A stretch of DNA of 64,000 nucleotides from K189A clade bacterium. GTDB lineage: Bacteria; Pseudomonadota; Gammaproteobacteria; Pseudomonadales; Azotimanducaceae. The notes under the pieces were generated by a model, which had not been told where the DNA came from, searched no databases, and saw only the letters and a program-made list of their open reading frames with translations. Shown in pieces: positions 1-64,000 of the stretch. The DNA lies in NCBI GenBank assembly GCA_902528515.1, contig CABZTD010000002.1, positions 1 through 64,000 of the forward strand, in the 5' to 3' direction. The first letter of the stretch is position 1; each line of letters starts with the position of its first letter. Both the position numbers and the translations under genes were made by a program.

Positions 1-126
1 CAAACACAGCCCCTTGTAGATTTTTATGGAGGCAAGGGCGAGATCAGGTACTTAGAAATCGACGGCAGCGGGGCAGTGGAAGACATCCAGGCCGCCATTG
101 CACTCGGCTTGGGTGAGGTGAAATAG
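1..126 (+). CDS. adk: Adenylate kinase, C-terminal end (partial)
   Basis: The window opens inside a reading frame whose last 41 residues (QTQPLVDFYGGKGEIRYLEI at the visible start) resemble the C-terminal helix region of bacterial adenylate kinase, which interconverts ATP, AMP and ADP in the cytoplasm. The stop is TAG at 124-126. The place also fits, since Pseudomonas has adk directly before tsaB. Here a convergent moeA lies between them, its stop only a few bases after the adk stop. The catalytic P-loop and lid lie outside the window, so the call rests on the tail and on synteny. Confidence 0.75.
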   Translation, partial: QTQPLVDFYGGKGEIRYLEIDGSGAVEDIQAAIALGLGEVK

Positions 127-130
127 TCGA

Positions 131-1381
131 TCAGACAAGCAAATCACTTAACGGCAATATGCTTACGCGGCCGCCAACGGGTAAATCGGCGCTTTCTTTC
201 GGGATCTCGATCAAGCAGTTTGCACCGTTAAAAGTGCTGAGGCGGTTGGACCCTTGGTCGCCCGTATGCCTGACTTCTATGGCGCCACTCTCGTCGCTCT
301 GTTTATAGACACCGCGTTGATATTCAACTCGCCCGGGCCGATGGGAAATCTGCGTCGCCATTTCTGCATCGATGCGCAGTAGGGCTGAGGGTCGAGTACC
401 ACACAATATCTGCAGGCTTGGCTTAACCAATAACAAACAGGTAACGATAGTGGATACCGGATTACCCGGTAAGCCAAAAACCCAACAGTCGCCGATAGAC
501 CCGAAGGCCAGGGGCTTGCCGGGTTTTAGGTTAAGTCTCCAGAACGTGAGCTGACCGAGTCGTGCGATGGTAGCACCAATAAAGTCCGCATCTCCTACCG
601 AAACGCCGCCACTGGTTATCAGCATGTCGCAGCGCTCCGCCGCATCGGTAAGCGCCTTCTCTACAGCCTCCTCATCATCGGGCAGACGCTGCAGCGGGAC
701 CAGATCTACCGGTAAATGCTGAAGTAGATTGGCAAGGGTGAAAGCATTGGAGTCGTAAATTTGCCCAGGCGCCAAGGCCTCAGGCGGTGTGCCTGGGTCA
801 CGGAGCTCGTCACCGCTAGAGAAGATGCCGACCCGCACCTTGCGGACTACTTTAATACAACTCACGCCCGCCGAGGCCAGTGAGCCGAGAGTAAGGGGAG
901 TTAGCCTGTCGCCCGTGTCGCAGATGATTTGACCCTTCTCTACATCGTTGCCAACCCGTCGGATAAAGCTTTCGTCCGGTTCATGATCTTCAAAGTGCAC
1001 GAATTCACCATTGCCCTGCCCGGCTACCGCTAGTCGCTCCTGCAGGATAATGAGATTGGCCCCTTCAGGAACAACTGCCCCGGTAAAAATGCGCACGCAT
1101 TCACCGGTATCCACACGGCCGTGAAATGGATGCCCGGCGAGGCTTTGACCAATAAGGCGCAGCGGCCTTTGTTGTCCGAAATCTTCGCGTCGTACAGCGT
1201 AGCCGTCCATCGCGGAGGCGGGGAAGGGTGGCAAGGACAGCTGAGCGTAAACGGGTTCTGCTGTTACGCGGCCCAAGGCCTCGGCTAGGGGAATGCTCTC
1301 GGTCCCTGAAACGCTGCTGAGCGTGGCAAACAAACTTTCCCGCGCTTCCTCCAGATCCATTGGTTGGCTATGCTTTGTCAA
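131..1381 (-). CDS. moeA: Molybdopterin molybdenumtransferase MoeA
   Basis: Inserts molybdate into adenylylated molybdopterin, the last step of molybdenum cofactor synthesis, in the cytoplasm. The protein has about 416 residues, the normal MoeA length. Visible motifs are PPFPASAMDGYA near residue 51, FSSGDEL near 188, TSGGVSVGDADF in the MoCF-type nucleotide-binding domain and GLPGNPVS near 303, followed by the C-terminal beta domain. The start is uncertain. A TTG at 1381 has a good Shine-Dalgarno match (AAGGGTGA) upstream; the first ATG is at 1360 and has none. If TTG is used, the start codon abuts the divergent tsaB start. The gene lies alone on this strand between adk and tsaB. Confidence 0.95.
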   Translation of the reverse strand: MTKHSQPMDLEEARESLFATLSSVSGTESIPLAEALGRVTAEPVYAQLSLPPFPASAMDGYAVRREDFGQQRPLRLIGQSLAGHPFHGRVDTGECVRIFTGAVVPEGANLIILQERLAVAGQGNGEFVHFEDHEPDESFIRRVGNDVEKGQIICDTGDRLTPLTLGSLASAGVSCIKVVRKVRVGIFSSGDELRDPGTPPEALAPGQIYDSNAFTLANLLQHLPVDLVPLQRLPDDEEAVEKALTDAAERCDMLITSGGVSVGDADFIGATIARLGQLTFWRLNLKPGKPLAFGSIGDCWVFGLPGNPVSTIVTCLLLVKPSLQILCGTRPSALLRIDAEMATQISHRPGRVEYQRGVYKQSDESGAIEVRHTGDQGSNRLSTFNGANCLIEIPKESADLPVGGRVSILPLSDLLV

Positions 1382-2067
1382 TGACCGTCACCCTTTGTAT
1401 TGAAACATCTACATCGCATTGTAGCCTAGCACTGGCGGTGGATGATCGCGTGTTGAGCGAGCACGAGCGGTTGCTGCGCCGCCATAACGAGCAGGTATTG
1501 CCCATGCTCGATCGTCTTTACAAGCAGGCGGGCGCTGCGCCGCGTGACACGCAGTTGATCGGCTTTGGTGCCGGCCCAGGTTCGTTTACCGGAGTTAGAA
1601 TTGCCGCCTCTATCGCTCAGGGCGTCGGCCTAGCAAGTGACAGCCTTGTCGTGCCCATGCCTGGCTCAGAAATTTTGCTGCGCAGCGCCATGCGGGCCGG
1701 TCAGGTCAGCTCTGGACAATGGCTAACGGTTGTTCCAAGCCGTGCCGACGCCTTTTACCTGGCGCTGTACGAAGTCGACACAGATGGAGTGCTACACGTG
1801 CATTTCGAGGATCGGCTATATACGCAGCTTCCGAGATGGCTTGATGATGCGGCGCAAACCAACGAGGGCATACAGGGCCTTGGGCCGCGTCCACAGTGGC
1901 TTGAAAATGGTGTTCGCTTTGATCACGGGTCTGACGTGGAATTGAATGCTTTGGCCATGCTCGACATCACTCGGCAGATGCACGAAAGGGGTTTGTCGCG
2001 ACCGCCGAGCGAGGCCTTGCCTATCTATGTTGAGGGAGATTCACCGTGGCAGAAAGTCGCACCTTAG
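1381..2067 (+). CDS. tsaB: tRNA t6A37 threonylcarbamoyltransferase complex subunit TsaB
   Basis: TsaB (YeaZ) is the non-catalytic partner of TsaD in the complex that places threonylcarbamoyl on A37 of ANN-decoding tRNAs. The 228-residue product starts with the ASKHA-fold strand TLCIETSTSHCSLAL and has the conserved GAGPGSFTGVRIA near residue 62, typical of TsaB. I chose ATG 1381 because it gives the normal short N-terminus; an upstream in-frame ATG at 1360 would add seven residues. The 3' end overlaps rsmJ by 22 nt, which suggests coupling. It follows adk as in Pseudomonas except for the intervening divergent moeA. Confidence 0.93.
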   Translation: MTVTLCIETSTSHCSLALAVDDRVLSEHERLLRRHNEQVLPMLDRLYKQAGAAPRDTQLIGFGAGPGSFTGVRIAASIAQGVGLASDSLVVPMPGSEILLRSAMRAGQVSSGQWLTVVPSRADAFYLALYEVDTDGVLHVHFEDRLYTQLPRWLDDAAQTNEGIQGLGPRPQWLENGVRFDHGSDVELNALAMLDITRQMHERGLSRPPSEALPIYVEGDSPWQKVAP

Positions 2068-2810
2068 GCGACCAATATCCGATGACCAATGATCTCTGCG
2101 TGCTTTATCACCATCCTGAATTGAACGAGAATGCTCAGCGCTATGCTCCTTGGTGTCAGCTGGTTTCGGCGCCGGCAGCCCCGACGGTCAGCCAACCCGC
2201 ACTGTTTTTTGATCATAGAGGCATGTGGTTGTGCATGCCGGGCTACTCTACTGCGTTTCAGCCATCCGACGCGGATATCCAGCGGCGTGTACGGAGCCGG
2301 GCGCCGACGGAGTTAGTGCGCGCCTGCGGTATGAATCTCGACGGAAAGCGTGTCTTGGACGCCTGTGCCGGATTTGGGGGCGACGGATTGCTACTCGCTC
2401 AGATGGGCGCTCATGTGCGCTTGATCGAAAGACATCGGTTGGTGTGGATCATGCTTGAGGAGCGAGCAAGACACCTTAGCAATGCCGAAACCCTGTGTGT
2501 CGACGCGTCACAATTACTTCGGGATGGCGGTGAGCAGGAAGACCCCTGGGATGTGATATTGCTCGACCCGATGTTTCCGCCAACGAACAAACGCGCCCTG
2601 CCTAATCGAGGGCTACAGCATTTGCGCGAGCTCACAGAGTCCTCTCAGACTGATCACGATGATATATTACCCTTGTTGGCCCGTTCTAAGCAGCACTGCA
2701 GGGGGCGTATCGTCCTCAAGCGCCGTCTAAAAGATAGCTTACTAGAGCGGCCGGACTTTCAAATTAAGGCTAAGAGCGTGCGATTTGACGTATACAAGGG
2801 TCTGGCTTGA
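2046..2810 (+). CDS. rsmJ: 16S rRNA (guanine1516-N2)-methyltransferase RsmJ
   Basis: S-adenosylmethionine-dependent methyltransferase that modifies G1516 of 16S rRNA. The SAM-binding motif I is LDACAGFGGDGLLLAQMG, followed by an acidic end of strand 2 (RLIERH), and the catalytic motif IV is LLDPMFPPTNKRAL, the DPMFP signature of RsmJ. The C-terminal RFDVYKG also fits the family. The GTG at 2046 is preferred because GAGGGAGA lies about seven bases upstream, giving 254 residues; an ATG at 2082 gives 242 but has a weaker, distant site. The gene overlaps the end of tsaB and meets convergent plsB eight bases after its stop. Confidence 0.92.
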   Translation: MAESRTLGDQYPMTNDLCVLYHHPELNENAQRYAPWCQLVSAPAAPTVSQPALFFDHRGMWLCMPGYSTAFQPSDADIQRRVRSRAPTELVRACGMNLDGKRVLDACAGFGGDGLLLAQMGAHVRLIERHRLVWIMLEERARHLSNAETLCVDASQLLRDGGEQEDPWDVILLDPMFPPTNKRALPNRGLQHLRELTESSQTDHDDILPLLARSKQHCRGRIVLKRRLKDSLLERPDFQIKAKSVRFDVYKGLA

Positions 2811-2818
2811 CCGCAGAG

Positions 2819-5314
2819 TTAGGTGCTAGAGGGGCCGCGTTTTTCCAGCTCACCGGCAACGACTTTCAGCAGCGCCTGATGAATGGTTGGCTCAATCACT
2901 TGTTCTGCGGTTTGTTCGGCAACCTGCCGCAAAAGCGACGATGCGATGAGCCGGTCTAGCTCGTCGATCGACAGGTACTGTTTGCTGATCAGCCCATCGA
3001 TGAAGAGATCAAACAGACGGTCCTCGGAAAACTCTGCGCCTTGCAGACCGAACAGGCGAGCAAGTTTGCTCGCTGATGCTTGGCTTATAGACCTCAGTTC
3101 GTCACGCTTTAATAATGCCTGATTGGCAATGCAAATAACGACATATAGGCGCTGCAGCATTTCTAGCAACAAGGTGCTCAGCTGGGCTAGCTGGGTGTAG
3201 GGCTCTCCGGGTTTGCTGGCGGGTCGCAGGTAGCCGTCCCCACGGGTGATTAGCCCCATGCCGCTCAATGCTTGAAGTACTGGCTCCAAGACTAATGCTT
3301 CGTTGATCGTGAGCTCTTGAGCGACGAATGGATAAATGATGCGAAACTGTTCTGCCAGCTGCCGCTCTTGAATACCCGCCTTGGCGCGACTGACCAGTAG
3401 GGCAATCAGAGAAGGTGCGGCAAACAAATGCAACACGTTGTTGCGATACCAAGTCAAAAGCGTGGCAGTAAACGAGTTGCAGCTGACCCAGGGTTCATCA
3501 GTTTGTCGCTTAATGAAGCCAAGAGCCGCTACCTGATCGATAATGTCGCCGCCGTTTTCGACGTTCGAGGTGAGGATTGCATCGCCGTGAAGTCTTCGGG
3601 CTAGCTGCTGAAAACAGGCGACCAGGCCGCCCAGGGCATCATCGTGCATCGTCAGGTGGGTACGCTGGGTGATGGCCAGTGCCACCAAATTAACTGGGTT
3701 GATGCTCGCCTGCTCATTAATGCTCCGCATGATGGATTGCCCTAGGGCGATGACCTGGTCATCACTCGAAGCCTTCAGCGTGTGATGATCGCTCAGCCAC
3801 TCGTCGAGCTTGATGGGCGGAGCGACATTGACTTGCAGGGTGCCAAAATTTTGTCGTACGACATTTATGTTGGTAACCAGGTCAGATAGCTGTTCTTGTT
3901 GTTTGGCAATGCCACGCAGCTCTCTCAGATAGCTAGCTCCCTCGACGACTTTCTCATAACCAAAATAGATGGGCACGAAGGCAAGGGGCTTTGCTAAACC
4001 GCGCTGCTGATGCTCCAAACACTGCTTCAACAGCCCGTATTTGGGTGTCAGCAGCCTCCCACTGCGGCTGCGGCCGCCCTCAGGAAAGAACTCGATGCTG
4101 TGACCGGCAGATAGAACCCGGTACAGGTACTCTTCAAAAACGGCCGTATACAGTGGGTCGTCGCGAAAGCTACGGCGCATAAAAAAGGCACCACCCTGAC
4201 GCAATAGGCGACCGACGACGGGAAGGTTCAGGTTATCGCCAGCTGCAATATGCGGCAGCATGATGCCCTTGGTGTATAGCAGATAACTGAGCACGAGATA
4301 ATCAATATGACTGCGATGCGTTGGAACATAGATAAGCGTGTGGGCATCGTTCAGTTCCCGAACACTATCAAGGCCGCGAATATTGACGCCGTTGTAGATG
4401 CGCTTCCAGAACCACGTGAGAAAAATCAAAAACAGACGAATAGTGCTATAGGTGAGGTCTGACGCAATAGTCTTAGCCATCCGATAAGCCTTTTGGCTCA
4501 GTCTAGTTTGGCGGCTGGGCTTGCTGCGAGATTGCGCCGCATCAATGGTTTGAATGGTTTTTCTAACTCTCGGGGCTTTGACGACCTGATTCAGTAACGT
4601 GCGTCGGTGGGAGTGGTCGGGCCCCAAAGTAACGAATTGCATGGCTTTGAAGCGCATCCGCAGTAGACGGGCCGCGCGCCTACGCACATAGTCAGTGCCT
4701 CCATCATGGGTGGCTAAATCCCGTAGGGGGATCGGATTACCAAAGCAAACGTGTACATCGCCTCGGTTAAAGATCAGACCGAGCAGACGCTTAAAGCCTG
4801 CGGTTGCTCGGCGCTGATCTGACGTTAAGGCTCGGATGAAGCTGTCCTGGGCAGATAGGGAGCGACCCCAGAAAACACAGACGGGCACGAGGATAATCTC
4901 TTGACGCGCCGATTTAGGCGCCTCTAGTAGTGTGCTCAGTGCGGTTGGAATGCCGCGCATCGTGATTCGACCAGCCACGCCCGTGGCTAACGAGAGCAAG
5001 CTACTCGGCATCTGCCAATCCTTGATGCCCAGTGGGTCAAAAGGCGAGTTAGGCCGACAGCTTTGCTGTGTCCCACGTATCAGCTCGATAGACTTTTCTA
5101 CGATGAGGGCATCGGCCAAGGACTGCAATGGCTGCACAAATATGATGCGAGACGATTGCGGAAGAGGGGCAGCCACGGTCTGATCGGAATCCTGCGATCT
5201 GGTGCAAAAAATGTGCTCGCCGCTTAGGGTAGGTTCAATGCCTGCGGTGGTTATTCTGCGCCACAGCGACCGATTCAATTGCCGCCGTTGGGTTGATGGT
5301 TTCTTTGTACTCAT
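2819..5314 (-). CDS. plsB: Glycerol-3-phosphate 1-O-acyltransferase PlsB
   Basis: Inner-membrane-associated enzyme that acylates sn-glycerol 3-phosphate at position 1, the first step of phospholipid synthesis. The 831-residue product is close to the 807 of E. coli. The acyltransferase HX4D motif is at H333-D338 (THRSHIDYL), followed by GGAFFMRRSF and FFPEGGRSRSGRLL, the glycerol-phosphate-binding blocks. The start at 5314 is set by a Shine-Dalgarno (AGGGGA) five bases upstream; this ATG lies about 30 nt after the gspD stop, and a longer frame reaching into gspD is not supported. It is the last gene of the minus-strand run that begins with map. Confidence 0.95.
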   Translation of the reverse strand: MSTKKPSTQRRQLNRSLWRRITTAGIEPTLSGEHIFCTRSQDSDQTVAAPLPQSSRIIFVQPLQSLADALIVEKSIELIRGTQQSCRPNSPFDPLGIKDWQMPSSLLSLATGVAGRITMRGIPTALSTLLEAPKSARQEIILVPVCVFWGRSLSAQDSFIRALTSDQRRATAGFKRLLGLIFNRGDVHVCFGNPIPLRDLATHDGGTDYVRRRAARLLRMRFKAMQFVTLGPDHSHRRTLLNQVVKAPRVRKTIQTIDAAQSRSKPSRQTRLSQKAYRMAKTIASDLTYSTIRLFLIFLTWFWKRIYNGVNIRGLDSVRELNDAHTLIYVPTHRSHIDYLVLSYLLYTKGIMLPHIAAGDNLNLPVVGRLLRQGGAFFMRRSFRDDPLYTAVFEEYLYRVLSAGHSIEFFPEGGRSRSGRLLTPKYGLLKQCLEHQQRGLAKPLAFVPIYFGYEKVVEGASYLRELRGIAKQQEQLSDLVTNINVVRQNFGTLQVNVAPPIKLDEWLSDHHTLKASSDDQVIALGQSIMRSINEQASINPVNLVALAITQRTHLTMHDDALGGLVACFQQLARRLHGDAILTSNVENGGDIIDQVAALGFIKRQTDEPWVSCNSFTATLLTWYRNNVLHLFAAPSLIALLVSRAKAGIQERQLAEQFRIIYPFVAQELTINEALVLEPVLQALSGMGLITRGDGYLRPASKPGEPYTQLAQLSTLLLEMLQRLYVVICIANQALLKRDELRSISQASASKLARLFGLQGAEFSEDRLFDLFIDGLISKQYLSIDELDRLIASSLLRQVAEQTAEQVIEPTIHQALLKVVAGELEKRGPSST

Positions 5315-5342
5315 ATTCCCCTGATCCGCTGGGGAGCATACG

Positions 5343-7301
5343 TCATTCTCGGGGAGTCTTACCCTTGAAGAGGTCATCGGCGGTCCGTGTGCTGCCATCT
5401 GCGCCGCTTACTTCCCAAATACCGTCCAGCCGTTGATCGGTAATGGTCTGACCATCATCGCTGTTCGCGATCACGGTAGGCCGGATAAAAACCACCAGGT
5501 TTGTTTTGGTCTGGCGCTGGGTTTTTGACTTAAACAGATTTCCTGCGATTGGAATGCTGCTGAGCACGGGAACTCGCCTGTTGGTATCTGTTACATCGTC
5601 CTGTATCAAACCGCCTAAAATGATGGTTTCTCCAGACGATGCGATCACCGTAGTTTCAATCGAGCGTTTGGATGTGACGACATCGGCAAAGGTCGAGTTG
5701 CTTACAGTATTGTTCAGCACATTAGAAATGTTCTGAGCAACTTCCATGCGAACCTCGCGGTTGTCATAGACGTGCGGCGTAACCGTCAGCTCAATACCGA
5801 CGTCTTCGCGCGTTACCGTGGTGAAGGGATTATTGGCGCCATCAGTGGAAGTGGTAAAGGATCCCGATCTAAACGGCACCTCTTGGCCAACGAGGATTTT
5901 TGCCTCGGTGTTATCCAGTGTCACGATACTGGGAGTAGAGAGCAGATTAGCATTTTCCATATTTGCCAGCGCGGTAATCACCGCGCCGAAGGAGATGCCG
6001 TCCAAATCGACTTTGGCCGCGGCAACGGTTGGCTGGTTGATCGCGCTCATGCTGCTCAAGACGTTTTGATTTAGGGTTCCATCAGCTCCGCCTAGGTTGG
6101 CTAGCAGGCTGGCTAAGCCGCCGCCGAGTGCCGTGGAAACCAGGGGCACACTTTTGCCTCGTGCGTCTGCTCCAGCCAGTTCAATCCCGGCACTGAGATT
6201 GTCGGAAAGCGTGATCTCGACAATTGCCGCCTCAATAAGTACCTGGGCGCGGGAAGTATCCAAACGCTGCACAATACTGAGAATTTCGTTCATGGCAGTC
6301 GGATCGGCTCGCACGACAATCGCATTAAGGCTCTTATCCGGCTGTATCGTGATTTCTCCGTCTTGGTTGGAGCCTTCGCGGTCCTCGTTCTGGCCAACTA
6401 AACTCTCGAGAATGTTCGCAATATTCTCTGCATCACCGTGGTTCAGCATAACAACCTGGGTTGCATCACTCGTCGTCGTTGGGCGGTCGAGCTTCTCAAT
6501 GATCTGAATCAATTCTGCGATTGACCCTCGCTGCCCTCGTAGCACAAGTGAGTTGTTGCGTTCATTCGCAATGATCTGTACGCGCTGGGGACCTTGAGCG
6601 TTCGGGCCTAGTTGGTCAGGCGCAACCTTTTGTAGAATGTCCACCACATTGCCGACCCACGCCTCTTTGAGCGGCACCATCACAATCTCGTTGGTTTGTG
6701 CGACGTCTATATCGGCAATGATTTCTTTCAGGCGAACGATGTTGTCCGCATGGTCCGACAGAATGATGACATTTGGTTGGCTGACGCTGCCGATGTGTCC
6801 GTACTGCGGGATTAGTGGACGCAAAATCTTAAGAAGTTCCTCGGATTTGACGTTCTGTACTGCGATGATTTCCGTGACGAGTTCCTCTGGCGCGGCATTT
6901 TCGGCACCACCCTGTGCACCTGGGGTCTGCTTGCCGGTAGCGCTTTGCTGAATTCGAGTAACCCCGCCGGAGGGCACTGCGGTGTAGTTTTGTAGCCGCA
7001 GCACGCTGAGAAATAATTCGTACACCCCCTCCTTGCCTAAGGGGGTTTCAGAGATCACATTCACCTGACCCTTCAGCTTGGGATCCACCACAAAGGTTTT
7101 GCCGGTAATTTTCGCTACCTGAGCCACAAATTCTTGGATATCGGCGTTGCGAGTCGCCATTTGCCAGGTCTGTTCCTCTTTTTGTGAGTCGCTTTGGGCG
7201 TTGGCGGGCATTGTGGCAATTAGCGTCATCAAACCAAGAAGAGTGGTTGCGCAGAGAGCGGCAAGCCGGTGACCGGTTCTGTTGGATATCTGAATGGTCA
7301 T
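5343..7301 (-). CDS. gspD: Type II secretion system secretin GspD
   Basis: Forms the multimeric outer-membrane pore of the type II secretion system. The 652-residue protein has a signal peptide (residues 1-35, ending near PANAQ), an N0 domain (QEFVAQVAKITGKTFVVDPK), repeated N1-N3 domains and a C-terminal secretin domain with VPFRSGSFT and the signature VPVLSSIPIAGNLFKS followed by TNLVVFIRPTVI. It follows gspC after 18 nt and precedes plsB. No gspE-M operon is in this window, so the core machine must be elsewhere; the set here is N-C-D. Confidence 0.95.
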   Translation of the reverse strand: MTIQISNRTGHRLAALCATTLLGLMTLIATMPANAQSDSQKEEQTWQMATRNADIQEFVAQVAKITGKTFVVDPKLKGQVNVISETPLGKEGVYELFLSVLRLQNYTAVPSGGVTRIQQSATGKQTPGAQGGAENAAPEELVTEIIAVQNVKSEELLKILRPLIPQYGHIGSVSQPNVIILSDHADNIVRLKEIIADIDVAQTNEIVMVPLKEAWVGNVVDILQKVAPDQLGPNAQGPQRVQIIANERNNSLVLRGQRGSIAELIQIIEKLDRPTTTSDATQVVMLNHGDAENIANILESLVGQNEDREGSNQDGEITIQPDKSLNAIVVRADPTAMNEILSIVQRLDTSRAQVLIEAAIVEITLSDNLSAGIELAGADARGKSVPLVSTALGGGLASLLANLGGADGTLNQNVLSSMSAINQPTVAAAKVDLDGISFGAVITALANMENANLLSTPSIVTLDNTEAKILVGQEVPFRSGSFTTSTDGANNPFTTVTREDVGIELTVTPHVYDNREVRMEVAQNISNVLNNTVSNSTFADVVTSKRSIETTVIASSGETIILGGLIQDDVTDTNRRVPVLSSIPIAGNLFKSKTQRQTKTNLVVFIRPTVIANSDDGQTITDQRLDGIWEVSGADGSTRTADDLFKGKTPRE

Positions 7302-7319
7302 ATCAAGAAAACTCGGTTC

Positions 7320-8198
7320 TTAGCGAAGTGACTGGGGAAAGCGTGTGGTAATGCTCAGGGTTTCCCCATTGCGTAATAGCTCAACGCGCACACTGCCTGC
7401 AGCGGCGAGATTCGTGAGGGCTAACCGGTCAACGTTAATATCGCCCAACGGTCGGCCATTAACAGACAGCACCACATCGCCTGGCTGCAGCCCTGACTGT
7501 GCCAGAAAGGACTGATTAGCGGTATCTCCAATGCGGTACCCACCTTCGCGGCGTTGACTAACACCCATCTTGCGCAGGGTTTCGTCTGGATTTTGTGCGA
7601 GTCGGGCATTTAACTGCGCGATTGAACTGGTATCTGTATTTCCGGGTTGAGGCATAGACGACTTAGAACTGGCTTTTTGGCGCAGGGGCGTTTCTTGAAA
7701 ACTCTCCTTAGCCTTGAACTCTGACTTGAAGGCCAGTTCCTCTCTCACACCTGCCCGCCGCAAAATAACTCTTGTGGCCTCAATGTTGGCCAGCCGCGCG
7801 CTACCGGGAACCATGTCGCCGACTCTGTAAGGCTTACCCGCGCCGCCACGCTGAGAAATAATCGCGGTAGACTGTGCCGGGCTCGTACTCACGAATACTG
7901 CTTTCAGGGTGAGTGGCAGTCGGGTTGGCGTGGTGGGTGTACTCGCGTTTGCAGCACCGTCGGCAGTGGATCGACCAAACAGATTGCGCTGGACGAGAGC
8001 GGTAACGGAGGGCGCGGGTGGCATCTGGTCAGTGCTCCGATGTGACGGGCTGGCATGCGATGGCGCTTCTGACGTTGCATTACCGCCACCCAAGAGCACC
8101 AAGCCTGTGTTTGCGATGGCGTAGGCGATGCCCAGGCCAAACAGCCATTGGGAGAGTATCAGGGCTCTGGGGAGCCAAGGTTGAAGTTGTTGCAACAT
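7320..8198 (-). CDS. gspC: Type II secretion system protein GspC
   Basis: Inner-membrane component that links the secretin to the cytoplasmic-membrane platform and helps select substrates. The 292-residue protein has one N-terminal membrane helix (residues about 12-37), a proline/serine-rich linker, a homology region beginning near LVQRNLFGRS that contacts GspD, and a C-terminal PDZ domain (from GGYRIGD through LQPGDVVLSVNGRPLGDI). The length and domain order are normal for GspC. It sits between gspN and gspD on the same strand. Confidence 0.92.
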   Translation of the reverse strand: MLQQLQPWLPRALILSQWLFGLGIAYAIANTGLVLLGGGNATSEAPSHASPSHRSTDQMPPAPSVTALVQRNLFGRSTADGAANASTPTTPTRLPLTLKAVFVSTSPAQSTAIISQRGGAGKPYRVGDMVPGSARLANIEATRVILRRAGVREELAFKSEFKAKESFQETPLRQKASSKSSMPQPGNTDTSSIAQLNARLAQNPDETLRKMGVSQRREGGYRIGDTANQSFLAQSGLQPGDVVLSVNGRPLGDINVDRLALTNLAAAGSVRVELLRNGETLSITTRFPQSLR

Positions 8199-8296
8199 GT
8201 GACGGTTTGCACCACGTGTGTCAGTGAAGAGTGTTTTTCATTCTGATGTCATTATTGTGATGCCTTCGTCGCAGATTGCCAATGCAGACGCGATGT

Positions 8297-9028
8297 TTAA
8301 GTGAGGGGTTGTGCGAGACCTCTTTCTACTTCAAAGATCAATTCCGTCTCCGCTTCGTTCCCTGCCCAGGGGTAGTTGGCCAGGCGCAGTATCCCCCGGG
8401 TCACACCAAGGTAAACGCTACCGCTGGGGTTCAAACGCAAAATCAACAAAGGCGCCGCGTCCGCTGAAGAAAGAGTCACATTTGCCTCGAGGGCGCCGTC
8501 ATCTCGCGCTGTTATCGACGCGAACAAAGGCGGGATCAGTGCGTCGTAGCGTCTATTGGCGAGGATGTAGCGAACCTGTCCGCCACTCCACTGTAGCTGG
8601 CTAGGTGACAGCATGGTCAAACGGTCAGCATCAAAATGAAGATTCATGGGTTGCAGATCAAAAATGCCAGGAACAAATAAATCGTACTGTGCTAGTAAGG
8701 GTGCCAACGTCTGGGTGTCCAGCTGCCCCGAAAAGGAGGCACCGATGTTGCTCAGCGATGGTTCCAGTCTTCCCTTTATCGAGGTCTTAGCATCGATGAG
8801 CGCGAAATTCACACCCGGATGCCATAGGGTGGTATCCCACTGCAGCTTGGCCTGTATACCCAGAGGGGTCACGAATTGACTAGACCCTCGCCACAGCGTG
8901 CCAACTGGCGTAATTAACGTGCCAAAGGAAGGGGCGATCATGTAGCGCAGCATGCTCGCGGGAAGGTTGACGACCACCCAGAGGACTGCGGCTAGTCCGA
9001 GCAGAAGAACGCTGTATCCGGTTCGCAT
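8297..9028 (-). CDS. gspN: Type II secretion system protein GspN
   Basis: Accessory bitopic inner-membrane protein of some type II secretion systems; its exact role is not settled. The product is 243 residues with an N-terminal membrane segment (YSVLLLGLAAVLWVVVNLPA) and a periplasmic domain containing GTLWRGSS, LQWSGG and repeated beta-strand sequence typical of the family. Its ATG overlaps the dapE stop (TGATG), so it is translationally coupled to a lysine-pathway gene. About 98 nt without a gene separate it from gspC. Confidence 0.85.
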   Translation of the reverse strand: MRTGYSVLLLGLAAVLWVVVNLPASMLRYMIAPSFGTLITPVGTLWRGSSQFVTPLGIQAKLQWDTTLWHPGVNFALIDAKTSIKGRLEPSLSNIGASFSGQLDTQTLAPLLAQYDLFVPGIFDLQPMNLHFDADRLTMLSPSQLQWSGGQVRYILANRRYDALIPPLFASITARDDGALEANVTLSSADAAPLLILRLNPSGSVYLGVTRGILRLANYPWAGNEAETELIFEVERGLAQPLT

Positions 9029-10206
9029 CAGGTTAAGAGCAAACGTTCTGCGATGTTTCGATAAATGCGCGCCAGTGGTTCTAAGTCGTCAACGCGCACG
9101 CACTCGTCGACTTTGTGAATGGTGGCGTTGACTGGGCCTAACTCGACAACCTCAACTTCGGCCTGTCCCGATCCATCCCAGGGCGAAATAAACCTTCCGT
9201 CTGACGTACCGCCAGATGTTGAAAGCTCCGCATCAAGGCTGGTCTCTTGCCTAATCGCCTCCAGTACCGCCTGAGTCAGGGCGCCCGTTTCGGTGAGAAA
9301 TGGTGGCCCTGAGAGCTGCCACTCAAAAGTGACATCCACGGTATGTTGATGGATGATTCCCTCAATGCGCTGGCGTAATTCAGCGTCACTATGTTCGGTA
9401 TTGAATCGAATATTGAACCATGCTTTGAGCTCGTCCGGCACCACATTGGTCGCGCCAGTACCAGACTGAATGTTCGAGATCTGCAGGCTCGAAGGTGGAT
9501 AGTAGGCATTGCCGTCATCCCAGATTTCCCGGGCAAGTGCGTCAAGTGCGGGTGCCGCGGCATGGATTGGGTTGGCCACCATTTCCGGATAGGCCACGTG
9601 GCCCTGAACGCCCTTAATAGTGACCAGACCATTAAGGGAACCACGTCTTCCGCACCGAACCACATCGCCAAGATGATGACTTGAGCTAGGCTCGCCAACC
9701 ACGCAGAAGTCAGGTTTAATGCCGCGCCGGGCGAGCTGGGTAATGACGTGGCGGGTCCCATGAATAGCTTCACCTTCCTCGTCGCTGGTGATCAAAAAGC
9801 TGATGGTGCCAAGGTGGTCAGGATTTTCCTTCACGAAGGCAGTTACGGCATAAATCATCGCCGCGAGGCTAGATTTCATGTCGGCGGCACCTCGTCCGTA
9901 CAGCAAGCCGTCACGGATGGTTGGTTCAAAGGGAGGAGATTGCCAATTTTCTGGTGGCCCCGAAGGAACTACATCCGTATGACCCGCGAACATTAGGTGA
10001 GGCGCTATATCCGCGCTACTCGCGGGATCTAAGCCGCGCCAGGCCCAAAGATTGTGAACGCCATGGGCGTTGAATTGTTCCGTGGTAAAGCCAAGTGCTC
10101 GCAGCATATCGCCGATGAGTTCTTGGCAGCCAGCGTCCTCGGGTGTGACCGATACCCGCCGGATCAGGGCCTTAGTCAGTTCTAAGATCGAAGATTCGTT
10201 TTCCAT
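9028..10206 (-). CDS. dapE: Succinyl-diaminopimelate desuccinylase DapE
   Basis: Hydrolyses N-succinyl-LL-2,6-diaminopimelate to LL-diaminopimelate in the succinylase branch of lysine and peptidoglycan precursor synthesis. The 392-residue M20-family dizinc protein shows H76 and D78 in AGHTDVV, the bridging D109 in GRGAADMKSS, the general base E143 with E144 in SDEEGEA, a dimerisation lid domain in the middle and the distal ligand in TIHKVDECV. It overlaps both neighbours (dapD upstream, gspN downstream), so the dap genes and gspN appear to be one transcript. Confidence 0.96.
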   Translation of the reverse strand: MENESSILELTKALIRRVSVTPEDAGCQELIGDMLRALGFTTEQFNAHGVHNLWAWRGLDPASSADIAPHLMFAGHTDVVPSGPPENWQSPPFEPTIRDGLLYGRGAADMKSSLAAMIYAVTAFVKENPDHLGTISFLITSDEEGEAIHGTRHVITQLARRGIKPDFCVVGEPSSSHHLGDVVRCGRRGSLNGLVTIKGVQGHVAYPEMVANPIHAAAPALDALAREIWDDGNAYYPPSSLQISNIQSGTGATNVVPDELKAWFNIRFNTEHSDAELRQRIEGIIHQHTVDVTFEWQLSGPPFLTETGALTQAVLEAIRQETSLDAELSTSGGTSDGRFISPWDGSGQAEVEVVELGPVNATIHKVDECVRVDDLEPLARIYRNIAERLLLT

Positions 10207-11222
10207 CAGTTATGACTGTGCAAGGCGTCGTTGAGTTCTATCGCTTTACGATTGGTCTTGCACAGCACCTGGCCTGATTTGGCGTCTCGAATGAACAACA
10301 TGTCGGATTGCCCGGCAAGTTCTCGAGCCTTCACTCGCTGCACCTTTTCGCCGGTTTCATCTACCACCATGATCGGAGTGCCTGCTGTGATATAGAGGCC
10401 CGCTTCGATCGTACAGCGGTCCCCCAGTGGTATGCCCGTGCCCGCATTGGCTCCCACAAGACACTGTTCGCCGATGCTGATAATGATTTCGCCACCGCCG
10501 GAGAGGGTGCCTTGAGTACTGGAGCTGCCGCCCAAATCCGTCCCCGCGCCAATGATCACGCCCTGAGAAATGCGGCCTTCAATCATGTTGGGGCCAAGCG
10601 CTGCGGCGTTGAAGTTTACAAAGCCCTCATGCATTACCGTCGTGCCGTCGCCCAAATACGCGCCGAGGCGTATTCGACTGGCGTCAGCGATACGAACCCC
10701 AGCCGGTACCACGTAATTGACCATTTTTGGAAATTTGTCGATTGAGAACACTTCTAGATTGAGTCCCCGGGCTCGGGCGTTCATGAGAGCCTCCGGAAGT
10801 TCACTGACCTCGATAGGGCCAGCAGATGTCCATGCGAGATTCGGCAGATGCGCAAAAATGCCATTCAAATTCAGCGTATTCGGCAGGGCGAGGCGATGAG
10901 AAAGTAAGTGCAGTTTGAGATAGGCCTCCTCTGTATTGCCAATGTCCTCGTCAGCAATCAGCCTGATCGCGATAAGCTCATGTTGGGAATTGCAGCCTTG
11001 TTGCTCGGCGAGTAGAGACATAGGTACGAGCTCAGGTGCGGCAGAGATAAGTGTTTGCAGCTGAGTCTCGCTGAGCGCTTTAACACCCGCAGGTAGGCTG
11101 GCCGCGGCTTCGCGAGCCGCGCCATCGGGGTGCATGACCGGTGCGGGATAGAGACAGTCCAGAACGAGGCCTGCACCGTTGGTGTTGCGAAGCCCTACCG
11201 CAAAAGCAAATGTATCTGTCAT
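10206..11222 (-). CDS. dapD: 2,3,4,5-tetrahydropyridine-2,6-dicarboxylate N-succinyltransferase DapD (Pseudomonas type)
   Basis: Transfers succinyl from succinyl-CoA to tetrahydrodipicolinate, opening the succinylase branch of lysine synthesis. The 338-residue length and N-terminal architecture match the longer Pseudomonas-type DapD rather than the 274-residue E. coli form. The C-terminal half carries left-handed beta-helix hexapeptide repeats (for example IRLGAYLGDGTTVMHEGFVN and SISIGEQCLVGANAG-like turns) with GGGGE-type loops that bind the acyl donor. It overlaps dapE at its stop and lies 94 nt after dapC. Confidence 0.93.
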   Translation of the reverse strand: MTDTFAFAVGLRNTNGAGLVLDCLYPAPVMHPDGAAREAAASLPAGVKALSETQLQTLISAAPELVPMSLLAEQQGCNSQHELIAIRLIADEDIGNTEEAYLKLHLLSHRLALPNTLNLNGIFAHLPNLAWTSAGPIEVSELPEALMNARARGLNLEVFSIDKFPKMVNYVVPAGVRIADASRIRLGAYLGDGTTVMHEGFVNFNAAALGPNMIEGRISQGVIIGAGTDLGGSSSTQGTLSGGGEIIISIGEQCLVGANAGTGIPLGDRCTIEAGLYITAGTPIMVVDETGEKVQRVKARELAGQSDMLFIRDAKSGQVLCKTNRKAIELNDALHSHN

Positions 11223-11316
11223 TTATTAAATCGTCGCACCATCAAAGAGCTCGAGTCTACCGTGGGTGTTTCTACTATTCGAGCTTCCTCGTCTGTGCGC
11301 GATGTTTTGCGGGCAC

Positions 11317-12537
11317 TCATAGGCTGCGCGCGAACTCTGCAAGACGCTCTGCCGCGATTACACACTCCTCCATACTGGCCACCCAAGCGACGCGAACATG
11401 TCCTTGGCCTGGATTTGTGTAGGGTGCATCCTCACCGGGGTCTCTGCCCAAAAATGTGCCAGGCATAACGGTAATATTCTGACTTTCCAGCAGACGTTGA
11501 CTAAAGCTCAGGTCATCGATTGGGGTGCGCATCCAATGATAAAAACCGCCCTCCGGCTGTTCTAGGTCGCAGTGGGGCGCGAGAATTTTTGTCACCGCAG
11601 CGAATTTGTCGCGATAGAGCATGCGATTTTCTTGCACATGGGATTCGTCGCGCCAAGCCAGTGTGCTGGCATATTGGTGGTGGGCAGACATGGCACACCC
11701 ATGATACGTGCGATATTTCAGATACTGCTGAATCAATTGGATATCGCCTGCCACAAAACCGCTTCGCAGTCCCGGCAAGTTCGAGCGCTTTGATAGGCTA
11801 TGAAAACTCAAGCAGCGTTCAAACGGGCGTACTGATCTTTCACCATAGAGCAATGCGGCCTGTAGCAAACTACAGGGAATGGACTGATCGTCGTAGTAAA
11901 GCTCGCTGTAGCATTCGTCGCTGACGACGATAAAGTCATAGTGATGGGCCAGATCAATGAGCTGAAACATTTCGTCCAAAGACGTCAGCTTGCCAGTCGG
12001 GTTTCCCGGCGAACAGATATAAACCATCTCGATGGCCTGCCACTGGGAGGGTGTGATGCCAGAGAAATCTGCGCGGTAGCCGTTCTCGGCTAAGTTCGGG
12101 ATATAAAGTGGGCGGGCACCCGCGAGTAGCGCGGCACCCTCGTATATTTGGTAGAAGGGGTTGGGCATACCTACAAGGGAACCCTTGTCCCCGCTCAGCA
12201 GAGCTTGAGCGACACTAAAAAGCGCCTCGCGCGTGCCGTAAACCGGCAGGATTTGTGTTGCTGGATCAGCACCTATCCCGAAGCGACTGTGCAGCCAATT
12301 ACTGATCGCAAGCCGCAGTTCATCATTGCCCTGTGTTGCGGGATATATTCCAAGCTGTTTTGTCAGCGACTGCGCGTCTGCGAGCGCCTCGATCACAAAC
12401 CTTGGTGCGGGATGCTTGGGCTCTCCTAACGATAAAGATATGTGTTCGAATCCCTCGCGGTGTTGGCAGTTTTTGTGCAGCTCACGTAGTCTCTCAAAAG
12501 GGTACGGTTGCAAGTGCTCTAATTTCGTATTGCGCAC
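11317..12537 (-). CDS. dapC: N-succinyldiaminopimelate aminotransferase DapC
   Basis: PLP-dependent fold-type I aminotransferase that makes N-succinyl-LL-diaminopimelate from the keto form with glutamate. The 406-residue protein has SPGNPTGKL near 176, SDECYSELYYD near 206 and the Schiff-base lysine K250 in SLSKRSNLPGLRSGF. The position next to glnD and map and upstream of dapD and dapE matches Pseudomonas and supports DapC over a generic aspartate aminotransferase. It starts 46 nt after the glnD stop. Confidence 0.92.
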   Translation of the reverse strand: MRNTKLEHLQPYPFERLRELHKNCQHREGFEHISLSLGEPKHPAPRFVIEALADAQSLTKQLGIYPATQGNDELRLAISNWLHSRFGIGADPATQILPVYGTREALFSVAQALLSGDKGSLVGMPNPFYQIYEGAALLAGARPLYIPNLAENGYRADFSGITPSQWQAIEMVYICSPGNPTGKLTSLDEMFQLIDLAHHYDFIVVSDECYSELYYDDQSIPCSLLQAALLYGERSVRPFERCLSFHSLSKRSNLPGLRSGFVAGDIQLIQQYLKYRTYHGCAMSAHHQYASTLAWRDESHVQENRMLYRDKFAAVTKILAPHCDLEQPEGGFYHWMRTPIDDLSFSQRLLESQNITVMPGTFLGRDPGEDAPYTNPGQGHVRVAWVASMEECVIAAERLAEFARSL

Positions 12538-12583
12538 GAGTGTGAATTTTTCCTTTTTGCTAAAGATTTTTGGCTAACGTGAT

Positions 12584-15244
12584 TTAGATTTTCTGGTCTA
12601 AGCGCTGCCGGATGGTTTGTTCGATTTCGTAGCGCTTTTGTCCGTTTTGCAGACTTTCACCTTTCTTACTCGCGACCACAAAGATATCTTCAACACGCTC
12701 GCCCAGCGTTGTGATGCGGGCCGACATAATTTCAAGTCCAACCTCAACTAGCACCAAGGCAATGGTTGCCAATAATCCAGGCCGGTCTGAGGCGGTAATA
12801 TTCAGTATCGCTTCGTGGTCTTGGGTTTCAGCGGTTAAGGTTACGCTGGCTGGAATTTTGAGTTCTTTGAGTTGCCTAGGAACGCGCTGGCTCATGCCGC
12901 AGGTTGCCGGCTCTGGATCTGTCAGCGTTTCTTTGACACGTTCAATGATGTTGGCTCGTACCCCAGGGTCAATGACTTCAGAGCCCTCGCTATCCAAAAC
13001 GGTGAACATGTCAAAGTACCGATCGCCGGAGGCCTTGTTGATATAGGCGTTAACGACCGTCAGTCCTAGTTGATTTAATGTCACCACGATGGCCGCAAAG
13101 GTCTTGGGGCGATCTCGATCTAACACGTAAATCTTGGTCGCGCCCTCTTCCACGGAGTCGTTGTGGGGCTCTGAGATCGCGACAAAGGGTTCGTGCTCTG
13201 TTGAGTGAACAAGTAGCTCCCGACTGATCGTTACAATCTCTTGCGTGGTATGGCGCAGGAAGAAGTCCTCACCGAGGTCTTGCCATATAGCCTCGAGGTG
13301 CATGATATTTAGTTCCGGTTGACGGTATTGCAGCCGTTCCAAGGCACTCTCCTGATATGCACGCACGCTTTCCCGACGATCCATGGGTTCATCCTGTGTA
13401 CGCAAGACACGCTCAGTCTCGGAATATAGGTGCCGCATCAGCGTCGCTCGCCATCCATTCCATAAATTCGGATTGGTGGCGTTGATATCTGCCACGGTCA
13501 GGGCATAGAGATAGTCAAGACGCATCTGAGATTTCACATTTGCGGCGAAGTCCGCTACGACCTCGGGATCGTATATATCCCGATTTTGTGCAACCGATGA
13601 CATATAAAGGTGGTGGCGAACCAGCCAGCAAACTAAAGAAGTGTCTGCCTCGTTGAGGCCATGTTGCTTACAAAACAATTTGGCGTCTTCCGCGCCCATT
13701 TCGGAGTGGTCGCCGCCGCGGCCTTTACCGATATCATGAAACAGACCTGCAATGTAAAGAAGTTCACCCTTTGGGATACTCTTCACGCAGCGATGAGCAA
13801 TCGGAAAGGTTTCCAGGGCATGTTCGTAGCGGAAGCGGCGCATGTTGCGAATCACCATCATGGTATGCGCATCAACGGTGTAAATATGAAACAGGTCATG
13901 CTGCATCTGTCCGACGATTTCGCCGAAGGCCGGTAGGTAACGGCCTAGCACGCCGTAGCGGCGCATCAGGGTTAGCTGGGTAACTACGGTATAGGGTGAT
14001 TTGAGGATACTGAGGAAAAGTCGGCAGTTCTCTTGATCGAAACGAAAGTCGTCGTCGATGAGATGAATGGCCTCCCGCAGCGCACGAATCGTTCGAACCC
14101 GGACGCGTATATTTTCCTCGCGTTGGGCCATTAAAAAGAACATTTCCAGCATCGCAGAAGGATTCCGTAGAAAAACGTCCGGCTCGGTAATGTCGATCCG
14201 ACGATTTATAAGACAAAATCGTTCATTGAGCCTCTCAAGACTAGGTCTCTTCTTGGCGGTTATATCCTCCTCAAAATGCTGCAAGACAATATCGTTCACG
14301 TCTGAAAGGGCCATGACATGTCTATAGTAATGCTGCATGAACAGTTCTACCGCTGACTTGCTTTCGGTATCTACGAAACCAAGCCGTTGGGACAACTCGC
14401 GCTGTCTGGCAAAGTGCAGTTGATCCTCTTTACGGCCTGCCAGAGAGTGAAGGCCATAACGCACCCACCACAGAAAACGGCGCCCGTCATTTAGCCAGCG
14501 CGCTTCGGAAGTGGATAGGACTCCTAATGTGACCAGCTGATCAATATTTGTAGAGCCATATCGTCGGCTGCATATCCAGAGGGTGGTTTGAATGTCGCGC
14601 AAGCCCCCAGGGGAGGTTTTTATATTTGGCTCTAACTTATAGTCGACATGGTCGTAATGACGATGGCGCGCAAGCTGTTCATCCCGCTTGGCGACAAAAA
14701 AATCTTTAATGGGCCATATCCTTGGATGAGCAAGGGCTTTCTCTAACGGAGCAACGAGGGATTCGTCGCCGCATAAAAAACGTCTTTCGAATAGCGCGGT
14801 GGCGACGGTGATATCAGACCTGCATTCCCGTACACAGGTTTTGATGTCTCGGACGCTGTGTCCGACTTCGACATTGAGATCGAATAAGTCGCGCAAAAAA
14901 GCCTCAACAGCTTCGCGATTCGGATTCGACTTGTGCGTAAGTACAAGAATGTCGATGTCTGAGCCTGGATGCAGCTCGGCACGGCCGTAGCCCCCGACGG
15001 CAAACAACGCACAGCCGCCGCTGTTTGCGAAATGTAGCTGCCATAATTCTGCGATGATACTGTCAAACGCCTGAGTGAGCGCTAAGACGAGGGTCTCGAT
15101 GGGCTCGTTACTCCAGTATCGCTCTTCTAAATCAGCAATCGTCTGGGTTAAACGTTCCCGCCGCTGCAGAATCGCAGTCCGCAGGCTCATCAAGTCATTG
15201 ACTCGAGTGCACCTGGAGGCCGAGAGGACGGCACTCCGCAGCAT
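12584..15244 (-). CDS. glnD: Bifunctional PII uridylyltransferase / uridylyl-removing enzyme GlnD
   Basis: Senses glutamine and adds or removes UMP on PII proteins, controlling glutamine synthetase and Ntr genes. Domains in order are a nucleotidyltransferase (VGGYGRAELHPGSDIDILVL near residue 82), a GlnD linker domain, a central HD hydrolase domain (LFHDIGKGRGGDHSEMG) and two C-terminal ACT domains that bind glutamine (DRPKTFAAIVVTLNQLGL and DRPGLLATIALVLVEVGL). The length is normal for the family (E. coli 890). The start is uncertain between ATG 15244 (886 residues) and ATG 15190 (868); neither has a clear Shine-Dalgarno. Confidence 0.95.
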   Translation of the reverse strand: MLRSAVLSASRCTRVNDLMSLRTAILQRRERLTQTIADLEERYWSNEPIETLVLALTQAFDSIIAELWQLHFANSGGCALFAVGGYGRAELHPGSDIDILVLTHKSNPNREAVEAFLRDLFDLNVEVGHSVRDIKTCVRECRSDITVATALFERRFLCGDESLVAPLEKALAHPRIWPIKDFFVAKRDEQLARHRHYDHVDYKLEPNIKTSPGGLRDIQTTLWICSRRYGSTNIDQLVTLGVLSTSEARWLNDGRRFLWWVRYGLHSLAGRKEDQLHFARQRELSQRLGFVDTESKSAVELFMQHYYRHVMALSDVNDIVLQHFEEDITAKKRPSLERLNERFCLINRRIDITEPDVFLRNPSAMLEMFFLMAQREENIRVRVRTIRALREAIHLIDDDFRFDQENCRLFLSILKSPYTVVTQLTLMRRYGVLGRYLPAFGEIVGQMQHDLFHIYTVDAHTMMVIRNMRRFRYEHALETFPIAHRCVKSIPKGELLYIAGLFHDIGKGRGGDHSEMGAEDAKLFCKQHGLNEADTSLVCWLVRHHLYMSSVAQNRDIYDPEVVADFAANVKSQMRLDYLYALTVADINATNPNLWNGWRATLMRHLYSETERVLRTQDEPMDRRESVRAYQESALERLQYRQPELNIMHLEAIWQDLGEDFFLRHTTQEIVTISRELLVHSTEHEPFVAISEPHNDSVEEGATKIYVLDRDRPKTFAAIVVTLNQLGLTVVNAYINKASGDRYFDMFTVLDSEGSEVIDPGVRANIIERVKETLTDPEPATCGMSQRVPRQLKELKIPASVTLTAETQDHEAILNITASDRPGLLATIALVLVEVGLEIMSARITTLGERVEDIFVVASKKGESLQNGQKRYEIEQTIRQRLDQKI

Positions 15245-15259
15245 CGTTGATGACGGAGA

Positions 15260-16051
15260 TCAGCCAAAACTTTCTTCTCCCCGCAAGGTAAAAATCTCAA
15301 AGCCGCTAGCAGTCACCATCAGTGTGTGCTCCCATTGGGCCGAGAGCTTGTGATCCTTAGTCACTGCGGTCCATTGGTCTGGGAGGATTTTAATGTGGCG
15401 CTTTCCTGCATTAATCATGGGCTCAATGGTAAAGGACATGCCTTCTTCTAGTACGGTGCCCGTATCCGGTCGACCATAGTGAAGAACCTGTGGTTCGTCG
15501 TGAAATACTTTCGCAATACCGTGGCCGCAAAACTCCCTCACGACACTGAAGTGGTTGCTCTCAGCGTGACGCTGAATGGCATAGCCCACATCTCCCAGTC
15601 TGGCGCCGGGCCTGACCTGTTCAATACCCCGATACATGCATTCTTGAGTAATTTTGCTGAGACGTTTCGCCATTACGGAAGGCTCGCCGGCAAAGAACAT
15701 TTTGCTGGTATCCCCATGGTAGCCGTCCTTAATCACGGTAATGTCAATGTTGATAGAATCGCCATTTTTTAGCTTTTTCGACGAGCTCGGTATGCCATGG
15801 CAAACAACATGATTAACGCTGGTACAAATAGACTTCGGGAAGGGCTTTTGTCCCCCTCCACCGCCATAATTGAGGGGAGCAGGAATGCAGCCTAGGTCTT
15901 CAACGATGAATTGATGACACAGTTGATCGAGTTCCTCGGTGGTTATGCCGGGCTGGACATGATCGCCGATCATTTCTAGCACCGAGGCGGCAGCACGACC
16001 CGCAGCTCGCATGCCTAGCAGGTCTATTTCGTTTTCAATCCGCGCTGTCAT
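15260..16051 (-). CDS. map: Type I methionine aminopeptidase Map
   Basis: Removes the initiator methionine from nascent proteins. The 263-residue protein keeps the five metal ligands: D103 and D114 (NIDITVIKDGYHGDT), H177 (FCGHGIA), E210 (FTIEPM) and E241 (QWEHTLM). A run of five glycines near residue 63 is a small loop feature. It is divergent from rpsB, with 287 nt between the starts, and heads the minus-strand series map-glnD-dapC, the same arrangement as in Pseudomonas. Confidence 0.96.
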   Translation of the reverse strand: MTARIENEIDLLGMRAAGRAAASVLEMIGDHVQPGITTEELDQLCHQFIVEDLGCIPAPLNYGGGGGQKPFPKSICTSVNHVVCHGIPSSSKKLKNGDSINIDITVIKDGYHGDTSKMFFAGEPSVMAKRLSKITQECMYRGIEQVRPGARLGDVGYAIQRHAESNHFSVVREFCGHGIAKVFHDEPQVLHYGRPDTGTVLEEGMSFTIEPMINAGKRHIKILPDQWTAVTKDHKLSAQWEHTLMVTASGFEIFTLRGEESFG

Positions 16052-16062
16052 TGCAAATTCCG

Positions 16063-16092
16063 TTTAATTCAGAAAGTTGTTTGTGATATAAG
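16063..16092 (+). promoter_or_regulatory. Possible rpsB-tsf promoter
   Basis: A TATAAG hexamer at 16087-16092 has a weak -35 candidate (TTAATT, 16064-16069) 17 bases upstream. It would start a leader of about 240 nt before rpsB. The -10 match is good and the -35 poor, so this is a guess from sequence alone. Confidence 0.3.
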
Positions 16093-16290
16093 AGGCGCCG
16101 CGCGCGAAGTGGAGGCCGCCTCGCTCGACAAAACAACAGGGTCTCAGTTGTCTGCCGCCAAGCCCGATGAAAGTTTGGATCAAAGCCTGAAGCGTGCGAA
16201 GCAGGAGTATAGACAACTTGAGGCCGATAAAAAATTGCATGCTTCGACACAGACTCTCGGGTGCCGGTTATCATCGACTTTGGTGGTCCC

Positions 16291-16325
16291 GGTTAGGGCC
16301 TGGGAAGCAGGGCAAATGGTTAACC
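16291..16325 (+). promoter_or_regulatory. Hairpin in the rpsB leader next to the ribosome binding site
   Basis: GGTTA (16291-16295) can pair with TAACC (16321-16325), enclosing GCCTG (16298-16302) against CAGGGC (16308-16313). The outer strand ends immediately before the Shine-Dalgarno GGAGAG of rpsB. In gammaproteobacteria the rpsB-tsf operon is autoregulated by S2 binding to its structured leader (known in E. coli). This structure is a candidate for that element; I cannot show that it matches the known consensus. Confidence 0.4.
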
Positions 16326-16338
16326 CGGAGAGATTAAA

Positions 16339-17271
16339 ATGACAGTAAGTATGCGAGACATGCTGGCCGCCGGCGTGCATTTCGGTCATCAGACCCGATT
16401 CTGGAATCCCAAAATGGCACCTTTTATTTTCGGTGCTCGAAACAAGATCCACATCATAAATCTTGAGAAAACCCTTCCTGCTTTTAATGAAGCGCTCATC
16501 GAAGTAAGAAACATGGCGTCCAAGGGCAAGAAAGTGCTCTTTGTTGGTACGAAACGTGCGGCCGCAAAGGTGATCGCAGAGCAGGCGTCCCGAGTGGGCA
16601 TGCCCTACGTTGACCAGCGCTGGCTGGGCGGCATGTTGACAAACTATAAGACCATTCGACAGTCCATCAAGCGACTGGTTGATCTTGAAACCGAATCGCA
16701 AGACGGCACGTTTGATTTGCTTTCCAAAAAAGAAGCGCTGCTCCGCACCCGTATGATGAACAAGCTGCAGGGCAGTTTGGGCGGCATCAAGGAGATGGGC
16801 GGACTCCCTGATGCGTTATTTGTTGTTGATGTGCAGCACGAGCATATTGCGGTGACCGAAGCGAACAAGTTGGGCATCCCGGTCTTTGGCATTGTGGACT
16901 CCAATACCGACCCTGCCGGCGTCGATTACGTGATTCCTGGCAACGACGATGCGATAAGGGCAATTCGTTTGTACGTTACAGCATTCGCTGACGCAGTGGC
17001 GGAAGGAAAGGCTAATGTTGCAACTGACGTGGATCCCGACGAATTCATAGAGGTCGACGAACCAACTACTGCGCCGAAGGCAGAAATCTCTGAAGCGTTA
17101 GCAGCGAGCGTAAACGAGGCGTTCGCAGCAGAAGATGAAGCTAAGGCTGCGGAAGCTGAGGCTCAGGCGGCTGCTGAAGCGTCTGCAGAAGGGATAGAAG
17201 AAGCCGCGCCAGCACATCCGCAAGCAGATGCGTCTGATGCTGACAGTGATGCCGCCGGAGAGAAGGAGTAG
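16339..17271 (+). CDS. rpsB: 30S ribosomal protein S2, with long acidic C-terminal tail
   Basis: Component of the small ribosomal subunit needed for S1 binding. Residues 1-228 are a standard S2 ([20 protein letters not shown] at the N-terminus, [10 protein letters not shown] near 93, [12 protein letters not shown] near 181). The protein is 310 residues, about 70 longer than E. coli S2; residues 230-310 form a tail very rich in Ala, Glu and Asp with almost no hydrophobic core. The start ATG has GGAGAG seven bases upstream. tsf follows after 3 nt. Tails of varied length occur in S2 proteins, but this one is long. Confidence 0.97.
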
Positions 17272-17274
17272 CGC

Positions 17275-18135
17275 ATGGCGATTTCAGCTGCAATGGTCAA
17301 GGAACTGCGCGAACGCACTGGCCTTGGCATGATGGACTGTAAAAAAGCCCTGGCAGAAGCTGGTGGCGATATGGACCAAGCTATTGAAGATCTGCGCAAG
17401 AAGAGTTCTTTGAAGGCCGCGAAGAAAGCAGGCCGCACGGCGGCCAACGGTTTGCTGGGCGTGAAATCCTCCGAGGACGGCAGGCGTATTGCCCTGGTGG
17501 AAGTCAATATCGAAACCGACTTCGCCGCGAAAAACGAAAAGTTCGTTGCGTTCGTGAGCAGAGTGGCACAAGCGCTTTTTGACAGCGGTGACATGGATTC
17601 GGTGACTCAAACGCTCAACGCCGAGCGTGAAACACTGGTTCAAGAAATCGGTGAGAATATGACGATTCGCAGAGGTGCCATCGTTGAGTCTGCATCAGGG
17701 GGCTTGAGTTACTACATGCACGGTGATCAGCGCCGCGGCGCTATTGTTCAGCTTTCCGATAAGCACGATGAACTCGGTCGAGACCTAGCAATGCATGTTG
17801 TGGCAATCAACCCCATGGTTGTTAGAAGCGACGAGGTTGCCGCAGACGTGCTCGACAAAGAACGAGAGATCTACATGTCTCAGGCGCTGGATAGCGGCAA
17901 GCCCGAAGAAATTGTGGTTAAAATGGTCGAAGGGCGAGTGAGAAAATTCTTGTCTGAGGTTAGCCTGTTAGACCAGCCCTTCGTGAAGGACGGCAATACT
18001 AAGGTAGGAGCCTTGGTGAGGCAGGCCAACACGGAGGTTCTTCAGTTCATTCGCTATGAAGTAGGTGAAGGCATTGAGGTGGAAGAGGCAGATTTTGCGG
18101 CCGAAGTAGCTGCCCAGTTAGCCGACAGCGAATAA
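17275..18135 (+). CDS. tsf: Elongation factor Ts
   Basis: Guanine-nucleotide exchange factor that regenerates EF-Tu-GTP. The 286-residue protein has the N-terminal UBA-like domain (VKELRERTGLGMMDCKKALA, residues 8-27) followed by the TDFAAKNEKFVAF block and the dimerisation and C-terminal modules. Length and order are normal. It starts 3 nt after rpsB and is followed after 4 nt by the pyrH TTG start, so the three genes look like one transcript. Confidence 0.97.
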   Translation: MAISAAMVKELRERTGLGMMDCKKALAEAGGDMDQAIEDLRKKSSLKAAKKAGRTAANGLLGVKSSEDGRRIALVEVNIETDFAAKNEKFVAFVSRVAQALFDSGDMDSVTQTLNAERETLVQEIGENMTIRRGAIVESASGGLSYYMHGDQRRGAIVQLSDKHDELGRDLAMHVVAINPMVVRSDEVAADVLDKEREIYMSQALDSGKPEEIVVKMVEGRVRKFLSEVSLLDQPFVKDGNTKVGALVRQANTEVLQFIRYEVGEGIEVEEADFAAEVAAQLADSE

Positions 18136-18139
18136 ACAA

Positions 18140-18850
18140 TTGTCGCGGCTTCTGCTCAAGCTTAGCGGCGAGTCTCTCGGTGGTACTACGGGCCAAGGTA
18201 TTGAGCCTGATGTTCTAAGGCATTTTTGTCGTGAGATAAGAATTGCTGTTGATGCTGGTATTGAATTAGGCGTCGTTTTAGGCGGAGGAAACCTATTCCG
18301 TGGGGCCGCGCTATCCCAAGCAGGTATGGATCGAGTAGTTGGTGATCGCATGGGCATGCTAGCAACAATTATGAATGCCTTAGCCCTGGGAGATTTTTTG
18401 ACCAGAGCAGGGATCGCCAACAATGTTTTTTCTGCTTCTGGGATACCGGGGATCACACCGGCCTATGAGCGTGATTTGGCTTTGACTGCAATGTCCCAGG
18501 GTCGGGTCGTGATCCTCAGCGGTGGCACAGGGAACCCCTTTTTTACCACCGACACCGCAGCATGCCTTCGAGGAATCGAACTGAGCACGGACGCGGTGCT
18601 TAAAGCCACTAACGTAGATGGCGTTTACAGCGCAGATCCCAAAAAAGACCCCAACGCCACGCGCTACTCGCAGATTACATTTGATCAGGTGCTTGAGCAG
18701 CAGCTAGGTGTGATGGATCTCACAGCCATGGTGTTGTGTCGTGAAAACGCGATGCCGGTTGTGGTATTCGATGTCAATGCTGAAGGCGCGTTGGTGGCGA
18801 TCAGCCGCGGGGAAGACGTAGGGACTCGTGTTGAAAATTTGCCTGTCTGA
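18140..18850 (+). CDS. pyrH: Uridylate kinase PyrH (TTG start)
   Basis: Phosphorylates UMP to UDP; hexameric amino-acid-kinase-fold enzyme. Motifs are LLKLSGESLGG near residue 5, VVLGGGNLFRG near 46, VVGDRMGMLATIMNALAL, and SGGTGNPFFTTDTAACLRG in the UMP-binding region. The 236 residues are a few short at the N-terminus compared with E. coli (241). The only possible start is TTG at 18140, because a stop in this frame lies at 18119-18121; there is no clear Shine-Dalgarno, so translation may depend on termination of tsf four bases earlier. Confidence 0.94.
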   Translation: MSRLLLKLSGESLGGTTGQGIEPDVLRHFCREIRIAVDAGIELGVVLGGGNLFRGAALSQAGMDRVVGDRMGMLATIMNALALGDFLTRAGIANNVFSASGIPGITPAYERDLALTAMSQGRVVILSGGTGNPFFTTDTAACLRGIELSTDAVLKATNVDGVYSADPKKDPNATRYSQITFDQVLEQQLGVMDLTAMVLCRENAMPVVVFDVNAEGALVAISRGEDVGTRVENLPV

Positions 18851-19083
18851 TTCCAGAACCCTTGGCTTAAGGGCGTGTGTGGCCAGAATCACAATATCCA
18901 CAGTCCCTATTCTCCGAACTTATGCATCAAGTGTCGCCTGCGGATAATAGGATCGACGATAACCCTGTAGTATCGAGAAACACAACTGCCTATTATCAAA
19001 ACTTGGGAGATTGCGGGGCGAGTGGCGGGGAATAACGTTTGACCCCTGCAGGCGAGATGCGTAGATGAGATTGGATATCACTC

Positions 19084-19641
19084 ATGATTGACGAATTTTT
19101 ACAGGACGCCGACGAGCGGATGGGTAAAACCCTCGACGCGCTGGCGAATACCTTCGGAAAAATAAGAACAGGTCGTCCGAACCCGTCACTGCTAGACGGT
19201 ATTACCGTCGACTACTATGGGGTAGCGACCCCGCTCAACCAAGTCGCTTCGATATCAGTGGAGGACGCGCGTACCTTGCTCTTAGCCCCCTGGGAGCGGC
19301 CCTTGGTGGTTGAAATAGAAAAGGCCATTCTTCGAAGTGAGCTTGGCATAACGCCGGTTAATAATGGCGAGGTTGTGCGTATCCCTTTGCCACCCCTGAC
19401 AGAGGAAAATCGCCGAGACTTGGCTAAGCAGGCAAGAGGTGAGGCTGAAAACAGTCGCGTCTCTATACGCAACATTCGGCGCGACGCGATTGCCGATATA
19501 CGCGAATTGGTTAAGGAAAAGGAGGCATCAGAAGACGATGCCCGTCGCGGCGAGGAGCGCGTTCAAGAGCTCACCGACCGTCGTATCTCCCAAATTGACG
19601 ATACCTTGGCTGCAAAAGAATCAGAACTGATGGAAATCTAA
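19084..19641 (+). CDS. frr: Ribosome recycling factor Frr
   Basis: Splits post-termination ribosomes together with EF-G. The product is 185 residues, the normal size, with the helical signature KIRTGRPNPSLLDGITVDYYG near residue 27 and the long C-terminal helices ending in DDTLAAKESELMEI. It lies 233 nt after pyrH; that gap contains no gene that I can see, only a weak TTGACC (19039) that could serve as a -35 element. uppS follows after 16 nt. Confidence 0.96.
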   Translation: MIDEFLQDADERMGKTLDALANTFGKIRTGRPNPSLLDGITVDYYGVATPLNQVASISVEDARTLLLAPWERPLVVEIEKAILRSELGITPVNNGEVVRIPLPPLTEENRRDLAKQARGEAENSRVSIRNIRRDAIADIRELVKEKEASEDDARRGEERVQELTDRRISQIDDTLAAKESELMEI

Positions 19642-19657
19642 GCGCCGACACCTTTTC

Positions 19658-20443
19658 ATGCAAGATTTACCGAAAGATCCCAGTCAGCAGCCCTTTGATA
19701 GCAAAGAAACGCAGGAACTGTCGCTGACGGATGCTGGGTTGGCTGATGCGAAGCCTGAGCATGTCGTGATCATCATGGACGGGAATCACCGCTGGGCGAG
19801 TGCGCGACATTTGCCGGGAGCGGCAGGGCATCGCGCAGGGGCTAAGCGCCTCAGGCCTATTGCTGAGGCATGCGCAGAATTAGGCGTCAAACATCTCACG
19901 GTATTCGCCTTCAGTACTGAAAATTGGTACCGACCTGATGACGAGGTGGGCTTGCTGATGGATTTGATGCGCCATGTTATGCGCACGGAGATCGACTACC
20001 TGCATGAGCAGGGCGTGCGCCTGCGGGTCATCGGGGAGCGAGAGCAATTTGCGGCAGATATCCAAGAAATGATGGTCAGATGTGAATCAAAGACCGCTCA
20101 GAACACGCGTTTAAACCTCTCGGTCGCCGTTAATTTCGGCGGCCGTTGGGATATTGTTAACGCCGCCAAGACTCTGGCCCAACAGGTAGCAAGTGGAATC
20201 CTACTGCCCGAGAATGTGAACGAAAATGTTTTTGCGGGCGCTATGAGCCTAACAGATATACCCGAGCCAGATCTGATGATCCGCACCGGCGGTGATCATC
20301 GCATTAGTAATTTCCTTTTGTGGGATTTGGCCTACACCGAACTCTACTTTACCGATGTCTTTTGGCCAGATTTTGATGCGTCAGCGTTGCAGGAGGCAGT
20401 CGAAACCTATGCACAGCGAAAGCGTCGTTTCGGTCGGCGTTAG
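19658..20443 (+). CDS. uppS: Undecaprenyl (di-trans,poly-cis) diphosphate synthase UppS
   Basis: Cis-prenyltransferase that extends farnesyl diphosphate with isopentenyl diphosphate to the C55 lipid carrier for peptidoglycan and LPS. The 261-residue protein has D41 in IIMDGNHRWASAR (the usual DGNGRW has Gly where this has His), FAFSTENWYRP near 86, and IRTGGDHRISNFLLWDLAYT near the C-terminus (Asp in place of the usual Glu of GGE). An extra stretch of about 30 polar residues precedes the catalytic core. The pathway that supplies its IPP substrate is not visible here (dxr, ispD and ispF are absent from their usual positions). Confidence 0.95.
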   Translation: MQDLPKDPSQQPFDSKETQELSLTDAGLADAKPEHVVIIMDGNHRWASARHLPGAAGHRAGAKRLRPIAEACAELGVKHLTVFAFSTENWYRPDDEVGLLMDLMRHVMRTEIDYLHEQGVRLRVIGEREQFAADIQEMMVRCESKTAQNTRLNLSVAVNFGGRWDIVNAAKTLAQQVASGILLPENVNENVFAGAMSLTDIPEPDLMIRTGGDHRISNFLLWDLAYTELYFTDVFWPDFDASALQEAVETYAQRKRRFGRR

Positions 20444-20447
20444 TAAC

Positions 20448-21236
20448 ATGCTCCGCAATCGCGTCTACACGGCTTTGGCCCTTGCATTGGCGGCAGCCAT
20501 AACGATATTTTGGTCCCCTATCTGGCTGTTTGGTGTGACCTTCGGCGTCGCTTGCTGCTTCGCGGCCTATGAGTGGGCGGCCATGGCGGGCTGGCGGACA
20601 CCTCGTAACAGACTCTTCTACGTGTTCGGTCTAGTGTCTTTGATGCTATTGTCCTTAACCGTGCAGACTTTGTGGCTCGAAATCGTAACGCTAAGCTGCT
20701 TGGTCTGGTTTGGCGGTTTTGTCAGCATAATCGTGCACCCTCGAATATCGGCAATGTATCGAAGCCATTGGTTTGTTGCTTCTCTTGGTTGGATTCTATT
20801 GTTGTCTGCCTGGTTTGGCTTGCTAACGCTAGTACAAGTGGACAAAGGTAGGTTGTGGGTCTTTTGGCTGTTTCTCTTGACGACGGCAACCGATGTTGGC
20901 GCCTTTTTCCTCGGTCGAGCATTCGGGCAATATGCCCTTGCGCCGCAAATCAGTCCTGGCAAGACAAGAGAGGGTGCTGGCGGTGGACTCGTGCTGGCCC
21001 TGGTCGTCTGTGTGCCCATGTTATTTTTGAGTGGGGCACTGGATTTTTATGCCTCTATAGGCATGACCATCGTGATGAGCATCGTGTCCATATTCGGAGA
21101 TCTCTTTGAGAGTTTGTTGAAACGTGTCTCGGGTATAAAGGATTCTGGTGCCTTGCTGCCAGGACATGGTGGCCTATTAGATCGCATTGATTCGATTATC
21201 GCAGTTGTACCATTTTTGGCATGGAGTGTTTGTTGA
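20448..21236 (+). CDS. cdsA: Phosphatidate cytidylyltransferase CdsA
   Basis: Integral membrane enzyme making CDP-diacylglycerol from phosphatidate and CTP. The 262-residue protein has several hydrophobic helices and the CDS signature near the C-terminus (LKRVSGIKDSGALLPGHGG followed by DR). GRAFGQYALAPQISPGKTREG is the preceding conserved loop. ATG 20448 lies 4 nt after the uppS stop and gives a normal N-terminus (MLRNRVYTALAL). The last base of the stop is shared with the rseP start (TGATG); dxr, which usually stands between these two genes, is absent. Confidence 0.95.
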   Translation: MLRNRVYTALALALAAAITIFWSPIWLFGVTFGVACCFAAYEWAAMAGWRTPRNRLFYVFGLVSLMLLSLTVQTLWLEIVTLSCLVWFGGFVSIIVHPRISAMYRSHWFVASLGWILLLSAWFGLLTLVQVDKGRLWVFWLFLLTTATDVGAFFLGRAFGQYALAPQISPGKTREGAGGGLVLALVVCVPMLFLSGALDFYASIGMTIVMSIVSIFGDLFESLLKRVSGIKDSGALLPGHGGLLDRIDSIIAVVPFLAWSVC

Positions 21237-22579
21237 TGGAAATTTTGCAGTATCCACTGGCTTTTTTACTGCTGCTAGGCGTTATCGTCGTGTTTCACGA
21301 ATTTGGGCACTTCATTGTCGCCAGACACTCTGGGGTGCATGTTGTGAGGTTTTCCGTAGGGTTCGGCAAACCTTTGCTGCGATGGTCAGATAAATACGGA
21401 ACAGAGTTTGTACTGGCTGCAATCCCCTTCGGTGGTTACGTGCAGATGTATGACGATCGCGATCCCGTCATTAGCGCAGTTGACAATAGCTCGATACCAA
21501 CGGGTGCCATTGGCTACACTGCCTTATCACCTCTGTGGCGCATCGCAATATCCTTGGCAGGCCCCGCTGCGAACTTTCTGCTTGCCGTAGTTATTTACGC
21601 ATTGCTGTTTATGGTCGGGACGCTTCAATTCACGCCGACATTTGATGGTGCACAAGCCGATACGGCGTTAGCTAATGCCGGAGGCAACAGACCATTTGAG
21701 GTGCTTAGTGTTGACGGCGAGACCGTAAAAAATTATCAGGACGTTGCCATGGAGCTTGGCGATCGTTTGGGTGAGAGCGGCGAGATTGTGCTTGGAGTAC
21801 TCGATTTGGAAAGCAGTCAGCGCCGCGAAATCCAGCTTCCCATTGAACGCTGGCACGAAGGCATCAGTGAGCCTGACCTTTTCGGCTCTTTGAATTTGCA
21901 GCCGGTACGACTGAGTATTGTGGGGCAGGTTGTCGAAGAGTCTGCAGCCCAGCGCGCGGGTCTACAGACTGGAGACTGGATTGTTGCCGTCGATGGTCAG
22001 CGAGTGAGCCGCTGGTCTGAGTGGGTTGATCATATTGTCGACTCGCCCGGTCGCACCATGGAGTTTGAAGTGCTCAGGGAGGGACGGCGCATATACATGA
22101 CGGCGGTACCGGACCGAGTCACTACAGAGGATGGTGTTGAGATTGGTCGACTGGGTGTTGCTCCGGTCAAGGAGAAGGTTCAGTCCGGGCCACTTGACGC
22201 CCTCGCGCTCGGCGCTTCAAAAACGTGGGACATGACCGTCATGACCCTAGCTATGATGAAAAAAATGATCGTGGGCAGCGTCTCGGCGGAAAATCTTGTT
22301 GGCCCGGTGGGGATCGTAAAAATCGCCGGTGATTCGGCCCGGGTAGGGTGGTATTTCTTCCTGAATATTATGGCTCTCATGAGCGTATCTTTGGGCGTTC
22401 TTAACTTACTGCCTATTCCGATGCTTGACGGTGGGCACGTCGTTTTCACTGGCATAGAAATGCTGCGAGGAAGACCAATGCCTGAGCGTCTGCAGATGAC
22501 AGTGATGCAGATTGGTATCGTGATGCTTGGGGCTATGATGATTTTTGTGACCTATAACGATTTGGCTCGACTGTTGTAG
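21236..22579 (+). CDS. rseP: RIP zinc metalloprotease RseP
   Basis: Site-2 protease in the inner membrane that cleaves anti-sigma factor RseA in the sigma-E envelope stress response and also trims signal peptides. The 447-residue protein has the zinc motif HEFGH at residues 21-25 inside the first membrane helix, two tandem PDZ domains (the second with RAGLQTGDWIVAVDG) and the distal zinc-ligand segment NLLPIPMLDGGH near 388. ATG 21236 overlaps the cdsA stop by one base. It precedes bamA, as in most gammaproteobacteria. Confidence 0.96.
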   Translation: MEILQYPLAFLLLLGVIVVFHEFGHFIVARHSGVHVVRFSVGFGKPLLRWSDKYGTEFVLAAIPFGGYVQMYDDRDPVISAVDNSSIPTGAIGYTALSPLWRIAISLAGPAANFLLAVVIYALLFMVGTLQFTPTFDGAQADTALANAGGNRPFEVLSVDGETVKNYQDVAMELGDRLGESGEIVLGVLDLESSQRREIQLPIERWHEGISEPDLFGSLNLQPVRLSIVGQVVEESAAQRAGLQTGDWIVAVDGQRVSRWSEWVDHIVDSPGRTMEFEVLREGRRIYMTAVPDRVTTEDGVEIGRLGVAPVKEKVQSGPLDALALGASKTWDMTVMTLAMMKKMIVGSVSAENLVGPVGIVKIAGDSARVGWYFFLNIMALMSVSLGVLNLLPIPMLDGGHVVFTGIEMLRGRPMPERLQMTVMQIGIVMLGAMMIFVTYNDLARLL

Positions 22580-22701
22580 AGCGCACGTTTACCCTTGCGA
22601 CCTCTGACGACGGACTGTTGCTGAATGGTGCAAATAGCGAACCTAGCATGACCAGTGCCGAGGGGCCTGGGTTGGATGGTAAGACTAATTTGGAACGTTA
22701 C

Positions 22702-25131
22702 ATGCGATTGCACTTTTTGAATATTCTCACCAAGGCAGCGTCATACTTTGGCCTCACATTTGTCCTTAGTGCTGGGTTTCCATCAGCAACAGCCCTAGCT
22801 GCTGTGCAGTCTTACAATCTCAATCAGGAAAACGGATTCGTCGTTGCTGACGTTCGTCTGCAAGGGTTGCAGCGTGTTTCTGCTGGCACCGTCTTCAACA
22901 TAATTCCAATTGGCGTTGGTGACCGCGTCGATAATGTCACGGTCAGAGCAATAACACGGGTTCTGTTCGCCTCGGGGTACTTTAATGACATTAGAATCGC
23001 CCGCGACGACGCCGTTTTGATCGTAACCTTGAGTGAACGACCTGCAATAGAATCGATCGAGTTGGACGGCAACAAAGCTATCGAATCGGAGGCGCTCCTG
23101 GAGGGTCTTGCAGACCAAGGGCTTCAAGAAGGGGAGATTTTCAAACAGGCAACCCTTGAACGAATGGGCCTGGAATTGGAGCGACAATATGTCGCCCAAG
23201 GTCGGTATGGTGCTGCTATCGAGACTGAAATCGAGGATCTGCCACGCAACCGCGTCAATATTAAAATTGATATAGAAGAAGGTAAGAGCTCGGGAATCCG
23301 GCATATAAACTTCGTCGGCAATAGTGCATTTAACGAGGTTGAGCTCTTGGATTCCCTTGAACTCAAACATCCGTCACTTTTGTCTTTTTATCGCAACGAT
23401 GATAAGTACGCCCGAGAAAAACTCTCTGGTGACTTAGAGACTATCGAGGCTTTCTACAAAGACCGCGGTTACGCTGACTTTAAACTCACTTCAACTCAAG
23501 TCAGCATCACCCCCGATAGAGAGCAGGTTTACATCACGCTGGCCCTAGACGAGGGTAATGTATTCACGATCAACGAAGTGAACCTGGTGGGCGAACTTGG
23601 CGACGTGCGCGCGGAAGACCTGCAACGTCTTATCATCGTTGAGAAAGGGCAGACCTTTTCCCAGGCGCTCATCACCGCCACGGAAGAGCGTCTGACCGGA
23701 GCGCTGGGTAATGGCGGATTTACCTTTGCGACGGCCAGCGGAGTACCGAAACTCAATGATGACGACACAGTCGATATCGAGTTTTTCGTAGATGCGGGGA
23801 AGCGCGCCTATGTTCGACGCATCATGTTCACTGGTAATGCACTGACCCAAGACGAAGTTATGCGTCGCGAAGTGCGCCAAATGGAGGCGGGTTGGGCCTC
23901 GACAGCCCAAATTGACCTTTCGAAGGTTCGCCTAGAGCGATTGGGCTATTTTAAAGGTGTGGAAGTAGAAACGCCTCAAGTGCCCGGGACCGACGATCAA
24001 ATTGATGTGGAATTTGCGGTCGAAGAACAGCCCTCGGGGGCTATTTCTGGAACGTTGGCATATTCTCAGGGTTACGGCTTGATCTTGGGAGCTAACTACC
24101 AACAATCCAACCTGCAGGGTAGCGGTAACTCGCTAACGGTGGGTTTAAGTTATTCGCAGTTCCAGCAGTCAGTCAACTTCAACTACTATGACCCATATTT
24201 CACGATAGACGGCATTAGCCGGGGCTACAACGTATTTTTCCGACGGCTAGACTATGACGCGCGCAACATCGCTCGGTATAGCACGGATTCAGCTGGCGTT
24301 GGTGTGACCTTTGGGTTCCCGATAGGAGAGACCCAACGAATCAATTTTGGTTTGAACATAGAGCATACGGAGATTCGTGAAGGATTTGCCGCAGCTCAAG
24401 AAATTTCTGAGTTCATTCATCGCAACGGTCCTGATGCGCTGAACTTTAAGGCAAACCTGTCGTGGATTCGATCTACCTTGAATCGCGGAGTATTCGCAGA
24501 CCGCGGGTCCTCGCAGTCCGTAGGGGCGACAATTTCGGCCCCAGGTAGTGACCTTGAGTTTTATCGCCTTACTTATCAGGGCGAGAAATACTTTCCTCTG
24601 ACTAACGTGTTTACACTCAAACTTCGGACAGAACTTGGTTTCGGCGGCAGCTTTGGCGACACACCATCTTTGCCGTTCTATGAACACTTTTTCGCTGGTG
24701 GTTTTGGTTCGATTCGAGGGTTCGAAAACTCGACGTTAGGACCTCGCAGCACCCCGCCCCTAGATGCCGACGGCAACCCTATCATTTTTAACTCATTTGG
24801 TAGGGACGGGAGATATGGTCAGCCCTTTGGTGGCAATTTGTTGTTGGAATTTTCTGCAGAGGTGATATTCCCGTTACCCTTTGTTGAAGACAATCGCCAA
24901 TTCCGACCAGCCTTTTTCTTCGATGCGGGTAACGTATTTAATACGGAGTGTCCTTCCGTCAGCACAAATTGCTTCGATTTCGACACAGACGAGTTACGCT
25001 ATGCGGCTGGTTTTGGTTTGAGCTGGTTAAGTGGGTTTGGACCACTGACCTTTGCAATCTCGAAGCCGATCAACACCAAATTTTTCGACGAGGAAGAAAG
25101 CTTCCAGTTCGAACTGGGTAAGACATTCTAG
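22702..25131 (+). CDS. bamA: Outer membrane protein assembly factor BamA
   Basis: Central component of the BAM complex that inserts beta-barrel proteins in the outer membrane. ATG 22702 gives a clear signal peptide (cleavage near ALAA, residue 34) and a mature protein with five POTRA domains (VADVRLQGLQRVSAGTVFN begins the first; IRHINFVGNSAFNE begins the third) and an Omp85 barrel from about residue 430 with the loop-6 motif GSIRGFENSTLGPR (VRGF/Y-type). The 809 residues match E. coli (810). It ends in F, as is usual for barrel proteins. An in-frame ATG at 22618 would spoil the signal peptide. Confidence 0.97.
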   Translation: MRLHFLNILTKAASYFGLTFVLSAGFPSATALAAVQSYNLNQENGFVVADVRLQGLQRVSAGTVFNIIPIGVGDRVDNVTVRAITRVLFASGYFNDIRIARDDAVLIVTLSERPAIESIELDGNKAIESEALLEGLADQGLQEGEIFKQATLERMGLELERQYVAQGRYGAAIETEIEDLPRNRVNIKIDIEEGKSSGIRHINFVGNSAFNEVELLDSLELKHPSLLSFYRNDDKYAREKLSGDLETIEAFYKDRGYADFKLTSTQVSITPDREQVYITLALDEGNVFTINEVNLVGELGDVRAEDLQRLIIVEKGQTFSQALITATEERLTGALGNGGFTFATASGVPKLNDDDTVDIEFFVDAGKRAYVRRIMFTGNALTQDEVMRREVRQMEAGWASTAQIDLSKVRLERLGYFKGVEVETPQVPGTDDQIDVEFAVEEQPSGAISGTLAYSQGYGLILGANYQQSNLQGSGNSLTVGLSYSQFQQSVNFNYYDPYFTIDGISRGYNVFFRRLDYDARNIARYSTDSAGVGVTFGFPIGETQRINFGLNIEHTEIREGFAAAQEISEFIHRNGPDALNFKANLSWIRSTLNRGVFADRGSSQSVGATISAPGSDLEFYRLTYQGEKYFPLTNVFTLKLRTELGFGGSFGDTPSLPFYEHFFAGGFGSIRGFENSTLGPRSTPPLDADGNPIIFNSFGRDGRYGQPFGGNLLLEFSAEVIFPLPFVEDNRQFRPAFFFDAGNVFNTECPSVSTNCFDFDTDELRYAAGFGLSWLSGFGPLTFAISKPINTKFFDEEESFQFELGKTF

Positions 25132-25213
25132 GAACGTTGTTGGTTAGAAGTCGCAGCGAAGTAGGATAGAATAAAGCGGCTAGCCGGCCGGACATTAAAT
25201 TCAGGAGACACGC

Positions 25214-25723
25214 ATGTTTAACAAACTTCTCGGTGCCCTTACGGTGGTACTTTCGATGGCTTCATCTGCCGTTAGCGCAGAGATGAAAATTGTGGTCCTA
25301 GACCCAGTGCGAGCGATTTTGGAGAGCGATGAGGCCAAAGTTTTGATTGAGGCAGCCAATAAAGAAATGGAGCCTGAGGTGGAGGAGCTTCGCGAAGCGG
25401 CTGAAGAGTTTCAAAGCCTGCAGGCAAAGCTGCAAAAAGACGGCGAGGTTATGAGCGAGTCCGAGCGGCGTAAAGCAATAAAAGATTTGGAAGACATGCA
25501 GACCGATTTGCAATTTGGAAACCAAAAACTGCAAAAGCAAACCCAAGATAAGCGTCAGGAAATAATTCAGGCTATGGCGCCAAAGTACGAAAAAGTGCTA
25601 AACGATTTGATTCAAATCGACCAGATCGACTTAATTTTGTCGCCCAACCAGCTTCAATACACCAATGCCAAGCATGATATTTCCCGTCGCGTTACCGAGA
25701 AGTTGAACGAAGCGTCCGAATAA
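25214..25723 (+). CDS. skp: Periplasmic chaperone Skp/OmpH
   Basis: Trimeric periplasmic chaperone that carries unfolded outer-membrane proteins to BAM. The 169-residue protein has a signal peptide ending near VSAEM, then a strand that starts the body domain (KIVVLDPVRAILES) and two long amphipathic helices rich in Glu, Lys and Gln that form the tentacles. AGGAGA lies seven bases before the ATG. Position between bamA and lpxD is canonical. Confidence 0.93.
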   Translation: MFNKLLGALTVVLSMASSAVSAEMKIVVLDPVRAILESDEAKVLIEAANKEMEPEVEELREAAEEFQSLQAKLQKDGEVMSESERRKAIKDLEDMQTDLQFGNQKLQKQTQDKRQEIIQAMAPKYEKVLNDLIQIDQIDLILSPNQLQYTNAKHDISRRVTEKLNEASE

Positions 25724-25748
25724 GTTCGGGTCGTTTATTTCTTTCGAC

Positions 25749-26819
25749 GTGTCCGAGACTAAAAAGTCATACACGCTAGCGCGTCTTGCTCAGTATATTA
25801 AGGCCGATATCGTCGGCCCCTTTGGTTCAAGCGTTACCGATAGGGAAATCGTCGGCCTCACGGTTGTTAAAGGGTTAGGCAGCCTGGAGACAGCTGCAGA
25901 GGGCTACCTTAGCCATTTGTCCGGGGCGAGCTACCGTCCAATGCTCCCGACCACTCAAGCGTCAGCGGTGATTCTGAGTCCGGAAGACGCCCCGAATTGT
26001 CCAGTGCCTAGTCTGGTTGTCTCTCAACCCTATCTTGCCTTCGCTCGCGTATCGCAACTGTTTGAGGATCTCGATAGGTTTCTGCCGGGCATACATCCTA
26101 GTGCGGTGATCGCCAAGGATGCCATTGTCGACGACTCGGCGCATGTCGGTGCTCATGTGGTGATCGAGTCCGGTGTAAGAGTAGCCGCGCGCACCATCAT
26201 TCAGGCTAATTGTTCGATTGGCCAAGATTCCGAGATTGGCTCGGGCTGTCGTATTTTTCCCAACGTATCGATTTATCCGAACGTGCGGCTAGGCGAGGCA
26301 TGCACAGTCCATTCTGGTGCGGTATTGGGAGCGGACGGTTTTGGTTTTACCCCTGACGAAAAGGGTCATTTTGAGACTATTGCCCAGCTTGGCGGGCTGA
26401 GCATTGGTGACAACGTCTCCATAGGTGCGGGCACTACGATCGACTGCGGGGCCATCGACGACACCGTAATTGGCGCCGGCGTAAAAATCGATAACTTGGT
26501 GCAGATAGGGCATAACTGCAAAATCGGCGATCACACCCTGATTTGTGGTTCGGTTGGCCTCGCAGGTAGCACCCAGATCGGAAGGCGCTGTGTGTTGGCG
26601 GGTGGGAGTGGCGTTGGTGGCAAACATCCGGTGAAAATTTGCGATCAGGTAGTTATAAGCGTGAAGACCACAGTGACTCAATCGATCGACAAACCCGGTG
26701 TGTATTCAGGTTCCACGATTGCGACCGAACATGCGACCTGGTTACGTAACGCCACCCGATTCACGGTCTTGAACGACTTGTTTAGGCGCGTTAAAAAATT
26801 GGAAGGGAACACACCATGA
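25749..26819 (+). CDS. lpxD: UDP-3-O-(3-hydroxyacyl)glucosamine N-acyltransferase LpxD
   Basis: Adds the second hydroxyacyl chain in lipid A synthesis. The 356-residue protein, starting at GTG, has an N-terminal uridine-binding domain and a left-handed beta-helix of hexapeptide repeats (for example NVSIGAGTTIDCGAIDDTVI). The catalytic His lies in LVQIGHNCKIG and a second conserved His in GGKHPVKICD. The stop overlaps the fabZ start (ATGA), so the two are coupled. Confidence 0.95.
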   Translation: MSETKKSYTLARLAQYIKADIVGPFGSSVTDREIVGLTVVKGLGSLETAAEGYLSHLSGASYRPMLPTTQASAVILSPEDAPNCPVPSLVVSQPYLAFARVSQLFEDLDRFLPGIHPSAVIAKDAIVDDSAHVGAHVVIESGVRVAARTIIQANCSIGQDSEIGSGCRIFPNVSIYPNVRLGEACTVHSGAVLGADGFGFTPDEKGHFETIAQLGGLSIGDNVSIGAGTTIDCGAIDDTVIGAGVKIDNLVQIGHNCKIGDHTLICGSVGLAGSTQIGRRCVLAGGSGVGGKHPVKICDQVVISVKTTVTQSIDKPGVYSGSTIATEHATWLRNATRFTVLNDLFRRVKKLEGNTP

Positions 26820-27262
26820 GCGAAGTTAAGACGATTACTGAATTATTCGAGTATCTACCTCACCGTTATCCCTTTTTGCTGATAGATCGCGTCCTAGAAA
26901 CTGTTGTTGGGGAGCGCATCAAGGGCTACAAGAACATCACTGCCAACGAAGAATTGTTTAACGGTCACTTCCCTGGGCAGCCCATATTCCCTGGTGTCCT
27001 GATCCTGGAAGCAATGGCCCAATTATCTGGTGTATTGGCCTTTGAAACCAAGGGGTTTCGACCAGCAGACGGCACCAACTATTTGTTTGGCGGTGTCGAA
27101 AAGGCGCGATTTCGGCGACAAGTCATACCGGGCGATCGATTAGATTTAGAGAGCACGATAGTTGCAGATCGAAAGATTATGATGAAATTTGAATGCGCCG
27201 CCTATGTTGACGGTGAGATCTCGTGTTCAGCAGTGCTGACTGTGGTGGAGCAATCAGCATGA
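26816..27262 (+). CDS. fabZ: 3-hydroxyacyl-[ACP] dehydratase FabZ
   Basis: Dehydrates 3-hydroxyacyl-ACP in fatty acid elongation and competes with lipid A synthesis for hydroxymyristoyl-ACP. The 148-residue hot-dog-fold protein has LPHRYPFLLIDRV near residue 15 and the catalytic His and Glu in NGHFPGQPIFPGVLILEAMA. It overlaps lpxD upstream and lpxA downstream by a few bases, so the three are translationally linked. Confidence 0.96.
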   Translation: MSEVKTITELFEYLPHRYPFLLIDRVLETVVGERIKGYKNITANEELFNGHFPGQPIFPGVLILEAMAQLSGVLAFETKGFRPADGTNYLFGGVEKARFRRQVIPGDRLDLESTIVADRKIMMKFECAAYVDGEISCSAVLTVVEQSA

Positions 27263-28050
27263 TTCATCCTACGGCCATCATCGATGCCGATGCCGTGCTA
27301 GGACAGAACGTCGAAATAGGGCCCTACTGCATCGTAGGTCCAGGAGTAGTGCTCGGCCATAATGTGGTTCTGAAATCTCATGTTGTGATAAGGGGGCCAA
27401 GCAACATCGGCCGCGGCGTTCAGATTTACCAGTTCGCCACAGTGGGCGAGGATACGCCGGCTCTCGCCTATGAGGGTGAAGACTCGGTTCTTGAGGTGGG
27501 TGAGGGCACCATTATTCGCGAAGGCGTCACAATTCACCGAGGCATGGCAAAGCGAGGCATCCAGAAAACCATCATCGGCTCTAACTGTCTGTTGATGGCC
27601 TACGTGCACGTCGGCCACGATTGCATCGTTGGTAACAACGTAATAATGGCGAACAACTCGTCGCTGTCTGGTCACGTGGAAGTGGGCGATTTTGCGAATT
27701 TCGGAGGCTATTCTGGGGTTCCGCAGTTTCGCAAAATCGGCGCTTGTTCGCATATTGCTGGCATGAGTCTTGTGACAAAGGATGTACCCGCCTATATGAC
27801 GGTGGCCGGTAATCCGGCTTGGGCTGTTGGGTTGAATATAGAGGGCATCAAACGCCGGGGTATTGATAGTGACAGTCGGCAGGCACTCAAGCAGGCCTAT
27901 AAGCTGGTGTATCGAAGCAGTCTGCGAGTGGCTGAGGCCATTGCACGAATGAACGAACTGCGCGCCAAGCATCCAGAGGTCAACATATTTGCCCAGTCCA
28001 TTGAGGCTTCTGATAAGGGCATTATTCGCGGCAACGGACGTGATCACTGA
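27259..28050 (+). CDS. lpxA: UDP-N-acetylglucosamine O-acyltransferase LpxA
   Basis: First enzyme of lipid A synthesis; moves a 3-hydroxyacyl chain from ACP to UDP-GlcNAc. The 263-residue protein is a left-handed beta-helix followed by a C-terminal helical cap (IEGIKRRGIDSDSRQALKQA). H117 and the catalytic H120 are present (AYVHVGHDC), as is H139 (LSGHVEV). The fourth conserved His (E. coli H160, in AVHQF) is replaced: the sequence reads GVPQFRKIG, with P155. ATG 27259 overlaps the fabZ stop; its 3' end overlaps lpxB. Confidence 0.95.
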   Translation: MIHPTAIIDADAVLGQNVEIGPYCIVGPGVVLGHNVVLKSHVVIRGPSNIGRGVQIYQFATVGEDTPALAYEGEDSVLEVGEGTIIREGVTIHRGMAKRGIQKTIIGSNCLLMAYVHVGHDCIVGNNVIMANNSSLSGHVEVGDFANFGGYSGVPQFRKIGACSHIAGMSLVTKDVPAYMTVAGNPAWAVGLNIEGIKRRGIDSDSRQALKQAYKLVYRSSLRVAEAIARMNELRAKHPEVNIFAQSIEASDKGIIRGNGRDH

Positions 28051-29269
28051 ATCTAGATCAAAGAAACCCATTGTTATAGGCCTGTTGGCTGGCGAGCCCT
28101 CCGGCGACTTGTTAGGCGCCGGATTAATAAACGCTCTGCGAGCGATGCTGCAGGATAGAGAAGTGACGTTTATGGGCGTTGGGGGCGCGCGTATGCAGGC
28201 CGCGGGACTCAACTGTTTGGCCGACTTTGAAACCCTCTCCATGAATGGATTTCGTGAACCCATAATGCGGCTGCCAGAGCTTTATCGCATGTATCGAGAG
28301 CTTTCGACGACGTTGGTCGAGGCGCGAGTCGATGCCTTTGTGGGTATAGATTTTAACGTCTTTAATTTTCTCCTTGAGGCGCGGCTAAAACGCCAGGGCA
28401 TACCCACAGCACACTACGTGAGTCCCTCCGTCTACGCTTGGCGTCGAGGGCGAACTAAAAAAGTCTCACGTAGTGCAGACAAGTTATTTTGTCTTTTCCC
28501 ATTCGAGCCCGTGTTCTATAAAAGTCACGAGGTCGATGCACGGTTTATCGGTCACCCCATGGCAGCAGAAATTCCTCTGCAAGCTGGTAGCGACGAGGCG
28601 CGAAAAGAGGTAAGGCTCAACCTTGGATTGGATCTTAATGACATCATATTGGCGGTACTGCCGGGAAGCCGTGGCAGTGAAGTCGAGCTTATGCTCAGGC
28701 CCATGCTGCAGGCCGCCCAAGGATTTGCGGAAGCGCAGCTTACTTCAAATCGATCTGTACGCGTTATCATTCCATGCGTGAACCACGCTCGCTATGCGCA
28801 AGTCGACCCGATTGCTAAAAAATTTAGTCAGCTAAGCCCCTGCCTTTACCTCGGCGATGCGCGCTCACCCTTGATCGCCTGCGACCTAGCACTGGTCAAG
28901 TCCGGCACGAGCACCTTGGAAGCAATGCTTTTGCGTAGACCCATGGTGGTTACATACCGCTTGGGCTATTGGAGCTACCTTATTGCCAATTCCCTATTGA
29001 AAACCCCCTTTATTGCCGTGCCAAATATTCTTGCTGGACGTATGCTTGTGCCCGAATTGGTGCAGAAGGCTGCTACGCCAGATGCCATGTGTGAGGCCCT
29101 AGGAAGAGTATTCGACACGGCGCAGACAAATACTGAGCAGCTGCGGGTTTTTGAACAGCTGCACAGAAAGTTAGCGGGTGGCTCAGCCGGTTTAGGCGCG
29201 TCAACCGAAGCTGCCCAAGGGCTTGTTGACTTGTTAAAAGAGCGATCAAAACTGCCTGCTGACACTTAA
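28040..29269 (+). CDS. lpxB: Lipid-A-disaccharide synthase LpxB
   Basis: Family GT19 glycosyltransferase joining UDP-diacylglucosamine and lipid X into the lipid A disaccharide at the inner membrane. The product from GTG 28040 has 409 residues with the N-terminal IGLLAGEPSGDLLGAGLI, IDFNVFNFLLEARLK, SPSVYAWRRGR near 137 and VKSGTSTLEAMLLRRPMVV in the donor-binding half. The GTG overlaps the end of lpxA by 11 nt and gives the normal N-terminus; no ATG does. With lpxD, fabZ and lpxA it completes the usual block. Confidence 0.94.
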   Translation: MITESRSKKPIVIGLLAGEPSGDLLGAGLINALRAMLQDREVTFMGVGGARMQAAGLNCLADFETLSMNGFREPIMRLPELYRMYRELSTTLVEARVDAFVGIDFNVFNFLLEARLKRQGIPTAHYVSPSVYAWRRGRTKKVSRSADKLFCLFPFEPVFYKSHEVDARFIGHPMAAEIPLQAGSDEARKEVRLNLGLDLNDIILAVLPGSRGSEVELMLRPMLQAAQGFAEAQLTSNRSVRVIIPCVNHARYAQVDPIAKKFSQLSPCLYLGDARSPLIACDLALVKSGTSTLEAMLLRRPMVVTYRLGYWSYLIANSLLKTPFIAVPNILAGRMLVPELVQKAATPDAMCEALGRVFDTAQTNTEQLRVFEQLHRKLAGGSAGLGASTEAAQGLVDLLKERSKLPADT

Positions 29270-29349
29270 CTTGATCTGCAAGGTTTTCTCGTCGCAGCGG
29301 TCAAGGTAATGTTATCGCTCAAGCCCAGGGAATTTGACAATCAGCCTTC

Positions 29350-29988
29350 ATGCAGAGATCTTCCTCGAATCCATCAGCTCCGTCGGTTCAATCGGCCTCT
29401 TCGGCCAATGTTGCGGGCGTTGACGAGGTTGGTATCGGCCCCCTCGCCGGGCCCGTCGTCGCCTGTGCGGTAATTTTGAATCCTGCGGACTGCATTGATG
29501 GCCTCGACGATTCCAAGATTATAAGCGAGGAGCGCCGTGAGGCCCTGGCCAGGGAGATTCGGGCTCGCGCACTTTGCGTCAGCATTGGACGGGCCAGTGT
29601 CGAGGAAATAGATCGTTTAAACGTACTTCAGGCAAGTCATCTAGCCATGAAACGAGCGGTTGCAGGGTTGTCCGTCACCCCGGATCATGTGCTCGTTGAT
29701 GGCAACAAGGTGCCAGACCTTGGTATTTCAACTGAGGCGATCGTGCGGGGCGATAAGACGGTGCCAGCCATTTGCGCTGCTTCCATCGTCGCCAAGGTCA
29801 AACGGGATGCGGAGCTCGTTGCCCTTTCAGAGCAGTATCCTGAATACGGTTTTGAATTGCACAAGGGTTACCCCACAGCTATGCATCGGCGTGCGCTACG
29901 AGCTATTGGGCCTTGTCCAGCCCATCGGAGGAGCTATGCGCCGGTACAAAAGGCGCTGGCTCGGCAGTCACGTGAGGATTGGGAATGA
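29350..29988 (+). CDS. rnhB: Ribonuclease HII, GRG motif altered
   Basis: Cleaves 5' of ribonucleotides embedded in DNA. The 212-residue protein keeps the acidic residues: D25 and E26 in [12 protein letters not shown], an Asp in LVDGNKVP and an Asp in the KVKRDAEL block after [29 protein letters not shown], with the tyrosine used in junction recognition, is also present. The usual DEVGRGPLAG reads [10 protein letters not shown], so the Arg of the GRG motif that contacts the RNA-DNA junction is Ile, and the usual DSKKLS reads DSKIIS. It overlaps dnaE by 4 nt. Confidence 0.92.
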
Positions 29989-32900
29989 ACCTGAGCGTAT
30001 CTACTGCCAATGTTGAGACTTCTTCTTCGACGGCAGCACAATTTGTACATCTTCATACGCACAGTGAGTTCTCGCTGGCTGAGGGCTTGCTAAAAGTAAA
30101 GAGCGCCGTGGGTGAGGCGACTCAGCGTCATATCCCCGCCATGGCGTTGACCGACCGCAACAATTTATTTGCGCTGGTGAAGTTTTATGAAACCAGCCTC
30201 TCTAAAGGCGTTAAGCCCATTCTCGGTGCAGAGCTCTGGATCAGCCCTCAGGGACAAGAGCCCGCCGGGCGCATCGTCGTACTGGCCCAAAACGCGGAGG
30301 GCTACAAAAACTTGCTTACGCTAATTTCCTATAGCTATACCGAGGCCGAGCATAGGGGTGAAATTGACGAGCAATCCCTCTTTGATCATCAACGGGGGTT
30401 GATTGTGCTCTCCGGCGGTGTTGGCGGGCACCTATGGCAGAGTGTTAGCAATGCAGATTTGCAAACAGCCTCCGCGACGCTCGCGCGCTGGCGCTCGATT
30501 TTTGCAGACCGATACTACTTGGAGCTGACTCGTACTGGACGCCCAAACGAAGAGGCATTCATTGCGTGGGCGGTTGAGCAGTCCCAGCAACACGCAGTCG
30601 CCGTGGTTGCTACTAATGACGTCTGTTTTTTGAATCCTGACGATTTTGAGGCGCACGAAACTCGCGTATGCATAAACCAAGGACGAACCCTCGACGATTC
30701 ACGTCGACCTCGGACACATAGTGCGCAACAGTATTTGCGGAGTGCCGAGGAAATGAGCGCGCTCTTCGCAGATATTCCCCAGGCAATCGAAAATGCTATT
30801 GAAATCGGAATCCGCTGCAACGTGCAGGTATCACTGGGCAAGTACTACCTCCCGGACTACCCGATACCCGAGAACAAAACGCCAGAGCAATACCTCAAAG
30901 ACGTCTCTCTAGAGGGACTCAACCAGCGACTCTCGGTGCCTAGAGAGAATGCTTTTGGCGATGCTTTCGCCAGTCCTGAGGCGTATAGAGAGCGTCTAGA
31001 GTTTGAGCTGAACGTCATCAATGAGATGGGTTTTGCAGGCTATTTCCTCATTGTCATGGAGTTTATCGCCTGGGCAAAAAGCAACCATATACCGGTGGGG
31101 CCCGGGCGGGGGTCTGGCGGTGGGTCCTTGGTTGCCTACGCGTTGGGTATTACCGACCTCGACCCGTTGGAATATGACCTGCTGTTCGAGCGCTTTTTGA
31201 ATCCTGAGCGCGTCTCTATGCCGGACTTCGACGTGGACTTTTGCATGGAAGGGCGAGACAAAGTAATCGCCCATGTCAGCGAGATGTATGGATTCGAGGC
31301 AGTCAGTCAGATTATTACTTTTGGCACCATGGCCGCGAAAGCAGTAGTACGAGACGTCGCTCGAGTGCAGGGCAAACCCTACAGCCTGGCAGACAAGCTC
31401 TCCAAACTGATTCCCTTTGAAGTAGGCATGACTCTCGGCAAGGCTATGGAGGATAGCGAGGAATTACGAAGCTTCGTCAATGACAATGACGAAGCGGCCG
31501 AAATCATGGATATGGCCTACAAACTCGAAGGGATTGTGCGCAATGTAGGACGTCATGCCGGCGGGGTGGTGATCGCACCCTCAGCGCTCACGGACTTTGT
31601 TCCACTCTACACGGAAGACGCTGGGACGGGTCTGGTTTCCCAATACGATAAAGATGATGTTGAACGCGCAGGCTTGGTCAAGTTCGACTTCCTGGGCCTT
31701 AAGACCCTTACGATCATCGACTGGGCGGTGAAAAGTATCAACGCCCAGCGCAAGAGCGATGGAACTCCGTTGCGCATCGAAGACCTACCCCTGGGTGACA
31801 AGCAAACTTTCGACTTGTTGCGTCGAGCAGAGACCACCGGCATTTTTCAGTTGGAAAGCCGTGGCATGAAGGATCTAATTCGTCGCCTGCTGCCAGACAG
31901 TATCAATGACATCATAGCCCTAGTGGCCTTGTTCCGGCCCGGACCGCTGCAGTCTGGGGCCGTTGACGACTACATCAATCGCAAGCACGGCAAGGAACCT
32001 GTTTCCTTTCCCCATCCGAGCCTGGATACGGTTTTGGAAGGCACCTATGGGGTGGTGTTGTACCAAGAACAGGTCATGAAAATTGCCCAGGTGCTCGCCG
32101 GGTTTAGCCTAGGTCAGGCCGACTTGCTGCGCCGTGCCATGGGTAAGAAGAAAGCCGAAGAAATGGCAAAGGTACGAGCTCAGTTCCTGCAGGGCACAGG
32201 TGAAGGGGGGGTGGACGCCGATCTGGCGAACGAAATTTTCGATCTGATGGAAAAATTTGCTGGTTATGCGTTCAACAAATCGCATTCGGCCACCTACGCT
32301 TTATTAAGCTTTCAAACGGCCTGGTTAAAGACTCACTATCCTGCGGAATTTATGGCCGCCAACCTATCTGCGGATATGCAGAACATTGACCGCGTTGTGG
32401 TACTCATTGATGAGGTCAGGAGGATGAAGCTGAACCTCCTGCCGCCGTCGGTCAACAAAAGTGATTTTCGATTTTGTGTCCAAGATGCCGCCGTGATTTA
32501 TGGGCTCGGGGCCGTGCGCGGTGTTGGGGAAGGCCCTGTTGAAGCCATCGTGGCTGCTCGCCAAGCAGCGCCATTTCGCGATCTTGCCGACTTCTGTCAG
32601 CGTTTGGATACAAAGAAAGTAAACAAACGCGTACTAGAGGCTCTAATAAACGCAGGTGCCATGGACGACTTCATGGCCGAGGGTGAAAATCTGAATCAGC
32701 ATCGCGCGCGACTCCTCGCCCAGATACCCCAAGCGATACAGGGCGCTGAACAGGTCGCTCGAGACGCAGCGGCTGGGATGACGGATCTGTTCGGCGGTAT
32801 CGCCGAGACTGTAAATGAACCGCGCTTGACGCCAGCACAGGTAGCACCCATGAGTGCCATGCAGCGTCTAAACGGTGAAAAAGACGCGCTAGGGTTGTTT

Positions 32901-33509
32901 CTGACTGGTCATCCTATCGATAGCTACGAAGGAGAGATCCGTCAATTTTGTCGGACGACCATCAAGGATCTACGCACGGGTAAGCAAGGCCAATGGGTAG
33001 CTGGCATGGTGGTCAGCCAGCGCGTGATGAAAACCAAACGTGGTACCTCCATAGCCTTTTTAGTGTTAGATGATCGAACCTCGCGGTTAGAGGTATCTGT
33101 GTTCAGTGAAGCCTTCGAGCAGTACGGTGGCAAAATCAGTAAGGATGCATTGTTGGTTGTTGAAGGTGAGATACAGCATGATGAGTACAACGGCAGTATG
33201 GCGTTGAGAGCCAGCCGAATTTTGACCATAGACGAGGCGCGGCAACGCTTCAGCCGGGTGCTGCATCTGGATTTCTCAAGCGCACCGCTGCCAGAGGATT
33301 TTAATCTGCGTCTTAAGCATGTGGTCGAGAATCACCGTGCCGCGCACCAGGTGACGTCCCAGGAATGCCCCATTGTGCTGTCTTATCAACATGCTGGCGC
33401 CGTTGCCAAAATTGCCTTGGGTGAAAAATGGCGGGTGCAAGTATGCGAAAGTTTGTTGCAGTCACTGGCGCACTCCTTTGGCCAAGACCGCGTCACCCTG
33501 CAGTATTAA
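29985..33509 (+). CDS. dnaE: DNA polymerase III alpha subunit DnaE
   Basis: Replicative polymerase of the chromosome. The protein of about 1174 residues has the PHP domain first ([17 protein letters not shown]), the Pol-beta-like palm with catalytic aspartates in [14 protein letters not shown], the finger segment [20 protein letters not shown], a helix-hairpin-helix region ([12 protein letters not shown]) and an OB fold near the C-terminus. ATG 29985 overlaps the rnhB stop (ATGA). tilS follows after 26 nt; accA, usually between them, is absent. Confidence 0.97.
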
Positions 33510-33535
33510 AGTGCTTTTAAACAACTAGGAACAAG

Positions 33536-34858
33536 ATGGTTCAAGAATTGACTGAAATTCTTGAGCGCTCACTTCAAGAAGTGCGAGTCCATGCGCATGG
33601 GCAACGGGGACGTGTTTTTGTCGCCCTTAGCGGTGGCGCTGATTCCACTGCTTTGTTGCACAGTGCTCAGGCTCTGCTACACGGTGGCGACGAGCTCTAC
33701 GCGCTTCATGCTGACCATCAGTTGCATGCAAAGTCTGGCCAGTGGAGGTCACATTGCCAGGCGCTTTGCCGATCGCTGGGCGTGCCCTTGATTGCCGAGC
33801 GCTTGAGCGTATCTGCCGAGGGTAATCTTGAGGCGGCAGCTCGCCGGGCTCGCTACGAATTCTTCGCTCGGCACCTTGGTCCGAACGACATTTTGATGTT
33901 AGCCCACCATCGGCAAGATCAGCTTGAATCTGTCTTGCTTCGGCTCTTTCAGGGCAGGGGTATGATGCCAATGCGTGGGCGTGGGGCGCTCGGTGCAGGA
34001 CATTTTGTTCGCCCGTTCATGAATATTGAAAAACAGCTGCTGACCCAGTACCTCGTCAGTCATGACGTTGGCTGGATCGAGGATCCCAGCAATCGCGATC
34101 TGGCTTTTGATCGAAACTACCTCAGACATAGGGTAACCGGCGCAATAATTGCCCGTTGGCCCAATGTGCGGAACGCCATACAGAGAGTTTCGGAGTCCGC
34201 GCTTACTCAGCAACAGCTACTGGCGCATTTAGTTAGCAAAACGGGTAATACCGTACCCTGGAGTGAATTACCGTCAATCCCAACTCTGGCCTTAGCCTGG
34301 TTGCGAACCTACCTTGGCGTGCGCGGACACTATGATGTTTCAGATGCATCCCTGGGTGAGTTTTTGCGGCAGCAAGCACAGGGTGCTAGGGCTCAACTGG
34401 AGTTGGGTACGCACCGGCTATATGCATGGCGAGACACTCTCTATTTCGAACGATTATCGCCCAATACCTCAAGGGTCCCAGACCAGTTGACCGTGAGCTT
34501 TCCATCCTTAGTCGATTGGGGGCGCTATCAGCTTGCCTTTGCCGAGTGCTCTGAAAGCGCTTCGAATGCCATTGCCTATGCGGGGGAGCTGAGACTCACC
34601 TGCCGCGACAAATTGCAGGAGCATCCGTCCGAAGTAAAATCGTCACTCAAGAAACGATTCCAGCAGGCGCGAATACCGCCCTGGCACAGGGGCAATTACC
34701 CAGTATGCCTTGATGCGGCGGGTCTTGTGGTGATCCCAGGAGTCTGGCGGCGCAGCGAATTAGCGCTCTCATCAACCGCCGTAATGGACTCTTCGACCAA
34801 GGCCAAGCACTGCACGATCATCTGTCGGCCTGTCGCTGCTGCTATGAAAGAAACCTAG
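33536..34858 (+). CDS. tilS: tRNA(Ile)-lysidine synthase TilS
   Basis: Converts C34 of the CAU-anticodon tRNA-Ile to lysidine so that it reads AUA. The 440-residue protein has the PP-loop ATP-binding motif SGGADS at residues 32-37, DHQLHAKSGQWRSHCQALC, the conserved NLEAAARRARYEFF and AHHRQDQLESVLLRLFQGRG motif of the N-terminal domain, and a C-terminal tRNA-binding domain with RQARIPPWHRGNYPV-like sequence. AGGAA lies six bases before the ATG. pyrG follows after 170 nt without a gene. Confidence 0.95.
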   Translation: MVQELTEILERSLQEVRVHAHGQRGRVFVALSGGADSTALLHSAQALLHGGDELYALHADHQLHAKSGQWRSHCQALCRSLGVPLIAERLSVSAEGNLEAAARRARYEFFARHLGPNDILMLAHHRQDQLESVLLRLFQGRGMMPMRGRGALGAGHFVRPFMNIEKQLLTQYLVSHDVGWIEDPSNRDLAFDRNYLRHRVTGAIIARWPNVRNAIQRVSESALTQQQLLAHLVSKTGNTVPWSELPSIPTLALAWLRTYLGVRGHYDVSDASLGEFLRQQAQGARAQLELGTHRLYAWRDTLYFERLSPNTSRVPDQLTVSFPSLVDWGRYQLAFAECSESASNAIAYAGELRLTCRDKLQEHPSEVKSSLKKRFQQARIPPWHRGNYPVCLDAAGLVVIPGVWRRSELALSSTAVMDSSTKAKHCTIICRPVAAAMKET

Positions 34859-34899
34859 GGCACAAACCGAGGATTTTCTGCTTTGAAGATTGAGCTTAA

Positions 34900-36663
<1,764 letters not shown>

Positions 36664-36750
36664 CGACGCTTTGGTTATTGGGGTGGATGTCATCGTGCTG
36701 TGCCGATCTACCAACGAAAGAACTGTGTTCGCAATCACCGAGGGTAAGTT

Positions 36751-37089
36751 ATGCAGCTAGCTAATATGAATGTCGGGAATGGACAGCCTCTTTTCGTAAT
36801 CGCGAAGCCCTGCGTGATTGAATCAGAAAATATGGTCATGAGCACTACACAAACCCTCAAGCGAACGGAGAAAGTACTAGCCATTAGCCTAATTTTTAAA
36901 AGCTCTTTCGATAAAGCCAACGGTTCTTCTATAGACAGTGATCGTGGATTTGCCGTTCACAACTCGTTTTTGGGAAGAGAGTCTGCCGGGTGTAAATCCG
37001 ATGGACCGCTGGTTCTGGTGAATCAATTGCTGGAGCAGCTGCAAGCGATTGATGCCACGGTTAAGAAATTGCCACGCCCTGAAGAATAA
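36751..37089 (+). pseudogene. kdsA: Collapsed remnant of KdsA (Kdo-8-phosphate synthase), in-frame internal deletion
   Basis: An open frame of 112 codons stands where kdsA belongs, between pyrG and eno. Its first ~65 residues align with the KdsA N-terminus (NVGNGQPLFVIAKPCVIESE, then LIFKSSFDKANGSSID and DRG), and its last ~35 residues with the KdsA C-terminus (CKSDGPLVLVNQLLEQLQAI). About 170-180 central residues of the usual ~280 are missing, including the barrel strands that carry most substrate-binding and catalytic residues. The surviving part also has changes: GPCVIES is KPCVIES and KANRSS is KANGSS. The frame is still open, so loss may be recent, but it cannot encode a working Kdo-8-phosphate synthase. 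Confidence 0.88.
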
Positions 37090-37109
37090 GCCAATTAATC
37101 CCGCGATAA

Positions 37110-38423
<1,314 letters not shown>

Positions 38424-38445
38424 ACAGGCCAAGGGTTGTCAGGTC

Positions 38446-38724
38446 ATGAAAGTAGTTATCGGTATCATGTTATTGATCGTTCTGTTGCTGCAGCAGCAAC
38501 TGTGGTTTGGCCCATCAGGATATTTTGAACGCAAAGCGCTGGCGGAGAGACTTGCCGAACAGCAAACTCGGACCGAGGCGCTTGCTCTGCGTAACGCCAA
38601 GATGACGGCAGAAGTGCTTGCCTTGAAAAGTGATACCTCTGCATTTGAGGCTCGTGCTCGTAGTGAGCTGGGGATGGTCAAAGAAGACGAAGTGTTCTAC
38701 CTGACGCCAGAGCCTGAACATTAG
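38446..38724 (+). CDS. ftsB: Cell division protein FtsB
   Basis: Small bitopic inner-membrane protein of the FtsQLB divisome complex. The 92-residue product from ATG 38446 has a membrane helix at residues 3-19 (IGIMLLIVLLLQQQLWFG), a coiled coil rich in Ala, Glu and Leu (about 28-65) and the C-terminal region FEARARSELGMVKEDEVFYL typical of FtsB. AGGGTTGTCAGG precedes the start. The stop overlaps the truD GTG by one base; ispD and ispF, which normally follow ftsB, are absent. Confidence 0.93.
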   Translation: MKVVIGIMLLIVLLLQQQLWFGPSGYFERKALAERLAEQQTRTEALALRNAKMTAEVLALKSDTSAFEARARSELGMVKEDEVFYLTPEPEH

Positions 38725-39773
38725 TGACTGTTCGTGACCCACTGAGTTTGAGCCAGGCCCAGGGTATCTTCCGCTATCCCGCGCATATCAAGGCGCATCC
38801 TGAAGACTGGCGCGTCACCGAGGATCTTAATCGACGGTTCGAGGATACTGGTGAGCATATCTATCTGTATATTCGCAAACGGTGTTTAGACACTATTCTT
38901 GTAGTCAGTCGACTCGCAAAGGCATTTGATGTTCCAGCGATGGACGTCGGCTACGCGGGACTGAAAGATAAACATGCGGTTACAGAGCAGTGGTTTAGCG
39001 TGCGTGATCCTTCTAAAGGCCCAGGTTTCGATGTTAGTAGGCTGAATCAGACCGAGGGTGATCAAGAGATAAAAGTGCTGCACTGTCGACGCGACCGCAA
39101 AAAACTGCGACGAGGCGAGCATCAGGCGAATCGCTTTTCTATTGTGCTGAGAGACTTTGGGGCGGAGATTGACCAAGCGAAATTACAGTATCGCTTAGAA
39201 TCGGGCTTCCCCAACTATTTTGGCCCCCAGCGTTTCGGTCGTCATAATCTGGACGATGCACTTAATTGGCTGCGACATCGGCGAGATCAAGGCCGCTACC
39301 GACGTTTATCACAGCGGCAAAAAGGCTGGCATCTGTCGGTTCTTCGGAGCTGGGTCTTTAATGAACTGCTGGCAGGGCGGGTACGGGACGAAACCTGGCG
39401 AATCTGTCTCGACGGCGATGACGTGGGGCTCAGTCAAACCGGTCAAACAGACATCCCCTATGGCCCCTTGTGGGGGCGCGGTACTAATACGTTGTCAGGC
39501 CCAGCCTTAAAAAGACAAGAGCACTGGATGGCAGAGGTGAGAACACCCGATGAAGAGCAATCCCTGAGCGAGGTCTGCGCTGGGCTTGAGTACGCTGGAG
39601 TAGATCGGGCCCTGCGGCCAATGGCCGTGACTCCCCAGAACATCGCTATAGCCCATGATCGCCAAAAGGCGACGCTGTCCCTGGACTTCAGCCTGCCCGT
39701 AGGAGCCTACGCCACAGTGCTTTTGAGCCAGTGGTTTGACCTACGAGATCTCAGTTTGGCGTCGGCGTCGTGA
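38724..39773 (+). CDS. truD: tRNA pseudouridine(13) synthase TruD
   Basis: Makes pseudouridine 13 in tRNA-Glu. The 349-residue protein starting at GTG has the catalytic D82 in GLKDKHAVTEQWFSV, the core KLRRGEHQANRF and NYFGPQRFGRHNL motifs, and an inserted TRUD domain in the middle. It shares one base with the ftsB stop and overlaps the pcm start by 4 nt (GTGA), so it is inserted tightly into the transcript. Confidence 0.95.
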   Translation: MTVRDPLSLSQAQGIFRYPAHIKAHPEDWRVTEDLNRRFEDTGEHIYLYIRKRCLDTILVVSRLAKAFDVPAMDVGYAGLKDKHAVTEQWFSVRDPSKGPGFDVSRLNQTEGDQEIKVLHCRRDRKKLRRGEHQANRFSIVLRDFGAEIDQAKLQYRLESGFPNYFGPQRFGRHNLDDALNWLRHRRDQGRYRRLSQRQKGWHLSVLRSWVFNELLAGRVRDETWRICLDGDDVGLSQTGQTDIPYGPLWGRGTNTLSGPALKRQEHWMAEVRTPDEEQSLSEVCAGLEYAGVDRALRPMAVTPQNIAIAHDRQKATLSLDFSLPVGAYATVLLSQWFDLRDLSLASAS

Positions 39774-40435
39774 GTCAATTTGACCTCCAGGGTATTGGGA
39801 TGACGTCTCAGCGCACGCGAGATCGTCTCGTCGCGAGGTTGCGTCAACGGGGATTAAAGGACGAGGTTGTTTTAAGTTTGATTGGGTCTGTGCCCAGGCA
39901 TATTTTTATCGACGAGGCCTGGGGGCACCGGGCCTACGAAGACTCCTCCTTACCCATCGGGCATGGTCAGACGATCTCGCAGCCTTTTATCGTAGCCCTT
40001 ATGAGTCAGCTCCTTAATGAAACGCCCCGTCAGCGCGTGCTCGAGGTGGGAACAGGGTCGGGATATCAATCCGCGATTCTAGCCGGGCTATGCGAGCGCC
40101 TGTTCAGTATTGAGCGTATCGAAGCCCTGGTGCCGCGTGCCAAGGCGCGTTTGACGGCCATGGCTCTGCACAACATCACCTTGCGTTATGGCGACGGATA
40201 TGCTGGTTGGCCAGAAAAAGGCCCATTTGACGGGATTTTGGTAACCGCAGCACCCCCACAGGTGCCGGGAGCACTGCTCGACCAACTCGCCGATGGCGGC
40301 CGGCTAATCGTTCCCGTTGGTACAGATCAGTCTCAGTCGTTAAAAGTAATCGACCGCACTGAGCAGGGCTTGGTTGAAACCATTCATGAGCGAGTACACT
40401 TTGTGCCTCTGGTTGCCGGGGTGGCAAAACAGTAG
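39770..40435 (+). CDS. pcm: Protein-L-isoaspartate O-methyltransferase Pcm
   Basis: Methylates L-isoaspartyl residues in damaged proteins for repair. The 221-residue protein, from GTG 39770, has LPIGHGQTISQPFIVALM near residue 62, the SAM motif VLEVGTGSGYQSAILA near 86, the post-I segment FSIERIEALVPRA and GPFDGILVTAAPP. The start overlaps the truD stop; surE, which often lies between them, is absent. The DUF368 gene starts 137 nt downstream. Confidence 0.95.
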   Translation: MSQFDLQGIGMTSQRTRDRLVARLRQRGLKDEVVLSLIGSVPRHIFIDEAWGHRAYEDSSLPIGHGQTISQPFIVALMSQLLNETPRQRVLEVGTGSGYQSAILAGLCERLFSIERIEALVPRAKARLTAMALHNITLRYGDGYAGWPEKGPFDGILVTAAPPQVPGALLDQLADGGRLIVPVGTDQSQSLKVIDRTEQGLVETIHERVHFVPLVAGVAKQ

Positions 40436-40572
40436 CGACAATAATCCAGAGCTTTGGCACATAAGGCACGCTAGGGCCCTCGAGGGCAAACAAAACGCGA
40501 ACAGCACAAGCGACAACATAACGGAAATCTGAGCGAAAACTTAGGCTCAGGTCGGTACAGGAAGTGGAGTAA

Positions 40573-41494
40573 ATGGGGGCTTATTCGGAGGAATCATCTA
40601 AGCAATCTTCACCGCGAGGGGTATTCTTAAGAGGTGTATTGATGGGTTTGGCCGAGCTGGTGCCTGGGGTTTCCGGCGGCACCATTGCCTTTATCAGCGG
40701 CATCTACTACCGGCTTGTCTCGGCCTTGTCCTCTTTTGGCCCCCAGTCGCTTAAGCTTGTTATGCAGCCGAGGCAGTTTTGGCGACATCACCAGTTAGGT
40801 TTTTTGCTCGCCCTTCTCGTCGGCATGGTGGCGGGAATTTTGGTTTTCGCTCGATTTATAGGCTTCATGATGGAGGCTGCAGAGCCCGTGCTGTGGGCCT
40901 TCTTTTTCGGGGTTATTGCCGTCTCGGTGTTACAAATTGGTGCAGCTCGCGCGCCGCGCTATCTCGCCGCCTATGGCGCTCTCGGCGTGCTGGCGGGTTT
41001 GCTTTTTTTGAGCTTACCCAGCGTTGATATGTCCGAATCCATGTTCGCTTTGTTCGTCGCGGGTATGGTGGCCGTCAGTGCTTGGATTTTGCCGGGCATA
41101 TCTGGCAGTTTTGTTCTGCTTTTGCTGGGGTTATATGACGACGTGATTTTGGCGGTGAATCAGCTGGACTGGACGTTTCTTCTGGTCCTAGCGGGTGGGT
41201 GCGGTTTCGGATTAATGCTGTTCGCTCGCGCCCTGGTTTGGTTGCTTATGCGCTTTGAGGATGCGCTGCTAGCATTTCTGACAGGCTTCATGGCGACAGC
41301 GCTCATTAGACTTTGGCCGTGGCAAATTGTCGCATCACAGTCCGCGCCAGATGCCTACGGCGTTTTTCAAACACTCCAATTGCCGCAACAATATGCCGCG
41401 GCGGGCAGTGAGGCATACCTGGGACTGTCCTTAATGGCCGCGTTACTTGGGGGGGGCGGGCATATGGCTGCTGTCCAAACTGTCGCCCCAGTAG
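40573..41494 (+). CDS. DUF368 / PopT-type undecaprenyl phosphate translocase, frame broken at a poly-G run
   Basis: Polytopic inner-membrane protein of the DUF368 family; members (PopT) have been shown to return undecaprenyl phosphate across the membrane. The signature VLMGLAELVPGVSGGTIAFI is near residue 23 and is repeated as AWILPGISGSFVLLLLGLY near 168, as expected of the inverted-repeat fold. The frame reads through into nlpD after a run of eight G (41449-41456). Removing one G gives a normal DUF368 end, GGAGIWLLSKLSPQ, and a TAG at 41492-41494. I therefore place the natural end there. A Shine-Dalgarno (GGAAGTGGAG) precedes the ATG. Confidence 0.82.
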
Positions 41495-42372
41495 CGGTAC
41501 TTGTCCGGCTTCACAAGTTTCGATGCCCGCGTTTTAGCCGAAGGTTGCGCGTGCTTTGGGTCGGCTTGTTTTGGATTGGTATGCTGGGTGGCTGCGCTGT
41601 ACCAGGAACGCCTCCGGTTACAGATCGATCGCTTGCCAACAGGAACCAACAGAGCTATGTCGTGGTTCGCGGTGACACGCTTTACTCAATCGCCTGGCGG
41701 TTCAATTTGGATCACCGTCGATTGGCCACAGCCAACGGTATTGGCGCACCTTTCACCATCTATCCCGGTCAAAAACTGCGGCTCTCAGAGACGCCGAAGT
41801 CAGCCCCCGTCGGGGTAGAGAAAAACTCGGACAGCCTCGCTGACGGTGGAGTTGTTGCGACTCGAAAGCCAGCGCCAAAAACTGGAAAGACCGCTAAACC
41901 GGCGGTGGCGTCAAAACCGGCGGTGGTGGCTCGAACCAGACCGAAGCCAGCAAAGCAGCCGAGAAGCACAGCAACGCCGCCAAAACAGGCTTCGTCCACG
42001 CCGCGCAGCGGCCAGACTTGGTATCGGCCATTGCCCCAGCGCCCCAGCGTGCCGTTTGGCAATAACAACAAGGGTCTCGACTATGCGATTACGGCCAGGT
42101 CGAAGGTGCGCAGCACTCGAAGTGGCGAAGTGGTTTATGCGGGTAATGGTATTGCAGGGTTCGAGCGCCTCGTCATCGTGAAACATACAACGGACCTTTT
42201 GAGTGCTTATAGCTTTAACGGCAAAGTCCAGGTGGCCGAACAGCAGCGAGTGCGGGGTGGAGCGGTCATAGCCGAGATTTTGCCGCGACCCGGGGTTGGT
42301 CAGAAGCTGCACTTTGAAGTGCGGCGGAAGGGGCAGCCCATTAACCCCGCGACGGTACTGCCAAAAAGCTAG
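41464..42372 (+). CDS. nlpD: Murein hydrolase activator NlpD (LysM + degenerate M23 lipoprotein)
   Basis: Outer-membrane lipoprotein that activates a cell-separation amidase (AmiC in E. coli). A hydrophobic signal ends in the lipobox LGGC with the Cys codon at 41593. LysM follows (SYVVVRGDTLYSIAWRFNLD), then a long Lys/Pro/Ala linker and a C-terminal LytM domain (GEVVYAGNGIAGFERLVIVK, LHFEVRRKGQPINPATVLP). The zinc motif His is changed in LSAYSFN, as in E. coli NlpD, so no hydrolase activity is expected. The start is not fixed: ATG 41464 or, with a textbook 17-residue signal, TTG 41545. It is open in frame with the DUF368 gene upstream. rpoS, its usual neighbour, is missing. Confidence 0.85.
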   Translation: MAAVQTVAPVAVLVRLHKFRCPRFSRRLRVLWVGLFWIGMLGGCAVPGTPPVTDRSLANRNQQSYVVVRGDTLYSIAWRFNLDHRRLATANGIGAPFTIYPGQKLRLSETPKSAPVGVEKNSDSLADGGVVATRKPAPKTGKTAKPAVASKPAVVARTRPKPAKQPRSTATPPKQASSTPRSGQTWYRPLPQRPSVPFGNNNKGLDYAITARSKVRSTRSGEVVYAGNGIAGFERLVIVKHTTDLLSAYSFNGKVQVAEQQRVRGGAVIAEILPRPGVGQKLHFEVRRKGQPINPATVLPKS

Positions 42373-42375
42373 GGT

Positions 42376-42699
42376 TTAACGTTCGAGAAGCGCCAACTTA
42401 CCCGGCTTACCATCCCACTCTTCTGCGTCGGTTGGCGATTCCTTGATTTCGGTAATGTTCGGCCAAAGCTCGGCGAGCTCAGCGTTGAGCTCGATGAATG
42501 CTTCTTGATCCTCCGGCACTTCATCATCCGCGAAAATCGCATCTGCCGGGCACTCGGGTTCGCATAGAGCGCAGTCGATGCACTCGTCAGGATGAATCAC
42601 CAACATGTTTGGGCCCTCGTAAAAACAGTCGACGGGACAGACTTCTACGCAATCAGTGTGCTTACACTTGATGCAGTTTTCGCCAACGATGAATGTCAT
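42376..42699 (-). CDS. fdxA: 7Fe ferredoxin FdxA
   Basis: Small electron carrier with one 3Fe-4S and one 4Fe-4S cluster. The 107-residue protein has Cys residues in [19 protein letters not shown] and [18 protein letters not shown], and the C-terminal extension [15 protein letters not shown] of the FdxA type. ATG 42699 is set by AAGGTGA six bases upstream; a GTG nine bases earlier is not needed. It is convergent with nlpD, 3 nt between stops, and lies downstream of mutS as in Pseudomonas. Confidence 0.96.
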
Positions 42700-42824
42700 G
42701 TGAGTCACCTTAATAACATCTGGGATAATCCCGCCCAGGCAGTGAGACGGACCGCGAAAAAGGCGGTGATGAAAAGCGCGCTAGTTTAACCGAGAGGCGT
42801 GGACTGTCTAGTCGGCTAGAGTTC

Positions 42825-45512
42825 TTAGCCGGTTTTTCCTTCGGCAAGTTGCTGCAGGCGATCGAGGATGTCTAAGGCTTGGCGCGGCGTCAGATCGTTG
42901 ACGTCGATCTTGCTTAGTTCCTCGATCACTTCTTCCGCACGCTCATCGGTGTTATTTGGCGCAGTGAACGTGTCTTCCGTGACCAGTGGTTGTGCATTAG
43001 ACGAAACGTTGGCGACAAACAGATCCGACTGGCCTGTTGCAGCCGTGTCGCCCAGCACTGTTTGCTGCTCAAAACCGCGAAGTTTCGTCCGGGCAATGTC
43101 TAAAACAGTTTTCGGTACACCAGCGAGTTTGGCGACCTGAATGCCGTAGCTCTGGCTAGCTGCCCCAGACTGCACTTGGTACAAAAATACGATGTCTCCT
43201 CGGTGCTCCTTGGCACTGAGGTGAACATTTCCCACGTTGGGGCAACGCATAGGTAGACTAGTGAGCTCGAAATAATGCGTGGCGAAAAGCGTCAGGGCGT
43301 GGCTTTGTTCAGCAAGGTGTTGCGCGCAGGCCCAAGCGAGGGCTAGACCATCGTATGTGCTGGTGCCGCGACCGATTTCATCGAGCAATACTAGTGAGTA
43401 GGGGCTCGCGTTATGGAGTATTTGTGCGGTTTCGATCATCTCGACCATAAAGGTGGAACGACCGCTGGTTAAATCGTCTGCTGCGCCAACACGCGTAAAG
43501 ATACGATCAATCGGTCCCAGTGTTGCGTCCTCTGCGGGCACATAGCTACCGACATAGGCAAGCAGGCTGATCAGTGCGACTTGCCGCATGTAGGTCGACT
43601 TACCGCCCATATTGGGTCCCGTCACGATCAGCATGCTCTGATTGGGCGACAGGGATAAATCGTTGGCGATAAAGGCATTGGTGGAGCTGTCCTTCACGAC
43701 GGGGTGCCAGCCCTGGGTGATTTGGACACCACGCTGTTCGGTAAAGTTAGGGGCATGGAATCCCAAGGAATATGCGCGCTCGGCCAAACAGGAAAGCACA
43801 TCGCATTGGGCCACCGCCTCCGCGGATTTTCTTAGCGCTCTTGACTCATCTGCCAGTTCGATTAGCAGATCGCCAAATAGGCGGCGCTCTAGCTGCAGCG
43901 ACTCCCCCCTGCTGCGAAGAGCACCTTCCTCAAAGGCCTTAAGTACTGGCGTGATGTAGCGCTCGGCGTTTTTCAGTGTCTGTCGGCGGACATACTCATC
44001 CGGCACCTCACCCTTTGCAGCCTTGGATGTTTCGATGTAGTAGCCGTGCACTCGGTTATAGCCCACTTTTAACGAGCTGATGCCCGTACGCTCGCGCTCG
44101 GCTTGCTCTAGTTCTGCCAGCCAATTTGCCGAGTGGCTGTTGACTTTGCGCAGCTGATCTAGCTCTTCACTGTAGCCGCCTGCGAAAACCCCACCTTCAC
44201 GAAGGGTTACCGGTGGTTCATCGACTAAGGCCTGGGTGAGTTTGCTTTGCAGATGGGTGAAGTCGCCCAAGGAATCGATTAACTGCTCGTTGAGTTCGCC
44301 GTTGATGGATTGCAGTGCCTCCTTGATTACTGGAAGCTGTCCCAAGGCGTCTCTTAGCTTGCCAATGTCTCGGGGCGAGGCGGAACCCAAATTGACCCGA
44401 GTCAGGATGCGCTCCAAATCGCCCACCGGCTTCACGCTTGCTCGAATGTCCTCGCCTGCTCGGGCGGCGAGAGCGTCGGTCACCCAATCCTGACGCCGGA
44501 TCACGCCATCGACATTGCGCAGTGGTTCATGGAGCCAGCGCTGCAGTAGGCGGCTGCCCATGGGGGTGACGGTGGTGTCCATTAGGCTCAGCAGCGTGTG
44601 ATCGGTCGCGCCGTTACTGCGAACATCGATCTCAAGATTGCGGCGGGAATGAGCGTCCATGCCGATGCACTGATCGTCCTGTTTGTGAATCACCTGCTGC
44701 AGAAAGTCCAGCGACTGGCATTGGGTGCTCTGTACGTACGCCAAAGCCGCGGCGCCGGCGACGAGGCAGGGAGCCTCAGGGTGAATGCCAGCAACCGCAG
44801 CCAAATCTTGCTGAAAGTGTTGATTCAGCGCCGCAGAAGCACGTTGACTCTGGTATTTGGTGTCATCAATACAGGTCACCGCGGCGAATGCAGCCAGCGA
44901 CTCCTTCCATCGTGCCGCCTGGCTCGCGGGCAACAAAATTTCAGCAGGACGCACGGCAGTAATTGCATCAAGCAGCAAATTCTCCGAAGACAATTGCTGA
45001 AGTAATAGTTGAGCCGACGATAGATTAAGCAGGGCTAAACCGATTTGATGCTCGGCAAAATACAACACAGCTGTCGCGCTGTCGGACTTGGTTTCCAGAA
45101 AGGCATCGTCGGTAAGGGTGCCCGGCGTGACAATGCGCTGCACTTGGCGCTCCACCGGGCCTTTGCTCGTCGCCGGATCACCGACCTGCTCGCAAATGGC
45201 GACACGGCGCCCCAGTTTTACCAGTCGTGCTAGGTAGGCGTCTGCCGCGTGGTAGGGCACACCGCACATGGGTATGGGTTCATTACCGGCATAACCTCTC
45301 GCCGTTAGAGTGATGTCGAGAAGGTCCGAGGCGACTTTTGCGTCTTCAAAAAATAGTTCATAAAAGTCACCCATTCGATAAAACAGCAGGGCGTCGGTGT
45401 GAGCGGCCTTGATGCTGAGATATTGCTGCATCATCGGTGTGAGTTTGCCAGCGTCGGGAAAGACTGATTCTGGAGCGGAGGGTGTAGATCGCATCGGAAT
45501 TCGGGTTCGCAT
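42825..45512 (-). CDS. mutS: DNA mismatch repair protein MutS
   Basis: Recognises mismatches and recruits MutL. The 895-residue protein has the mismatch-binding Phe-X-Glu region in [15 protein letters not shown] near the N-terminus, connector and lever domains, the Walker [16 protein letters not shown], Walker [19 protein letters not shown] and a C-terminal dimerisation tail. The start could be ATG 45512 or ATG 45494; neither has a clear Shine-Dalgarno. It is divergent from recA, with 257 nt between. Confidence 0.97.
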
Positions 45513-45606
45513 CAGCTCAGAATGAAAAAGCAGTGAACTACAGCGGGTAAATCACAGTCAACCGGCGGAATAGCCTGAAACCTAAAAATGAGTCTTGCGG
45601 CGACTA

Positions 45607-45622
45607 CTGAATGAATATACAG
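45607..45622 (+). promoter_or_regulatory. LexA (SOS) box upstream of recA
   Basis: CTGAATGAATATACAG fits the gammaproteobacterial SOS box CTG-N10-CAG; the flanks TA and TT also fit the 20-bp consensus. The right half is perfect (TATACAG). It lies about 150 bases before the recA ATG and overlaps a plausible promoter (TTGCGG at 45595, TACAGT at 45618, spacing 17), the arrangement needed for LexA repression. The orientation toward recA is likely; mutS lies on the other side. Confidence 0.75.
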
Positions 45623-45769
45623 TTATCTCTGAGATGTATGCATAACGACAGTCACCCGAAGAATCACACCAGTGACGAGATCATGGATGGGAAAGAGGAT
45701 CAGACACTGGACCAGATCAACGATTAGAGGAATGCGGATTCGACGCAAGGAAAGACACGAGGAAAGAAA

Positions 45770-46882
45770 ATGGCGAAGGAAAGTGTAAAAGCAGGTAGCT
45801 CTGGCAGAGCAGGCCCTGAAAAAGAGCGAGCCCTGAGCGCTGCGTTGGCGCAAATCGAGCGGCAATTTGGTAAGGGCTCCATGATGCGCCTGGGGGACAG
45901 AGAGCTGGTCACCATACCGTCGATCTCAACCGGTTCTCTTGGCCTGGATGTTGCGTTGGGAATTGGAGGTCTGCCCAAGGGGCGGGTTGTGGAGATTTAT
46001 GGTCCCGAATCATCCGGTAAAACCACCCTCACACTGCAGGTCATTGCTGAGGCACAAAAAGCGGGTGGTACCTGTGCTTTTATCGACGCGGAGCACGCAC
46101 TAGATCCAATTTATGCCCAGGCCCTGGGCGTAGACACCGACGACCTTCTGGTTTCGCAACCCGACACAGGGGAGCAGGCTCTGGAAATCTGCGACATGTT
46201 AGTGCGCTCTGCTGCAGTAGATGTTGTCATTGTGGACTCTGTCGCGGCACTGACCCCCCGAGCAGAGATCGAAGGAGATATGGGCGACAGCCATGTCGGC
46301 CTGCAGGCGCGTCTGATGAGCCAAGCACTTCGCAAAATGACTGGTAATATCAAGCAGTCCAATACCCTAGTTGTATTTATCAACCAAATACGGATGAAAA
46401 TTGGAGTGATGTTTGGTTCTCCAGAAACGACGACCGGCGGTAATGCACTGAAGTTCTATTCCTCGGTTCGATTGGATATTCGCCGCATCGGTGCCGTGAA
46501 AAATGGCGATGAAGTTGTAGGTAATGAGACCCGAGTTAAGGTGGTGAAAAACAAGGTGGCCCCGCCGTTCCGACAAACTGAATTTCAGATCCTGTACGGT
46601 CAGGGCATCCATCGCACTGGTGAGATACTCGAGCTGGGTGTTGAGCAGAATTTGGTTGAAAAATCTGGAGCTTGGTATTCTTACAACGGTGAGCGCATCG
46701 GCCAGGGTCGCAAGAACGCTGCAGACTTCTTGGATGACCATCCCGAACTCAAAGAGGAGATTGAAGTTCGTATTAGACAGCTGCTCATGCCAGCCCTTGG
46801 CGAGGGTGGTGACAATGTTGAAGCCCTTGCTGGCGATGCAAGCGAGTCGGGTTTGGGTGAGCCAGGCGCACCAGAAGCCTAG
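45770..46882 (+). CDS. recA: Recombinase A
   Basis: Strand-exchange recombinase and activator of LexA autocleavage. The 370-residue protein has Walker [10 protein letters not shown], the DNA-binding loops ([20 protein letters not shown] and [20 protein letters not shown]), the RecA signature [14 protein letters not shown] and an acidic C-terminus. GAGGAAAGAAA precedes the ATG. It is preceded by a LexA box and followed by recX after 12 nt. Confidence 0.98.
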
Positions 46883-46894
46883 CCAGGATCGCTT

Positions 46895-47539
46895 GTGAGG
46901 CTCAAGGGTAGAGTCGGCCTCGATTCGAAAGACGCTGGTAATCAGGCCAAATGCTATGGAGCGGCGGTGCGTTTGCTGGGTACAAGGGAGTACAGTGTTC
47001 TCGAGTTATCTACCAAGTTGCAGCGCCGGTTTTTGTCGGACGTTGTCAGTGAGGTGATCACTGAGCTTCGAAATTCGGGCTTGCTGTGCAATACACGCTA
47101 CGGCGAAGCCTTTTGCAGAATCCGCGTTGATCGAGGCTATGGTCCGGTATTTATTCAGCGAGAACTTGAGCATAACGGTTTGGACAAGGAACTGATCGAA
47201 AACCTGCTCGCACCCTATAACGAACAATGGCTGGCTAGGGCCGTTGTGCAGGTAGAAAAAAAGGCGCGGATGCCAAGGCCAGATGACCATCTGAGTCTGC
47301 AGGAGCCGTGTCCGTCAGAGTCGTGTTTTTTCCCATCCGATGATAGTGAAAACTCACCATTGTCTGCTCTAGGTTATGGTGGGACCCACAATAGGCCCTC
47401 CAGAGACCAGCAACGCGAGGCATGGCATCAGGACCAAAAAGAGCGCGCGCGTGTTGCTAGGTTTTTGGCCAGACGTGGATTTCCCGCGGGTTTAGCATCT
47501 CGTGCTATTAACCAGGTGATGCAGGCGACAGACCACTAG
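46895..47539 (+). CDS. recX: Regulatory protein RecX, with an inserted segment
   Basis: RecX modulates RecA filaments. The 214-residue protein (GTG start) has the three-helix repeats of the family: LLGTREYSVLELSTKLQRR near residue 28, then LRNSGLLCNTRYGEAFCRIR and GYGPVFIQRELEHNGLD, and a last repeat RVARFLARRGFPAGLASRAI. Between the second and third repeat there is a polar insertion of roughly 45 residues (about 128-175) rich in Pro, Ser, Asp and Glu, which makes the protein longer than the 150-170 usual for RecX. It follows recA directly. Confidence 0.9.
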   Translation: MRLKGRVGLDSKDAGNQAKCYGAAVRLLGTREYSVLELSTKLQRRFLSDVVSEVITELRNSGLLCNTRYGEAFCRIRVDRGYGPVFIQRELEHNGLDKELIENLLAPYNEQWLARAVVQVEKKARMPRPDDHLSLQEPCPSESCFFPSDDSENSPLSALGYGGTHNRPSRDQQREAWHQDQKERARVARFLARRGFPAGLASRAINQVMQATDH

Positions 47540-47692
47540 TCTCTCGCATACCCCTGGCCGCGGCAGCATCTTTCACCAGAGAGAACTGCATGTGTTAGTC
47601 GTGATTAGAGTCTGAGTTCTGCCATTAACGCCTGCCATTGAAGGCTCGAATGCTCTATCATCGTGTTCACTCTTTTGGTCAGTCCGCACACC

Positions 47693-50311
47693 ATGAAAAC
47701 TGCTGATTTACGGCGCGCATTCCTCGATTTCTACGAATCAAAAGGGCATCGAATTGTGGCCTCTAGTTCCTTGGTGCCTCACAACGACCCAACACTTTTG
47801 TTCACCAACGCAGGGATGAACCAGTTCAAGGACCCTCTGCTTGGGAAAGCAGACCCTGGTTATACAAGGGCAACGTCTGCGCAACGCTGCGTGCGAGCCG
47901 GGGGCAAGCATAATGACCTAGAAAACGTGGGTTATACCGCAAGGCACCACACTTTTTTCGAGATGATGGGAAATTTCAGCTTCGGTGACTATTTCAAAGA
48001 AGACACCATTTCCTGGGCATGGGAATTCGCCACTGCAGTGGTGGGACTGGATCCGAACAAAATTTTGATCACCGTGCATCCAACCGATGACGATTCTCGG
48101 AAGATTTGGCGCGACAAGGTGGGTATCGCTGACGAGCGAATCATAGATCTTGAAGAGAATTTCTGGACCATGGGTGATACGGGTCCGTGCGGTCCGTGCA
48201 CGGAGCTATTTTACGACCATGGTCCGTCTATCGCTGGAGGGCCTCCAGGTTCACCCGATGAAGACGGCGATCGTTTCATCGAATTCCAGAATTTGGTTTT
48301 TCCACAATTCGATCGCAGCGCTGACGGAGCGCTGGATCCTTTGCCTCAGCCTGGGGTCGACACGGGAATGGGGCTTGAGCGTATGGCCGCCATTCTGCAG
48401 GGCGTGCACAACAATTACGAAATCGATTTGTTCGCCCGCGTGATGAGGGAGGCGGGCAAGCACGCCGGTATTACTGACCCCAGCCAAGTCATCAATACGG
48501 CCTCGCTCAGGGTTATCGCCGATCATATTCGAAGCAGCGCATTCCTGATCGCCGATGGTGTTCTGCCGGGCAATGAGGATCGCGCCTACGTGTTACGGCG
48601 AATCATACGGCGCGGCTTAAGGCACGGGTACAAGCTGGACATCAAGGCAGCGTTTTTTCACAAGCTGGTTCCGGTTCTGGTCGAAGAGATGGGCACGGCC
48701 TATCCGCTGCTTGCCGAGCGCGCGGATGATGTCATGCGAACTCTAGCCGACGAAGAGGCCCGCTTTAGCGAGACGCTAACTCAAGGCATGGAGCTGCTAA
48801 AGAAAGAGCTGGGTGGGGTATCGGGGGATGTGTTGCCCGGCGACGTCGCGTTCAAACTCTACGATACCTACGGATTTCCTGTCGATCTGACCGCCGATGT
48901 TGCGCGCGAATTGAATATGTTTGTAGACCAGGCTGGCTTTGATGAGGCCATGGAGGCGCAGCGCGCGCGAGGTCGTGCTGCCACCAGTTTCTCCACCAGC
49001 CTTGGGCAAAAAATCAGCGTAAAGGAAAAAGTGCATTTCTGCGGCTACGAACAGCTCGCGAATAAAGCGTCGGTGCTTGCAGTTTTTGATGCTGAGGGGG
49101 AACCTATGGAGCGGCTAGACGCTGACCAATCCCGAGGCGTGATCGTTTTGGATCAAACCGCCTTTTATGCGGAGAGCGGTGGGCAGGTAGGCGACCGGGG
49201 TGTTTTGGCTAGCGAGAGTGCGCGTTTCCAGGTAGTCGATACCCAGATCAGCGGCGAACAGTTCCTGCACATTGGCAGTCTTCTAGAGGGAACGATTAGT
49301 GCTGGCGATACTTTGCATGCCGAGGTGGACACCACGACGCGTAATCAGACCCGCGCCAATCACTCCGCCACTCACCTGCTTCACGCCGCGCTGCGAGAGG
49401 TGCTCGGTGATCACGTCCAGCAGAAAGGTTCCCTGGTCAACGCTGAAAAGCTGCGCTTTGACTTCGCCCATACTGGTGTCATCGAGGGTGAGGAGCTTCA
49501 GACGATAGAGCAGCGAGTGAATGAGCAAATTAGACTCAATTCCGGTGCAGATACTCAGCTTCTAAGCTACGACGACGCGGTGCGACAAGGTGCGGTGGCG
49601 CTTTTCGGCGAAAAATATGGAGATCAGGTTCGTGTTTTAACCATGGGCAATGGATATTCCATGGAACTCTGCGGCGGTACTCACGTCCAACGCACCGGAG
49701 ATATCGGCTTCTTCAAGATTGTTAATGAGACCGGCATTGCTGCGGGTATACGGCGTGTTGAGGCGGTAACAGGGGACATAGCCTTGGGTTTGGTTCATGA
49801 AGAGCAGGTTCTGCTTAACTCGGTTAGCGATTCACTGAAAGTTGGGCGCCGCGAAATCGGTAGCAAGCTTCAACAACTGATCGCCGAAAATCGCGCCCTA
49901 AAGCGTCAAGTAGAGCAGATGAGTCATCAGTTGGCGGCCAGCTTAAGCTCTGATTTAAGCACTCGGGTGGAGGAGATTGCAGGTATCAGCTTCATTGCGA
50001 CTCAAGTTGAGGGAGACAGTAAGGCCATGATGCAGACCCTGGATACCGTGCGGTCGCAGCTCTCCAGCGATGCCGTCGTTGTTTTGGCGGCCATAGATAA
50101 GGGCAGAGTCGGTATGGTTTCTGCTATCGGCAAATCACTGTCAGAGCGCCTATCGGCGGCGGAGCTCATTCAGACCGTTGCACCGCTGGTGGGCGCCAAG
50201 GGTGGCGGGCGTCCAGATTTGGCAAGAGCGGGTGGTGGCGACCAAGTCGACGCAGTCGAGCAGGCCCTCACTGCTGCCCGCCAATGGGTGGAGAGCCAAC
50301 TGGCTTCCTAG
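47693..50311 (+). CDS. alaS: Alanine--tRNA ligase
   Basis: Charges tRNA-Ala and edits mischarged Ser and Gly. ATG 47693 gives the normal N-terminus MKTADLRRAFLDFYESKGH (872 residues). The class II catalytic core has GMNQFKDPLLG and RRIIRRGLRHG, the editing domain NHSATHLLHAALREVLG and CGGTHVQRTGDIG with the zinc His/Cys ligands, and the C-terminal DHHA1 domain GGRPDLARAGGGD. It is 153 nt after recX and 50 nt before lysC. Confidence 0.97.
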   Translation: MKTADLRRAFLDFYESKGHRIVASSSLVPHNDPTLLFTNAGMNQFKDPLLGKADPGYTRATSAQRCVRAGGKHNDLENVGYTARHHTFFEMMGNFSFGDYFKEDTISWAWEFATAVVGLDPNKILITVHPTDDDSRKIWRDKVGIADERIIDLEENFWTMGDTGPCGPCTELFYDHGPSIAGGPPGSPDEDGDRFIEFQNLVFPQFDRSADGALDPLPQPGVDTGMGLERMAAILQGVHNNYEIDLFARVMREAGKHAGITDPSQVINTASLRVIADHIRSSAFLIADGVLPGNEDRAYVLRRIIRRGLRHGYKLDIKAAFFHKLVPVLVEEMGTAYPLLAERADDVMRTLADEEARFSETLTQGMELLKKELGGVSGDVLPGDVAFKLYDTYGFPVDLTADVARELNMFVDQAGFDEAMEAQRARGRAATSFSTSLGQKISVKEKVHFCGYEQLANKASVLAVFDAEGEPMERLDADQSRGVIVLDQTAFYAESGGQVGDRGVLASESARFQVVDTQISGEQFLHIGSLLEGTISAGDTLHAEVDTTTRNQTRANHSATHLLHAALREVLGDHVQQKGSLVNAEKLRFDFAHTGVIEGEELQTIEQRVNEQIRLNSGADTQLLSYDDAVRQGAVALFGEKYGDQVRVLTMGNGYSMELCGGTHVQRTGDIGFFKIVNETGIAAGIRRVEAVTGDIALGLVHEEQVLLNSVSDSLKVGRREIGSKLQQLIAENRALKRQVEQMSHQLAASLSSDLSTRVEEIAGISFIATQVEGDSKAMMQTLDTVRSQLSSDAVVVLAAIDKGRVGMVSAIGKSLSERLSAAELIQTVAPLVGAKGGGRPDLARAGGGDQVDAVEQALTAARQWVESQLAS

Positions 50312-50361
50312 GCAATCGCGGGATTTTCGCGGCCCAGGTCAGCGTCTCAAGGGATTAGGTA

Positions 50362-51588
50362 ATGGGACTGATTGTTCAAAAATACGGTGGCACCAGTGTC
50401 GGCAGTACGGAGCGTATAGCGCAGGTAGCAGAGCGCATCGCGGGATATTTGGCCAAGGGTCACCAGGTCGCCGCCGTCGTTTCTGCCATGTCAGGTGAGA
50501 CCAATCGGCTCGTCGCTATGGGCCAAGAGTTAGGCGGTGAGTATCCCAGTCGGCGAGAGATGGATGTACTGATGGCCTCAGGCGAGCAGGTTACCATAGC
50601 CTTGCTTAGTACCGCATTATTGCGACGAGGCATTTCCGCTAAGTCTTTTTTAGCGGATCAAATTGCATTCCGAACCGATGCCGCCCACGGCCGTGCAAGG
50701 ATCGAGCATATTGACACCCAAAAATTGCAAACCGAGCTGGCTAACGGCGTGGTGCCAGTGGTGGCAGGATTTCAGGGAGTGAACGAGCATGGCGAAATTA
50801 CGACCCTGGGCAGAGGCGGATCCGACACCTCGGCAGTCGCCCTGGCGGCCGCCCTGGAGGCCGATGAATGTGAAATCTGCACTGACGTGGAAGGTGTCTA
50901 CACCACGGATCCGCGTATCGTCGAGGGGGCGCGACGGCTCCAGCAGATTACCTTTGAAGAAATGCTGGAACTGGCGAGTTTGGGTTCCAAAGTCCTGCAT
51001 CCCCGCTCTGTTGAGTTTGCGGGGCGCTATCGGGTACCGGTTAGAGTCATGTCGACCTTTGCTGAAGGACCCGGCACTTTAATCACGTTGGAGAACGACA
51101 ACATGGAACAAGCGATAGTGTCTGGTATAGCCCATTCGACTGAAGACGCGAAGATAACGGTTTCTGGCGTTCCAGACATTCCCGGCATCGCCTCTAAAAT
51201 CCTAGGACCAGTTGGGGGCAAAAATATCGAAGTCGACATGATTGTTCAGAACACGGGTGTCGACGGCATGACGGATTTTACGTTTACGGTGAAGCGGCAG
51301 GATTTCCAGCCAACCCTTTCGCTCCTCGATGATGTTGCAAAAGATATCGGAGCGCGTGAGGTGACGGGCGACAACACCATTGCCAAGGTGTCTATCGTAG
51401 GTGTTGGCATGCGCTCCCACGCGGGTGTCGCCACTAAAGTTTTTGATCGTCTGGCAAGTGAAAATATCAACATTCAGATGATCTCTACCTCAGAAATCAA
51501 AATTTCTGTCGTAATTGCCGAAAGATACGTGGAGCTTGCCGTTCGTGCTCTACATGATGTTTTTGAGCTAGATGCGCAGCCTGATTGA
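50362..51588 (+). CDS. lysC: Aspartate kinase LysC
   Basis: Phosphorylates L-aspartate at the head of the lysine, threonine and methionine pathways. The 408-residue protein has KYGGTSVGS at the N-terminus, TLGRGGSDTSAVALAAALEA near 149, and two C-terminal ACT domains (VSGVPDIPGIASKILGPV and VSIVGVGMRSHAGVATKVFD) that would bind the feedback inhibitor. It is the Pseudomonas-type single aspartokinase. csrA, which follows alaS/lysC in many relatives, is not found. Confidence 0.97.
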   Translation: MGLIVQKYGGTSVGSTERIAQVAERIAGYLAKGHQVAAVVSAMSGETNRLVAMGQELGGEYPSRREMDVLMASGEQVTIALLSTALLRRGISAKSFLADQIAFRTDAAHGRARIEHIDTQKLQTELANGVVPVVAGFQGVNEHGEITTLGRGGSDTSAVALAAALEADECEICTDVEGVYTTDPRIVEGARRLQQITFEEMLELASLGSKVLHPRSVEFAGRYRVPVRVMSTFAEGPGTLITLENDNMEQAIVSGIAHSTEDAKITVSGVPDIPGIASKILGPVGGKNIEVDMIVQNTGVDGMTDFTFTVKRQDFQPTLSLLDDVAKDIGAREVTGDNTIAKVSIVGVGMRSHAGVATKVFDRLASENINIQMISTSEIKISVVIAERYVELAVRALHDVFELDAQPD

Positions 51589-51949
51589 AATGGTCTGTGG
51601 TGTCGCGACGACAATATTCAACCAAGAACACGGTCGGTTGACTGGGGTTATGAGACGAATGTAAGAAGGACATGTCGAAGTGGACGGTAGCCAAGCAAAC
51701 TGTGGCAGCTCTAAGCGAGGACGCGCCAGCAGACGGGGCAGATGCCGCTGGAATGCTCGAAGCGCTATTTCCACCGCGTTTGGTGCTTTGGCGTCGGATA
51801 AAGACGCCACCTATGTGAAAAATTTTATTGATTACGAAGTTAGTTCGATCAACGTGAAGCATGTGGACGTGCAATGATTCACCTAGTGTTCATACTCAGC
51901 GCACGCTTCGACGGTTGGTAGTTGGCTTTGACGCCGCTGAGGATTTGCA
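51589..51949. other. Gap between lysC and the GMC oxidoreductase, possible small broken gene
   Basis: This 361-base stretch has no recognised gene. Two overlapping frames look coding in part. ATG 51672 opens a 48-codon frame (MSKWTVAKQTVAALSEDAPA at its start, stop 51816-51818). A second frame shifted by one base and ending at 51877 contains LASDKDATYVKNFIDYEV followed by SSINVKHVDVQ. They would join near 51760 if one base were changed, giving one protein of about 68 residues. I recognise neither. No csrA sequence is present. Confidence 0.35.
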
Positions 51950-53554
51950 GTGACGGGGGAACTCCTTTCCGCAGACTACATCATTATTGGTGCGGGCTCC
52001 GCTGGGTGCGTTCTCGCTAACCGGCTCAGCGAAGACCCAACGAATAGGGTCGCGCTACTTGAGGCCGGTGGTGCAGATAAGAGCTGGATGCTGGCGATGC
52101 CTTCCGCTTTTTACTTGCCCATGGGCAAGTCGTCTTTTGACTGGTGTTATGTCAGTGAACCCGAACCGAATATGGATAACCGAAGGCTCGCCTGTCCCCG
52201 TGGTCGGGTGCTAGGTGGCTCGTCTTCCATCAATGGCATGGTCTATGTTCGCGGCAACGCGCGGGACTTCGACCGATGGGCGGAAATGGGAGCTACGGGC
52301 TGGGACTATCAGTCAGTGCTGCCGTACTTTAAGAAAGCTCAGTGCGCAGACGAGGGGAGGCATAGCGACAATTTTCGAGGTATCGAGGGCCCGCTGGGTA
52401 CGACAACGGGCGCGATGAAAAACCCCCTGTATGGCGCCTTTTTGCGTGCTTGCAAGGAGGCTGGGCATGCCTACACCCACGATTTAAATGGCGCGCAACA
52501 GGAGGGGTTTGGCCCGATGCCGATGACGGTAGCTCAGGGTAAACGCTCCTCTGCCTCCCGCTCTTATCTTCGCCCGGTTAAGGATCGTCGCAACCTGCAG
52601 GTGCTTACCCAGGCCCAGGTTCAGCGTATCGAAATGCGGGGAAACCGGGCCATCTGCGTTGAAGTCATGCTCAAGGGTCAAATCGAGCGCCTGACTGCAG
52701 CAAAAGAAATACTGCTATGCGCCGGTGCCATCAATTCGCCGCAATTGCTAATGTTGTCGGGTATTGGCCCTGGAGACCAGCTTCAATCAATGGGTTTGGA
52801 GACATTAGTAGATAGCCCCCAAGTCGGTCAAAACCTGATGGATCATCTTGAGGTCTATGTACAACAAGCCTGCACCAAATCCGTGTCCCTGCATAAACAT
52901 CTTGGCCTCATCGGGCGAGCGAAGATTGGCGTTCAATGGGTCGCCACGCACAAGGGCTTGGGTGCCACGAATCACTTCGAAGTCGGCGGTTTCGTTCGCA
53001 GTGACCCTAGTCAGGCGCAGCCTGATATTCAGTTTCATTTCCTCCCAACCGCCATGAGCTATGACGGTTCCGCTAAGGCCAAAGGGCACGGGTTTCAGGT
53101 ACATGTAGGGCCGATGCTGCCCAAGAGTCGTGGGGCGATAACGCTGCGCAGTAAAAGAGCCAGCGAGGCGCCAAAGATTGTTTTCAACTACATGAGTCAT
53201 GAGGATGATTGGAGCGTCTTTCGTGCGGCGATTCGCAAGGCTAGAGACATTTTCGCCCAGCCCGCTTTTACAGAGCTACGTGGTCAGGAGCTAAATCCGG
53301 GCGAACAATGTCAAAGTGATGCGCAACTCGACGCTTTTGTAGCAGCGCAAGCAGAGAGCGCCTACCATCCCTGCGGCACCTGTCGTATGGGGTCTGATGC
53401 CCAGGCCGTGGTCGACCCTGAAGGTCGGGTTAATGGCATTACCGGTCTCAGAGTCATCGACGCGTCCGTTTTCCCACACATCACCAACGGCAATCTTAAC
53501 GCACCAACGATCATGCTCGCCGAGCGAATGGCTGACCTGATTCGTAATGCCTAG
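51950..53554 (+). CDS. GMC family FAD-dependent oxidoreductase (choline/alcohol dehydrogenase type)
   Basis: Flavin-dependent alcohol oxidoreductase of the glucose-methanol-choline family. The 534-residue protein has the FAD-binding GAGSAGCVLANRLSEDP near residue 14, the GMC signature GRVLGGSSSINGMVYVRG near 84, and the C-terminal YHPCGTCRMGSD and ITNGNLNAPTIMLAERMAD with catalytic His and Asn. GTG 51950 has GAGGA at 51939-51943. No signal peptide is seen, so it is cytoplasmic. The real substrate cannot be told from sequence; choline and long-chain alcohols are both possible. Confidence 0.88.
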   Translation: MTGELLSADYIIIGAGSAGCVLANRLSEDPTNRVALLEAGGADKSWMLAMPSAFYLPMGKSSFDWCYVSEPEPNMDNRRLACPRGRVLGGSSSINGMVYVRGNARDFDRWAEMGATGWDYQSVLPYFKKAQCADEGRHSDNFRGIEGPLGTTTGAMKNPLYGAFLRACKEAGHAYTHDLNGAQQEGFGPMPMTVAQGKRSSASRSYLRPVKDRRNLQVLTQAQVQRIEMRGNRAICVEVMLKGQIERLTAAKEILLCAGAINSPQLLMLSGIGPGDQLQSMGLETLVDSPQVGQNLMDHLEVYVQQACTKSVSLHKHLGLIGRAKIGVQWVATHKGLGATNHFEVGGFVRSDPSQAQPDIQFHFLPTAMSYDGSAKAKGHGFQVHVGPMLPKSRGAITLRSKRASEAPKIVFNYMSHEDDWSVFRAAIRKARDIFAQPAFTELRGQELNPGEQCQSDAQLDAFVAAQAESAYHPCGTCRMGSDAQAVVDPEGRVNGITGLRVIDASVFPHITNGNLNAPTIMLAERMADLIRNA

Positions 53555-53872
53555 CGTCTCATTGACGAACGGACTGTGTTCGCGTCTGGCGTAGGGTCTA
53601 CCCTACTGGGGCGGCATCCTTTGGCAAATCTAACAAAAAACATGTGCTTACTAAGCCGATACCTTTCACCCCCAGTTCGCCACGCAAATCCAAGTCAAAC
53701 GGCGCACTAATTTGGTCGCAAAATTAAACTGGGGCATGAGCGTTGGGTTTTATTACAAAGTGAGTTCTGATTAAGTCGCCAGAGTGCTATCACTTGTAAA
53801 CTTATGAGAGGCAAAAAACGGACCAGTGCTGATGAACAATAGTAAAAAAGTTATGAACGGCAGTTTTGAATC
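53555..53872. other. Non-coding gap with a perfect 16-bp palindrome
   Basis: The 318-base region between the GMC gene and the small lipoprotein gene has no supported gene. It contains an inverted repeat GTAGGGTCTACCCTAC (53591-53606; two 7-base arms around CT), which looks like a dimeric-regulator operator rather than a terminator because the loop is two bases and there is no T run. The second half is A/T rich and could hold a promoter for the lipoprotein gene. Confidence 0.35.
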
Positions 53873-54385
53873 ATGACTTTCGCACGCTTTGAACCCATGC
53901 GTGGATTCCTTCGATTGGGGGCTTGGGGTCTATTAGGTCTGTGTTTAGTGAACTGTACTGAGGCTAAAAATCGCGAACCACAGCCTCCGCGATACACTGA
54001 GCACTTGGTTTGTCTGGTTGAGGACCCAGAGCGTTTGCAGCATATGTTTCGCCTAAATCTCGCCACTTCTCGAGCCGAATTTGTCGGCGGGTTTGGCGAC
54101 AGGATCACCTCTCTTACCTCTAATCGTCTTTTGATCACACCGAGCGAGGTGCACATCAAATTTTTGAACGAATCGGTGCGGCCAAGCTTAGGCTTTGAGG
54201 TGCGCATCGAACGAGGGCAGTTGGGTTATAAATTAGTGTTCGAGGAGGAGCAAAAAACCGGCCAGCGGGCGTTCAACGGGCGCTGCACGGTGCTCGATGG
54301 TGAGCAGCTGCGGACATCAACTCAGGACCTGTTGCTAAGCTATTACTCAAGAAACCAATCGGAACCAGCCCTCTGGCTATCCTAA
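53873..54385 (+). CDS. Small predicted lipoprotein, function unknown
   Basis: I do not recognise this 170-residue protein. It has a signal sequence ending in a lipobox-like LVNC (LLGLCLVNC), so it is probably a lipoprotein facing the periplasm. The mature part is mixed charged and hydrophobic with no repeats; two visible stretches are HLVCLVEDPERLQHMFRLNL and RSGQLGYKLVFEEEQK-like sequence. The start may be ATG 53873 or ATG 53897, the latter giving a more typical signal (MRGFLRLGAWGLLG). It stands alone between the GMC gene and the prepilin peptidase gene. Confidence 0.6.
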   Translation: MTFARFEPMRGFLRLGAWGLLGLCLVNCTEAKNREPQPPRYTEHLVCLVEDPERLQHMFRLNLATSRAEFVGGFGDRITSLTSNRLLITPSEVHIKFLNESVRPSLGFEVRIERGQLGYKLVFEEEQKTGQRAFNGRCTVLDGEQLRTSTQDLLLSYYSRNQSEPALWLS

Positions 54386-54427
54386 TTTGCATCTCAAGAA
54401 CAATGAGATATGGGGGGCAGACCTAAT

Positions 54428-55282
54428 TTACAGATCGGCCAAGATCAACACCCAAGTGATGCCGAATGTGAAAACGATCGCCAACTCAACAGTTCTCGCC
54501 CTCCACTGCGCTGAGAAGTCAGCGGCCTGGTTATTACGAGCGGTCCATAGTCCCCAGGCTGCTGCCACCGCAAGACCGATAGCCAACGCTTCGGCTTCAG
54601 GCAGAGCAAACCAGGCGGCCATGGCAGCGAGGCTGTGCCATACCGGCTGCAGTGAGTGCTGATCGATGTGAGAAGGACCCGGTGCGTTTTTGCGGCCCAT
54701 GAAGATAGCACTCTGACGCCACAGCAGGGCGAGGAAATAAATCAAGCAAACGCCGAAAATCGCTTCACTCAACGAAAACGCATCTCGCTGGCTCGCCATC
54801 AGTAAGCCTATCCAGAGTAAGCTCTGCCAAAGCGTCTTGGTATCTTGACTGCTGTGCCAAAGCATCCCGGAGATGGCGACTAACCACCAAACCAAAAGCA
54901 AGGAGGGGAGCAGCAACGCGGAGACGCGATACATTTCAAATTGATGGTTTAACAGCCAGAAAGAGATCCCAGCAGTGATTAGTCCCGCTGAAATTTCCGT
55001 TGCGATATAACGACGACTGATGGGTTCCTGACAGCAAGCGCTGCGACCGCCCAGCCAGAGATAAGAAATGATGGGTAGATTGTGTTGGATCTTTATGGCG
55101 ACACCGCAGAATGTACAGCTTGACGGGGGCCAAACCAGATTATAACCGCTAGTCTCCTCAGGGCTCTCTCGCATTATCGGCAAGCGGTAAACGACCACAT
55201 TGATAAAGCTGCCGACACAGCAGCCTAGCAGGCCTAGCAGCAGGCTAGTTGCCATAGGAGAGTGCCACATTAACTCAGTCAC
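54428..55282 (-). CDS. Prepilin peptidase-like protein (GspO/PilD family), catalytic motifs lost
   Basis: The 284-residue protein has the N-terminal domain of the A24 family: a first helix ending in GSFINVVVYRLP, a Cys pair CTFCGVAI, and LPIISYLWLGGRSACCQEPI with YIATE after it. Active enzymes have two aspartates, one in an ID...LPD block after the second helix and one in GxGD. Here the first place reads VAISGMLWHSSQD and the second GPSHIDQHSLQPV, so the GxGD is gone and the first Asp is Ser. The second Cys pair is also shifted (GRSACC rather than GRCRxC). The frame is intact. It may be a pseudoenzyme or an ORF in decay; the gspCDN genes lie 45 kb away. Confidence 0.75.
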   Translation of the reverse strand: MTELMWHSPMATSLLLGLLGCCVGSFINVVVYRLPIMRESPEETSGYNLVWPPSSCTFCGVAIKIQHNLPIISYLWLGGRSACCQEPISRRYIATEISAGLITAGISFWLLNHQFEMYRVSALLLPSLLLVWWLVAISGMLWHSSQDTKTLWQSLLWIGLLMASQRDAFSLSEAIFGVCLIYFLALLWRQSAIFMGRKNAPGPSHIDQHSLQPVWHSLAAMAAWFALPEAEALAIGLAVAAAWGLWTARNNQAADFSAQWRARTVELAIVFTFGITWVLILADL

Positions 55283-55471
55283 GAAACGATCCTCTATGAG
55301 TATTGAAACACTAACTCACGTGACGCACCGGCACGAGCAGGCCTGCTTGAAAAGGATAAAGGTGTCGTTGTTGCGTGTTCCTTTGACTCAATTTGTTCGA
55401 GGGTTTAAGAGGTGACTCGCTTTCAAGGATCGCGCAAACTCCGGCCAAGCAAAATGCGAGGAGAGAGGCGG

Positions 55472-56701
55472 ATGAGTGAAGCATGGATTATTGACGCGGC
55501 CCGCACGCCCCGAGGTGTCGGTAAGCAAGGCAAGGGCGCCCTGTGGGAAGTGCATCCACAAAAGCTGCTTTCGTCGGTGCTTAAACCAATGGCTGAGCGC
55601 AATCACATTAACACAGACGAGATCGACGACGTGATCGTATCTTGTAGCACACAGTTTCAAAAGCAAGGTTCTTGCATTGGACGCATGGCGGCACTGGACG
55701 CCGGGTTCTCTACCAAGGCATCGGGTATGACGCTGGATCGTTTTTGCGGTGGTGGTATTACCTCGGTCAATCTAGCTGCGGCGAACATTATGTCCGGTAT
55801 GGAAGACCTCGTTGTAGCGGGTGGTGTTGAGATGATGTCCTACACTCGAGGCGAGGCACCCCCATCATCCCTCGATGCTGGCAATGAGGAACTGCGCCGA
55901 CGGTATCCGCAGCTTAACGTGGGTATTGCGGCAGATATCATCGCCACAGAAGAAAACTTCAGCCGCGCTGAGCTCGATGCATTTTCTCTCGAAAGCCAAA
56001 AACGAGCGGGACGGGCAGTTCGAGAGGGTGCGTTCAATCGAGCACTGGTTCCTGTAAACAACCCCGATGGGACCCTGGCGCTCGATCAAGAGGAGTATCC
56101 ACGGCCTCAAACAACGGCCGAATCGTTAGCCAATCTTCAGCCTGCTTTTGAAGGTCTTATGGATCTTGAATTTTTTGACTCAGGTAGTACGTATCGTGAG
56201 TGGGTGGCCGAGCGCTGGCCAGGGCTTGAAGTCGATCATCGTCACCATGCAGGCAGTTCTTCTGGTGTGGTCGATGGTGCAGGTGCGCTGGTGATTGCAT
56301 CGTCAGACTATGCGCAAAGAAACGATCTCAAGCCCCGAGCTCGCATTGTCGCCATGGCCAATATGGGCCATTCACCTGAGTACATTTTGAATGCCCCGGT
56401 GGATGCCGCGAAAAAGGTCTTGAGTAAGGCTGGTATGACCCTTGACGATATCGATTTGTTTGAGGTTAATGAAGCCTTCGCAGTCGTGCCGGTGAAGTTC
56501 ATGCGCGACTTAAACGTTGATCACAGCAAAGTCAACGTCAATGGCGGTGCCATCGCCCTGGGACATCCTATTGGTGCGACGGGGTCAATGTTGATTGGTA
56601 CTGCTCTAGACGAACTGGAGCGCCGAGGGCAGTCAACAGCGCTGATTACTATGTGCGCGGCGGGCGGCATGGCTCCTGCGGTTATCATTGAGCGTCTATA
56701 A
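55472..56701 (+). CDS. Acetyl-CoA acetyltransferase (thiolase family)
   Basis: Thiolase of the degradative or biosynthetic type. The 409-residue protein has the nucleophile Cys in [16 protein letters not shown] near residue 95, the His in [16 protein letters not shown] and the second Cys in [23 protein letters not shown] precedes ATG 55472. It is followed after 65 nt by two acyl-CoA dehydrogenase subunits, so it likely serves a beta-oxidation-like pathway rather than polyhydroxybutyrate synthesis. Confidence 0.9.
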
Positions 56702-56766
56702 CTTTCGCCAGAAGACCGCAGTCGGACATTTTTCTAAGAACGAATTTTTTACAAGGATAAGAAGTA

Positions 56767-57996
56767 ATGCAAAACGCGAATGAGCTGGAAAGTTTTCGCG
56801 GCGACGTCAGAGCATGGGTAGCGGAAAATTTCCCCGCTAGCCTTCAGGGAGCCGATTTGGCGGGCATTGCCGGTGGCGAGAGTGGGGCTAAAGCCAGTGA
56901 CACAGTTAGAGCTGGGCTGGAAGCCTGGCGACAGAAGTTAGCGGAGAAGGGCTGGGGCGCGCCCACATGGCCTGTTGAGTACGGTGGTGCAGGTCTAACT
57001 GATCCTCACGCTAACATCATCGGCGAGGAAATTCATAGGGCTGGTGCGTATAACCCAATTCCCCATATGACAGGGATGGGAGTGACCATGGTGGGCCCGA
57101 CACTGCTCGAGTACGGTAGCGAGGAACAAAAAGCTAGGCATCTCAAGGGTATTGCCAGTGGCGAAATTCGCTGGTGTTTGGGTCTTTCTGAACCAAATGC
57201 AGGATCTGACTTAGCCTCGCTGTCCACTAAGGCTGATGACAGGGGCGATTACTTCGCCCTGAACGGCCAGAAAATCTGGACGTCTGGCGCCAACATCTCG
57301 CAGTGGTGCGGTGCTTTGGTACGGACAGATACCGATGCAGGAAAACGCGACGGAATCAGTTTCGTTTTGCTACCAATGCAGCAAGACGGTGTAGAGACCA
57401 GGCCCATCCGCCTCATTTCAGGCATTTCGCCCTTTTGCGAGACGTATTTCACCGATGCACGTGCCGAGAAAGGGGATTTGCTCGGCAACCTCAATGACGG
57501 TTGGAGCGTAGTTAAGCGGTTATTGCAGCACGAGCGTCAGAGCCAAACTGGCGGGCGTGGGGTTAGCATGCTCGACTCTGAACCGCTCCATGTAAAGGCC
57601 CAACGATTTGTCGGCACGGACGACAACGGCGCACTTATTGACAAAGATTTAAGGCAACGCCTGGTGCGCAACTATATGGACGGTGCAGCTCACAGGTTGA
57701 CTGCGCAGCGCATCACTGACGAGGCCTCCGGGCGCGTCGAGGTCAGTGCAGCGGCCTCTATTCTGAAAAACTCCAATACGCGATTTGCTCAGCAAAAGGC
57801 TGAGTTAGCCCTTGAGATCATGGGAAGCCAAGGTATTGGCTGGAGCGGGGATGACTTCGCGGAAGAAGAGTTGGGTATCGTTCGTGAATGGTTATCTGGC
57901 AAGGCCATGTCGATTTACGGCGGATCTTACGAGGTGCAAAACAACATTATCTCGAAGAACGTTTTGGGTTTACCCGAGACGACGCAAAAAGGATAA
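56767..57996 (+). CDS. Acyl-CoA dehydrogenase, first subunit
   Basis: Flavoprotein that dehydrogenates acyl-CoA at the alpha-beta position. The 409-residue protein has the N-terminal helical domain (WGAPTWPVEYGGAGLTDPHA), the central beta domain WCLGLSEPNAGSDLASLSTKA and IWTSGANISQWCGALVRTD, and a C-terminal domain ending in SIYGGSYEVQNNIISKNVLG. The next gene starts 3 nt after its stop and encodes a second family member. Such adjacent pairs form heterotetramers in steroid and aromatic side-chain catabolism, which is the best guess here. Confidence 0.88.
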   Translation: MQNANELESFRGDVRAWVAENFPASLQGADLAGIAGGESGAKASDTVRAGLEAWRQKLAEKGWGAPTWPVEYGGAGLTDPHANIIGEEIHRAGAYNPIPHMTGMGVTMVGPTLLEYGSEEQKARHLKGIASGEIRWCLGLSEPNAGSDLASLSTKADDRGDYFALNGQKIWTSGANISQWCGALVRTDTDAGKRDGISFVLLPMQQDGVETRPIRLISGISPFCETYFTDARAEKGDLLGNLNDGWSVVKRLLQHERQSQTGGRGVSMLDSEPLHVKAQRFVGTDDNGALIDKDLRQRLVRNYMDGAAHRLTAQRITDEASGRVEVSAAASILKNSNTRFAQQKAELALEIMGSQGIGWSGDDFAEEELGIVREWLSGKAMSIYGGSYEVQNNIISKNVLGLPETTQKG

Positions 57997-57999
57997 GCA

Positions 58000-59118
58000 A
58001 TGGCAGCGTTAACCGAAGAACAATCGATTCTGAAAGATCAGGCCACTTCCTGGGTTGAAGCTGAACTGCCTGTTCAGAAATTTCGCGACTTCCGCAACAG
58101 CAACAGTGATGGAGGCTTTGACCCGAAAGCATGGTCCGCCATGGTCGATATGGGCTGGACAGGCATCTTGGTGCCCGAAACCTTCGGTGGCTCTGACCTT
58201 GGCTATCTGACCTTTGGGGTGATTCTGGAGCAGCTTGGTCGGCAACTCTGCGCATCGCCGCTGTTTGCGTCCGCCTACGTTGGGGCCAGCGCAATCAATA
58301 TGGGTGGCAATGACGATCAAAAGCAGCGGTGGCTGCCAGGAATCGTTGATGGCAGTGAGATCCTGACTTTAGCCGTTGACGAGCAGCCTCGTCATCAGCG
58401 CAATGCCATTGCCTGCAAGGCTAGTGCCAGCGATGGCGGCTTCCTGCTTAGCGGCGCTAAGACTTTCGTCCCGGAGGGCATGAGCGCTACGACCTTTGTC
58501 GTTGCCGCGAGAACCGATGCGGGTGTCATCGAACTTTTCTTGGTGCCCGCCAATGCAGACGGTGTGTCTAGAACGCAGATGGATACCGTCGACAAGCGCG
58601 ATCATGCGCGGGTCACGCTGACGAACGTTGTTGTATCGGGCGAAGCGCATCTTGCAGGGATGCCGAGTGGCGAACTTTATGAGCACTTGCTGAATCGTGC
58701 TTGCGCGGGCGTCGCCATGGAGATGCTCGGAATAGGTTGCTGCAGCTTTGAAATGACCCTGGACTATCTGAAGACTCGTAAGCAATTTGGCAAAGTGATC
58801 GGATCTTTTCAGGCGCTTGGTCATCGTGCGGCGGAGCTGTACTCGGCTCAGGAGATGGCCCGTTCCTGCGCAGAAGCTGGGGTAATCGCCATTGATAACG
58901 GTGCCGATGACCAAGCCGCCATGAGCGCGTTGTCGAAAGCGAAAACCGGTGAGTTTTTATTCGATATGTCGAATCAGCTGATCCAAATACATGGCGGCAT
59001 CGGTATGACCGACGACTTTGATGCAGGGTTCTATTTAAAGCGCGCTCGGGCGTTGGAGGCACTGTATGGGAATCAGGCGCTACACCGAGATCGATACGCA
59101 ACGCTTCTCGGATTCTGA
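58000..59118 (+). CDS. Acyl-CoA dehydrogenase, second subunit
   Basis: The 372-residue protein is of the same family as the preceding gene but shorter and divergent. It has WSAMVDMGWTGILVPETFGG, FEMTLDYLKTRKQFGKVIGS and, near the C-terminus, LIQIHGGIGMTDDFDAGFYL. The two genes are 3 nt apart and probably make an alpha2-beta2 enzyme with two FAD sites. An intrinsic terminator lies just after the stop and is shared with the convergent SDR gene. Confidence 0.87.
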   Translation: MAALTEEQSILKDQATSWVEAELPVQKFRDFRNSNSDGGFDPKAWSAMVDMGWTGILVPETFGGSDLGYLTFGVILEQLGRQLCASPLFASAYVGASAINMGGNDDQKQRWLPGIVDGSEILTLAVDEQPRHQRNAIACKASASDGGFLLSGAKTFVPEGMSATTFVVAARTDAGVIELFLVPANADGVSRTQMDTVDKRDHARVTLTNVVVSGEAHLAGMPSGELYEHLLNRACAGVAMEMLGIGCCSFEMTLDYLKTRKQFGKVIGSFQALGHRAAELYSAQEMARSCAEAGVIAIDNGADDQAAMSALSKAKTGEFLFDMSNQLIQIHGGIGMTDDFDAGFYLKRARALEALYGNQALHRDRYATLLGF

Positions 59119-59149
59119 GAAGAATCGGGTGCGAGAAACCGCTGATATG

Positions 59150-59177
59150 AAAAAGCCAGGATATCCCGGCTTTTTTT
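59150..59177. terminator. Bidirectional intrinsic terminator
   Basis: GCC (59155-59157) and GGC (59168-59170) pair with an A-C mismatch next to them and GGA/TCC inside, flanked by five A (59150-59154) and seven T (59171-59177). It sits between the convergent acyl-CoA dehydrogenase and SDR genes and could stop both. Confidence 0.7.
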
Positions 59178-59205
59178 GTGTGTTTTAGATCATCTGGGCA
59201 GAATA

Positions 59206-60084
59206 TTAGCGCCGCGTTCGGTTCCATCCTTCGAGGGCTTGGCTCATATCCAGCAAATCCTCTTTGCGCGCCAGCAAGTCTTCGAACTCTGAATCAATGC
59301 CAAGCTCGAGGTCTGCGTTATTGAAGACTGCGCAGGTTGAGAATCGACCGCCGCCAGCCTGAATAACCTTGCCATTTGGCGCGTCTTCGCTGGCCATAAG
59401 CAAAACAGCGGGTGTGACGAGTCGTGGATGCACATCTGGATCAGGATTCTCTGGATCTAGGTCTTCACGGCCAGGAATCGTTGCAATTAGGCGAGTTGCT
59501 GCGCTGGGTGCTAGGCCGTTGACCCGAATGTTTTTCGCAGCGCCTTCCAGGGCAAGCACATTGATCAGGCCCAGCATGCCCATTTTTGCTGCCCCGTAGT
59601 TGGCTTGGCCAAAGTTACCGTAAATCCCCGACGTTGAGCTGGTGAGTACGATGCGACCATAGTTCTTCTCATACATGATCGGCCAAGCTGCATGGGTGAC
59701 ATAGGCGCTGCCATTTAGGTGAACGTCCATGACAAGGTCCCAGTCATCAAGTGACATTTTCTTAAAACTCTTGTCTCTCAAGATGCCTGCGTTGTTGACT
59801 AGGATGTCGACGGTGCCAAATTCTGCTATGGCGTCGTCGATGATGGATTTGGCGCCCGCGCGATCAGAGACAGATGCTTTATTTGCAATGGCGATGCCGC
59901 CAGCCTGGCGAATTTCCTCTACCACCACATCAGCCATATCGCTTGCGCCCACTCCGTCACCACTGCCGCCCAAGTCGTTGACCACAACCTTGGCACCCCG
60001 CCTGGCAAATTCCAGCGCGTGGGCCTTGCCTAAGCCACCACCGGCACCGGTAACGACAACAATTTTGTCTTTGAATTCGCTCAT
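59206..60084 (-). CDS. SDR family dehydrogenase, MFE-2 (3-hydroxyacyl-CoA dehydrogenase) type
   Basis: NAD(P)-dependent short-chain dehydrogenase. The 292-residue protein has the cofactor motif VVVTGAGGGLGKAHALEFARR, VVNDLGGSGDGVG, NNAGILRDKSFKKMS, and the catalytic Tyr-Lys pair in YGAAKMGMLGL. The DLGG block and the long C-terminal extension resemble the 3-hydroxyacyl-CoA dehydrogenase domain of peroxisomal multifunctional enzyme type 2. ATG 60084 has GGGGA six bases upstream; the ATG at 60096 is therefore unlikely. It probably belongs to the same acyl-CoA pathway as the neighbours. Confidence 0.88.
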   Translation of the reverse strand: MSEFKDKIVVVTGAGGGLGKAHALEFARRGAKVVVNDLGGSGDGVGASDMADVVVEEIRQAGGIAIANKASVSDRAGAKSIIDDAIAEFGTVDILVNNAGILRDKSFKKMSLDDWDLVMDVHLNGSAYVTHAAWPIMYEKNYGRIVLTSSTSGIYGNFGQANYGAAKMGMLGLINVLALEGAAKNIRVNGLAPSAATRLIATIPGREDLDPENPDPDVHPRLVTPAVLLMASEDAPNGKVIQAGGGRFSTCAVFNNADLELGIDSEFEDLLARKEDLLDMSQALEGWNRTRR

Positions 60085-60155
60085 AGTTTTCCCCATATGA
60101 AGTGATCAGTGAAATATTGTCGAGTTCGGATGATTGGTATGCGGTCAGTGGCCTT

Positions 60156-61007
60156 TCAAAGCGATAACGCAGGATCGCCCGCAATGGTTAGTCTATGAAG
60201 TACTCTCGCGTGACCGTCGTAGCCGCCAAAGGCGCGATGCAGAACCGATCGATTGTCCCAAACCACCAGCATATTGGGCTCCCACTTATGGATGTACTGG
60301 AATTCCTCGCGTATTTGCCAGGCATACAGATCCATGATTAGCTGTTGGCTTTCGGCCTCTTCCAATCCTACGATGGTGTGTATATAACCCACCGTACCAA
60401 AGAGCGTCTCCCTGCCAGACTCGGGATGCGTGGCGATGATTGGGTGCGGTTCGGAATGATTGGCCTGTTCTGAGAACAGAATATTCATGCTGCGATCATT
60501 GCCCTGATCTTTTTCGCCATAGGTACCCTGGGGTCCATAGGCCGCTGCTGCAGAGTGCAGGGCAACCTTACCCTCTAGTCTGCATCGCAGCTCCTGCGGC
60601 ATCTGTACCAAAGCTAATTGCTGATTAGTGAACCCTGTATTGCCACCGACAGGTGGTACTACCAAGCTATAGAGACAGGTGCCAATGGGCGGATGTTTTT
60701 TGAAGCTCCAATCGGTATGCCAGTTTTCAGCGAAGACGGGCGCCTGTTCGTCAGCGCGCCGCGTTAGAGCTACGACCGGTGTCTTTTTGTCGATAGGTAC
60801 AAAGTAGGGATCATCGCCTACACCTCCGAATTCCTGGGTCACGCGCACCAGATCGTCATCACTGAGATCTTGGTTCGGGAAGACAAGCACATGGTGGTCC
60901 AGCCAGGCCTCGCGAATATCTTGGAGGGTGTTGGCGGGCAATGGTTTCGATAAATCTAGGCCAGTTATATGGGCACCGCAGGCTTTTCCGCTGGGTTTTA
61001 TATGCAT
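60156..61007 (-). CDS. TauD/TfdA family Fe(II)/2-oxoglutarate-dependent dioxygenase
   Basis: Non-haem iron enzyme of unknown substrate. The 283-residue protein has the facial triad: His and Asp in NWHTDWSF near residue 96 and the distal His in VVWDNRSVLHRA, followed by an Arg in HARVLHR that binds 2-oxoglutarate. GTCLYSLVVPPVGGNTGFTN is typical of the family. It lies upstream of the SDR gene on the same strand, 71 nt away. Taurine, phenoxyalkanoates or carnitine-type substrates are all possible. Confidence 0.88.
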   Translation of the reverse strand: MHIKPSGKACGAHITGLDLSKPLPANTLQDIREAWLDHHVLVFPNQDLSDDDLVRVTQEFGGVGDDPYFVPIDKKTPVVALTRRADEQAPVFAENWHTDWSFKKHPPIGTCLYSLVVPPVGGNTGFTNQQLALVQMPQELRCRLEGKVALHSAAAAYGPQGTYGEKDQGNDRSMNILFSEQANHSEPHPIIATHPESGRETLFGTVGYIHTIVGLEEAESQQLIMDLYAWQIREEFQYIHKWEPNMLVVWDNRSVLHRAFGGYDGHARVLHRLTIAGDPALSL

Positions 61008-61066
61008 CGGATATCCCTAAATACCTATGATAGGACAAGGACTATAGCGTGCTCGGGCATATTCAG

Positions 61067-61735
61067 CTAACCCACGGATAGTGCGAGCAAGCGCGAAATT
61101 TCTCGGGCGCTACGGCCGCTTTGTTCGCGCCATGCGTTGAAGGCTGCCTGTGTCGCCAGCAGGTCTTTCTTGCTGGTGGGGTCTTTATCGACGACGCCAG
61201 CGCCAATCAGGGCGGCGACAACGTCGCGAGACAATATTGGCGAGTCGTAGCCGAGAAAACGCAAGCAATAGCGACCGGTCTGACCGCCTAAACGTGTGCC
61301 GTGTTGCTTCATGTGCGCCCACAGCCCAACAAAGTCTGACTCCGGCCATTGTTCCATGAAGCGGCCATATGAGCCGTACTGTGCCCTAATGTCCAGGATG
61401 TATAGGGCGTTTGCGCGCACGCTTGCGATTTTGGTGCCGTGGCGGACGATGTCGGTGTTGCGGCTAAGTTCTTCGATCTCTTCGTCCGACATCATGGCGC
61501 AACGCATTACATCGAATTCGTGAAAGGCTCTTTCGAAGCCAGGCCACTTGGCCGTGATGACCCGCCATACGAAACCCGCACGAAAAATACAGGCGGTCAT
61601 CTCGGCAAGTACGTCGGCGTCGCTCAGCTTGGTTAGGTTGATCGTCTCTCGCATCGGTGCAAGCAGTGCTTCCAAGGCGGTGTCGCCACCCTTGCGGGTG
61701 CTGGCGCGGGCATAGATTTTGTCGAAATGTTGCAT
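61067..61735 (-). CDS. DNA-3-methyladenine glycosylase I-like (Tag family) protein, atypical
   Basis: The 222-residue protein resembles Tag in WPGFERAFHEFDVMRCAMMS and the stretch IVRHGTKIASVRANALYI, and has the C-terminal ALIGAGVVDKDPTSKKDL. E. coli Tag uses Glu38 in CLEGQQAGLSW to read the base; the equivalent here is TACIFRAGFVW, with Cys in place of Glu, and the N-terminal and C-terminal Cys/His zinc ligands are also not seen. The fold may be kept without the same base specificity. It is divergent from the VOC gene, 83 nt apart. Confidence 0.7.
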   Translation of the reverse strand: MQHFDKIYARASTRKGGDTALEALLAPMRETINLTKLSDADVLAEMTACIFRAGFVWRVITAKWPGFERAFHEFDVMRCAMMSDEEIEELSRNTDIVRHGTKIASVRANALYILDIRAQYGSYGRFMEQWPESDFVGLWAHMKQHGTRLGGQTGRYCLRFLGYDSPILSRDVVAALIGAGVVDKDPTSKKDLLATQAAFNAWREQSGRSAREISRLLALSVG

Positions 61736-61818
61736 AGATCGATTGGTCGATTTGGTGAAAAGCGGGGGCGGCCGAGTATGTAATATGGGGGATTAAACAT
61801 GCAACGGGGCTCGCCGCA

Positions 61819-62262
61819 ATGAATCCAGACTATCCGCGCTTTCATCTGGCCATACCAGTTACGGACTTAGACGCAGCGAGGCATTTCTACGGCGGCGTCC
61901 TAGCGTGTGCCACTGGACGTGAATCAACACGATGGATCGACTTCGATTTCTTCGGTCATCAGCTCGTGGTGCATCAAGTCGACGCCTCGCGGACACATGA
62001 CCCTGCTACGAACGAGGTGGAGGGCCACGCGGTGCCGGCGTCGCACTTTGGCATTGTGATGCCCTGGGAAAGCTATGAGCGACTGCTCGATCAACTGAGC
62101 GATGCCGGGATGGATTTTGTCATCGATCATCATGTGCGCTTCGCTGATAGGCCGGGAGAGCAGGCGACATTTTTTCTAAAAGATCCCAGCGGCAATCACC
62201 TGGAGTTCAAGGCTTTTCGCAATATAGAGATGTTGTTTGCAAGAGATTTGGAGAAATACTAA
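61819..62262 (+). CDS. VOC superfamily (glyoxalase/dioxygenase-type) protein
   Basis: Small metal-dependent protein of the vicinal oxygen chelate fold. The 147-residue product has two beta-alpha-beta-beta-beta modules: FHLAIPVTDLDAARHFYGGV begins the first and ASHFGIVMPWESYERLLDQL the second, and it ends in FFLKDPSGNHLEFKAF. Likely metal ligands are the His in FHLAIPV, the His in SHFGIV and the Glu in HLEFKA. No specific function can be given. Confidence 0.8.
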   Translation: MNPDYPRFHLAIPVTDLDAARHFYGGVLACATGRESTRWIDFDFFGHQLVVHQVDASRTHDPATNEVEGHAVPASHFGIVMPWESYERLLDQLSDAGMDFVIDHHVRFADRPGEQATFFLKDPSGNHLEFKAFRNIEMLFARDLEKY

Positions 62263-62303
62263 GCAATTATGTGGTCAGGGCAATAGGCGCAGGTTTGGAG
62301 TCA

Positions 62304-62666
62304 ATGTGGCCTATTTCCTCGTATAAGACGGAAAGAGAACGCGACTTGAAAACTCCAAATTGGACTATCTTCTTAATGTCTTGTGTTTTGGTATCAGCCT
62401 GCAGTTCGCCTGAGAGCCACGCGCCAACAGGCCGCGCTATATCCCAGGCTGCCAATGCGCCGCCCTTTGCGGATGAGGCAGAGCTCGCTGACAATCCGTT
62501 TCGCCAAGACTGGCTGACGTCTTTCGGCGTACCACCCTTTGCTGAAATTGAAGACGACGACTACGTGCCAGCCATCAACAAAGCCATCGAAGAGCTGAAA
62601 AGCGAAATATCGGCGATAACCGCTATTACTTCCGAGCCGACTTTTAGCGGTACGATCGTTGAATGA
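62304..62666 (+). pseudogene. N-terminal fragment of an M3 family oligopeptidase (Dcp type)
   Basis: The frame has a lipoprotein-like signal (IFLMSCVLVSAC), then NPFRQDWLTSFGVPPFAEIE, the segment DDDYVPAINKAIEELKSEIS and EPTFSGTIVE, which align with the start of Dcp-type M3 peptidases (NPLLQ...PPFDKIKDEHF, then FENTIVALE). It stops with TGA directly after GTIVE. The remaining ~85% of the enzyme, including the HEXXH metal site, is absent, and the convergent AbgT-type gene begins 36 nt later. The start is unclear (ATG 62304 or TTG 62346). Confidence 0.75.
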
Positions 62667-62702
62667 CGGTAGCCCTGCTCCTGTTACCTTGATCGAAATC
62701 AA

Positions 62703-64000
62703 TTAACCCGCGCCGGGAACGCTTCCTGGCGCGTCAATGAAAACCTCGGCACCAGGTCCCAGGGGTAAGTCAAATATTACCCAACCAATGGTCATCAGCA
62801 CGCCGGCGAAAATCAATCCAATTGAATAGGGCAGCATAGTAGCGGTTAAGCTGCCAAGGCCAAAGCCGCTCTGCCAGCGCTGACAGAAAATCAAGATCAG
62901 CGGAAAGTAGACCATCAGCGGCGTGATGATGTTGGTGGCACTATCACCGACTCGATAAGCGGCGGTTGCCATTTCCGGCGATATGCCCAGCAGCATCAGC
63001 ATGGGCACCATAACCGGCGCGATGAGTGCCCACTTGGCGCTGGCTGAACCAACGAACAAATTCAGTAGGGAAGAAATCAGAATGATGGCGGTAAGCAATG
63101 CCCACGCCGGCAAATTCGTGGCGGCTAAGAAGTCAGCACCATGTACGGCGAGGATCAGGCCTAAGCCAGACCATGCAAACATGGCGACAAAGTGTGCCGC
63201 GGCGAAGGCTAGCACCAAGTAATAGGCAAGATCCTCCATGGCACCGGTCATCATTTTGACGAGGTCACGGTGATCGCTAATACTCCTGGCGCCTTTGCCA
63301 TAGGCCCATCCCGCGAGCAGGAACAGCAGAAAAAATGCCGCGACTAGGCTTTGATAAAAGGGCGTCATTCTAGCTTCCGCGGAAGCAGATTCATTGATTA
63401 AGGGTGTGCCGGGCCCCAATGTAAAAAAGAGCCATAGAGCAATAACAAAGAGTGTCGCCCAGCCTGCATAAGCGAGGCCTCTGCGTTCAAGCTCAGACAG
63501 GGGCCCAGCGCTGTCATCCGTCGCATCGTTGGATGCCTGCGAGGAGTCGAAAGGGCTAAGGCGCGGTTCGATCATTCGATCCGTGATGAACCAGACCACC
63601 GGTACAAAGATTACCGTCATCGCGGCAATAAAGAACCAGTTACCAGCGATATTCGCGCTAAAGTCCCCAAACACTGTTTCCACCGCTGCCTCGGTGATAC
63701 CGAATAACAGGGCATCCAGCTGGCCCGGCAAAAGGTTGGCTGAAAACCCTCCAGAGACGCCAGCAAATGACGCGGCAATACCGGCAATCGGGTGTCGACC
63801 GGCGGCATGAAACAAAATACCCGCCAGTGGAATCAGGACAACATAGGCGGCGTCTGCTGCCAGGTTTCCGAGCATGCCAATCGTGACGACCAGGGGGGTG
63901 AGCAGGGCGCTAGGCGTATCGCGCACCCCAGCTCGCATGGCGGTAGCAAACAGACCTGATCGCTCAGCAACCCCCGCGCCCAGCATGACCACCAGCACGT
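62703..64000 (-). CDS. AbgT family transporter (partial, N-terminus beyond the window)
   Basis: Polytopic inner-membrane transporter of the AbgT family, members of which move p-aminobenzoyl-glutamate or export sulfonamides. The 431 residues visible contain many hydrophobic helices and family segments ADAAYVVLIPLAGILFHAAG, FSANLLPGQLDALLFGITEA and GSASAKWALIAPVMVPMLML, with RVGDSATNIITPLMVYFPLI near the C-terminus. AbgT proteins have about 510 residues, so roughly 80-90 residues of the start lie past the window edge. Confidence 0.85.
   Translation of the reverse strand, partial: VLVVMLGAGVAERSGLFATAMRAGVRDTPSALLTPLVVTIGMLGNLAADAAYVVLIPLAGILFHAAGRHPIAGIAASFAGVSGGFSANLLPGQLDALLFGITEAAVETVFGDFSANIAGNWFFIAAMTVIFVPVVWFITDRMIEPRLSPFDSSQASNDATDDSAGPLSELERRGLAYAGWATLFVIALWLFFTLGPGTPLINESASAEARMTPFYQSLVAAFFLLFLLAGWAYGKGARSISDHRDLVKMMTGAMEDLAYYLVLAFAAAHFVAMFAWSGLGLILAVHGADFLAATNLPAWALLTAIILISSLLNLFVGSASAKWALIAPVMVPMLMLLGISPEMATAAYRVGDSATNIITPLMVYFPLILIFCQRWQSGFGLGSLTATMLPYSIGLIFAGVLMTIGWVIFDLPLGPGAEVFIDAPGSVPGAG

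What the first reader, a model, noticed from the sequence alone, without database searches (positions are those of the whole stretch)
36751..37089. kdsA reduced to its two ends, joined in frame
At the canonical kdsA place the sequence keeps ~65 N-terminal and ~35 C-terminal residues and has lost ~175 between them, with substitutions in both conserved remaining motifs (G to K before PCVIES; R to G in KANRSS). KdsA is needed for Kdo and so for normal inner-core LPS, while lpxA, lpxB, lpxD and fabZ are present nearby. Either a second kdsA exists, or the outer membrane lacks Kdo or uses another sugar.
Basis: partly seen in the sequence, partly recalled or inferred. Interest (0 to 1): 0.72.

Follow-up and report, generated by a model that had tools for sequence, protein, structure and literature searches.

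The report
Dead kdsA copy, replaced elsewhere
A marine bacterium carries the decayed remains of one gene for making the sugar Kdo, a part of its outer coat, but it also has an intact gene for the same step elsewhere, apparently picked up from related bacteria, so it probably still makes Kdo.

Summary
In detail: between pyrG and eno lies a kdsA keeping codons 1-66 and about 30 C-terminal residues, with 174 residues lost and 15 unalignable codons in their place. It is a pseudogene: changes on its own branch fall evenly over codon positions (9/10/8), unlike eno (5/2/26) and pyrG (8/1/31). The alarm about the outer membrane is not supported: the same assembly holds a full-length KdsA on contig C26 (283 aa, 388 bits against a cut-off of 314), plus kdsB and waaA. 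The remnant is of the metal-dependent kind (PCVIES); the intact copy of the metal-independent kind (GMNVLES, KCDGP). Two close relatives hold both genes intact; seven of seven examined relatives outside the clade lack the second gene at its site; its tree position points to Cellvibrionaceae. So the lineage gained a second kdsA and this genome then lost the old one. Two other genomes of the genus show a completed version: metal-independent gene only, pyrG and eno 37 and 39 bases apart. An ordinary xenologous replacement, mildly interesting as an intermediate stage.

The parts
36751..36948 (+). Retained 5' part of the old kdsA (codons 1-66, metal-dependent kind, PCVIES motif)
   Evidence: Alignment with G020 and G007 intact genes; 82% nt identity to G020; profile match
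36949..36993 (+). 45 bases of filler with no detectable source; stands where 522 bases of kdsA are lost
   Evidence: Local alignment to the lost kdsA part no better than shuffles in 4 of 4 comparisons; a 29-base piece occurs once in the held genome at up to 3 mismatches
36994..37089 (+). Retained 3' part of the old kdsA (KSDGP, then ~25 C-terminal residues), with a further 12-base deletion and an altered end
35029..36663 (+). pyrG (CTP synthase), intact upstream neighbour; start set by me at MTRYIF inside ORF 34930-36663
   Evidence: ORF list; Pfam PF06418 and PF00117
37119..38423 (+). eno (enolase), intact downstream neighbour
   Evidence: ORF list; Pfam PF00113 and PF03952; 97% identical in G020

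Best explanation
The feature is a pseudogene of the lineage's original kdsA, of the metal-dependent (Cys) class. An ancestor of this clade gained a second, metal-independent (Asn class) kdsA by horizontal transfer, as a single gene placed between a CoA-transferase gene and a small uncharacterised gene, most likely from a Cellvibrionaceae-like donor. With two enzymes able to make Kdo-8-phosphate, the old gene became dispensable; in this genome it suffered a large internal deletion with filler, smaller deletions and near-neutral substitution. Kdo synthesis then runs on the acquired enzyme. Shown: the decay, the intact second gene in the same assembly, both genes in two close relatives, the empty insertion site in relatives outside the clade, and the tree placement. 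Inferred: that the acquired gene is expressed and active, the order gain-then-loss (from the relatives with both), and the donor.
For: Full-length KdsA at C26 in the same genome, 482 bits over its whole length to solved KdsA 1d9e, under purifying selection (pairwise dN/dS 0.03-0.07). C26 matches G020 at 92% over 5.9 kb, and its first 20 kb have the same G+C (53.6%) as the window; the window's own pyrG and eno are 92% and 94% identical to G020. Motifs separate the classes, as described in PMC3052366 (passages seen). G020 and G007 hold both intact genes. Near-neutral pattern in the remnant: 27 branch-specific changes in 273 bases, 19 at positions 1-2, against 7 of 33 in eno (p 0.0002), 9 of 40 in pyrG (p 0.0001) and 12 of 38 in the acquired kdsA (p 0.003). 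In 7 of 7 examined relatives outside the clade (G001, G011, G016, G017, G021, G024, G029) the CoA-transferase gene and the small gene are adjacent without kdsA. The tree puts the four acquired copies together (SH-aLRT 99) next to Aestuariicella/Pseudomaricurvus (86).
Against: The genome is a 75% complete assembly in 89 contigs, so placing C26 in it rests on binning and similarity, not on linkage, and C26 starts 133 bases beyond the end of its kdsA, so the small gene on the far side is seen only in G007, G020 and G028. The donor branch has moderate support (86, quick tree of 87 of 120 collected rows). The same gene on the G020 branch also shows 5 of 12 changes at positions 1-2, not significantly different from the window's branch (p 0.15). 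The window's branch is faster than G020's in every gene counted (eno 33 to 19, pyrG 40 to 30, acquired kdsA 38 to 21, ABC transporter gene on C26 57 to 33; remnant 27 to 12). Pairwise dN/dS of the remnant against G020 is 0.36, not 1, which would fit loss part of the way along the branch. No expression or activity data exist.
Confidence: 0.92

Rival explanations
1. Assembly or binning artefact: the deletion is false, or C26 belongs to another organism.
For: Fragmented, incomplete assembly; no reads available.
Against: The remnant carries scattered changes in both retained pieces plus smaller deletions, which a misjoin does not make; the first 20 kb of C26 have the window's G+C and C26 has a divergence from G020 close to the window's; listed contamination is 0.
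Confidence: 0.05
2. The organism lacks Kdo or uses another sugar in its inner core.
For: Only the loss of the canonical gene; the one KdsD-like match is a SIS-domain protein under the kpsF family's cut-off (152.9 against 203.7 bits).
Against: Intact KdsA, KdsB (237 bits against 155) and a WaaA-family protein in the same genome.
Confidence: 0.02
3. The 112-residue product is a retained small protein with a new role.
For: The frame is open and the two ends are in frame.
Against: Flat codon-position pattern; survival of an open frame by chance is about even; two other genomes of the genus lost the gene entirely.
Confidence: 0.03

Closest known systems
Metal-dependent KDO8P synthase (Cys class KdsA; e.g. 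1fwn, recalled to be from Aquifex)
   Same: Remnant keeps PCVIES and SDGP of this class and matches KdsA N-termini, 1fwn among them
   Different: 174 internal residues missing; cannot form the barrel (inference)
Metal-independent KDO8P synthase (Asn class KdsA; 1d9e, recalled to be from E. coli)
   Same: The intact copy on C26 aligns over residues 3-282 with GMNVLES and CDGP
   Different: Not at the pyrG-kdsA-eno place; sits elsewhere in the genome
Bacteria with two KdsA proteins (solved proteins named aldolase 1, 3t4c, and aldolase 2, 3sz8; recalled to be from Burkholderia species, no call shows that one genome holds both)
   Same: One protein scores nearer to each class
   Different: Here one of the pair has decayed

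Membership tests
Pseudogene of metal-dependent kdsA | Homology to kdsA at the orthologous place | tested here: met
Pseudogene of metal-dependent kdsA | Disabling lesion | tested here: met
   174 of 278 residues lost
Pseudogene of metal-dependent kdsA | Loss of codon-position bias in changes | tested here: met
   9/10/8 against 5/2/26 in eno and 8/1/31 in pyrG; not significantly different from the 12 changes on the G020 branch (p 0.15)
Metal-independent KdsA (C26 copy) | Asn in place of the metal-binding Cys; CDGP loop | tested here: met
   class definition from passages of PMC3052366
Metal-independent KdsA (C26 copy) | Full length over the family's curated cut-off | tested here: met
   388 bits against 314
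Metal-independent KdsA (C26 copy) | Kdo-8-phosphate synthase activity without metal | not testable with these tools
   None
Xenologous gene replacement | Foreign origin of the replacing gene | tested here: met
   Tree and empty site in 7 of 7 examined relatives; donor support moderate (86)

The most novel reading that the evidence does not exclude
The genus repeatedly swaps a metal-requiring KdsA for a metal-free one because it saves zinc or iron in metal-poor seawater; this genome is caught mid-way, and G026 and G030 show the end state reached in a separate branch of the host tree.
Probability: 0.15. Interest if true: 0.5.

Novelty: new member of a known kind. Interest (0 to 1): 0.27.

Why it matters
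It removes a false alarm about a Gram-negative bacterium without Kdo. It also gives a natural series (old gene only, both genes, new gene plus remnant, new gene with a closed gap) for the replacement of a metalloenzyme by its metal-free counterpart, useful for asking whether such swaps are neutral or driven by metal supply.

Tried and rejected
Filler origin: no match to the lost kdsA part of G020 or G007, on either strand, better than shuffles (152, 327, 925 and 304 of 1000 shuffles reached the score), and no second copy of a 29-base piece in the held genome at up to 3 mismatches. Its source stays open.

One or two acquisitions of the metal-independent gene in the genus: the KdsA tree separates the G000/G007/G020/G028 copies from those of G010/G026/G030 (the latter have long branches), but the AU test on a smaller tree of 44 rows does not reject one clade (p 0.48). 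The enolase tree (17 genomes, without G028, whose eno was not found) rejects a single host clade (p 2.7e-6; the groups were named after the KdsA tree was seen, and G010 joins G026/G030 there with only 56/15 support). The genomic places differ. Two gains are likely, not proven. G010 and G030 are listed with 4% and 7% contamination.

Literature: searches for KDO8P synthase and metal classes (20 of 4,649 rows listed), kdsA with transfer, paralogue or pseudogene terms (15 of 980), OM182 with lipopolysaccharide (2 of 2) and metallo/non-metallo KDO8PS with gene loss (10 of 1,445): in the listings I saw, no title or abstract start reports this case. Of PMC3052366 I saw passages. Most subscription journals are not held.

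Full report
What is there. Between pyrG and eno the window has a kdsA-like open frame, 36751-37089, 112 residues. Its first ~70 residues match KdsA models (NF003543 2.8e-19; TIGR01362 56 bits against a cut-off of 314). Compared with the intact gene at the same place in the close relatives G020 and G007 (278 residues each), codons 1-66 are kept, residues 67-240 (G020 numbering) are lost, and KSDGP plus about 25 C-terminal residues are kept. In place of the lost part stand 45 bases of filler with no detectable source. Twelve more bases (NSWP) and the original last residues are also lost.

It is a pseudogene. Using G007 as outgroup to G000 and G020, I counted changes specific to the window's branch in 91 alignable codons (66 + 25); the filler, the five KSDGP codons and the altered end were left out, and sites where all three differ do not count. 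They fall 9/10/8 on codon positions 1/2/3, against 5/2/26 in 350 codons of eno, 8/1/31 in 399 of pyrG, 10/2/26 in 283 of the intact second kdsA and 16/4/37 in 586 of an ABC transporter gene near it. Fisher tests on positions 1-2 against 3 give p 0.0002 (eno), 0.0001 (pyrG) and 0.003 (second kdsA) (the transporter was not tested). The rate (27 of 273, 9.9%) is near the third-position rate of eno (26 of 350) and pyrG (31 of 399). Against this: the G020 branch of the same gene has 5 of 12 changes at positions 1-2, not significantly different (p 0.15); the window's branch is faster than G020's in every gene counted; and pairwise dN/dS is 0.36, so loss may have come part of the way along the branch. 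An open frame after such changes is about an even chance (47% of simulations).

A second kdsA exists. The window's genome (G000, 2.13 Mb, 89 contigs, 75% complete) holds three PF00793 matches: one at C13 (374-aa frame), one at C26 and the remnant. Of these only C26 and the remnant match the KdsA model TIGR01362, C26 with 388 bits. The C26 protein (283 aa) aligns over residues 3-282 with solved KdsA 1d9e, 482 bits. kdsB (237 bits against 155) and a waaA-family protein are present; a SIS-domain protein of 199 residues is the only kdsD-like match and stays under the cut-off (152.9 against 203.7). I did not search for kdsC.

The two genes are of different classes. In metal-dependent KdsA a cysteine is among the metal ligands; in metal-independent KdsA an asparagine replaces it (PMC3052366, passages seen). 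The remnant has PCVIES and KSDGP, the C26 copy GMNVLES and KCDGP.

Relatives show the stages. Of 37 genomes of the genus (G000 and 36 others), 34 have a KdsA match; G012, G022 and G033 have none and are 58-81% complete. By motif, 27 have only the metal-dependent gene, three (G007, G010, G020) have both intact, and four have the metal-independent gene without an intact metal-dependent one: G000 (remnant); G026 and G030 (pyrG and eno separated by 39 and 37 bases, a clean loss); and G028, whose eno was not found, so its site cannot be judged.

Origin of the second gene. In G000, G007, G020 and G028 it lies next to a CoA-transferase family III gene (Pfam run on G000's protein); on its other side G007, G020 and G028 have a small gene without a Pfam match (G020's protein scanned), while C26 ends there. 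In 7 of 7 examined relatives without it (G001, G011, G016, G017, G021, G024, G029; 7 of 19 loci fetched) those two genes are adjacent; the spacing in G001, G011, G024 and G029 is about 140-210 bases. G000's copy is 85-86% identical to those of Aestuariicella albida and Pseudomaricurvus, where the gene sits at the pyrG-eno place; the tree agrees (SH-aLRT 99 for the four copies, 86 for the group with these Cellvibrionaceae, 87 of the 120 rows collected). Of 80 named loci with this class of gene, 51 show pyrG and eno motifs nearby and 29 do not, the three records that match G020, G028 and G007 among them. In the order, 293 genomes were searched with the C26 protein (G000 included; the others at least 90% complete) and 291 matched; 17 did so more weakly than 1e-90, among them 13 of 13 other members of the same family. 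Two of the 17 are so weak that they may be partial genes. By E-value, not by motif, the family thus looks metal-dependent in a mostly metal-independent order; among the genomes outside the genus I read the motif only for G037 (metal-independent) and G040 (metal-dependent).

Likely names. Contig lengths suggest that G020, G007 and G028 are the public assemblies JADHNQ01 (Pseudomonadales bacterium BS301-5m-G72), SHAE01 (OM182 bacterium MED-G155) and PBTJ01 (Gammaproteobacteria bacterium NP63); this is inferred. The organism is then an OM182-type marine gammaproteobacterium.

Verdict. A decayed metal-dependent kdsA made redundant by an acquired metal-independent one: a known kind of event (recalled), well documented here because relatives preserve the earlier and later stages. 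A selective reason (saving metal) is possible and untested.

Noticed in passing
L044 (G030) 1461-1497 and L048 (G026) 1462-1500: pyrG and eno lie only 37 and 39 bases apart with kdsA cleanly gone, while a metal-independent kdsA sits elsewhere, beside an LCAT-family gene (Pfam for G030, by look of the sequence for G026).
   Followed up: partly
order-wide search: 13 of 13 sampled other members of the window's family score like the metal-dependent class, while 274 of 291 matching genomes of the order score like the metal-independent class (by E-value only). Where looked at, both classes occupy the same pyrG-kdsA-eno place.
   Followed up: partly
L069 1474-2073 (G000 contig C3): The only KdsD-like protein found is a 199-residue SIS domain protein with no other Pfam match; the usual gene may be in the missing quarter of the assembly.
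   Followed up: no
window 36949-36993: 45 bases of filler at the deletion junction with no source found in the lost gene or, for a 29-base piece, in the held genome.
   Followed up: yes
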